Shown in pieces: positions 1-39,854 of a DNA stretch of 39,854 nt. A program made the translations under genes and the position numbers. Under the pieces are notes generated by a model. That model saw nothing but the letters and a program-made list of their open reading frames with translations, was not told the origin of the DNA and did not search any database. The first letter of the stretch is position 1. Each line of letters begins with the position of its first letter. The DNA is from Clostridia bacterium (GTDB lineage: Bacteria; Bacillota; Peptococcia; Peptococcales; BICA1-8). The stretch is from positions 1-39,854 of the forward strand of contig JAAXZE010000014.1 of NCBI GenBank assembly GCA_012720075.1. Reading direction: 5' to 3'.

Positions 1-98
1 ACTTAATTGATAATTTAGTTACGTTTCTTAATTATTCTTTTATTTTTATTCATTATTTTTTAAAAGATACAAAATTGATAGTTTCAATTAAGTGCCGG
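1..98. repeat. MITE-like element, left copy (5' end cut by window edge)
   Basis: An AT-rich element nearly identical to 39744-39849 and in the same orientation. It ends with TTTCAATTAAGTGCCGG at 82-98, the exact terminal inverted repeat of the right copy. Its left terminal repeat starts inside the window at ACTTAATTGA, so about five bases (CCGGC) should lie before position 1. Against the right copy I count about five substitutions, one single-base gap and one 4-base gap. It has no coding capacity. The family is not one I recognise. Confidence 0.8.
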
Positions 99-356
99 GT
101 CAAACAGTTGATAATTCTAATCCTCAGCCACCTGCGTTCTTCTTATTCAATCTCGCTAATGCTTTTCTTATGATAATAAATTTCATAGCCTTTTTTGCTA
201 CATATTTAATAACTTTGCCGACAGTCTGACGCCTAAAATAGGCGTTTAAGTGTATTAACCTGCTTCAATTATCGATGCGAAACAAACTTAAGTATATTAA
301 AGGATAAACCGCTAGCTTAATTTAATGCTTTTAAAAATCCTGCCAACCTCCAACCT

Positions 357-2468
357 CTAGATGTCTTTTTCATCCAATAAATGAAGGTTATATCTCTTAA
401 TAATATCTATAAGCTTCAAAGGGTATTTAGAATCGGTGGCATATCCGGCCCGTTTTAAAGCCCAGGCACCTAAAGTACTGTTATGCATCACTTGCCGGTA
501 GGGCTCATACCTGGCCGCCGTTAACAATAAAGTCTTATGGTCGTTCCAGCTTTCTTCCGGATTGTTATAGGCCCGGAATTCGGCATCAATCCTGAAGGTT
601 GCGCCGTTATATTCCTCCCAGGTATTGGAGATAACGGAGCCGGCCGGCCCTTTTCCTTTAATGCCAAAGAGGTTATTGGAAGGCTTTCCTGTATACTTAT
701 CCACCGGAGTTGACTGTCCCCATCCCGTTTCTAATATGGCCTGGGCCGTTTGAAGGGCTGCGGACATTCCGGTTTTTTCCTGGGATTTTACAGCCAGTTG
801 GGAAGCAAAATCCTTAAACTTATCTTTTTCAATAATGGGAACGGGTCCGTATATTTTACCTAAATAAACCCTTACGGGAACTGCCTCACTAAGAACTTGC
901 CCTCCTCCGGAGGTAAAACCTACAGCCTGGATTTTATAATAGCCCGCAGCCACTTCTTGGGGTGACCAAGTGTATTCCGCCAAGGCATCAGGGCCTCCGG
1001 CTATTACTTTTAGCAAATTCCCTGTTGTTGAAAGCAGCCGGTATTCAATACCGGTCAAGGGAACATTGGCTTTTGAACTGAGCTTTACGGTATCGGTCAG
1101 CACTTGATTAGGACCAACCCCTATCAGGTTTAACTTGGCTTTGCCCGTGATTTGAACAGCAATAGGTTCAGTAGTATGGGTAACCCCCCGGGTATCTTTG
1201 ACCCGGCCGTAAACCTCCCAGCTGCCGGCCAGCTCCGGCCCCGGGAACCAGTTGAAACTGGAATACCCGCTTTGGGCCAAGACTATCTCCTGGCCGGTAT
1301 TAACATTTTTCAAAATATATTCCACCTGGGTAATAGGAAAGTTCCTCCAGACCCATAAGGTTACCGGTTTATCTACCACGCCGGCGGCAACACCCCTTAA
1401 TGCCAAAGCGGGCTCCACCGCAGCCGTTACGGTAATGGTCGGGCTGGAAAAAGCCCTGCCCAGGCTGTCATAGGCAATGGCCCTTAACCCATAAGTGCCG
1501 TTGTCCGTTACCTCCGGAGCCCACACAAAGAATCCTTGAGGATCCATTTCTTCAGTAAGGGTTACCTTGCCTGTTGCCAGGTTGGTCAACTCATATTTTA
1601 CATATTCAGCCAAAAAGGTGGTGGCGATACCGATATTGGCGTTATTTTTAATTTCCTGTCCCGGAGTAACCCCGGTCAAAGAAACTTGAGGCACTACCGC
1701 CACTTGAACAGGAGCTGCGGTACCGGCCAGGAATTTGCCGTTTTGATCATAAACTGCGGCTGCTAAAACCTTTGAGCCGCTATACGCCGGGTCGGGCAGC
1801 CAGCTATAAAGGGAAGTAAGATTATTTCCCCGGGCAATCACCGGCCCTCTGCCTGTTTTGGGATCTAAGAGCTGAAAACGAACCTCCTGCCCCCCTGCCG
1901 GCAGGGCTGAACCGGTGCCCAATTGTAAAATTGTTAAACCGGTGATGGTCTGTCCCGGTTGTATTGTCGGTATTGACAGATCAAAAAAAGGAGTGAAAGG
2001 TACAGCCAGGCTGGAATCAATAACAACGGTTCTTGTTTCTTCCTGCCAATGGACAGCCACCCCCAAGGCACTGCTAACCAGCCTTAAGGGCACAAAGGTA
2101 CGATCACCAATAATGGCGGGCGGTACATCGCACAGGCTATAGCCGGTGGAACCTCCTTCAGTAAAATCAACCAAACGGTTATCAATGCGCAATAAAACCG
2201 ACCGATCGCCTTTAACTATATGTACCGTCCTGTTTTGTCCATCCCAGTTTACGGTAGCTCCCAGGCTTTCCGAAACCACCCTTACCGGAACCAAGGTTCG
2301 GCCGTCCCTGATAACCGGTGATGGCGAAACATCAACCTTTTTTTGGTCAATTACCAGTTTGACATTATCGGCTGCCGCTATAGGCAAGGTCAGAGCAAAG
2401 CTAACTAAAAATATCAATATAATTCCGGTAAAAATTTTTCTCTTGCTCCACTCCACTTTTTTTTGCAT
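357..2468 (-). CDS. Copper-amine-oxidase-stalk / Ig-like / glucosaminidase cell-wall protein
   Basis: A secreted cell-wall protein of about 703 residues that probably cleaves peptidoglycan. It has an N-terminal signal segment (about residues 11-33, hydrophobic, ending AAADN). Two stalk half-domains of the copper amine oxidase N-terminal type follow (VSPSPVIRDGRTLVPVRVV and PPAIIGDRTFVPLRLVSSALG), then several Ig/Big-like repeats of about 90 residues each starting with a G(V/T)xxGxxxxxxV pattern. The C-terminus is an endo-beta-N-acetylglucosaminidase (FlgJ/LytG-like) domain of about 150 residues, with AAxQTAQAILETGWG and NNLFGIKG motifs; the E of ILETGWG is the expected catalytic acid. I chose the ATG at 2468. 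AAGGAG lies 8 bases before it, whereas the ATG at 2474 is only 1-2 bases from the same site. The gene is monocistronic. Function is inferred from domains. Confidence 0.85.
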   Translation of the reverse strand: MQKKVEWSKRKIFTGIILIFLVSFALTLPIAAADNVKLVIDQKKVDVSPSPVIRDGRTLVPVRVVSESLGATVNWDGQNRTVHIVKGDRSVLLRIDNRLVDFTEGGSTGYSLCDVPPAIIGDRTFVPLRLVSSALGVAVHWQEETRTVVIDSSLAVPFTPFFDLSIPTIQPGQTITGLTILQLGTGSALPAGGQEVRFQLLDPKTGRGPVIARGNNLTSLYSWLPDPAYSGSKVLAAAVYDQNGKFLAGTAAPVQVAVVPQVSLTGVTPGQEIKNNANIGIATTFLAEYVKYELTNLATGKVTLTEEMDPQGFFVWAPEVTDNGTYGLRAIAYDSLGRAFSSPTITVTAAVEPALALRGVAAGVVDKPVTLWVWRNFPITQVEYILKNVNTGQEIVLAQSGYSSFNWFPGPELAGSWEVYGRVKDTRGVTHTTEPIAVQITGKAKLNLIGVGPNQVLTDTVKLSSKANVPLTGIEYRLLSTTGNLLKVIAGGPDALAEYTWSPQEVAAGYYKIQAVGFTSGGGQVLSEAVPVRVYLGKIYGPVPIIEKDKFKDFASQLAVKSQEKTGMSAALQTAQAILETGWGQSTPVDKYTGKPSNNLFGIKGKGPAGSVISNTWEEYNGATFRIDAEFRAYNNPEESWNDHKTLLLTAARYEPYRQVMHNSTLGAWALKRAGYATDSKYPLKLIDIIKRYNLHLLDEKDI

Positions 2469-2506
2469 ACCCATTCTCCTTTTTCTTTTTTCAACGTTTC
2501 GACATT

Positions 2507-2535
2507 ATTTTATATTTCCAGACGCTCTAAAACAA
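2507..2535 (-). promoter_or_regulatory. Putative sigma-A-type promoter for the stalk/glucosaminidase gene
   Basis: On the minus strand, TTGTTT (2530-2535) and TAAAAT (2507-2512) are separated by 17 bases and lie about 40 bases upstream of the start codon. The -35 box is a weak match, so this is only a plausible site. Confidence 0.35.
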
Positions 2536-2681
2536 GAAAAAGTTCCCAAAAACCAGACATTATCTAATTTCCATAATTTACATAATATTTTTCAATTAAA
2601 TCCCTCCTTTTCACACTTAGCAAAATAGTGCTGAATAAACTAATATTGAGACTAAGATAAGAACCGAAAAGGAGTGAACAT

Positions 2682-2834
2682 ATGATGTCCAACAAAAGAG
2701 AACTGCAATTGGGCAGAGCCTATATTCCGTATCAACCCTATGGCAGGCTGTTTCCCCTTTCGGAAGGATTTTCCAAAGGGACAATCTTTCCTGCACTTTA
2801 TCAGCCTTATATAGAGAAGAAAAGATACCATTAA
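2682..2834 (+). CDS. cotJA: Spore coat associated protein CotJA
   Basis: A 50-residue protein, first gene of the cotJ coat operon. It carries the CotJA signature: RAYIPYQPYGRLFP near residues 12-25, then KGTIFPALYQPY near residues 32-43. The ATG at 2682 has AAGGAG 7 bases upstream; a second ATG follows at once. cotJB begins 21 bases after its stop. In Bacillus subtilis the CotJ proteins are made in the mother cell under sigma-E and join the inner coat. A weak sporulation-type promoter (TGAATA at 2632-2637, then an A-rich -10 about 15 bases on) can be seen but is not convincing. Confidence 0.9.
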   Translation: MMSNKRELQLGRAYIPYQPYGRLFPLSEGFSKGTIFPALYQPYIEKKRYH

Positions 2835-2855
2835 CAATTAAGGAGGGATTTCCAA

Positions 2856-3107
2856 ATGGATAGGTATAATTGCCCTTTGATGCGCCAGTTGCAAGAGGTC
2901 TCCTTTGCTTTGGTTGAATTAAACTTGTACCTGGACAATTACCCTAACAATCAACAGGCTTTGGCCGATTTTAATAGTCTCAGTCAAAAATACCAGGAAT
3001 TAAAAGCCATGTACGAGGCCCAATACGGCCCCTTGACCAATTTCGGTTATGCACCCAGTCAGTACCCTTGGCAATGGGTTAACGAACCATGGCCCTGGGA
3101 AGTATGA
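2856..3107 (+). CDS. cotJB: Spore coat protein CotJB
   Basis: An 83-residue small acidic, aromatic-rich coat protein. The family pattern is visible: LMRQLQEVSFALVELNLYLD near residues 8-27, DFNSLSQKY near 40, and a C-terminus rich in Pro, Trp and Tyr (GPLTNFGYAPS, then PWQWVNEPWPWEV). It has an AGGAGG site 6-7 bases before the ATG. It lies between cotJA and cotJC with gaps of about 20 bases, so the three are surely one operon. Its molecular role is not known beyond coat assembly with CotJC. Confidence 0.9.
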   Translation: MDRYNCPLMRQLQEVSFALVELNLYLDNYPNNQQALADFNSLSQKYQELKAMYEAQYGPLTNFGYAPSQYPWQWVNEPWPWEV

Positions 3108-3122
3108 AAGGAGGAATAACTA

Positions 3123-3695
3123 ATGTGGATTTATGAAAAGAAGCTACAATATCCTGTTAATATACGTAACGGCGATTTAAGAATGGCTAAATACCTGATC
3201 ACCCAATACGGCGGTCCCGACGGCGAATTGGCGGCGGCTTTAAGATATCAAACTCAGAGATACACCATGCCCACCGGTAAAAGCAAAGCCTTGCTTACCG
3301 ACATCGCCACGGAAGAAATGGCCCACCTGGAAGTAATTGCCACTATGGTTTACCAACTGATGAGAAATGCCAGCATTGAGGAAATAAAAGCGGCAGGCCT
3401 CGGCGGCTACTATGCCGATCACGATAAAGCTTTATTCTATGTTAATGGTGATGGTGTACCCTGGACCGCAGCCTACATTCAAGCCAAAGGTGACCCCATT
3501 GCCGACCTTCATGAGGATATGGCTGCCGAACAAAAAGCCCGAGCCACCTATGAATGGCTCATTAACCTGACCGATGACCCCTGTGTCAAAGACCCGCTGA
3601 GATTCTTAAGGGAGAGGGAAGTTGTCCACTTCCAACGCTTCGGGGAAGCCTTAATGGACGTACAGGAGTGTTTGGATAGGAAAAAATTTTATTAG
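3123..3695 (+). CDS. cotJC: Spore coat protein CotJC, manganese-catalase family
   Basis: A 190-residue ferritin-like four-helix protein of the manganese catalase family; the length is normal for CotJC. It starts with the typical MWIYEKKLQYPV. Metal-ligand-type motifs are visible: GGPDGELAAALRY near residue 30-42, ATEEMAHLEVIATM near 62-75, DLHEDMAAEQKARATYE near 128-144, and REREVVHFQRFGEAL near 163-177. AGGAGG precedes the ATG. It is the last gene of the cotJ operon and is followed by a strong terminator. Catalase activity is a family inference. Confidence 0.92.
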   Translation: MWIYEKKLQYPVNIRNGDLRMAKYLITQYGGPDGELAAALRYQTQRYTMPTGKSKALLTDIATEEMAHLEVIATMVYQLMRNASIEEIKAAGLGGYYADHDKALFYVNGDGVPWTAAYIQAKGDPIADLHEDMAAEQKARATYEWLINLTDDPCVKDPLRFLREREVVHFQRFGEALMDVQECLDRKKFY

Positions 3696-3737
3696 GTATC
3701 GTCTAAAGGCAGAGCAGAGAGGCTCTATCTTTTTAAT

Positions 3738-3785
3738 AAAAAGGGAAGGTGCTTTTGCCTAAACAAAAGTGCCTCCCCTTTTTAT
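3738..3785. terminator. Bidirectional terminator between cotJC and htrA
   Basis: A 20-base left arm (3738-3757) and a 20-base right arm (3764-3783) with only a few mismatches and a 6-base loop. Runs of A at the left and T at the right give a U-tract on both strands. It lies between convergent genes. Confidence 0.9.
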
Positions 3786-3793
3786 TTCTCAGT

Positions 3794-4939
3794 CTACCGT
3801 TCGGCAATAGTAACGGGTACATAGATGGATTGGCCGTCCCGGAAGATCAGCAAGACCACCTTTTGCCCGATTTTGGTTTTCGTTACCTTTTCCTGTAATT
3901 TTTCCGGATCGTTAATTTTTTCCTTATCAAATTCGAGAATAATATCTCCCCGGCGGAGTCCGGCTTTTTGGGCAGGGGAATTCTCGGCTACGGCACTAAT
4001 CAAAACTCCTTCCGGTTTATTCAAGCCAAAGTACTCGGCCAGTTCCTCAGTTACCGGCTGCATATAAACACCTAACCACGGTCTGATAACCTTTCCCTGA
4101 TTAATTAACTGATCTAACACTTGAGTAACGGTAGAACTTGGAATGGCAAAACCTATTCCCTGGGCCTGGGCATTGATAGCGGTATTGATGCCAACGACCT
4201 TACCATTCAGGTCTATTAGCGGACCGCCGCTGTTTCCGGGGTTAATGGAGGCATCGGTCTGCAACAAATCCTTAAACTGGTTGCCGTTAATGGTAATGGG
4301 CCTACCCTTGGCGCTGATTACACCCACAGTGACGGTATGGTCCAGCCCATAAGGGTTGCCGATGGCAATAACCCAGCTGCCCACCTCCAGTTTGTTGGTA
4401 TCGCCGAATTCTAAAAAGGGCAGGTTACTTCCGGCGTCTATTTTTAAAACAGCCAAATCCAGTTGTTCATCGTGTCCAACCAATTTAGCTTGGTAAGGGT
4501 CTTTCCGGCTGGTCAAGTAAACCTTGATTTTCGAAGCCCCTTCCACTACATGATAATTAGTCACGATATAACCGTCTTTGGAAATGATAAAACCGGAACC
4601 CAATCCGGTGGTTACTTCCGTCCGGTTACGAAAAGAATCGCCAAAAAACTCCCTAAAGAAAGGATCATTGAAAAAGGGATCATAACGTCTTTGAACCTGA
4701 ACTTCAGTCTCAATCTTGACCACGGCCGGACCGGTTTCCTTAACTATATTTTGGATTGTTTGGGGTCCTACAAAAGCATAACCGGCAGGGATAGCGGTAT
4801 CTAAAGGCGAAGCCTCCACTTCATTGGATTTGGTGATAGTAATTTTATAATCGCCGGCCAAGACCAACCCGGTGGTTATACAAGCAGTGACAAAAACAAA
4901 TAAAAAAGCCGCCATTAACGTTTTTCTGCTAAATATCAT
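3794..4939 (-). CDS. htrA: HtrA/DegP-like serine protease with PDZ domain
   Basis: A membrane-anchored S1C-type serine protease of about 381 residues for envelope protein quality control. An N-terminal hydrophobic segment (MAAFLFVFVTACITTGLVLA) serves as anchor or signal. The catalytic triad is visible as His in TNYHVVEGA, Asp in LDLAVLKID and Ser in GNSGGPL. One C-terminal PDZ domain follows (GVLISAVAENSPAQKAGLRRGDIILEF is split around this region). The TTG at 4948 touches the GGAGG site, so the ATG at 4939, 9 bases from it, is the better start. It is monocistronic and shares a terminator with cotJC. A perfect 17-bp palindrome lies just upstream. The gene symbol is by family only. Confidence 0.9.
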   Translation of the reverse strand: MIFSRKTLMAAFLFVFVTACITTGLVLAGDYKITITKSNEVEASPLDTAIPAGYAFVGPQTIQNIVKETGPAVVKIETEVQVQRRYDPFFNDPFFREFFGDSFRNRTEVTTGLGSGFIISKDGYIVTNYHVVEGASKIKVYLTSRKDPYQAKLVGHDEQLDLAVLKIDAGSNLPFLEFGDTNKLEVGSWVIAIGNPYGLDHTVTVGVISAKGRPITINGNQFKDLLQTDASINPGNSGGPLIDLNGKVVGINTAINAQAQGIGFAIPSSTVTQVLDQLINQGKVIRPWLGVYMQPVTEELAEYFGLNKPEGVLISAVAENSPAQKAGLRRGDIILEFDKEKINDPEKLQEKVTKTKIGQKVVLLIFRDGQSIYVPVTIAER

Positions 4940-4999
4940 TTTCCTCAACCTCCATTAATGAAAATATGGAAAGAAAAAGATATCCGCCAAAAAATATTT

Positions 5000-5016
5000 T
5001 ACCAAAATTTTTGGTA
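5000..5016. promoter_or_regulatory. Perfect 17-bp palindrome in the htrA promoter region
   Basis: TACCAAAA-T-TTTTGGTA is an 8+1+8 perfect inverted repeat 61 bases before the htrA start codon. On the minus strand TTGGTA (within the palindrome) and TATCTT are spaced by 17 bases, so the site could overlap the -35 box. It is a candidate operator; the regulator is unknown. Confidence 0.45.
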
Positions 5017-5131
5017 TCAAAAACATCCTGCTATAACCCACATTCGGTAAGCTGAAAAAATTTATGGGGGTCTTTTTACTTTTTCTCTAAAAACCGGGCC
5101 GAAATATAAACCGTCCCCCATTAACAAACAA

Positions 5132-5152
5132 GCCAGGGGGGGAGCCCCTGGC
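5132..5152 (-). terminator. Terminator of the fused activase gene
   Basis: A GCCAGGGG / CCCCTGGC hairpin with a 5-base loop, followed on the minus strand by TTGTTTGTT. It lies 5 bases after the activase stop codon. Confidence 0.8.
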
Positions 5153-5156
5153 CGGT

Positions 5157-8100
5157 TTAACTTATCAACTCTTCTTTGGCAACGGAAAGCATTAACTTTA
5201 TCCGGTTTTGCTGGTTAACTTCACTGGCCCCCGGGTCATAGTCGATGGGAACAATATTGGCTTTTGGATATGCCCTCCGGAGCTCTTTAATCATGCCTTT
5301 GCCGGTAATATGGTTGGGCAGGCAGGCAAAAGGCTGCAGGCAAACAATATTATTGACACCGCTTTGAATCAGCTCTACCATCTCCCCGGTCAAAAACCAA
5401 CCTTCGCCCGACTGGTTACCCAGTGATAAATGTCTGGAAGCATTCCGGGCAATGGTTTCAATATCCTGGGGAGGCTCAAAACGTTTGCTGCGAGCCAAAG
5501 CTTTCTTCATTTCCTTGCGGTAAAACTCAATTATTTTTATAAACAGTTTTCCAAGGAGTCTACTCTCGTAACTGCCTGAAAGGATTTCATTTTTGATAAC
5601 ATGGTCGTAAGCACAGTATAAGAAGAAATCTATCAAATCAGGCACTACCGCCTCGGCGCCTTCGGCTTCCAGGAAATCAACGATGTTGTTATTGGCCGTA
5701 GGATGGAATTTAACCAGGATTTCACCCACTATTCCCACCTTTGGTTTTACCCAATCCTCATGGATTTCCAGATTGTCAAAATCCTTTACAATGTTATTAA
5801 TATTGGCTATAAAAGTACTTCGACTGTTATCATGCATTAGAGAATCCAAGCACTTTTGGACCCATTTTTCATAAAGCCGGTTGGCTGAACCGGGCACCTT
5901 TTCATAGGGCCGAACCCTATATAAGACCCGCATTAAAAGATCGCCGTAAACCAACCCCATCATTAGATCATTAAAAATAGGCACGGTAATCTTAAAACCG
6001 GGGTTGCTTTCCAGCCCCCCCGCAAGGGCCAGGGAAATGACCGGCACTTGCCCCATCCCGGCGTCCTGGAGAGCTTTTCGAATCAAAGCAATGTAATTGG
6101 TAGCCCGGCACCCGCCCCCGGTTTGGCTCATAATGACCGAAGTATTATTTAAATCATAGCGGCCGGATTTCAACGCTTCCATTATTTGCCCAACAACAAT
6201 AATTGTGGGGTAACAGGCGTCATTATTGACATATTTTAACCCTATGTCAATGGCATTTTTATCAACCGAAGGCAGTACCTCCACAGTGTAACCGGCTTTT
6301 TCAAATCCAGGCTTCAAAAACTGAAAATGAATGGGAGACATCTGGGGAGCCAATATGGTATGGGTTTCCTTCATTTGTTTAGTGAAAATAACCCTACCTT
6401 TGGGCTCAGACAACTTTTTGGGTTTAAAGCCTCTTTTATCCCTTTCGTTAATGGCGGCAATCAAAGATCGAACCCGGATTTTCACGGCACCCAAGTTATT
6501 GATTTCATCTATTTTAATTACCGTATGGATTTTACCGTACCTATCCAGAATTTCTTTAACCTGATCAATGGTTACCGCATCTAATCCGCAGCCAAAGGAG
6601 TTTAACTGTATTAACTCCAGGTTTTCTTTTTGGGCAACAAAAGTTGCCGCGGCATACATCCGAGAGTGATATACCCACTGGTCTACCACCCTTAAAGGCC
6701 GCTCAACCTTGGCCAAATGCCTGATGGAATCCTCCGATAGTATGGCAAATCCATAGGATTTAATTAGCTCAGGAACACCATGGTTGATTTCCGGGTCAAT
6801 ATGATAAGGTCGACCGGCCAGTACTATAGCCTTAATATTATGCTCTTCAATATAGCGCAGGGCTTCTTCCCCTTTAGCCCTCACATCGGCCTTATAGCGT
6901 TCCAGTTCTTGATAGGCCAGTTTACAGGCCCGGGCTATCTCACTGTCGGGAATACCTTCCGGAGCCAGTTCTTCTATTAGCCTTTTTACCATCTTTTTAG
7001 GCATATCTATCGGTAAGAAAGGATGATAAAAGACAACCTTTCCGGATTTCAAAACTTCAATATTGGCATTAATGGTTTCGGCATAGGAAGTCACAATAGG
7101 ACAGTTATATTTATTGTTAGCATCCTCATCTTCCTTGATGTTATACGGTATACAGGGGTAAAAAATCTTGGTTACGCCTTTGTTGATCAAATCCATAATA
7201 TGGCCATGAACCAGTTTGGCCGGATAGCAAACGGATTCCGAAGGGATAGTCTCCATGCCTAACTCGTACAACTCTTTGGAGGAACGGCCGGAAACCACCA
7301 CCCGGTAACCCAGCTGGGTAAAAAAGGTATGCCAAAAAGGGAAATCCTCATACATATTCAAAACCCTGGGCAGTCCGATAACTCCCCTTCTTGCTTCCTC
7401 TTTGGACAATGATCTATAATTAAAGACCCTTTTATACTTATATTCGTAAAGATCCGGCAGATGGTTTTGGGCTTTTTCCTTCCCCGCTCCTCGTTCACAG
7501 CGGTTGCCGGAGTAAAAATCACTGCCGTTGGGGAAATGTTTGATGATTATCTGACAGTTATTGCCACAAAGCCCACAACGTTTGACGGAAGTCCGGACGG
7601 TAAAATCTTTGATTTCGTCCTTTTTCAGGAGGGTGGACTTGTATCCTTTTTCATAACGTTCCCGGGCAATTAACGCCGCGCCAAAAGCCCCCATTATTCC
7701 GGCAATGTCGGGTCGAATTACCTCCCGGTTGGTAATTTGTTCAAAAGCCCTAAGCACCGCATCATTATAAAAGGTTCCCCCCTGGACGACTATTTTATCT
7801 CCCAGGTCTTCGGCGCTTCGCAAGCGGATAACCTTAAACAGGGCATTCTTAATGACGGAAAGGGAAATGCCGGCGGAGATATCACTGATTTCCGCTCCTT
7901 CTTTCTGGGCTTGCCTTACTTTGGAGTTCATAAAAACGGTACAGCGAACACCCAAATCAACAGGATTTTTTGCCTCCACACCCAGCCGGGCAAAATCCTT
8001 GACATCCATATTTAAGGAGTTGGCAAAGGTTTCGATAAAAGAGCCGCAACCCGAGGAGCAAGCCTCGTTTAACATAATGGAATCAATGGCCCCGTCTTTT

Positions 8101-9392
8101 ATCTTCAAACTTTTCATATCCTGACCGCCAATATCCAAAACATAATCTACGCCGGGCAGGAAAAAGTCGGCAGCTTTATAATGGGCAATAGTTTCAATTT
8201 CTCCGATATCCACTTTCAAGGCTGCCTTGAGCAAATGTTCACCGTAGCCAGTAACAGCCGAGTTAACTATGGTGGTTTTATCGTTTATTTTTTCATAAAG
8301 AATTTTCAAGGCTTCAACCGTTGATTCCAACGGATTGCCCTTATTGCTACCATAATGGGAATATAAAAGACCGCCCTCCTCGCTGATCAAAGCCAGCTTA
8401 GTGGTTGTGGATCCTGCATCAATACCCAGATAGGCATTGCCCTCATAGGTTTGCAATTCCACTCGCTTAACCTTATTTTTTTCATGGCGGGCCTTAAATT
8501 CAAGGTATTGCTTTTCATCGGTAAATAAAGGCTCCAATTTATCGGTACTTTCATTATTGGCATTAAGGATCATGGGAGTTTTTTCGTATAAGCATTCAAA
8601 AGCGACAGGAGTTTGCTCCTTAGAGGAAAAAGCCGCTCCCAGAGCCACAAAAAACTGGGCATCATCGGGAGTAATACCGCTGTTATTGTCCAATTTCAAA
8701 GTTTCCATAAAACGTTTTCTCAGTTCCGGCAAAAAATGCAACGGCCCACCCAAAAAGGCCACATCACCGCTAATGGGTCTTCCCTGAGCCAAGCCGCTGA
8801 TGGTTTGATTGACCACAGCCTGGAGTATAGATGCGGCAATATCTTCTTTGGCCGCCCCTTCATTTAATAAGGCCTGAATATCGGTTTTAGCAAAAACTCC
8901 ACACCTGGAAGCAATGGGATAAATAATCTTATGATTTTTGGCCAGTTCATTTAAACCGGCGGCATCGGTTTTCAACAAGGCAGCCATCTGATCTATAAAA
9001 GCCCCTGTCCCGCCGGCACAGGTCCCGTTCATCCGTTGTTCAATGGATTCGCCGAAATAGGTAATTTTAGCATCCTCGCCCCCTAATTCAATAGCGGTAT
9101 CGGTTCTGGGAATTACCTTTTTAATGGCCCGGGTACAGGCCATAACCTCTTGAATAAAAGGGAGCTGCAGTTTTTCCGAGATATCCAGACCGCCGGAACC
9201 CGTCACCATTACCGTCAAAAGATTTTTTTGCAGGATTGCTTTAGCATCCTCAATAAGGGATACAACTGTATTTTTTATATCGGAAAAATGCCTTAAATAC
9301 TTTTTATAGACAATATTGTCTGCTTCATCTAAAATTACCATTTTTACCGTTGTGGAGCCAATATCCAGTCCGACATTTAATATCTTGCTCAT
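5157..9392 (-). CDS. Giant fused acyl-CoA dehydratase activase (two BcrA/BadF ATPase domains plus DUF2229/HgdB-like region)
   Basis: A 1411-residue cytoplasmic protein. The first third holds two ASKHA ATPase domains of the 2-hydroxyacyl-CoA dehydratase activator type. Domain 1 has [11 protein letters not shown] near residue 8, ELGGEDAK near 100, [10 protein letters not shown] near 123 and [10 protein letters not shown] near 163. Domain 2 has [11 protein letters not shown] near 320, [18 protein letters not shown] and GVRCTVFMN. Each half keeps the two Cys that in HgdC-type dimers bind a bridging [4Fe-4S] cluster. [11 protein letters not shown] near 620 starts a Cys-rich segment, followed by DUF2229 and HgdB-like regions with conserved Cys ([33 protein letters not shown]). 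The ATG at 9392 has GGAGG upstream; an in-frame ATG at 9428 lacks one. The substrate is unknown. A TetR gene lies upstream on the same strand. Confidence 0.88.
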
Positions 9393-9489
9393 AATTTCTC
9401 CTCCAAGTGGGCCATAATATAATAGCAAAACATAACAAATACTCCATCCTTACGGAAGATTCAATACATTCCAACTCTTTATCCGCCAA

Positions 9490-10083
9490 CTAAGGCTGCA
9501 AACCGCGGACAAATACTTGAATACTGTTTTGCAAAAATTCTTCTTCCGTTAAATCCGTAAGCTGGGTACCGAAAAAGGAGCGGATGAGGAACAATCCCAT
9601 ATTTGCACCCAAAAAGGCCATAACCTGAGCTTCAATATTGGTATCAATGATCTTTCCTTTTTCCCGCATAGTCCTAAAATATTGATATAAATCTTCTTTC
9701 AACTGGCGGGGAATATATACCAATTCCCGCTGTATCTCAGGAAAATGGCCGGTTCCCATCAGACTGATCATAACAATTATCAGATCTTTATTATTATTTA
9801 TGGTTTGATGATAAAGCTTGGCTAACATATAAAGGTCTTTTTCCAGATCCCAGGTCACATTTTCTTTCAACGCTTTGGAAAATGCCGGGGCATAGGAACA
9901 TCTCTCAATCAGGGCTTTAATTATCCCTTCTTTGCTTCCGAAGTTGCGAAAGATGGTGACTTCATTTACACCGGCACTTCTGGCAATGGCCCGGGTGGTA
10001 GCGGCCTTTAATCCTTTTTCCTTTATAATATTAATAGTGGCATCCAATATTTTGTCACTAGTATCTATGTTATTGATGCTCAT
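9490..10083 (-). CDS. TetR-family transcriptional regulator
   Basis: 197 residues. The N-terminal helix-turn-helix is clear: ILDATINIIKEKGLKAATT, then AIARSAGVNEVTIFRNFGSK near residues 30-50. The C-terminal ligand domain is unassigned. GGAG lies 6 bases before the ATG. It precedes the fused activase gene by about 100 bases on the same strand, so it may be co-transcribed with it or control it. A near-consensus promoter and an imperfect palindrome lie just upstream, suggesting autoregulation. Confidence 0.85.
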   Translation of the reverse strand: MSINNIDTSDKILDATINIIKEKGLKAATTRAIARSAGVNEVTIFRNFGSKEGIIKALIERCSYAPAFSKALKENVTWDLEKDLYMLAKLYHQTINNNKDLIIVMISLMGTGHFPEIQRELVYIPRQLKEDLYQYFRTMREKGKIIDTNIEAQVMAFLGANMGLFLIRSFFGTQLTDLTEEEFLQNSIQVFVRGLQP

Positions 10084-10098
10084 GGCAAGCTCCTTTCA

Positions 10099-10148
10099 GT
10101 AACGCAAGCGCTTACTTTCAATATATAAGTTTTTCCAAATGGTGTCAA
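10099..10148 (-). promoter_or_regulatory. Consensus promoter and candidate operator of the TetR gene
   Basis: On the minus strand, TTGACA (10143-10148), a 17-base spacer and TATATT (10120-10125) make a strong sigma-A promoter. Just downstream, 10099-10115 reads GTAAGCGCTTGCGTTAC on the minus strand. It is an imperfect inverted repeat (GTAA/TTAC ends, CGC/GCG inside, one extra base) where the transcript would begin, which fits an autoregulatory operator. Confidence 0.6.
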
Positions 10149-10195
10149 TAGCAGGAAACTACTACATAAGATTAAGGATAGGAGATTTATATCCG

Positions 10196-10330
10196 CTTTC
10201 AAGTTTTCAACGCCACGGTGACACGATATCACGAAATCTTGGGCACTGGGAACGGGAACAAAAAGATTAACCCAAAAGGATTGTTATCTTACACACTTAC
10301 GCACTATCACACTTACACACTTAAATAATT
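10196..10330. repeat. Intergenic region with dispersed short repeats
   Basis: The gap 10084-10377 holds the TetR promoter at its left end. To the right are two motifs seen elsewhere in the window. CACGGTGACACGATATCACG (from 10214) recurs with few changes at 17401. CACTTACACACTT-type units (10291-10324) recur near 13940, 20210 and 22263. No coding region is visible. Confidence 0.6.
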
Positions 10331-10377
10331 GCCGGTCACGGGACCAATAAGCTTGACCTTAAAAGCACCAATTAATA

Positions 10378-12156
10378 TTAAAGGGGTAAAGTAATAGTAA
10401 ATAAGGTCCCTTTACCCATTTGGCTTTGTACATCGATTCGCCCCTGATGGCCTTCAATGACATGCTTGACGATGCTAAGGCCTAAACCCGTTCCTTCCGT
10501 TGTTCTAGATTTATCAACCCGGTAAAACCTTTCAAATATCCTGGGAAGATCCTCTTTAGGAATACCTATTCCGGTATCGCTAAATTTTATGACCAATTTA
10601 TTCTCTTTTTTTGCAGCGGTTATTTTGATAAAACCCCGCGGTGGAGTGAATTTAATACTATTTTCTAGCAGATTAGTAAAAGCCCTGCTTAACATTTCCC
10701 TATTGACGTTAACCTCCGGCACTTGTTCGGAAGCTTCTATTGTAATCTCCAGTTCCTTTTCTTGAGCCTGATTAGCCAAATAGGCAACACATTCATGCAA
10801 CAAACTTACTATATCCGTCGGGGATTTTTCCATTGCCATGCCTTTGGCTTCGATACGGGAAAGGTCCAATAGATCATTAATAAGCTTGGTTAGACGGCCG
10901 GCCTCCTCATCAATAATGGTGACAAATCTCCGGGCTACTTTTTCATCTTCCAGAGCCCCATCCAAAAGGGTCTCGGCAAAACCTTTGATGGAAGCTACCG
11001 GTGTTCGCAGTTCGTGGGAAGCATTGGCTACAAAATCCGTCTTCATTTTTTCCAGCCTTCGTAAAGCCGTAATATCATGAAAAACTATCACTATCTGGTC
11101 CATTTTCCCGGCATGAATAATGGGCGCGGCATAAGCTCGTAAAGTCAGCCGGTCAGGATACAAGGCTGTTATTTCAAATACCGCCGGTTTTTCTTCTTTT
11201 CTTTCCAAAAGACCATCAATTTGTTCCACCAGATTATAATTCCTTATGACATTATGATAAGGCTTACCCAGAGCTTCACCTTTAAATTGGAAAAACTGCC
11301 GGACCTGGGGATTAATCATCCTGATAATACTTTGGTTATCAATTACCATTACTCCACTGGCCATGTGATTGAGAACAGCCTCCAGCCTCTGCTTGCCGGT
11401 GGCAATTTCATTTATTTGAGCCTTAAGGGAAGCGGCCATTTCATTTATGCTTTGGGCTAAAAGGGCCAATTCATCATTGGAGGAGATAAAAATCTTTTGT
11501 TGCCAATCCCCCCTGGCAATTCTTTGGGCCGTTTTACTTATTAATTCGATAGGTCTGGTAAAGGTTCCGGCCAGCCACAAACTTAAAATAACAGCCATTA
11601 AAACGGCAGCCGCTCCCCCTAATAATAAGGGTTTTCTGAATAAAGTCCAGGCTTTCTCTACGCTTAAAAGGGGTAAAGCAAGGCGAATGGCAGCCTTAAC
11701 CTCGCCCCCGTATATTAAAGGCCGGGCTACATAAAGATGACTGGTTTCCAGGGTTTCACTAAACCGGGTGGCAATACCGACCTCTCCTTCCAAAGCGGTT
11801 GCAAATTCCGGCCTATCCTTATGGTTTTCCATCCGGGAAACCGAATGGTGGGTTTCTCCCAAAACTTCACCATGAAAATTGATCACCGTTATCCTGGCCC
11901 CGATTTGGTCTCCTATTTCCTTTACTAACTTTTGGATTTCCCCTTTGTCATCTTCTAATATTGGTTCTATTAAAATCCGGGAAACCAAAAAGGTGTTGGT
12001 TTTCAGGCCCTTTTCTACATCCTTAAGATAATACTCCCGTAACGGACCCAGTATGGCAAAAGCCATGACCGTAAAAGACAAAGAAATCAATAATAGGTAG
12101 GTTAACAAAAGCTTGGTTCTTATTCTAATTTTCAAAAACAATCCCCTACCTTTCAT
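10378..12156 (-). CDS. phoR: Phosphate-type sensor histidine kinase PhoR
   Basis: 592-residue membrane sensor kinase. In order: TM1 (about 14-34), an extracytoplasmic sensor domain of about 135 residues, TM2 (about 175-197), HAMP, a PAS domain (about 255-350), HisKA with the phospho-accepting His in NASHELRTPVASIKGF, and HATPase with N box (LLENSIKFTPP), G1 (FSDTGIGIPKED) and GTGLGLSIVKHV. It follows phoP by 16 bases on the same strand. The ATG at 12156 has a poor ribosome site; a TTG eight codons in, preceded by GGGG, is an alternative. Its role in phosphate limitation is inferred from the divergent pst operon. Confidence 0.88.
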   Translation of the reverse strand: MKGRGLFLKIRIRTKLLLTYLLLISLSFTVMAFAILGPLREYYLKDVEKGLKTNTFLVSRILIEPILEDDKGEIQKLVKEIGDQIGARITVINFHGEVLGETHHSVSRMENHKDRPEFATALEGEVGIATRFSETLETSHLYVARPLIYGGEVKAAIRLALPLLSVEKAWTLFRKPLLLGGAAAVLMAVILSLWLAGTFTRPIELISKTAQRIARGDWQQKIFISSNDELALLAQSINEMAASLKAQINEIATGKQRLEAVLNHMASGVMVIDNQSIIRMINPQVRQFFQFKGEALGKPYHNVIRNYNLVEQIDGLLERKEEKPAVFEITALYPDRLTLRAYAAPIIHAGKMDQIVIVFHDITALRRLEKMKTDFVANASHELRTPVASIKGFAETLLDGALEDEKVARRFVTIIDEEAGRLTKLINDLLDLSRIEAKGMAMEKSPTDIVSLLHECVAYLANQAQEKELEITIEASEQVPEVNVNREMLSRAFTNLLENSIKFTPPRGFIKITAAKKENKLVIKFSDTGIGIPKEDLPRIFERFYRVDKSRTTEGTGLGLSIVKHVIEGHQGRIDVQSQMGKGTLFTITLPL

Positions 12157-12172
12157 TTTTCCAACTTACCCG

Positions 12173-12850
12173 CTATCTTTCCGCAAACTTATACCCTACT
12201 CCCCGAACAGTTTCAATCAAATCTTCGCCCAGCTTCTGGCGCAAGTGTCTTATATGAACATCCACCGTTCTGGTATCTCCCAGGTATTCATAACCCCAAA
12301 TTTCTTCTAAGAGGTAAGCCCGGGTAAATACCTTTCCAGGCCGTGACGCCAAAAGATATAAAAGTTGAAATTCTTTATGGGTGAGTTCAACCTTTTCCCC
12401 GTTCAATAAAACCTCATAGTTTTCCATATTTATACTTAAATTGCCCCTTGTTAAAACTTCCCCGGCATTTTGCTCAATGTATCTGGTTCGTCGTAACAAT
12501 GCTTTCACCCGAGCAACTATTTCCCGAGTGCTGAAGGGCTTGGTGACGTAATCATCGGCGCCCATTTCCAGACCCAAAACCCGATCCAACTCTTCACCCT
12601 TTGCGGTCAAGATGATCACCGGCATATGGGCCAATTCCTTCTTGCTTCTTATTATCCGACATATTTCCAAACCATCCCTAAAGGGAAGCATTAAGTCCAA
12701 AATAACCAAATCAGGCCAACCGGTCTCGATTATTTCCAGTCCTTCCTGACCGTCTTTGGCAGTTTTAACCTCATAGCCTTCCTTTTCTAAATTATATTGT
12801 AAAAGTTCTCGAATATTTGGGTCGTCTTCGACAACTAAGATTCCGGTCAC
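12173..12850 (-). CDS. phoP: Two-component response regulator PhoP/PhoB
   Basis: 225-residue OmpR-class regulator. The receiver domain has the acidic pair in VVEDDPN, the phospho-acceptor Asp in VILDLMLPF, Thr in VIILTAK and Lys in YVTKPFS. A C-terminal winged helix follows (LTHKEFQLLYLLASRPGKVFTR, with GDTRTVDVHIRHLRQKL beyond). The start is a GTG, 7 bases after AAGGGGG. It is expected to bind TTAACA-type direct repeats. Such a repeat lies in the divergent gap before pstS. It forms one operon with phoR. Confidence 0.9.
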   Translation of the reverse strand: MTGILVVEDDPNIRELLQYNLEKEGYEVKTAKDGQEGLEIIETGWPDLVILDLMLPFRDGLEICRIIRSKKELAHMPVIILTAKGEELDRVLGLEMGADDYVTKPFSTREIVARVKALLRRTRYIEQNAGEVLTRGNLSINMENYEVLLNGEKVELTHKEFQLLYLLASRPGKVFTRAYLLEEIWGYEYLGDTRTVDVHIRHLRQKLGEDLIETVRGVGYKFAER

Positions 12851-12934
12851 GGAGATACCCCCTTTGAAGAGTTACCACAATTTTAGCAGAAAAATTCAAG
12901 CAAAAGTAGTACTGTGCTGCGGTTATCCCATTAT

Positions 12935-12951
12935 TTAACCAAAACTTAACA
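12935..12951 (+). promoter_or_regulatory. PhoP-box-like direct repeat upstream of pstS
   Basis: TTAACC-AAAAC-TTAACA is two hexamers spaced by 5 bases (11-bp period), matching the known Gram-positive PhoP box pattern (TTAACA-like repeats). It lies about 75 bases before the pstS start, in the gap between divergent phoP and pstS. Neighbouring 11-bp positions are degenerate, so only two good half-sites are visible. Confidence 0.65.
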
Positions 12952-13024
12952 AAGGGATAATTTTATGTTTACACGGGTTTGTTATCTTATTCTCGTACAG
13001 AGAAAAATCAGGAGGGAATTTTCA

Positions 13025-13876
13025 ATGTTCAAAAAAGTTAGTCTAATATTTTTGGTGCTTTTCTTTATTTTGTCTTCGACGGCAGGCTGCAGTGGACAGA
13101 AGGAGCAAGTTGGTCAAGTAAATAACGGAGAAACAAAACCAAAGGGCAATTTAAAACTGGCAGGATCTACCTCGGTACAGCCTTTGGCTGAAGAACTGGC
13201 CATGAGGTTTATGGAATTAAACAGAGAGGTAAAAATTGATGTGACCGGCGGGGGTTCCGGGGCAGGAGTAGAGTCAACGATAAACGGTGCGGCCGATATA
13301 GGGATGACTTCCCGGGAACTGAAAGAGTCTGAAAAAGAAAATAATCCTGGCCTTAAAACTGTTGTAATAGCTCAAGACGGCATTGCGGTAATCGTAAATA
13401 AAAACAATATTGTTGATGATTTGACTTTGGAGCAAGTTAAGGATATTTTTTCCGGTAAAATCACCAACTGGAAAGACTTAGGCGGTAAAGATACCGCTAT
13501 TACGGTGGTTAACCGTGAAGAAGGTTCCGGCACCCGCGGGGCTTTTGAAGAAATCGTCTTAGGCAAGGAAAAAATCACGGAAAAGGCTGCCGTGCAAAAC
13601 TCCACAGGGGCTGTCAAAACCGCTGTCAGCGCTGACCCAAATGCCATTGGCTATATCTCCATGGGGTCCATGGATGATGAGGTCAAAAGTTTAAAAATCG
13701 GCGGCATTGAACCGTCTATTGAAAATGCCAAATCAGGCTTCTACCCCGTGACCCGTCCTTTTATCTTCCTGGTTAACGGCGAAGCCGAAGGTTTAGCCAA
13801 AGTTTTCATTGACTGGGTTTTGGACACGGAAGCGCAGGAAATGGTGCAAGAAAACGGTTTCATTCCTGTAAAATAA
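13025..13876 (+). CDS. pstS: Phosphate ABC transporter substrate-binding lipoprotein PstS
   Basis: 283 residues. A lipoprotein signal peptide ends at Cys22 (LSSTAGC). The mature protein has the phosphate-binding motifs of PstS: LAGSTSVQPLAEELA, TGGGSGAGVES, GMTSREL, and NREEGSGTRGAFEE. AGGAGGG lies 7-8 bases before the ATG at 13025; an in-frame ATG 60 bases upstream has no such site. It heads pstS-pstC-pstA-pstB-phoU and sits beside a PhoP-box-like repeat, so induction by phosphate starvation is likely. Confidence 0.93.
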   Translation: MFKKVSLIFLVLFFILSSTAGCSGQKEQVGQVNNGETKPKGNLKLAGSTSVQPLAEELAMRFMELNREVKIDVTGGGSGAGVESTINGAADIGMTSRELKESEKENNPGLKTVVIAQDGIAVIVNKNNIVDDLTLEQVKDIFSGKITNWKDLGGKDTAITVVNREEGSGTRGAFEEIVLGKEKITEKAAVQNSTGAVKTAVSADPNAIGYISMGSMDDEVKSLKIGGIEPSIENAKSGFYPVTRPFIFLVNGEAEGLAKVFIDWVLDTEAQEMVQENGFIPVK

Positions 13877-13986
13877 GCAAAATCGGAAGCAATATGTAGA
13901 AGATTTGGTGAATATTTTCGTCAACCTTTTTCTATTCATATACACTTAATCACTAAAACACTTACCCACTACACCGAGGTGGTCCC

Positions 13987-14913
13987 ATGAAAAAACTAAA
14001 TAAACCCTGCCGGATATCTCAACTGTCGGACAAAATAGCAAAACCCTTGCTATTTGGAATGGCCCTGACCGCTTTCTCCATTACCGTCTTAATTGCTTTT
14101 TTTATTTTCCAACAGGGGCTGCCGGTTCTTGGGGAATACGGCATCTGGAATATCCTCACCGGTAAAAGCTGGCGTCCCACAGAAGGAATTTACGGAATAT
14201 TACCTATGATAGCAGGTACTTTTTATGTTACTTTCCTGGCCCTAGCCATAGGGGTTCCTTTCGGTTTGGCTACGGCCGTGTTTTTGGCCGAACTGGCCAC
14301 GGAAAAAACGGCCCGAATTATCCGGCCGGCCATTGAACTTTTGGCAGGTATCCCATCGGTTATTTATGGTTTGTTCGGCATGGTTGTCATTAATGAGGCC
14401 ATGCGCTTTATTGAACGGGAGATACTGGCCGGTGTTTTACCCCCTGAATATCGCTGGGGTTATAGCATTCTAAGCGGGGGCATGGTTCTGGCTATCATGA
14501 TTTTACCTACAATTATTAATATTTCGGAAGATGCCATCAGAGCCGTTCCCCGTTCCTATAAAGAAGGCGCTTTGGCCCTTGGGTCTTCCCACATTCAAAC
14601 CATATTGCAGGTAATACTCCCGTCCGCTAAATCGGGGATAATTTCTGCGGTCATCCTGGCTATGGGAAGGGCTTTAGGGGAAACCATGGCTTTAATCATG
14701 GTTATCGGCAATGTGCCTATGCTGCCCCGACACGGCATTCTGAGCCTTTTTGCCCCCGCCGCCACGTTAACGGGAACCATAGCTTTGGAAATGGGTTATG
14801 CCGGACCTGAACATCGAGCGGCCTTGTTTATGATAGGTGTTGTCTTATTCTGCATCATCGCTTTATTAAATTCTTTTGCCATGGCGGCAACCCGGAGAGG
14901 AGTAGGTAAATAA
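13987..14913 (+). CDS. pstC: Phosphate ABC transporter permease PstC
   Basis: 308-residue integral membrane protein with about six membrane segments. The binding-protein-dependent permease loop is clear (PRSYKEGALALGSSHIQTI near residue 190-208), and LLAGIPSVIYGLFG near 115 is typical of PstC/PstA. GAGGTGG precedes the ATG. The 110-base gap after pstS carries a CACTTA-type repeat and no terminator. The stop codon directly abuts the pstA ATG. Confidence 0.92.
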   Translation: MKKLNKPCRISQLSDKIAKPLLFGMALTAFSITVLIAFFIFQQGLPVLGEYGIWNILTGKSWRPTEGIYGILPMIAGTFYVTFLALAIGVPFGLATAVFLAELATEKTARIIRPAIELLAGIPSVIYGLFGMVVINEAMRFIEREILAGVLPPEYRWGYSILSGGMVLAIMILPTIINISEDAIRAVPRSYKEGALALGSSHIQTILQVILPSAKSGIISAVILAMGRALGETMALIMVIGNVPMLPRHGILSLFAPAATLTGTIALEMGYAGPEHRAALFMIGVVLFCIIALLNSFAMAATRRGVGK

Positions 14914-15762
14914 ATGCTGACAAAGCCTAAAGACAGAAAAGAGCTCTTAATTAACGGTTTTTTGTGGGCAGCGGCTTTTTTGGCGGTAGCCATTCTGGTA
15001 TTTATTTTAGGATATATAATCTTAAAAGGCATGGGACATGTGGATTTAGAGTTTTTGACCCAAAAACCACGGAAAATGGGATCCGAAGGCGGAATCTTTC
15101 CCATCATTATAGGTACTGTCTATTTTGTCTTTTTAACCATTTTGACGGCTGCTCCTTTGGGTGTGGGAACTGCTATTTATCTCAACGAATATACCCGGGA
15201 AGGAAAAATAACCAGGATCATCCGTTTTGGAACCGAACTTTTAGCCGGAATACCGTCCATTATTTTTGGTTTGTTTGGATACGCTTTCTTTGTGGTGCTC
15301 TTACATGATTACACCCAGGGCTGGTCCTTAGTTTCCGGAGCCCTGACCGCAACCTGTATGATACTGCCTACCCTGGTCCGTGCCTCGGAAGAAGCTCTAA
15401 AAACAGTGCCCCGCTCTTATCGGGAAGGCAGTTTAGCCTTGGGAGCCAATAAATGGCAGACAATTTATAAAGTAGTCTTGCCCTCAGCCCTTCCCGGGAT
15501 ATTAACCGGAATAATCCTGAGCATTGGACGGGCCATTTGTGAAACAGCCGCCCTGCTTTTAACCTTAGGGGGTTCGTTATTGATGCCGGAATCCATTTTT
15601 CACGGAGCCAGAACCTTATCAATGCATTTATATATGGTGGCCATGGAGACAGGGAACATGGATGTCGCTTTTGGGACCGGCGTAGTTTTGATAGCAATTA
15701 TCCTGCTAATCAACTTCACAGCCAATTATGCCATTAAAAAGCTGGTAGCCCGGAACAGATAG
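14914..15762 (+). CDS. pstA: Phosphate ABC transporter permease PstA
   Basis: 282-residue membrane permease and partner of PstC. It has the family motifs LLAGIPSIIFGLFGY near residue 108 and the ATPase-contact loop VPRSYREGSLALGANKWQTI near 166-185. The ATG follows the pstC stop with no gap, which suggests translational coupling. pstB starts 12 bases after its end. Confidence 0.92.
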   Translation: MLTKPKDRKELLINGFLWAAAFLAVAILVFILGYIILKGMGHVDLEFLTQKPRKMGSEGGIFPIIIGTVYFVFLTILTAAPLGVGTAIYLNEYTREGKITRIIRFGTELLAGIPSIIFGLFGYAFFVVLLHDYTQGWSLVSGALTATCMILPTLVRASEEALKTVPRSYREGSLALGANKWQTIYKVVLPSALPGILTGIILSIGRAICETAALLLTLGGSLLMPESIFHGARTLSMHLYMVAMETGNMDVAFGTGVVLIAIILLINFTANYAIKKLVARNR

Positions 15763-15774
15763 GAGGAACAGATT

Positions 15775-16539
15775 ATGCCTGAAAAAAACAACAAAATAAT
15801 TACCGAAAACCTGAATTTTTATTACGGCAAATTCCAGGCCTTAAAAGATATTAACATTAAAATCGGCGAAAAAAAGGTTACCGCCTTTATCGGTCCTTCA
15901 GGCTGCGGAAAATCAACCTTTTTACGAACCCTAAACAGGATGAACGATCTCCTCGGTGAGGTCAGGATTGAAGGTAAAGTCCTGATAGATGACAGCGACA
16001 TCTACCGCAGTGATGTAGATGTGGTGACTTTGAGAAAAAAGATGGGGATGGTCTTTCAAAGTCCCAACCCCTTTCCCATGTCTATTTTCGAAAATGTCGC
16101 TTACGGACCCAAAATCCACGGAATAAAGAATAAAAACACTTTGCAAGAAATTGTGGAAAAAAGCTTAAAGCAAGCTTTCCTCTGGGATGAGGTAAAAGAT
16201 GATTTGAATAAAAACGCCCTTAGCCTTTCCGGTGGGCAACAACAACGTTTGTGTATTGCCAGGGTTTTGGCGGTAGAACCGGAAGTGCTTTTGATGGATG
16301 AGCCCACTTCCGCCCTGGACCCGATATCAACTTTAAGAATTGAAGAATTAATCCAGGATTTAAAAAAGGAGTATACTATAGTAATTGTAACCCATAACAT
16401 GCAACAGGCGGCCAGGATCTCCGATTATACAGCCTTTTTCTTAAACGGGGAAATGGTGGAATATGATCGCACGGAAAATATCTTCACCAAACCCAAGGAT
16501 AAGCGAACGGAAGATTATATTACCGGCAGATTCGGCTAA
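15775..16539 (+). CDS. pstB: Phosphate ABC transporter ATPase PstB
   Basis: 254-residue ATPase with Walker [10 protein letters not shown] (about residues 43-51), Q-loop [20 protein letters not shown], signature [16 protein letters not shown], Walker [14 protein letters not shown] and H-loop [13 protein letters not shown]. The QSPNPFPMS stretch is characteristic of PstB. It has an AGGAGG site. phoU begins 16 bases after its end. Confidence 0.94.
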
Positions 16540-16555
16540 AGGAGGAATAAATAAA

Positions 16556-17212
16556 ATGACAAGAATGAATTATCAAAATGCACTTAACCATTTGGAAAAG
16601 GAAATTCTCAAGATGGGCAGCCTGGTAGAGGAACAAATTAATCTGTCTGTGGCTTCCTTGATAAGGCAAGATATGGAATTGGCTCAAAAGGTAGTTGATA
16701 AAGACGACATAATCGATGCTATAGAGTTACAGATTGAAGAAAAAATTCTAAAACTCATCGCAACCCAGCAGCCCATGGCCAAGGATTTACGCCGAATATC
16801 GGCCGGTTTTAAAATCATCACCGATTTGGAACGTATCGGGGATAACGCCGTTGATATCGCCAAAACATGCCTGAGAATTGGCAATGAACCTCTGATAAAG
16901 CCCCTGATCGATATCCCCAGAATGGCCGAATTAACCCAGCTAATGCTTAAAGAAGCCCTGGACGCATATATTAATGAAGATATTAACCTGGCCGAAAGCC
17001 TGGCCGCCAAGGATGATATTGTTGACGGCTTGCATGCTCAAATAATCAGGGAATTGCTGACTTACATGCTGGAAGACCCTAAAAACATTAAGCAGGGTAC
17101 CCAACTGATGTTTGTCAGCCGCTACCTGGAAAGGATTGCGGACCATACTACCAATTTGGGTGAAAATGTAATATACATGGTCACTGCCGAACGAAAAGAC
17201 CTGAATGAATAA
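16556..17212 (+). CDS. phoU: Phosphate signalling and transport regulator PhoU
   Basis: 218 residues, the usual PhoU length, made of two three-helix repeats. Each repeat has the metal-binding E/DxxxD motif (DLERIGDNAVDIA near residue 92 and YLERIADHTTNLGENV near 192). AAAGGAGG lies 10 bases before the ATG at 16556; longer in-frame reading overlaps pstB without a ribosome site. It is the last gene of the pst operon and links transporter state to PhoR. No clear terminator follows. Confidence 0.92.
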   Translation: MTRMNYQNALNHLEKEILKMGSLVEEQINLSVASLIRQDMELAQKVVDKDDIIDAIELQIEEKILKLIATQQPMAKDLRRISAGFKIITDLERIGDNAVDIAKTCLRIGNEPLIKPLIDIPRMAELTQLMLKEALDAYINEDINLAESLAAKDDIVDGLHAQIIRELLTYMLEDPKNIKQGTQLMFVSRYLERIADHTTNLGENVIYMVTAERKDLNE

Positions 17213-17332
17213 ATTATATGTTATCGTTTCATCGTACCAGCGTGCCACTGTTACGTCGATAATTTGAAAAAAGTTGGAATGTCGGTAGAGTTGGAAAGAA
17301 AATTAAGATTAAAGATTACGCCAACTTTGGTG

Positions 17333-17460
17333 GCTAGCTTTTGCTTCGCTAGATTATAAAAATCGCTCACCGGAAGTTTCAGATTTCGGCGTCACGGTGT
17401 CACGGTGACACAATGTCACAAAATCCTAATTACGAAATAACCAAATCTCAACCTTATCCT
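17333..17460. repeat. Intergenic region with dispersed short repeats
   Basis: The 17213-17459 gap has no gene. It holds GGCTAGCTTTTGCTTCGCTA at 17334, a GTCACGGTGTCACGGTGACA duplication at 17391 leading into CAATGTCACAAAATC (like 10214-10238), and CAACCTTATCCTCAACC at its right end. These motifs recur in other gaps of the window. Confidence 0.55.
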
Positions 17461-18311
17461 CAACCTGCGTCATTTATGACGTATTTTTTTAACTTTGGAT
17501 AAACCTTTAAAGCATTATTATAGAAGACATCCTCATGATATTGTTCCGGTACCACATGCTTAACAAATTCAACATAAGGTTCTATGGGCACCAAAGGCCA
17601 GTCGGTCCCAAAAAGGATCTTTTCATAACTGTGGGCGTAGACTAAACCCTGCTGCACCAGTTCCACAAACAACCTCACGTCCTTGGTTTGCAAAACCACC
17701 TCCCGGTTGCCTGCTATCAACCCCGACAAATCGGCATAAACATTGGGGTTTTTCTGGAGAAGCTCAGCAGTATCCAAGACCCAGGGAACGCCAAAATGAC
17801 AAATAATAAAATTTATATCGGGGTGGGTTACCGCCAGTTCATCAATAGTTAAAGGATGGGAATATTTTAAAAGGCCGTTAAAGGTTTGGGTGTCTCCGGT
17901 ATGGATTGCTACCGGAACCTTATACTTTCTGGCTAAATCATAGATTGGCTCATAGACAGGGTCATAAACATAAACGGGAAAATAACCGGCATAAATTTTT
18001 AGCCCTGTTGCTCGGGTATTTTTCAATTCCCGTTCAATGTTTGCCAATTCTTCCCGGTTTTTTCGCAGTTCTTCCGGGTTTACTCCCACACAATAAAAAA
18101 GGGAGTCAACGGTACCGTCTTCCAGGGTTAAATCACAAGGGTCACCCAAATTCCTGGCAGGAGTAGTCATAACAACTCCCGCCACTACATTGGCCTTATT
18201 AAATTCATCTTTTAAGCCTTGAGCGCAATAATTTACCTGAGAAATCTCCCGGGCAGTCTTTTTAAAACCCTCGGCATTAAAAAAATGCAGGTGAGCATCA
18301 ATTATTTTCAT
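17460..18311 (-). CDS. Amidohydrolase-family (TIM-barrel, amidohydro-rel) metal-dependent hydrolase
   Basis: 283 residues. Metal-binding motifs of the amidohydrolase-2 group are visible: DAHLHFF at residues 5-11, VAIHTGDT near 133, IICHFG near 168, and FGTDWPLVP near 238. These hydrolases and decarboxylases act on small organic acids or amides; the substrate here cannot be told. AAAGGG precedes the ATG. It stands alone: phoU converges from the left and a (+) gene diverges to the right. Confidence 0.8.
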   Translation of the reverse strand: MKIIDAHLHFFNAEGFKKTAREISQVNYCAQGLKDEFNKANVVAGVVMTTPARNLGDPCDLTLEDGTVDSLFYCVGVNPEELRKNREELANIERELKNTRATGLKIYAGYFPVYVYDPVYEPIYDLARKYKVPVAIHTGDTQTFNGLLKYSHPLTIDELAVTHPDINFIICHFGVPWVLDTAELLQKNPNVYADLSGLIAGNREVVLQTKDVRLFVELVQQGLVYAHSYEKILFGTDWPLVPIEPYVEFVKHVVPEQYHEDVFYNNALKVYPKLKKYVINDAG

Positions 18312-18415
18312 GAAACATCCCTTTCCCTTTATGTTAATAGGATTCTCTTCATTATTATATATCCAAAAATTTTATTGCCAAAACATACTCTTATTGCTTA
18401 ACAAAGGACAAAAAA

Positions 18416-18447
18416 AGCCGGAGCATAATATGCTTCCGGCTCATTTT
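18416..18447. terminator. Terminator-like hairpin in a divergent gap
   Basis: AGCCGGAGC / GCTTCCGGCT arms with a 7-base ATAATAT loop. It is flanked by a run of A to the left and T6 to the right, so it could act on either strand. It lies between genes transcribed away from each other, where no transcript needs ending, and it closely resembles the hairpin at 19173-19195 after the next gene. Confidence 0.6.
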
Positions 18448-18537
18448 TTGGAAAATAGTGAACAGACGGGGGAGTAAATCTCATCTATTTTGAACACTAT
18501 AACAAAATAATAGGAAAAATTAATAGAGGTGAGACTA

Positions 18538-19131
18538 TTGCTAAAAGATAAGATAATATTAGGTGCAATAATAGGTTTATTAGCTGATGCAGTAAAATTA
18601 GCTGCAAATTTCGCCATGTACAAATTAGGCTGGACCAATGTGGTTTTTTGGCAAATCGTTGCAACACGTTTTCTTAATAAAAATGACTTATTTAAGCCTT
18701 CGGCATTATTTATCGGGGCAGTGGCCGATATAACCTTCTCGGCAGCCTTAGGAATAATCTTTATATATTTTATCAATTTTTTTGGCCGAAACTACTTATT
18801 TATTAAAGGAATAGGCTACGGGCTGTCAACATGGGTTTTAATTTTTGGGACCTTGCTTGGCCTGTCGGTAGAACACAAAATCCCCCCCACTACCGGAGGA
18901 ATAATGGTCACTCTAATTGCCCATTTTATTTACGGTTTAGCTATTGCAACCTTTACAATGCTACTTTTCAAAGAACAAACTGCCGGTAATCAATTTGCAC
19001 CAAAAATAAAACCGTTCAAAAGCTATATACCTACGCCTGCCACTAAGCCGTTAAGATCCGAAGATAAAAACAAAAACGAACATAAAAAGGTTATTAAACT
19101 TAAACCCAAAAAGTTAATAAAAAATGACTAA
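18538..19131 (+). CDS. Small membrane protein of unknown function
   Basis: About 197 residues. There are four predicted membrane segments: near 6-24 (IILGAIIGLLADAVKLAANF), 59-82, 88-108 and 120-143. A Lys-rich basic tail of about 50 residues follows (KPFKSYIPTPATKPL, ending VIKLKPKKLIKND). I do not recognise a named family; similar four-helix proteins of unknown role occur in sporulating Clostridia (from memory). GAGGTG lies 6-7 bases before the TTG at 18538; a GTG at 18529 overlaps that site and is less likely. It is flanked on both sides by look-alike hairpins. Confidence 0.7.
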   Translation: MLKDKIILGAIIGLLADAVKLAANFAMYKLGWTNVVFWQIVATRFLNKNDLFKPSALFIGAVADITFSAALGIIFIYFINFFGRNYLFIKGIGYGLSTWVLIFGTLLGLSVEHKIPPTTGGIMVTLIAHFIYGLAIATFTMLLFKEQTAGNQFAPKIKPFKSYIPTPATKPLRSEDKNKNEHKKVIKLKPKKLIKND

Positions 19132-19172
19132 GGATTATTGGACTTAGCAAAGGGCTTGTGTTAAAAACAAGG

Positions 19173-19206
19173 GCCGGAGCTAAGTATGCTCCGGCTTCGG
19201 GTTTTT
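19173..19206 (+). terminator. Terminator after the small membrane protein gene
   Basis: GCCGGAGC (19173-19180), loop TAAGTAT, GCTCCGGC (19188-19195), then TTCGGG and T6. A competing stem is possible: ACTTAGC (19142-19148) with GCTAAGT (19179-19185), enclosing CTTGT/ACAAG. That gives an attenuator-like layout, although no (+) gene follows closely. Confidence 0.75.
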
Positions 19207-19229
19207 TCAAACTATATTTAGTACAATAC

Positions 19230-20120
19230 TTATTCCAGTATCTTAATGACTTTGGCTTCTATTCTGGCAGGATAAATTTTGGTAATAGGTCCGTCAACAT
19301 ATTCCACACTTACTTCATCACCATCTCTTATTTCGGTGTTTTTTTTCTCTCCTTTAATTATTGTTGTGTTTTCAGTGATTAAAAAATAGGCTTTATCAAA
19401 AGGCATGTTATCTTCGGAGGAGTTCACAACCAAAATGCTCTTCAGCTTGTCCCCTTCAAAGTTGATTTCCCTTACCGTTCCATTCATTGTTATAATTATT
19501 TCTTCCTTGGCTTCTTCATAGTCCTGGATATTTTTCGTAGCTATTTCTAAAACATTGGAAGTTCTATTCAAAATTACCGCCAGTTCGGCATTGGTCAAAG
19601 GATCTGCGGGGCAAAAATTCCTTTCAGATTTGCCTTTCATAATCCCCGTATTGAAAACAAAGGATAAAGCCGAACTTTCCTCCGGAGTCAAATCACCGGT
19701 ATCATCATAAACCGGGAACATTAAAGTCATCATCACCGGAATTTCATTCTCCACAAAGGCCTTTTCGATGGCTTTAGCCACTTCCATTCTGGTTATGTAA
19801 TTTTGCTCTTTTTCCTGGTTTATCTCCGAAAGGGAATAATCCCTAAATACTTCTTTTAAGCCTTTGTAAAAGTCCTCCTGAGAAACTATCTTCTCCGGTT
19901 GAAACCTACCGTCCAGTGCCCCCAATATTCCTTTTTCCACTATTATTTGGATATCCTTTTGGGCCCAATGCCCCTCTATATCGGTAAACTTAACGGCAAT
20001 GGGAGCCATGATGGGCTTGATTTCCGTCAGGGGCGGTTGATTATCGGCCAAACCGGGGGCTATCCCTCCTACTAAAAACGCTCCTGTTAATACGATACTG
20101 ATAATTCTTTTTTTATTCAT
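19230..20120 (-). CDS. S-layer-homology domain protein, secreted
   Basis: 296 residues. A signal peptide (about residues 5-25, ending GLADN) precedes an SLH motif (FTDIEGHWAQKDIQIIVEKG near 47-66, then FQPEKIVSQEDFYKGL) and a weaker SLH-like stretch (FVFNTGIMKGKSERNFCPA, then PLTNAELAVILNR). The C-terminal 90 residues (MNGTVREINFEGDKLKSI, IKGEKKNTEIRDGDEV) look like a small beta domain with no family I can name. SLH domains usually tether proteins to secondary wall polymer. GGAGG lies 11 bases before the ATG, rather far. Confidence 0.75.
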   Translation of the reverse strand: MNKKRIISIVLTGAFLVGGIAPGLADNQPPLTEIKPIMAPIAVKFTDIEGHWAQKDIQIIVEKGILGALDGRFQPEKIVSQEDFYKGLKEVFRDYSLSEINQEKEQNYITRMEVAKAIEKAFVENEIPVMMTLMFPVYDDTGDLTPEESSALSFVFNTGIMKGKSERNFCPADPLTNAELAVILNRTSNVLEIATKNIQDYEEAKEEIIITMNGTVREINFEGDKLKSILVVNSSEDNMPFDKAYFLITENTTIIKGEKKNTEIRDGDEVSVEYVDGPITKIYPARIEAKVIKILE

Positions 20121-20462
20121 AACATCAGAAACCTCCTTGGCGGTTAATATTTTTTAGTATCGGATTAACAGACGCAAAAAAAGTAAAAATTGTTCCGGAT
20201 ATTAAGTGTTATAGTGTGTAAGTGAGAAAATGAGTCAACAAATAAATATGCATAACAAGAAAATCATTTTTTTGGATTATTTTAACGGCAGTTAAAGAGA
20301 ATTCCGTGAAAATGGGCCATTTTAACGCAGTGGCGGCGAAATTATTAAACTAAACCGGATTTATTCAGGAACGGAGTGAATTTTCTTTTAAAAAAGAAGG
20401 TATCTTCAAAAATATTAATAATATTACATATAACACGGTGAAAAATTTAGGAGGCGGATTTT
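20121..20462. other. Intergenic gap, 342 bases
   Basis: An AT-rich gap between divergent genes. It must hold promoters for both, but I see no convincing pair of boxes. A reverse-strand member of the CACTTACACACT repeat family (AGTGTTATAGTGTGTAAGTG) starts near 20205. TTCTTTTAAAAAAGAA near 20382 is a short inverted repeat. No coding region is visible. Confidence 0.4.
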
Positions 20463-21479
20463 ATGAAACCTAGAGTATTTATCTCCCAATGGATGCCCCA
20501 AAAAGGAATAGATCTTATTAAAGAATACTGTGAAATCGATTACCACGCCGAGGCAGGCCCTTTGCCCAAAGAACAATTCATTGAAAGAGCCAAGAAAGCT
20601 GATGCCTTGGTTATGTTCGTTACCGACAAAATAGATGGGGAAATTATAAATAAATGCCCAAATCTTCGGATAATCGCCAGTTTTGGAAAAGGTTACGACA
20701 ATATTGATGTCGGGGCCTGCACCGCGAAAAACATCCTAGTTATTATTAATAAAGATTCCCTTACCAATTCCCCCGCCGACCTGGCCATAGGCTTAATTTT
20801 GTCATTATGCAGGAATATTTTACCCGGAGACCGGCATGTGCGAAACGGGGATTTTAAAGGCTGGCATCCTACCAATTTGCTGGGGAAAGATTTCCATCAT
20901 TCCAAGCTGGGGATAATAGGCTTAGGATTAATCGGCACGGCAATAGCCCGCCGGGCTAAGGGCTTTGATGTTGATCTTTCCTATTATGATGTTGAAAGAA
21001 AAGCGGAACAAGAAAAAACTTTGGGTATTAAATATTATGATAATATTTGTGATTTAATAAGCCAAAACGACTTTTTGGTGGTGGCTTGCGACCTTCGACC
21101 GGAAAATTACCGTTTAATTAACGCCAAGACATTAGAATACTTAAAACCAGGGAGCTATTTAATTAATATCAGCCGGGGATCAGTGGTTGATGAAAGGGCG
21201 GTAGCCGAAGCCCTGAAATCAGGAAAACTCAGCGGGTATGCCGCCGATGTTTTTGAATTTGAGGATAAACCCGGGGATATTAAAATCCCTTACATACAGC
21301 AGAACTTGTTAACGGACTCAGATCACACCGTCTTTACCCCCCATATCGGAACCGGCACAAAAGAAGCCAGAGAACAGTTGGCAATCTCTACTGCGCAGCA
21401 ACTGCTCCTGGCTTTACAGGGCCAAAGACCGGCCGGGGCATTAAATAACGTCCCGGGGCTAAAAAATTTTTTTGCTTAA
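20463..21479 (+). CDS. D-2-hydroxyacid dehydrogenase family oxidoreductase, PtxD-like
   Basis: 338-residue NAD-dependent dehydrogenase. The Rossmann motif GLGLIGTAIA starts near residue 153, and Asp176 at the end of the second strand (SYYDVERK) favours NAD. The catalytic set is K76 (SFGKGYDN), R238 (ISRGSVVDE), E267 (ADVFEFED) and H294 (FTPHIGT). Compared from memory, these fall within two residues of the phosphite dehydrogenase PtxD positions. GW134xP and ADVFExED also resemble PtxD, whereas PtxD residues Met53, Thr104 and Tyr139 read Val, Pro and Leu here. A phosphite role is therefore uncertain; another 2-hydroxyacid substrate is equally possible. GGAGG lies 7-8 bases before the ATG. It is monocistronic, convergent with a TetR gene. 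Confidence 0.8.
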   Translation: MKPRVFISQWMPQKGIDLIKEYCEIDYHAEAGPLPKEQFIERAKKADALVMFVTDKIDGEIINKCPNLRIIASFGKGYDNIDVGACTAKNILVIINKDSLTNSPADLAIGLILSLCRNILPGDRHVRNGDFKGWHPTNLLGKDFHHSKLGIIGLGLIGTAIARRAKGFDVDLSYYDVERKAEQEKTLGIKYYDNICDLISQNDFLVVACDLRPENYRLINAKTLEYLKPGSYLINISRGSVVDERAVAEALKSGKLSGYAADVFEFEDKPGDIKIPYIQQNLLTDSDHTVFTPHIGTGTKEAREQLAISTAQQLLLALQGQRPAGALNNVPGLKNFFA

Positions 21480-21493
21480 ATAGAACTATTTTC

Positions 21494-22084
21494 CTATTTG
21501 TTTTTTTCCTTCAAAAAACCGTGTTTAAAGAATTCTATCAACTGTTTGACGGTTTCTTCAAAGGTTAAACCGTTGGAAAGGATGAATTCAGGATTGCCCA
21601 CGGCATCTATGGCCGCCAGCATTGCCGTAATAACAACCCGGTAATCGAGGTCCCTTAGATAGGCCTTATTTTCCTCATGAAATAATTTAGCCATAAAAAC
21701 ATTTTTAATTATTTCCTTCCGGAAGGCAGCGATTTTCTTCCATAAATGGGGATAATGCTGCCTTAAATCATCTAAAACCAAAGGGTTCCCGATATTTAAC
21801 CGTAAGTGGTTAACATACTTAAATATTTGGATAAACATTTCATCGGGGTTATAATGTACAGCTGTTAATTCATTAATTTTTTCAGATATATCGGCTAAAA
21901 ATACATCAATAGCCGCCTCCACTAACTCATCTTTGCTGCGATAGTAGCGGTAAAGGGTCCGTTTGCTTATACCGGCCTCCGCCGAAAGTTCATCCATGGT
22001 CACCCGGTAAAATCCTTTCTTGGCTGCAAGGTCCAAAAACGCCGAAAGTATTCGTTCTTTGATAGTAAAACCTCCTTTTAACAC
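21494..22084 (-). CDS. TetR-family transcriptional regulator
   Basis: Up to 196 residues. The HTH is clear: RVTMDELSAEAGISKRTLYR, then YYRSKDELVEAA. The start is uncertain. The only conventional codon is a GTG at 22084, which lies inside a perfect palindrome and has no ribosome site. A strong AAAGGAGG sits seven to eight codons inside this frame, and 7 bases after it is an ATC (22061-22063). The conserved TetR fold begins right after that ATC. The gene follows the exporter operon by 225 bases on the same strand and may regulate it. Confidence 0.8.
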   Translation of the reverse strand: MLKGGFTIKERILSAFLDLAAKKGFYRVTMDELSAEAGISKRTLYRYYRSKDELVEAAIDVFLADISEKINELTAVHYNPDEMFIQIFKYVNHLRLNIGNPLVLDDLRQHYPHLWKKIAAFRKEIIKNVFMAKLFHEENKAYLRDLDYRVVITAMLAAIDAVGNPEFILSNGLTFEETVKQLIEFFKHGFLKEKNK

Positions 22085-22099
22085 CGGCTCTGCCGGTGT
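22081..22099. promoter_or_regulatory. Perfect 19-bp palindrome beside the TetR ribosome site
   Basis: ACACCGGC-TCT-GCCGGTGT has 8-base perfect arms and a 3-base centre. It ends one to two bases before the AAAAGGAGG of the TetR gene (minus strand). It could be an autoregulatory operator or, as RNA, a stem placed directly against the Shine-Dalgarno sequence. Confidence 0.55.
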
Positions 22100-22103
22100 A
22101 GGT

Positions 22104-22292
22104 TTCGCTAACGCTAGGTTAAGGTTGAGGTTAGATTATAGAATAGAGATTTAGCTCACTTTGTTCGCTAGCTTCCGCTTTGCTAGGTAAAAGTAACATC
22201 GTATCCTTGTATACCTAAAATAATTCTCAACTCTCCATTCTCAATTCTCAATTAATCTTAAGCACTTACACACTAACTCACTTACACACTTC
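22104..22292. repeat. Intergenic region with dispersed short repeats
   Basis: No gene is visible in 22085-22309. CGCTAGGTTAAGGTT (22112-22126) recurs exactly at 28440-28454. GTTCGCTAGCTTCCGCTTTG and an AATAGAGATTTAGC stretch resemble 28462-28485. AATTCTCAACTCTCCATT, later ending TTCTCAATTAAT (22222-22256), recurs at 35054-35087. CACTTACACACT occurs twice (22263-22290), as near 10291. Confidence 0.6.
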
Positions 22293-22309
22293 TATTTATT
22301 AGTTACTAA

Positions 22310-23428
22310 TTACGCAATTTTCTTCTTAAACTTCAAGGCGCTGGCAACCAGAAAAACAACGGAAAAGACCATTAAGCTTACGACCTGACCTACCAGATAA
22401 GGAAAACCTATGCCCTTCAATACTATGCCCCGGATTATATCCAAATAATATGTCAGGGGAATAACGTTACCGATATAATAGATCAGCCGGGGCATGGCAT
22501 CTCTGGGAAACATAAAACCGGAAAGCATGATACTGGGCAACATTACGAAAAACCCCATTTGCATGGCCTGCATTTGGGTCTTGGCCACATTGGAAATTAA
22601 GATACCCATCCCCAAGGAAGCCGTTATGAAAAAGAGGGTTAAAACGTAAAGCTCCAGGAGGCTCCCCCGGATAGGAACGCCAAACACGGTGACCCCAATT
22701 ATTAAGGCCACGGTAATTTGCAAATAGCCCAAGACGATATAGGGTAATATTTTACCCAGCATCAGTTCTATGGACTTAATGGGAGTGACCATTAATTGTT
22801 CCAGGGTGCCCCGCTCCCTTTCCCTGACAATGCCCATAGCGGTCAAAAGGACCATGGTCATGGTGACCACCACGCCCAAGATAGCGGGAACCATATAATA
22901 TGCGGTTATTCCGTCGGGATTATACCAGGGCCGCACCCTGATATCATAAGGGGGATTGGTGAGCTTTACCTTTTGAGCCAGGACTTCCTGGGACTTAAGA
23001 AGTCCAATGGAATTGGCAATGGCAATGGCCTGGTTGGCCACCATATTATCACTGGCGTCCACCAGCACTTGAACCTGAGCGGAAGCCCCCCGCCGGACCT
23101 TGGTAGCAAAATCAGGAGGGAAAATTATCCCTACTTTGGCTTTTCCGCTGTCTATCATTTGGTTAACTTCCGAATACTCATCTACTACATATTGAATGTC
23201 AAAATAGCCGCTGGCAGAGAAAGCATTCAACAAATCCCGGCTTTCAGCCGTTAAAGATTGGTCAAAAACTACCGTAGGAATATGTTTGACTTCGGTCTGA
23301 ATAGCAAAGCCAAAAAGCAGCAGCTGGACCAAAGGAATCATAAAAATCAGTCCCAAGGTCATCTTGTCCCGTCGCATTTGGAGAAATTCCTTTTTTAAAA
23401 TGGCCAGTATTCTATGCACTCTTTTCAC
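22310..23428 (-). CDS. ABC-2 type transporter permease (YbhS/YbhR-like)
   Basis: 372 residues. One N-terminal membrane segment (LGLIFMIPLVQLLLFGFAIQ near 24-44) is followed by an outside domain of about 140 residues, then five C-terminal segments from about residue 175 onward. RERERGTLEQLMVTPI near 203-218 is the conserved cytoplasmic coupling motif of ABC-2 exporters. Its start overlaps the end of the upstream ATPase gene by 17 bases. It is the only permease of the operon, so it must act as a homodimer or with a partner elsewhere. Confidence 0.88.
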   Translation of the reverse strand: MKRVHRILAILKKEFLQMRRDKMTLGLIFMIPLVQLLLFGFAIQTEVKHIPTVVFDQSLTAESRDLLNAFSASGYFDIQYVVDEYSEVNQMIDSGKAKVGIIFPPDFATKVRRGASAQVQVLVDASDNMVANQAIAIANSIGLLKSQEVLAQKVKLTNPPYDIRVRPWYNPDGITAYYMVPAILGVVVTMTMVLLTAMGIVRERERGTLEQLMVTPIKSIELMLGKILPYIVLGYLQITVALIIGVTVFGVPIRGSLLELYVLTLFFITASLGMGILISNVAKTQMQAMQMGFFVMLPSIMLSGFMFPRDAMPRLIYYIGNVIPLTYYLDIIRGIVLKGIGFPYLVGQVVSLMVFSVVFLVASALKFKKKIA

Positions 23429-24335
23429 CTGCCCTCCGGCTTTTTGTCAAAGCGATGAATACATCTTCCAAAGAAGGAACTATAGGCTTAGGCTCTGTTC
23501 CTGCAAAACTTCGCAAATCTTCAAGATACTTTTTATCTTTCAGCAATACATGAAGTACTGCACCATGGTTACTGCAATCCTGAACATAGGGAAGGTCCTG
23601 AAAGGCACTTATTTGGCCTATGGCCCCGGGTATATCCAGTTCAACCAGGAAACCTTGCAAAGTATTTCTTTTGAGACGGTCGGGGGTATCTACCGCTATC
23701 AGTTTTCCTTGCGAAATAAAGGCAATTTTTTGGCACCGTTCCGCTTCATCCATAAAGTGGGTGGTAACCATAACCGTTGTACCGCTCTTGGCCAGCTCCT
23801 GGATAATATTAAAAAAATTCCTGCGGCTGGTGGGGCTGACACCGCTGGTGGGCTCATCCAAAAAAACCAAAGCAGGACGGGCTATAATGGCACAGCCCAG
23901 GGCCAGCCTTTGTTTCCAGCCGCCGCTAAGGTTAGCCACCGGTTCCCGTTCCCGGCCCGTTAAACCGGCCATGGCAATCATTTCCGGAATCCGCCCCTGC
24001 CTTTCCGTGCGGGATAAACCATAGATACCGGCATAGAATTCCAGGTTTTCCAGGACGGTAAGATCATCATAAAGGCTGAATTTCTGGGACATATAACCGA
24101 TCCGGCTTTTTATCTTTTCCGTCTCTTTTAAAAGATCATAGCCCAGAATAGTGGCGGAGCCGCCGCTTGGTTCCAAAATGCCGCACAGCATCCTAATGAC
24201 CGTTGATTTACCGGCTCCGTTGGGTCCCAAGAAACCATAGATTTCCCCGGCTTTAATCTTAATATTAAGTTTATCCACAGCGGTGAAATTACCAAAAACC
24301 CTGGTTAAATCACGGGTTTCAACAACGCAATCCAT
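23412..24335 (-). CDS. ABC transporter ATPase, second of two
   Basis: 307 residues. Walker A GPNGAGKST near 39, Q-loop MSQKFSLYDDL, signature LSGGWKQRLALGCAI, Walker B LVFLDEPTSGV and H-loop TTHFMDEAERC. The signature Trp (GGW) and TSGVSP in the D-loop are typical of the second ATP domain of YbhF-like exporters. Its ATG overlaps the TAA of the preceding ATPase (TAATG), with GAGGTGG as ribosome site. The C-terminal ~80 residues are the usual DUF4162-like accessory region. Confidence 0.9.
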   Translation of the reverse strand: MDCVVETRDLTRVFGNFTAVDKLNIKIKAGEIYGFLGPNGAGKSTVIRMLCGILEPSGGSATILGYDLLKETEKIKSRIGYMSQKFSLYDDLTVLENLEFYAGIYGLSRTERQGRIPEMIAMAGLTGREREPVANLSGGWKQRLALGCAIIARPALVFLDEPTSGVSPTSRRNFFNIIQELAKSGTTVMVTTHFMDEAERCQKIAFISQGKLIAVDTPDRLKRNTLQGFLVELDIPGAIGQISAFQDLPYVQDCSNHGAVLHVLLKDKKYLEDLRSFAGTEPKPIVPSLEDVFIALTKSRRAGEKSA

Positions 24336-25237
24336 TAAACCACCTCATTTTCGGCCAGGGAAACATAAATATCATCCATTGAGGGCTTAATAACCTCAAG
24401 GCTTTGCCCATTAAGCCCCAACCCCTCTAAGGAAAATTTTAGATCCGTAAGGTTAACATCTTTGTCCAGAATTAAACGGTAGCGGTCGCCGAAGAAATAG
24501 CAGTCCCGGATACCGGCTATTCTTTGTATACTGAAAGGGTCCGTCAGCTTCCCCTGGATTTCGGCTACAGTATAAGGGAAATTATTTTTAAAGTTTTGGG
24601 GAGAATCCACCTGAACGATCCGCCCTCCGGAGATAAAAGCCACCTTGGTGCAAAGCTCCGCTTCATCCATATAGGGAGTGGAAACCAAAATTGTCATCCC
24701 CTCCTGGTTAAGGTTATACAATATCCGCCAAAATTCTTTACGGGATTCAGGGTCCACACCATAGGTAGGTTCATCCAGGATGAGGATTCGGGGCCTGGTC
24801 ACCAGAGCACAGGTAAGGGCCAGTTTTTGTTTCATTCCCCCGGAAAGATTATCGGCCAAACGATTTTTAAAATAAATTAGATTTGTTATCTCCAGTATCT
24901 CATCGGCCCGTTCATTTATAGTCTTTCTGTCCAACCCATACATAGAGCCGAAGAAATTGATGTTTTCCATGATGGTCAAGTCCCCATAGAGACTAAACCT
25001 TTGGGGCATATAGCCGAGGTTTTTCCGATCGCTCAGTTTTTCCGGCGGTACTCCCAGAACAAGGGCTTCTCCCTTATCGGGAGTAATAAGGCCACAGATC
25101 AGCCGGATCAAGGTAGTCTTACCGGCGCCGTCAGGGCCTACTAAACCGCAGATTTCTCCCGGGGCAACATGAAGGTCGGCCTCCTTAACGGCTTCCAGCG
25201 GACCAAAGGACTTACTTACCCCAATGACCTTAATCAT
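24335..25237 (-). CDS. ABC transporter ATPase, first of two
   Basis: 300 residues. Walker [10 protein letters not shown] near 34, Q-loop [11 protein letters not shown], signature [15 protein letters not shown], Walker [14 protein letters not shown] and H-loop [11 protein letters not shown], where Pro replaces the usual His (STPYMDE against TTHFMDE in the partner). This Pro at the H-loop is normal for the first domain of YbhF-like pairs and suggests one degenerate ATP site. The ATG at 25237 has GGAGG 8 bases upstream and overlaps the end of the HlyD gene by 8 bases. Confidence 0.9.
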
Positions 25238-26228
25238 TGGTGCTACCTCCCGGAAATACCACATCGGCCGGCATCCCCGGCTTTAGGATACCGTCTTCAT
25301 TGTTAATTCTGATTTTTACCGCAAATACCACATTGGTTCGCTCTTTTTTGGTCTGGATGGTTTTGGGGGTAAATTCACCTTTAGTAGCTATCTCCTCAAC
25401 CACACCTTCAAAAACCCTATCGAAACCGCTCACCGTAAAAGTAACTTTTTGCCCTAATTTAATTAAAGGCAAATCATCGGTGGGAATATAAACCTTGATC
25501 CAGAGATCATCCAAGTTGACCACGGTAGCAATGGATGCCCCCGGTTGGACACATTCGCCCAATTCGTAATTTTTGGATAATACCACACCCTTTAGGGGTG
25601 AATATATTTTCAGATCTTCCAGCATGGCTTCCGTTGCCTTTAAGACGGCTTTATTCCGTTGGACCTCAACCTCAGCTTGTTTGATAAGTTCTTCCCGATA
25701 GCCGGCTTTCAAGAGAATCAAACGGGCTTCTGCGGCCTGGACCTTGTTTTGGGCAATTTCCAGGTTAATCTTGGCGTTGTCATAACTTACCTGAGTTACC
25801 GCTCCTACCTCCAAGAGGGCTTCCAACCTCGCTAATTCATCTTCAGCCATCTTTAGATTAGCCCTGGCAATATTTAAGTTGGCTTCTCCCTCGCTGATTT
25901 CCTGGGCTCGGGTCCCCGACATTAGGTCAGCCAGGCCGGCTTCCGCTTTAGCCACGCTCAATTGGTCCCTTTCCCACTGGGCCACTAAATCATTGCGGCT
26001 TAATTCAGCCACCAACTGACCCTCTTCTACGCTGTCCCCGGCCTTTACAGTCAAGGTTTGGATAGTTCCCGCTATTTTCGCATTAAGGTCTACAGTGGTG
26101 GCTTCAATGGTGCCGGAAACCTGGATTTCTCCCCCTTGAGCGGAAAAATAGTTTTGCCAAAACCAGTATGCTCCTGTTGAAAAGACAAGAATTAAAATAA
26201 GTGCGGCAATTCTCTTTCTTTTTTCCAT
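25230..26228 (-). CDS. HlyD-family membrane fusion / adaptor protein of the exporter
   Basis: About 332 residues. An N-terminal membrane anchor ([19 protein letters not shown]) is followed by a lipoyl-like half ([15 protein letters not shown]), a coiled coil of about 110 residues rich in Ala, Glu and Leu (near 75-190), the second half ([18 protein letters not shown]) and a beta-barrel domain. The ATG at 26228 has GAGGGG 6 bases upstream. It heads the HlyD-ATPase-ATPase-permease operon of the YbhGFSR kind, used for efflux of amphiphilic compounds in related systems. In a Gram-positive cell it would act at the outer face of the membrane. Confidence 0.88.
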
Positions 26229-26246
26229 AAACATCCCCTCACCCGT

Positions 26247-26261
26247 AATATTGTCAATATT
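26247..26261. promoter_or_regulatory. 15-bp palindrome in the exporter leader
   Basis: AATATTG-T-CAATATT is a perfect 7+1+7 inverted repeat about 20 bases before the HlyD start codon. It is a possible operator, or a small RNA stem close to the ribosome site. Confidence 0.35.
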
Positions 26262-26298
26262 TAACCACTGGTGATTATTGGCCATCGGCTTAAGACAA

Positions 26299-26326
26299 GT
26301 ATACTATTGTTAATATAATAGTTTAC
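26299..26326. promoter_or_regulatory. Imperfect 28-bp palindrome at the exporter promoter
   Basis: The core ACTATTGTTAATATAATAGT (26303-26322) pairs at 7 of 10 positions, and outer GTA/TAC bases extend it. On the minus strand TATACT overlaps its downstream edge and would serve as a -10 box with a weak -35. This fits a repressor site between the promoter boxes, for example for the TetR at 21494. Confidence 0.45.
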
Positions 26327-26430
26327 TTAGTTTTATATTAGCACCTTGCTGCGATAAAAACAATATTCCCTTGAATGACAGTGAATATTTTTTTAGCTTC
26401 ATCAAAAAATAACGGCAGGAGGTGTTTTAT

Positions 26431-26931
26431 ATGAACGCTTTTTTAACCCAAAAAGAAAGGCAGCTCTTGGAAACCCACAAAAGGCAAGAAGAATTATGCA
26501 TCCAAAAATATCAAACCTATGCCCAAGAGGCCCAATGCCAGCAGTTGAAACAATTGTTCAGTAACTATGCTCAAAAAGAGCAACAACACTTAAGTACCAT
26601 TAATCAAATATTAAACGGGCAAATTCCCAACGTCTCGCAGCAAGGCAGTCAAGGAAGTCAACAGCAGACAACCACCCCAATTATTCAAGGGAACCAAAGC
26701 AATCCGTCAGCTAATATGTCTGTGGGAACCACCAATCAAAGAGACATGTATTTATGCCAGGACGCCCTGGAAACGGAAAAACATATTTCCAGTTCTTACG
26801 ATACCACCATCTTTGAATTCTCTAACTCCCAAATTCGCCAGGTTTTGAATCACATTCAAAAAGAAGAACAACAGCATGGTGAAGGAATTTCCAACTACTT
26901 GCAAAGTAAGGGTATGAACAATCTCTCATAA
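26431..26931 (+). CDS. CotF-like spore coat protein (ferritin-like fold)
   Basis: 166 residues, nearly all helix. LTQKERQLLETHKRQEELCI and the EKEQQHLSTI-type repeat near residue 50, then ALETEKHISSSYDTTIFEFS and IQKEEQQHGEGISNYL near 145, match the Coat F domain. A Gln/Ser/Asn-rich linker (about 65-105) splits the two halves. AGGAGG lies 8 bases before the ATG at 26431. It is monocistronic with its own terminator. A coat role is inferred from the family; no sporulation promoter was clear. Confidence 0.82.
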   Translation: MNAFLTQKERQLLETHKRQEELCIQKYQTYAQEAQCQQLKQLFSNYAQKEQQHLSTINQILNGQIPNVSQQGSQGSQQQTTTPIIQGNQSNPSANMSVGTTNQRDMYLCQDALETEKHISSSYDTTIFEFSNSQIRQVLNHIQKEEQQHGEGISNYLQSKGMNNLS

Positions 26932-26936
26932 AAGCC

Positions 26937-26974
26937 AAAAGCCATGATGAGGAATAATCCTTATCATGGCTTTT
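26937..26974. terminator. Bidirectional terminator between the CotF-like and cytochrome genes
   Basis: 17-base arms (26937-26953 and 26958-26974) around an ATAA loop, starting AAAAGCCATGAT and ending ATCATGGCTTTT, with one mismatch pair. It serves both convergent genes. Confidence 0.88.
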
Positions 26975-26979
26975 GCAAA

Positions 26980-28317
26980 TTATATAGACTTTAGATATTC
27001 AACCAAATCCTTCTTTTCCTGCTCACTAAGATTAAGCTTAAATACTTTGTTATAATGATTCACCACGTCCAGAAGGGTTGCAAAACGCCCGTCGTGATAG
27101 AACCCGCCTTTCTGGTGGGTCCAAAGGCCCCTTAAAGGCGCGGTCCGGTACATTCTTTCCGGTGACCTGTCGGCCTGAAAACTGTCAATTCCTATTTCTT
27201 CCGGTTTATGCATATTAAAGCCCGGTTCTGTAAACATAGGAGGCACATGGCAATTACTGCAGCGGGCTTTCCCGTTAAAAATCCTTTCTCCCCGGGCTGC
27301 TGCCCGCTGATCGAAAGAACCGGCGGGCGCCTTGGGGGCTTGAAGGGATAATTGATAAAAATGCAGTGCCGGAAGCTTCGGAGAAATTAAATCCGGTTCC
27401 ACTTTAACATTCCAAAGGCCTGCCCTGGCGGCAACGGGAAACTGTTCCGGATCATTCAATCTGACATCCAAAAATCTCCCTTTGCCGTGCATTTCCAAGT
27501 TAGCTACAAAAGCATTCCAGTAGGTCATGGAACCAAACCCTGTCCAGGTACTCAAATTTACTCCGGTTAAACCGAAAGCCGGAGGAATCAAGACGGCCGC
27601 CGTTTTTCCGTCAGGACGAAAACCTTTGCCGTCCAATACCAACAGAGCATCAAATTTGCCGGGTCCCCAAGCTAATAAGACTTCACGAACGGTCTCCACA
27701 TCCACCTGCAGTAAATCCGCAAAAGGCTGCAGGTTTGGCGCCAAAGCAATTATGGCCCCCACATTTAAATCCCTGTTTGCCCAGCCATCCAGGCGGCGTC
27801 CGATGCCCGGAGCTAGAGAATCATCTACCGTTGAATGACAGAGAGCACACTGAATTCCTACAGAAGTAAGCTGCCCCTCGGAATTAAAAAATCCTTTAAC
27901 CCCTACTACGGCATCATTTTTTAACAAAGCCACCGTTGTTGCCGGATCATCCAGATTAACCTTGCCTTTCTTTAATTGCTTTACCAGCGAAGAGGGTAAG
28001 GCCTCCGAGTCCACCTTTAAGCCTAAGGTCAAGGCCGTTCTCGGACTTAGCCCCGGCCCCACTCCTCCCAGTTGGGACCCTTTAATGGCTTCATGAAGCC
28101 TTAGAGTCTGACCCCAAAATTCTTCACTGCCAAAAGTGTCGTACCTGAAAATAGCTTTGCCTTCGTTAAGGAAATCTTCTGTACTTTTCTGGGTCTCTTT
28201 GGCAAAAGAGCGAATAAAGTTCGGTCCAAGGTCCAACTTAAAAAAAACTATGGCGGAAATGCCAAATAAAAGAAGCAGAAGGGCAGGAATTAGATATATT
28301 TTTCTAAGGCGAGGCAA
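26980..28317 (-). CDS. Di-heme c-type cytochrome, cytochrome c peroxidase / MauG-like
   Basis: About 445 residues. An N-terminal membrane anchor (IYLIPALLLLLFGISAIVFF) is followed by two CxxCH heme sites: CALCH near residue 157 and CSNCH near 354. The C-terminal TAPLRGLWTHQKGGFYHDGR, then FATLLDVVNHYN, is the di-heme peroxidase hallmark. It would work on the outer face of the membrane, as a peroxidase or electron-transfer protein. The start is unclear. The TTG at 28317 is 19 bases from the only AAAGGAGG, while the codon 7 bases after that site is ACG (28327-28329). That AAAGGAGG lies in a long inverted repeat. Confidence 0.85.
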   Translation of the reverse strand: MPRLRKIYLIPALLLLLFGISAIVFFKLDLGPNFIRSFAKETQKSTEDFLNEGKAIFRYDTFGSEEFWGQTLRLHEAIKGSQLGGVGPGLSPRTALTLGLKVDSEALPSSLVKQLKKGKVNLDDPATTVALLKNDAVVGVKGFFNSEGQLTSVGIQCALCHSTVDDSLAPGIGRRLDGWANRDLNVGAIIALAPNLQPFADLLQVDVETVREVLLAWGPGKFDALLVLDGKGFRPDGKTAAVLIPPAFGLTGVNLSTWTGFGSMTYWNAFVANLEMHGKGRFLDVRLNDPEQFPVAARAGLWNVKVEPDLISPKLPALHFYQLSLQAPKAPAGSFDQRAAARGERIFNGKARCSNCHVPPMFTEPGFNMHKPEEIGIDSFQADRSPERMYRTAPLRGLWTHQKGGFYHDGRFATLLDVVNHYNKVFKLNLSEQEKKDLVEYLKSI

Positions 28318-28335
28318 GGTGATAAACGTACTTAT

Positions 28336-28379
28336 GCCTCCTTTAAAATAGCATTTATAATATCTATTCTAAAGGAGGC
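28336..28379 (-). promoter_or_regulatory. Inverted repeat that would sequester the cytochrome gene's ribosome site
   Basis: On the plus strand GCCTCCTTTAAAATAG (28336-28351), a 12-base loop, and CTATTCTAAAGGAGGC (28364-28379) pair at 15 of 16 positions. In the minus-strand RNA the 3' arm contains TAAAGGAGGC, the Shine-Dalgarno sequence of the cytochrome gene, base-paired to an upstream CCUCC. No U-run follows, so it is not a normal terminator. Confidence 0.7.
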
Positions 28380-28420
28380 GATTTTATTACCTAATCCTTC
28401 CGGACACTCTCATCTATCGC

Positions 28421-28547
28421 TAAGGTTAAGGTTCCGCTTCGCTAGGTTAAGGTTAAAATTATGATTAGAGATTCTAGCTTCTCTGTAGAACTGTAAGGCT
28501 GTAGAACTACAAATAATCTTAACCTCAACCTCAGCCTTAACCTTAAT
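28421..28547. repeat. Intergenic region with inverted and dispersed repeats
   Basis: TAAGGTTAAGGTT and GCTAGGTTAAGGTTAA at the left face TCTTAACCTCAACC and GCCTTAACCTTA at the right, about 60 bases apart, so the region could fold back. The left part shares an exact 15-mer with 22112-22126. GTAGAACT occurs twice (28486 and 28501 area). No coding capacity is seen. It lies just after the DUF362 gene stop (minus strand). Confidence 0.55.
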
Positions 28548-28551
28548 GTTT

Positions 28552-29703
28552 TTACTCCTCGCCCTTAATAAACGCCAAGATTGCCGAACCTACAGGAGGA
28601 CAGCCTTTGCAGAAGCCTTTGCCACGGGCCTTTTGGGCCGTACAATTGCCGATGAGAAATACATCTTCCCGGGCTGCCTCCTCAAAACTCAGGTCCCGGC
28701 CGGTAGCCAGGGTAAACCGGAAATCTTGAGGAAAACGATGGCCATGGGCTTTTAGAAACATCATGACAGCGGCACTGCAGGCACTGCAAGTACCTTTCTC
28801 AATTAAGCCTATATTTGGATAAATATTCGGCAAGGTTGCCAAGTCGGCCGGAATAAATTTTTGGCTGTATTTCATATAATCTTCCGGAATGACTTGAATT
28901 TCATCTAGAGTAGGCCCACCGCATCGCTCCCGAACCAAATTCAAATGGGCTATGGAATCCCAAGGCATACCCATCAGCATCACCCCGACAAAATCAGCGG
29001 CAATGGAGTCTTTACTGGCAACAACCAAATTTAAATTCTTTGGGGTTCCGGCACTGGGTCCAAAACCCTCCATGCAAAAAGTACCATCCAGAACCGCATA
29101 ATGGGGCAGCAACACGGAAGCCATATCGGCAATACCCCAGTCCAGGCACCGGCCTTTATTTTGATCGGGGCAGGGCTTATCAATACGATGGAGAATCATT
29201 TTCTCTCTTTTTAAGAGGCACCCTTTCATATTCTTAATGCTTAAGGTCACTCCGGTGTACATGTGGGTCTTAATGACCGGAACCGAAACAACCAAATCCG
29301 TTTCGAAAACCAGAGAACTAAACCTGAGCTTATCTACCATTATCCCGTCGGGTATGGCTATATCCACAGGGTCACATTCATCCAAATTGACCAGGGTCAC
29401 CCCTTCTTCCTCACAAACCTCTGTGATACCGGCCCATTGAAAAGCTTTCCAGACATCAATACCGGTCAATGCTCCGTCACCGACAAAAATTTCCCCTGCT
29501 CCCTTATCTTTAAAAAACCTGATCAGGCCTCGAAGAACTTCTGCATTGGTGCAAAGGGCCGAATTCCGGGGACCAATGCGGCCTGCATTGGGTTTTAAAA
29601 GGATTTTCTTGCCCTTTGCCTCATCTTCAAAGACTTCTTCCAAGGCTTGATAAGCCATCAAATGGGGTTCAAACCCGTGTTTCACCGTCACCAATGGGCT
29701 CAT
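28552..29703 (-). CDS. DUF362 domain protein with C-terminal cysteine cluster
   Basis: 383 residues. The DUF362 core is clear: KILLKPNAGRIGPRNSALCT near 33-52, VVSVPVIKTHMYTGVTLSIK near 140, NMKGCLLKREK, and YAVLDGTFCMEGFGPSAGTP near 202-221. The C-terminus has Cys motifs (KGTCSACSAAV near 302, then IGNCTA and GFCKGCPP near 355-375) that could hold a metal or Fe-S cluster. DUF362 proteins have no settled biochemical role. It is the last gene of the T-box-controlled unit, 20 bases after the TAXI binding-protein gene, so it may process what the transporter brings in. Confidence 0.82.
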   Translation of the reverse strand: MSPLVTVKHGFEPHLMAYQALEEVFEDEAKGKKILLKPNAGRIGPRNSALCTNAEVLRGLIRFFKDKGAGEIFVGDGALTGIDVWKAFQWAGITEVCEEEGVTLVNLDECDPVDIAIPDGIMVDKLRFSSLVFETDLVVSVPVIKTHMYTGVTLSIKNMKGCLLKREKMILHRIDKPCPDQNKGRCLDWGIADMASVLLPHYAVLDGTFCMEGFGPSAGTPKNLNLVVASKDSIAADFVGVMLMGMPWDSIAHLNLVRERCGGPTLDEIQVIPEDYMKYSQKFIPADLATLPNIYPNIGLIEKGTCSACSAAVMMFLKAHGHRFPQDFRFTLATGRDLSFEEAAREDVFLIGNCTAQKARGKGFCKGCPPVGSAILAFIKGEE

Positions 29704-29723
29704 TGAAGTTCATTCCTTTCCGT

Positions 29724-30704
29724 CTAGAGCACACCTTTTTCCTTATAATATCTTTCCGCACCTGGATGCAAAGGAATTCCCGCAGTGTCCTTGGCTGCAT
29801 CTTCCAGCTTCATGTTTTCTACGACTTTATTGGTTGCTTTTAAAGAGTCGATGTTTTCCCACATTACCTTGACCAGATTGTAAGCTACATCTTCGGGTAC
29901 ACTTTCATCACAGATCAGCATTATTTTTATTGCCGTCGTCACCACATCCTCATCCTGACCGTCGTAGGTCCCGGCAGGAATAACGGCCCTAATATACCAA
30001 GGATATTCGGCTTGCAGGGTGCTGATAATATCCTCTTCAATACTGAGAATCTTGGCATCAGCGGTAGCTAAAGCCTCGGTAACGGCGGCGGTTGGAATAC
30101 CCGCCATCATGAAGAAACCGTCTATCTGTTTATTGCGGAGCAAATCCAAAGACTCGGTGGGGCCGACAAACTGGGCTTTAAAATCGTCCGGGTACTTTAA
30201 ACCGGCTTTTAGAGTATGATTTTTTGTTTCAACTTCCATAGTGCTTCCCGGAGCCCCTACAGCAAAGGTCTTGCCTTTAATGTCCCTGTAGCTGTCAAAG
30301 CCGATGCCTTTTCTGACAACGACCTGATTATAATTGGCATACAAACTGGTCAGAATCCTTACACCGTCATAAGGACGCCCTTCAAAGGCATTGATACCTT
30401 GTCTTTGCTCGGTAATGATACTGGTTACCGCTACCGAAATGTCGGCATCCCCGTCGGCCATTAAATTTAAGTTTTGGACACCACCGTTGGAGGCTTCAGC
30501 CGAAACATTGATGCCCTCAATATTGTTGTTCCAAAGATTAGCCAAAGCGGCTCCCAAAGGATATACGGCCCCGGTAGTACTGGCCGTTGGGAATCTAAGG
30601 TTTAGGGTCTCCTTTTTGGCTTCGGTTCCTTGATTGGAAGAACACCCTCCTAACCAGGTAATCACTAAAAGTAAACTCAACATAATAGCAATAAACTTTT
30701 TCAT
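29724..30704 (-). CDS. TAXI-family TRAP transporter solute-binding lipoprotein
   Basis: 326 residues. A lipoprotein signal ends at Cys21 (VITWLGGC). TAXI features follow: LRFPTASTTGAVYPLGAALA near 35-54, EASNGGVQNLNLMADGDADI near 75-94, and GKTFAVGAPGSTMEVE near 148. TAXI proteins bind organic acids or amino acids such as glutamate in the few known cases. It follows the TRAP permease gene by 65 bases on the same strand. The tyrosine T-box upstream hints at an aromatic ligand, but this is inference. Confidence 0.88.
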   Translation of the reverse strand: MKKFIAIMLSLLLVITWLGGCSSNQGTEAKKETLNLRFPTASTTGAVYPLGAALANLWNNNIEGINVSAEASNGGVQNLNLMADGDADISVAVTSIITEQRQGINAFEGRPYDGVRILTSLYANYNQVVVRKGIGFDSYRDIKGKTFAVGAPGSTMEVETKNHTLKAGLKYPDDFKAQFVGPTESLDLLRNKQIDGFFMMAGIPTAAVTEALATADAKILSIEEDIISTLQAEYPWYIRAVIPAGTYDGQDEDVVTTAIKIMLICDESVPEDVAYNLVKVMWENIDSLKATNKVVENMKLEDAAKDTAGIPLHPGAERYYKEKGVL

Positions 30705-30769
30705 AATTTTCCTCCTTCTTTAGTTTTTTTTAGTATATTTTCCAATAACTTTGGTTCGCAATTATAAGC

Positions 30770-32788
30770 TTAAATTTGCAGCGCTTTTTCCATTTTCTTT
30801 TCCTTTTTCAGAGCATAGAACTGATACGCCAGCAAAATTATCATTAATCCCGTGCCCAGTAAATCGGTATTGGCTCCCGGGTCTACAAACAGGTAGGCAA
30901 TGATAAAAGCCAGGATTCTTTCGGGCCAACCGCAGGTTTTAAACAACCAGCCCTCCAGCCCTGCTGCCAGTAATATAATACCTACCGTTGCCGTCAGCAA
31001 AGTCCGTACTATTGCCAGTGTTGCCGTCCCTTCAGGGGCGCAGCCCAGTAAAAGAATAGGGTTGTTTAAGAAGAAAAAAGGTAAGATAAAACCCGTCAAA
31101 CCCAGTTTCACGGCAATCAAAGAAGTTTTGGTTTGGTCCGAATTGGCTATGCCTGCCGCTACATAAGAGGACATGGCTACCGGTGGAGTAATATTGGAAA
31201 GGCAGGCATAAATCAAACAAAACATGTGAGCCGCTATAGGCAGGGCGCCCACTTCAATCAGGACAGGTACGGCAACCGCCGTGACAATGACGTATGCCGC
31301 TACCCCCGGCACACCCATACCCAGGATGGTGCTCATAATCATTACCAATAAACCGCCCTTAATCAGTTCCCCTTTTCCTACAAACTGCAGTATCATATAA
31401 CCGAATTTCAAACCTAATCCGGTAAGGGATACGGTGCCTATAATCACTCCGATAATAACACAGGCTACCCCTACACTTACCGCGCTTCTGGCACCTTCCT
31501 CACACGCCCGGATTATATCTTTGGGATACATTCTGGTTTCTTTCCGAAACCAGGAACAGACTACTGCGGCCAGGATGGAAAATATGGCGGCATATAAAGG
31601 CGTATAACCCATAAACATGATGATTAACAATATAAATAAAGGTAATGTTAAATGTCCCTTTTTCTTTAAGACCTCAAGAGCATCGGGAATATTCTCTTTG
31701 GCAATGCCCTTAAGCCCCAGCCTTTTGGCTTCAAAATGAACGGCCATGATTAAACCTACATAGTATAAAAAAGCCGGTATGATGGCAGCCGTTAAAACAA
31801 CCGTGTAGGGAATCCCTAAAAACTCCGCCATAATAAAGCCAACTGCACCCATTACAGGTGGGGTAAACTGACCGCCGGTGGAGGCTACTGCCTCAACCGC
31901 CGCAGCAAATTCAGACTTGTAGCCGGTTTTTTTCATCAAAGGTATGGTAATTGCACCGGTTGTAGCCACATTAGCCAAAGCACTGCCGTTAATCATGCCC
32001 ATCAAAGCACTGGCAATAACCGATACTTTGGCCGGGCCGCCGGCCGACCGGCCGACCAAAGCCAGGGATACATCATTTATCACGGTGCTGAAGCCACTGT
32101 ATTTTAAAAAGGAACCAAATAAAACGAAGATAAAAATATACGTTGCCGATACCCCTATACCGACGCCAAAGATGCCCTGGCTGCCCCAGAACATATGGCC
32201 TACCAGTCTTTTAAGGGAAAAGCCGCTATGCCCAAAGGTCCCCGGAATAAATTGACCCAGCATACAATAAAGCAGGAAAACCAGAGCCAGATAGGCAAGG
32301 CTGCCGCAAGCCCTTTTGGCTGCAATAAATACCAATATCACACCGGCAAGCCCCAGGTAGTTTTCAAATTTTGAAACATAGCCTCCTTTAAGGGCAATAG
32401 CCTGGTAATTCATAATAAAATACCCGAAGACAACCACTACCAGAACCATTAAAAAGATATCTACCGGTGACGGGCTTTGGGACTTGTTTTTTTGCCTGCC
32501 TTTCCCCGGATAAATTAAGAAACACAATAATAAGAGAAAAGCAGCATGCCAGCCCCTGAGAATCATGGCTTCCAGGGTTCCGATGCTGGTTACATAGAGC
32601 TGAAAGGCAACAAATATTAAAGAAATAAAGGTGATAACCTTGCCCCAAAATCCGGTATAGGAGCGGACCCGGCTTTCCCGGTCCTTTTCTTCCAGAAGCT
32701 TTTTGGCTTTTTCTTCCGTATTATTTAATTCCTCTTCAGAAAGCATCCCGATTTCACCGGGAATTTTCTTTTCAGTATCCCCTTCCAT
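30770..32788 (-). CDS. TRAP transporter fused permease (DctQ-DctM type)
   Basis: 672-residue integral membrane protein. A charged 45-residue N-terminus is followed by a short DctQ-like four-helix part (about 48-165) and a large DctM-like part. TRAP-large-subunit motifs are visible: MGMINGSALANVATTGAITIP near 262-282 (split), GGQFTPPVMGAVGFIMAEFL near 305, and GMGVPGVAAYVIVTAVAVP near 490. It is ion-gradient-driven and works with the TAXI binding protein downstream. AGGAGG lies 6 bases before the ATG and overlaps the end of a 21-codon leader ORF. Transcription is predicted to be controlled by the T-box further upstream. Confidence 0.9.
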   Translation of the reverse strand: MEGDTEKKIPGEIGMLSEEELNNTEEKAKKLLEEKDRESRVRSYTGFWGKVITFISLIFVAFQLYVTSIGTLEAMILRGWHAAFLLLLCFLIYPGKGRQKNKSQSPSPVDIFLMVLVVVVFGYFIMNYQAIALKGGYVSKFENYLGLAGVILVFIAAKRACGSLAYLALVFLLYCMLGQFIPGTFGHSGFSLKRLVGHMFWGSQGIFGVGIGVSATYIFIFVLFGSFLKYSGFSTVINDVSLALVGRSAGGPAKVSVIASALMGMINGSALANVATTGAITIPLMKKTGYKSEFAAAVEAVASTGGQFTPPVMGAVGFIMAEFLGIPYTVVLTAAIIPAFLYYVGLIMAVHFEAKRLGLKGIAKENIPDALEVLKKKGHLTLPLFILLIIMFMGYTPLYAAIFSILAAVVCSWFRKETRMYPKDIIRACEEGARSAVSVGVACVIIGVIIGTVSLTGLGLKFGYMILQFVGKGELIKGGLLVMIMSTILGMGVPGVAAYVIVTAVAVPVLIEVGALPIAAHMFCLIYACLSNITPPVAMSSYVAAGIANSDQTKTSLIAVKLGLTGFILPFFFLNNPILLLGCAPEGTATLAIVRTLLTATVGIILLAAGLEGWLFKTCGWPERILAFIIAYLFVDPGANTDLLGTGLMIILLAYQFYALKKEKKMEKALQI

Positions 32789-32790
32789 TC

Positions 32791-32856
32791 TTATCCTCCT
32801 TTATCGATAATGCCTGTTTTTTCTCCATAATCACCTTCCGTATAATCACTTTCCAT
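32791..32856 (-). CDS. Short leader ORF, 21 codons, between T-box and TRAP permease
   Basis: ATG at 32854-32856 with AAAGGGGG 8 bases upstream. It encodes a 21-residue acidic peptide starting MESDYTEGDYGEK and ending IIDKGG. Its last codons and TAA overlap the AGGAGG of the permease gene, whose ATG comes 2 bases after the stop. This suggests translational coupling. It may equally be chance, as the frame is short. Confidence 0.5.
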   Translation of the reverse strand: MESDYTEGDYGEKTGIIDKGG

Positions 32857-32916
32857 AAAATCATCCCCCTTTATGGTTTACATGGCTTTATTCAATCAGA
32901 AAAATTTAAAAAAGTT

Positions 32917-32949
32917 AAAAAAAACCGTCCTTTGAAATTCAAAGGACGG
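32917..32949 (-). terminator. T-box terminator hairpin
   Basis: CCGTCCTTTGA / TCAAAGGACGG, 11-base perfect arms with a 3-base loop at 32925-32949. It is followed on the minus strand by eight T. The competing antiterminator uses the T-box bulge at 32957-32971 together with CCCGTCC. Confidence 0.9.
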
Positions 32950-33222
32950 GTTAACTCCGTGTTACCACCTTAGTTCATCGGTACCTCGCGATACCAACCT
33001 TATCAAGTACGACGCACAAAAACATGCGTTTATACTTTAACGCTATAACGGGCGTAGGTCCCCGGCATCAGTCTACTCAAGGCACAAAAACCTCTTTCGG
33101 TGAGCAACTCTTGAGATGTATTCAGAACATTCCTCCTTGCACCTCTCATCAACCGGTAACTTTCTGTAAGGCCTCACTGTTCTTACTTCTTCTCAGTCAA
33201 TGTTTTTGGAAATATTTATTTT
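32917..33222 (-). ncRNA. T-box leader RNA, tyrosine specifier (UAC)
   Basis: Read on the minus strand. The T-box sequence is AAGGTGGTAACACGG (32957-32971), closest to the consensus AGGGUGGNACCGCG, followed by a terminator with U8 (32917-32949). Stem I distal features (CAGAAAG, then GGTTGATGAGAGG) are visible at 33142-33166. The specifier region reads GAA-TAC-ATC, giving UAC (Tyr) at 33118-33120. A stem III with a GCGA tetraloop lies at 32980-33000. Uncharged tRNA-Tyr would pair with UAC and the T-box bulge to block termination and turn on the TRAP/TAXI/DUF362 operon. Confidence 0.88.
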
Positions 33223-33229
33223 ATGTACA

Positions 33230-33257
33230 ATTATACGTAGTAAAAATTTTATGTCAA
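33230..33257 (-). promoter_or_regulatory. Consensus sigma-A promoter of the T-box / TRAP operon
   Basis: On the minus strand, TTGACA (33252-33257), a 16-base spacer and TATAAT (33230-33235). It lies 17 bases beyond the pheA stop codon, so the TRAP operon has its own start of transcription separate from pheA. Confidence 0.8.
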
Positions 33258-33274
33258 GCAATATTTTTAATGTT

Positions 33275-34108
33275 TTAAAGATTGACGCTGCCGTAACACC
33301 CCAAAACCTTGACTAACCGACAGGTGTTTTCTAACCTCTTCAAAACCTCATTCTTTTCTTCCAACAAATCTGCTTTACAGTCCAAAAAGAAAAAGTAATC
33401 GCCAAACTCCTTTTTAGTAGGCCGGGATTCTATTTTGGTCAAATCAATGTTTTCCCTGGCAAACTCCCCCAAAATTTCATAAAGGACACCGGGCCTGTTT
33501 TCCTTGACCGCCAGGAAAAGGGAGGTTTTTTTCGGTTTCAGGTCCAGAAGTTTTTCTCTGCCGACAACCAAAAAGCGGGTTTTATTGCTAATATAGTCGG
33601 CAATATCAGTAAACCTGACAAACAGACCATACTCCCGGGCGGCTTGCATCGAACCCAAATCCGCCACCGGCTCCCGGGATTCTTTGACAATTTGGGCTGC
33701 CTGGGCAGTACTATCTGTAGTAATACAAGGGATTTGGGGGAAATTCTTCTGCAAAAACCGCCGGCACTGGGCCAAAGCCTGGGGATGGGAGTAAATAGCC
33801 TGGATGGAACCATGGGGCTCCTTAGTAAGCAGACAGTGTTTAATTTCCAGGATAATTTCCCCTTGGATATCCAAATCAACCTCATGGGCCAGCATATCTA
33901 GAGTGACGTTCACCGTACCCTCAATGGAGTTTTCCACAGGCACCAGACCCAAGTCAATATTGCCTTTATCGGCTTCCAATAAAACATGGGGGATGGAGGG
34001 TAAAGGTATTAAACTATGAAGGGGAAAATTCCTGGCTAAAGTCTGGGCCGCTTGCTCGGAAAAAGTGCCGGAAGGTCCCAGATAGCCTATGTTCAACTGT
34101 TGGGGCAT
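33275..34108 (-). CDS. pheA: Prephenate dehydratase
   Basis: 277 residues, the usual length of a monofunctional enzyme. It converts prephenate to phenylpyruvate in phenylalanine synthesis. The catalytic domain is clear: IGYLGPSGTFSEQAA near 6-20, VPVENSIEGTVNVTLD near 56-71, and the SNKTRFLVVGRE substrate motif near 168-179. A C-terminal ACT domain follows (RPGVLYEILGEFARENIDLT, then KIESRPTKKEFGDYFFF), which binds Phe for feedback control. AAGGAG lies 7-8 bases before the ATG. It has its own promoter upstream and is not under the T-box, which lies downstream of it. Confidence 0.93.
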   Translation of the reverse strand: MPQQLNIGYLGPSGTFSEQAAQTLARNFPLHSLIPLPSIPHVLLEADKGNIDLGLVPVENSIEGTVNVTLDMLAHEVDLDIQGEIILEIKHCLLTKEPHGSIQAIYSHPQALAQCRRFLQKNFPQIPCITTDSTAQAAQIVKESREPVADLGSMQAAREYGLFVRFTDIADYISNKTRFLVVGREKLLDLKPKKTSLFLAVKENRPGVLYEILGEFARENIDLTKIESRPTKKEFGDYFFFLDCKADLLEEKNEVLKRLENTCRLVKVLGCYGSVNL

Positions 34109-34189
34109 TTGGGGTTCTCCTTTACCAGAATAGTAATGCCGAAAAAAACAAACCAGTTTTTTAATTATTCTGACATTTGATTAAAGGTT

Positions 34190-34218
34190 AGTATATTACA
34201 TCAGGGAGGCGATGTCAA
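34190..34218 (-). promoter_or_regulatory. Consensus promoter of pheA
   Basis: On the minus strand TTGACA (34213-34218), a 17-base spacer and TATACT (34190-34195), about 85 bases before the pheA start. A strong sigma-A match. Confidence 0.75.
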
Positions 34219-34247
34219 TTATAATATGGATTTCAGGGCTTTTCGCG

Positions 34248-34838
34248 TTACTCAGGTTTTTTGCCCATTAGTCCATAAAAAAAGACAGTGGACAGTTCCA
34301 TCTGGATACACCGGTTTTCATCGTCCAGGATATCGGACCTGTACACGGTTTCCCAAAACATATTTATATAAAACATAATGGTTCTGGTGGAAATTTCCGG
34401 ATTAATATACCCTTGCTCCAAACCTTCCTTAAGTATCTCCATTAACATGGGTATAGCCTTTTTTTGATAAAACTCTTCAACAAAGGTCCTTGTCTGCGGA
34501 TCCTTGGACATAACGGAACGCAAAAACTCGGGATGAAGAGTTTTGGCTGTTTCCTTCTTATTAAAAATAATGCTTTCTATTTTTTCCGGAAAGGGAATAT
34601 TCTGTTGTAAGAGCAACTCATATTTTTGGTATTGTTCCTTCAGATAGTTTGTTACAACCTGTCTTAAAAGGGCTGTTTTACTGCCATAGTAATTATAGAT
34701 AGTTACCGGCGATACTTGAGCCTCATGGGCTATATCCGTTATTTTAACCTTCTTTACTCCGTGTTTGGAAAAAAGTTTTAAAGCAGCCCGGTAAATATCA
34801 TTCATTTTTTGCTGTTGCCGCCGCTGAAAGCCGTCCAC
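34248..34838 (-). CDS. TetR-family transcriptional regulator, divergent from exporter operon
   Basis: 196 residues. HTH: VKKVKITDIAHEAQVSPVTI, then YNYYGSKTALLRQVV near 40-55. The start is a GTG with AGGTGA 6-7 bases upstream. It diverges from the ATPase/FtsX/adaptor operon. A cluster of inverted repeats based on TATTTCATAAT lies in the shared gap, fitting control of both directions by this protein. Confidence 0.85.
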   Translation of the reverse strand: MDGFQRRQQQKMNDIYRAALKLFSKHGVKKVKITDIAHEAQVSPVTIYNYYGSKTALLRQVVTNYLKEQYQKYELLLQQNIPFPEKIESIIFNKKETAKTLHPEFLRSVMSKDPQTRTFVEEFYQKKAIPMLMEILKEGLEQGYINPEISTRTIMFYINMFWETVYRSDILDDENRCIQMELSTVFFYGLMGKKPE

Positions 34839-34944
34839 TCAGACTCACCTGCCTCAATATTTGGGTTTTCCAGGTATTATTTAAAAGGATACAGGAAATT
34901 TTGTAATTTATCAATAATAATATTTCAAAACTATTGTAAAAGAC

Positions 34945-34991
34945 CATAATATCGGATATTATGAAATAAATCCTTAAAAATATTTCATAAT
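34945..34991. promoter_or_regulatory. Overlapping palindromes, candidate TetR operators
   Basis: CATAATATC-G-GATATTATG (34945-34963) is a perfect 9+1+9 palindrome. ATTATGAAATA (34958-34968) and TATTTCATAAT (34981-34991) form a second perfect 11-base inverted repeat with a 12-base gap, sharing bases with the first. A further TATTTCA occurs at 34921-34927. Confidence 0.55.
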
Positions 34992-35051
34992 TTCCAGCTT
35001 TTTATAACATATACAATTACCAACGCTACGCTGGCTCAAAATAATTTATAT

Positions 35052-35088
35052 GGAATTCTCAACTCTCCATTATCCATTCTCAATTAAT
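35052..35088. repeat. Intergenic repeat copy (TTCTCAATTAAT family)
   Basis: AATTCTCAACTCTCCATT followed by a short insert and TTCTCAATTAAT matches 22222-22256. It ends about 15 bases before the ATPase start codon. The gap 34839-35105 otherwise holds the operator cluster and no gene. Confidence 0.55.
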
Positions 35089-35105
35089 ATTTCGGGGTGT
35101 TTACC

Positions 35106-35810
35106 ATGCAGGTAATTATGCGGGCAGAGGAATTATGCAAAACTTATAAAATGGGCGAAGTAACGGTGGAAGCCCTAAAAAACGCCAGTTTTGAGCTCTA
35201 TGAGGGCGAGCTGGTGGTGGTTCTGGGTCCCAGCGGCTCCGGCAAAAGCACTTTGCTCAATATAATCGGCGGCATGGATACGGCCACCTCCGGCCGGTTA
35301 TATTACCGGGACACCCCTTTGCATACCGCCGACAGTAAACAGCTGACCTTTTACCGCCGTAATGATGTCGGCTTCGTTTTTCAATTTTATAACCTGATGC
35401 CCAATTTGACGGCCTACGAAAATATCGCCCTGGCGGTGCAAATTGCTCAAAACCCCCTCTCTATCGAGGAGCTCCTGGAAAAGGTGGGTCTTGCCGACCG
35501 AGCGCAACATTTCCCCTCCCAGCTTTCCGGCGGCGAACAGCAGCGGATTGCCATAGCCCGGGCTTTAGTCAAAAACCCTCAAATACTGCTTTGCGATGAA
35601 CCTACAGGCGCCTTGGATTTTGCTACCAGTATTCAGGTACTGAAACTCTTGAAGGAATTCTGTACTGCTTATAACAAAACGGTAATCATAATAACCCATA
35701 ATACGGCCATCGCCCAGATTGCCCATCGGGTTTTTCATCTCAAAGACGGCAGGATTGTAAAAATAGAAAACAATCCTCACCCAATTCCTCCTGAGAAGGT
35801 GACCTGGTAA
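35106..35810 (+). CDS. MacB/LolD-type ABC transporter ATPase
   Basis: 234 residues. Walker [10 protein letters not shown] near 39, Q-loop [16 protein letters not shown], signature [19 protein letters not shown], Walker [13 protein letters not shown] and H-loop [14 protein letters not shown]. This is the LolD/FtsE-like class that works with FtsX-type permeases. The ATG at 35106 has GGGGTG 6 bases upstream; the GTG at 35097 is itself in that site. Its TAA overlaps the ATG of the permease gene. Confidence 0.9.
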
Positions 35811-38170
35811 TGCTGTGGCGCAAAGTTTTTCGAGACCTCAAAGGGAATAAAGGAACTTATTTGGCCTGTATGGTTATTATGATTATTGCTATTTTGATTT
35901 TTACTTCCTTTTCCAATGTTGCCGATAATTTGCGAATGTCCCAGCAAAATTTTTATCAAAACCAAAATTTTGCCGACGGTTTTATCGAAATGGAGGCCCT
36001 GCCTTTTGGTGAAATAAACAAACTTCAAAAAATCCAAGGCATTAAACAAATAGAAGGCCGAATGGTTAAGGATGTCCAGGTCTGGGCCCCTGACAGCGAA
36101 GAAAGTGTGTATTTGCGCCTTGTTTCCATAGACCCATTGGAAGATAACCCTTTAAACGGGGTATTTCTAACCCAGGGCATACCTTTAAAAAGGGATGAAA
36201 TGAAGATCTGGCTGGACAGCAAATTTTTCGAAGCCCATAATTTGCAGTTGAATGATGAGATAGAAATAATTGCCGGCGGAAAAAAAAGAGCCTTAACCAT
36301 AGCAGGGGTAGGCCAAAGCCCTGAGTTCATTTATGCTTTGCGCACCTCTGCCGACGTTTACCCCGATCCCATGACTTTCGGCATAGCCTTTGTTCCTTTG
36401 GAAATCATGGAAAAACTCTTCGGTGAAAGGGCCTTTAATAACGTGATTTTTTCCTTAAAACCGGGAGTAAAATTCGATTTTGTTAAAGATACCTTGGAAT
36501 GGGAACTTAAGCCCTATGGCGTAAAAAGCATTTTCCCCCGGGCTGACCAGGTCAGTCATTTACTATTGGAAACGGAACTGGAAAATTTGGAAACCATGGC
36601 TCAGATTATGCCGGTAATGTTTTTAGCCATTGCCGCCATGATCCTTTACATTTCCCTCAAAAGATTAACGGAACAGCAAAGGGGGCAAATAGGCATACTG
36701 AAAGCCTTCGGCTACACCCGCCGGGAAATAATCGGCCATTACTTGACCTACCCCCTGATAATAGCCCTAGGGGGGAGCATCCCGGGCGGTTTGCTCGGGT
36801 CCATGCTTTCCGGATACTTGGCCCAGATTTATCAGGTGTTCTTTAATATGCCTGATTTGTCGGCCAAGTTTTCCCCCCGTTATTTTTTCTTAGGTATAAT
36901 ACTTTCCCTGGTTTTTTCCCTCTGGGCAGGCTACCAGGGATGCAAAAACGTGCTCCGGCTGGAGCCGGCCCAAGCCTTAAGGCCCCCTGCTCCCCCAGGG
37001 GGAGGCCCAATCTGGTTGGAAAAGATCTCTTTCTTCTGGAATATGCTTACGGTTCAGGGGATGATGGCGGTTCGCAACCTCAGCCGCAATAAGGGGCGCA
37101 GTATTTTTATTTTTCTCGGGATTATGTTCTGCTTTGCCATGTCGGGCTTTACCTGGTCAATGAATGATTTAATCCAAACCATGCTTTATGACCAGTATGA
37201 AAAGGTAGAGGTCTATGATATCAAGCTATCCTTAATGCTTCCTCTGGACCAAAAGGATGCAGCCCGGGAGCTGGCTGCCTTTCCCGGAGTACTGGATGTG
37301 GAGCCAATGGCGGAAATCCCGGTTACTCTGCAAAAAAACTGGTTGGAAAAGGATGTTTCTATTTTAGGAATACCTGAAAACAGCCAACTATATATAATTC
37401 TTGATAATAAGGGCAGAAAAATCCCTCCGCCTAAAGAAGGCCTTCTTCTCTCGGAAAGATTGGCCGCTCTATTGGAGGTTGATATAGGAAGCAAGCTTCG
37501 AATAGATACACCTCTTATTGATGACTGGTCCCCCAAAGAGCTGGAGGTCACAGGTATTATACCCCAGTATGTTGGGATGGGCGCCTATATGGAGCTCAAT
37601 GCTTTGCAGCAGTTTTTGGGCCAGGGTCCTTTAGCAACCTCTTTCATGCTGAAAACCGCGCAGGGAACCATTAAACCACTGCAGGAAAAATACCGGCACA
37701 GCCCTTTTTTAGCCGCTATCGAAGCCAAAGACCAAAAACTGGGCAAAATGCAGGAAATGATGGCCTCCTACGGAAGTACCATTTATTTGTTTGCCCTCAT
37801 TTCCATGATCATCGGTTTTGCCATTATTTACAGCTCCTCCACCATCACCCTTTCCGAAAGGAGCCGGGAACTGGCTTCGATGATGGTTCTGGGCATGACT
37901 CCGAGGGAAGTTCTTTCGGTCATTACCTTTGAACAATGGTTTTTGGCCTGGGGGGCAATGGCGGCAGGAATACCCATGTCCAAACTAATGCTTGGATCCA
38001 TGTCTCAGGCTCTAAGCAGTGATGTTTTTACTATGCCGGTTATCATAACTCCTTCGTCTTATCTACTTGCATTTCTGGTTACCGCAGCTTCCATCGGCAT
38101 TGCCCAGCTGGCGGCGGCCAGGAAAGTCACCAAGCTCAGTTTGGTTGAAGTCTTAAAGGCGAGGGAATAA
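35810..38170 (+). CDS. FtsX/MacB-family ABC permease
   Basis: 786 residues with two FtsX units. TM1 near 18-38 (YLACMVIMIIAILIFTSFSN) is followed by an outside domain, three segments near 268-390 (with LTEQQRGQIGILKAFGYTRR, the coupling loop), a middle segment near 430, a second outside domain, and three C-terminal segments from about 660 (SERSRELASMMVLGMTPREV). It is expected to be a mechanotransmission-type exporter subunit rather than a channel. It is translationally coupled to the ATPase gene and 14 bases before the adaptor gene. Confidence 0.9.
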   Translation: MLWRKVFRDLKGNKGTYLACMVIMIIAILIFTSFSNVADNLRMSQQNFYQNQNFADGFIEMEALPFGEINKLQKIQGIKQIEGRMVKDVQVWAPDSEESVYLRLVSIDPLEDNPLNGVFLTQGIPLKRDEMKIWLDSKFFEAHNLQLNDEIEIIAGGKKRALTIAGVGQSPEFIYALRTSADVYPDPMTFGIAFVPLEIMEKLFGERAFNNVIFSLKPGVKFDFVKDTLEWELKPYGVKSIFPRADQVSHLLLETELENLETMAQIMPVMFLAIAAMILYISLKRLTEQQRGQIGILKAFGYTRREIIGHYLTYPLIIALGGSIPGGLLGSMLSGYLAQIYQVFFNMPDLSAKFSPRYFFLGIILSLVFSLWAGYQGCKNVLRLEPAQALRPPAPPGGGPIWLEKISFFWNMLTVQGMMAVRNLSRNKGRSIFIFLGIMFCFAMSGFTWSMNDLIQTMLYDQYEKVEVYDIKLSLMLPLDQKDAARELAAFPGVLDVEPMAEIPVTLQKNWLEKDVSILGIPENSQLYIILDNKGRKIPPPKEGLLLSERLAALLEVDIGSKLRIDTPLIDDWSPKELEVTGIIPQYVGMGAYMELNALQQFLGQGPLATSFMLKTAQGTIKPLQEKYRHSPFLAAIEAKDQKLGKMQEMMASYGSTIYLFALISMIIGFAIIYSSSTITLSERSRELASMMVLGMTPREVLSVITFEQWFLAWGAMAAGIPMSKLMLGSMSQALSSDVFTMPVIITPSSYLLAFLVTAASIGIAQLAAARKVTKLSLVEVLKARE

Positions 38171-38184
38171 GGGGGTTTTAGGTC

Positions 38185-39426
38185 ATGAAAACTAAATGGA
38201 AGTATATAATTGCAGGTTTAGCGGGATTCATCTCATTGGTTATAGTAATATCCAACATAGGCGGTGGCCTGGAAGCGGAGCTTTTAGAGGTTAAACCCCA
38301 AACCATTGCCAATGCCTTTCGGGAAGAAGGCACGGTAATACCTCAAACAGAAACGCCTATCTATGCCCCAAACACCCAGAAGGTCATTGACTTGCCTGTA
38401 ACCGAGGGCCAGGAAGTAAAAAAAGGCGATATTCTTGCAGTATTGGACACCGAAGAACTGGAACTTAAGCTTAAAGAGCTGGAAGGCCAACTCTATAGTG
38501 CCCGGGGGGAACAAGCTCTGGCCTTGGTGGAAGAATACCAGACCCAAGCAGCTAACCTGGAAGCACAGCTTGAAAAAGCTAAACTGGAATTAGCCACCGC
38601 CGAAAACAATTTGGCCCGGGCGGAACAGCTATACCAAGCCGGCGCTCTCAGCAAAGTTCAACTGGAAGAAGCCCAAACGGCCAAAGAGCTGGCGGAACTC
38701 AGTTTGCAACAGCAGGCCCAGGCCTTAAAGTCACTGAAAAAATCCTATGGTTCTTCCGGTGGTGCCACCCAGCTTTATACCGGCAGGTTAATGGCCCTGG
38801 AAGCCCAGCTCCGGCAATTGCAATACCAGATTGAAAAATCCACCCTTCGCTCCCCCATTGACGGAACCGTTGCCAATATAGCCGTAAAGAAAGGTGAACT
38901 GGTTCTAGGCGGCACACCCTTAATGAAGGTCTTCCAAAAAGATTTTTACTATGTGGAAGTCTTCGTCTTAGCCCAAGAAGTAAAAGCATTAGAAAAAGGA
39001 ATGGAGGTAGAATTGATTCTTGATAGCGGCGACGGCGAGCAAACCTTCACAGGAGTAATTAAAGAAATATCTCCTTCCGCCCAAACCAAAATATCCGCCC
39101 TGGGTATAGAAGAACAAAGGGTTAAAGTGGTGGTGGACGTTAAGTCGCCTAAAGATATCAAACTATTTCCGGAGCTAAAATTAGATGTTGAGTTTATTAC
39201 CGACAAACGGGAAAATCAACTGGTTGTTCCCAAAACGGCCTTGTTCCCTTTTAATGACGGCGACGCCTTATGGGTGGTAAAAAAGGGCAAAGCCAAGATT
39301 CAGCCTGTTAAAAAGGGTTTTGAGACCGATAAACATGTGGCTATCGAGGAAGGATTGAACGAAGGGGATCGGGTCATTTTAAATCCTCAGTTGAAAGGGC
39401 TCAAAGAGGGTAAGAAAATTCGTTAA
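38185..39426 (+). CDS. MacA/HlyD-like efflux adaptor protein
   Basis: 413 residues. An N-terminal membrane anchor (YIIAGLAGFISLVIVIS near 6-22) is followed by a lipoyl half (VTEGQEVKKGDILAVLDTEE near 73-92), a coiled coil of about 100 residues (near 93-200), the second half (STLRSPIDGTVANIAVKKGE), a beta-barrel and a membrane-proximal domain (DALWVVKKGKAKIQPVKKG, then EGLNEGDRVILNP). With the ATPase and FtsX protein it makes a MacAB-like exporter adapted to a Gram-positive cell. GGGGG lies 10 bases before the ATG. Confidence 0.9.
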   Translation: MKTKWKYIIAGLAGFISLVIVISNIGGGLEAELLEVKPQTIANAFREEGTVIPQTETPIYAPNTQKVIDLPVTEGQEVKKGDILAVLDTEELELKLKELEGQLYSARGEQALALVEEYQTQAANLEAQLEKAKLELATAENNLARAEQLYQAGALSKVQLEEAQTAKELAELSLQQQAQALKSLKKSYGSSGGATQLYTGRLMALEAQLRQLQYQIEKSTLRSPIDGTVANIAVKKGELVLGGTPLMKVFQKDFYYVEVFVLAQEVKALEKGMEVELILDSGDGEQTFTGVIKEISPSAQTKISALGIEEQRVKVVVDVKSPKDIKLFPELKLDVEFITDKRENQLVVPKTALFPFNDGDALWVVKKGKAKIQPVKKGFETDKHVAIEEGLNEGDRVILNPQLKGLKEGKKIR

Positions 39427-39441
39427 AATAGTCGCGTTAGG

Positions 39442-39501
39442 CCTCAAAAAGTAAGGAGCACAGGATATTTTTCAAAAATACTCACATAATACTTTTTGAG
39501 G
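39442..39501 (+). promoter_or_regulatory. Inverted repeat that would sequester the ribosome site of the 37-residue ORF
   Basis: CCTCAAAAAGTA (39442-39453) and TACTTTTTGAGG (39490-39501) are perfect 12-base inverted arms. The right arm ends in GAGG, the Shine-Dalgarno of the ORF at 39510. Inside the loop, TATTTTT-C-AAAAATA (39466-39480) is a further palindrome. No U-run follows. Confidence 0.6.
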
Positions 39502-39509
39502 TGATTCCT

Positions 39510-39623
39510 ATGGAAAATACTAAAATGGGCTATAAATATTTATTTTGGTTTTTAGGGCTTATCGCTGTTTTGTATTTTCTGGCAAAATTCATAATCCCCA
39601 TTGTTTGGCATTTAATTGGTTAA
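39510..39623 (+). CDS. Small single-pass membrane protein, 37 residues
   Basis: ATG with GAGGTGA 6-7 bases upstream. Residues 1-9 are polar (MENTKMGYK), residues 10-36 are a hydrophobic, aromatic-rich helix (YLFWFLGLIAVLYFLAKFII, then PIVWHLIG). It lies 83 bases after the adaptor gene and just before a terminator, so it is the probable last gene of the exporter operon. Small helices of this kind often bind larger membrane complexes, which is only a guess here. Confidence 0.7.
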   Translation: MENTKMGYKYLFWFLGLIAVLYFLAKFIIPIVWHLIG

Positions 39624-39626
39624 AAA

Positions 39627-39658
39627 CCGGCTGCTTCTTTGGCAGCCGGCCAGTTTTT
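39627..39658 (+). terminator. Terminator of the MacAB-like exporter operon
   Basis: CCGGCTGC (39627-39634), 7-base loop, GCAGCCGG (39642-39649), then CCAG and T5. It begins 3 bases after the small ORF stop codon. Confidence 0.85.
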
Positions 39659-39743
39659 AACAACCATATTTATTATCAACGAAAAGCCAGCTCAAACAAT
39701 TTTAAGAAATGAGCTCGGTGGCTTCGGGAATTATCAAAACTCC

Positions 39744-39849
39744 CCGGCACTTAATTGAAAATATAGTTACGTTCTTAATTATTCTTTTATTTATATTTAT
39801 TATTTTTTATTTAAAAGATACAAAATTAATAGTTTCAATTAAGTGCCGG
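39744..39849. repeat. MITE-like element, right copy (complete)
   Basis: 106 bases with perfect 17-base terminal inverted repeats: CCGGCACTTAATTGAAA (39744-39760) and TTTCAATTAAGTGCCGG (39833-39849). The interior is over 80 percent A+T. It is a direct repeat of 1-98. No transposase is present. Any target duplication is not obvious from the flanks. Confidence 0.85.
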
Positions 39850-39854
39850 ATTAA

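Follow-up and report, generated by a model that had tools for sequence, protein, structure and literature searches.

A predicted hairpin over the Shine-Dalgarno sequence and an ACG codon at the start position of a di-heme cytochrome gene in a Clostridia bacterium

The leader of a MauG-like di-heme cytochrome c gene from an uncultured, anaerobic Clostridia bacterium contains a hairpin in which the whole Shine-Dalgarno (SD) sequence is paired with an upstream anti-SD, and the codon that follows at normal SD spacing is an ACG. The gene lies in a stretch of 39,854 nucleotides (hereafter the window; contig JAAXZE010000014.1, positions 1 to 39,854, of assembly GCA_012720075.1). Computation establishes the hairpin, its exceptional strength for this genome, the occurrence of a hairpin of different sequence over the SD of sister orthologs, and the alignment of the ACG with the ATG of relatives; in the cell the hairpin would presumably reduce translation. 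On balance, an SD-occluding lock combined with an ACG start, resulting in low or conditional translation of the cytochrome, is the probable reading. Cytochrome production is probably sparse, or waits until something opens the hairpin, and the feature most likely represents a translational lock whose general type is known but which belongs to no family described in Rfam.

The cytochrome protein scores below the cut-offs of the profiles that it matches (TIGR03791 MauG, 34.3 bits, cut-off 443.9; PF13442, 22, cut-off 27) and is therefore only a relative. None of the 114 near-invariant columns of the cytochrome alignment deviates in the window protein, which rejects a pseudogene, and the genome also encodes a cytochrome c assembly protein. 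Homologs occur across many phyla, but this genome is the only one of those sampled from its class to have the gene, with the nearest orthologs in other Bacillota (wider searches of which added few), suggesting that the gene was laterally acquired. Amongst relatives the gene stands alone, in differing neighbourhoods. In the window it is convergent with a gene for a coat-F/rubrerythrin-like protein (26422-26931, plus strand), the two having a likely terminator in common, and a REP-like dispersed repeat lies upstream of the hairpin (Table 1). The 46 matches of this repeat in the genome indicate that the contig belongs with it.

Table 1. Positions of the cytochrome gene, its leader elements and neighbours in the window, and of further candidate near-cognate starts in the genome
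Feature	Position	Strand	Basis
MauG-like di-heme cytochrome c gene, intact, two CxxCH motifs, 449 codons from ACG	26980..28329 (26980-28317 from TTG)	-	profile search, conserved columns
Likely bidirectional terminator hairpin between convergent cytochrome and coat-F/ferritin-like genes	26936..26975	.	inverted-repeat search
TTG, first usual start codon, 19 nt from SD	28315..28317	-	aligns with conserved internal Leu5 of relatives
ACG, homologous start position (ATG in L004, L005, L060, L088), 7 nt past SD	28327..28329	-	alignment with relatives
Hairpin 3' arm CTATTTTAAAGGAGGC	28336..28351	-	repeat search, fold
Shine-Dalgarno AAAGGAGG, entirely within 3' arm	28337..28344	-	leader sequence, SD opening energy
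Hairpin loop, 12 nt, A/T-rich, ATATTATAAATG	28352..28363	-	fold
Hairpin 5' arm (anti-Shine-Dalgarno) GCCTCCTTTAGAATAG	28364..28379	-	repeat search, fold
REP-like dispersed repeat, intergenic, core about TTAACCTTAACCTAGCGAAGCGGAACCTTAACCTTA	28400..28552	.	46 genome matches including itself
DUF362 protein gene, upstream, same strand as cytochrome	28552..29703	-	ORF, profile search
Candidate near-cognate start ATC	L103:16741	-	SD spacing 4-8
Candidate near-cognate start ATC	L104:2051	+	SD spacing 4-8
Candidate near-cognate start ATT	L104:3157	+	SD spacing 4-8
Candidate near-cognate start ATA	L163:7982	+	SD spacing 4-8
Candidate near-cognate start CTG	L181:1597	-	SD spacing 4-8

On the minus strand the leader reads ...AATAAAATC GCCTCCTTTAGAATAG ATATTATAAATG CTATTTTAAAGGAGGC ATAAGT ACG TTT ATC ACC TTG CCT... 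A preliminary description of this DNA had recognized a 16-base inverted repeat with 15 pairs, one arm of which provides the only strong ribosome site of the gene, and had proposed that the RNA hides that site; the coordinates, the pair count and the location of the sole strong SD (AAAGGAGG) inside the 3' arm were all confirmed. As RNA the hairpin comprises 16 pairs (15 Watson-Crick and one G-U at the 16th position), and folding supports the hiding of the SD. The leader fold has a z-score of -4.45, with none of 200 shuffles as good, and opening the SD takes 19.8 kcal/mol. In a sample of 413 genes of this genome with a strong SD, this energy has a 99th percentile of 11.3 and a maximum of 16.5 kcal/mol, so every one of them falls below the cytochrome gene and the SD stem is stronger than the genome-wide expectation. 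Inverted repeats of equal quality number 49 in 1.17 Mb of the genome, nearly all of them terminator-like, and none of the others has an SD within an arm.

The native mRNA is modelled here as carrying the 5' arm. No good promoter emerged from scans of the region, and the transcript may therefore lack the 5' arm. It is conceivable, if unlikely, that the gene has a promoter of its own inside the repeat, in which case the native mRNA would lack the 5' arm and its SD would be free, and only transcripts arriving from the upstream DUF362 gene would fold the hairpin and stay untranslated. Read-through shielding of this kind has been described for some insertion-sequence transposase genes. Consistent with such an arrangement, the A/T-rich loop holds TATTAT (a 5/6 match to the -10 box), the DUF362 gene is co-oriented, with no terminator found on this strand in the intergenic region, and the cytochrome gene of relatives is not tied to any one neighbourhood. 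However, the -10 box in the loop lacks an acceptable -35 (the best matches 3/6 at 19-nt spacing), and the best-scoring promoter would begin transcription inside the SD itself.

Phylogenetically, the window gene groups with the sister family f53 (L084, L086 and L088; support 80), and all three of these orthologs possess a hairpin that pairs an anti-SD with a G-rich SD, in the same place and with a sequence that differs from the window. The f53 hairpins have energies of -15.7 to -22.3 kcal/mol and are matched by 0.7, 0 and 0.2 percent of 434 control genes, respectively, and by none of the 138 control genes with G-rich SDs. Counted on the sequences, the distance from the anti-SD to the end of the SD comes to 42 nt for the window gene, as against 40-41 nt for f53 and 43 nt for L087. 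The latter ortholog and L085, both from other lineages, have weaker, suggestive hairpins only (matched by 6 and 8 percent of the 434 controls, respectively), the hairpins of the remaining orthologs are unremarkable against the same controls, and L006/L089, a single member of the same gene clade as the window, is without the hairpin. A shuffle test on contiguous stems gave P values of 0.005 (L084), 0.002 (L086), 0.51 (L088) and 0.04 (L085); 11 of 200 control genes had P below 0.02 in this test, compared with about 4 expected. Orthologs outside the Bacillota showed no hairpin enrichment, with P values about uniform, and conservation of the hairpin across the whole family is rejected on this absence.

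The preliminary description had held that arms not conserved in relatives would count against it and had looked to covariation for support. The sequence of the arms is indeed unconserved, but the structure is retained at the same position in f53. In an arm-anchored alignment, set by hand and with one bulge taken out of L088, the arms are 96.7 percent paired, two-sided changes occur at 5 of 10 pairs, and the covariation score (0.70 vs 0.35 shuffled) was reached by none of 500 shuffles and beat all slides. In contrast, only one of nine pairs covaried in an automatic MAFFT/RNAalifold alignment. Covariation of the arms is thus supportive, not proven, and the case that relatives preserve the structure and not the sequence is good but not conclusive. 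The leaders of L084 and L086 also have a second hairpin (CCGGC...GCCGG) immediately upstream of the SD hairpin. Four Syntrophothermus-type orthologs (L007, L008, L010 and L011), in which the SD falls in a long predicted stem whose loop spans about 50 nt (together with the start codon in three), were not counted, with P values of 0.01 to 0.48 and compensatory changes absent. At least three of these orthologs have a tRNA-like sequence upstream.

That the repeat is a recent quasi-palindrome without a regulatory role, with the ACG marking the onset of decay in a laterally acquired gene or an error in the consensus, is rather improbable. The apparent lateral acquisition, the rarity of ACG starts in bacteria and the excess of low P values among the control genes all fit a chance origin. 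The intact near-invariant columns of the protein, an SD opening energy above every control gene and the hairpin in the same place in each of the three sister orthologs weigh against it.

As the preliminary description had it, the codon at the 7-base distance is ACG, with a TTG 19 bases away as the first usual start; both points hold. The reading frame is open from the ACG, and the orthologs begin with an ATG after a well-spaced SD (MIVKLPRKWK in L004, MVFKLPGTRK in L005, MVIKLPGGRK in L060 and MVLRLPGGRK in L088), in the same column as the TFITLPR of the window, i.e., (ACG)FITLPRLRK. The SD-to-start spacing of 7 nt is the same in f53, and in L087 the likely start is a TTG in the column identical to the ACG position. 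Because the ACG aligns with the ATG of relatives and the TTG with their conserved Leu5, the ACG, which combines homology to the ortholog starts with normal SD spacing, is by alignment the true start position of the cytochrome gene, and translation presumably initiates there. It is distinctly unlikely that translation begins instead at the TTG (28317), with the SD remote or absent and the ACG irrelevant; TTG is a usual start and the product from it would be a plausible signal-anchor protein, but the starts of relatives lie four codons before their Leu5 and there is no other SD before the TTG. The ACG could be a consensus error or a strain polymorphism; as a genuine start, it plausibly damps the output of the cytochrome further.

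Further genes of this genome apparently have near-cognate starts at ideal SD spacing (Table 1), as judged solely from domain boundaries and the distance to the SD, with consensus errors possible there too, so the ACG does not appear to be an isolated case, although no other ACG start is well supported. Two of the five genes listed encode spore germination permeases, with a Pfam match from residue 1. Within the window, a TetR-family gene (21497-22063, minus strand) has an ATC as its only well-placed start, 7 nt after AAAAGGAGG; its TetR_N match runs from residue 5 and would be truncated by initiation at the next usual start, a TTG lying 27 nt downstream. A broader interpretation can be offered only tentatively and is unlikely to hold in full: that a dedicated, structurally conserved lock sits on a laterally spread cytochrome, that near-cognate starts (ACG, ATC, ATA, ATT and CTG) are commoner than expected in ordinary genes of this genome, and that the hidden SD and the weak start would jointly set a very low output.

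The preliminary description had also raised a DNA operator that covers the SD by accident. Such an operator, bound by a dimeric regulator, has little probability: a near-perfect palindrome adjoins the start codon and a TetR-like gene lies in the same window, but the repeat is unique and its sequence turns over in relatives at a fixed position over the SD, no further site emerged from a loose search over 1.39 of the 2.64 Mb of the genome (best other place, 17/20 half-site bases and no palindrome), and an operator would not usually have 16-bp arms whose centres lie 28 bp apart. The single copy also rejects a mobile or dispersed element, and a terminator of the upstream gene is rejected by the lack of a T-run past the stem on the minus strand. 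Within the energy model, the thermosensor that had been suggested can be discarded: the SD is unpaired in <0.1 percent at 37 °C and still only about 7 percent at 85 °C, so the stem does not melt in the physiological range and temperature cannot be the signal. Rfam searches of the whole window, of the leader itself and of nine relatives returned no relevant match, to an aptamer family or otherwise, and no aptamer-like domain was found in the leader.

Under the favoured translational lock, the leader of the cytochrome mRNA would fold such that the whole SD pairs with the upstream anti-SD and ribosomes would be unable to load at equilibrium. Translation of the cytochrome would then be confined to a weak basal rate, or to times when the hairpin has been opened or prevented from closing; candidate triggers include a ribosome that loads before the RNA has folded, an RNA-binding protein, a helicase, a small RNA (sRNA) or a ligand. 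Translation would proceed from the ancestral start position, now an ACG, which would lower the output further. If correct, anaerobic Bacillota would possess a self-contained RNA element, conserved in position and outside the known riboswitch families, that shuts off translation of a respiratory-type cytochrome, and a laterally spreading gene would bring its own translational control. The ACG would be one of few candidate bacterial ACG starts with comparative support for its position, and a warning that gene callers restricted to ATG, GTG and TTG misplace such starts.

Several known systems share parts of this arrangement. RNA thermometers (ROSE, FourU) likewise pair the SD in a hairpin, whereas the cytochrome stem is not predicted to melt at physiological temperatures, and translational riboswitches likewise occlude the SD but do so with an aptamer, to which nothing in this leader corresponds. 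The AUU start of infC (apparently an ATT in this genome as well) resembles the cytochrome start in placing a non-AUG codon at the ideal SD distance, but infC-type starts use AUU, AUC or CUG in an autoregulated initiation factor, while here the codon is ACG and the gene encodes a cytochrome. In the ISPpu9 transposase mRNA, a 5' UTR structure is thought to block the ribosome binding site (RBS) and is opened by the antisense sRNA Asr9 (PMC8450116). Like the cytochrome leader, that structure adjoins REP elements (PMC8450116), but it belongs to a transposase with an antisense sRNA, whereas the present case is a short local hairpin on a cytochrome gene with no known antisense RNA. In the tisB mRNA a sequestered RBS similarly limits translation, and tisB additionally depends on processing and on a single-stranded standby site further upstream (PMC7708055). 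By analogy, opening by an antisense sRNA or the use of a standby site is conceivable in the cytochrome leader.
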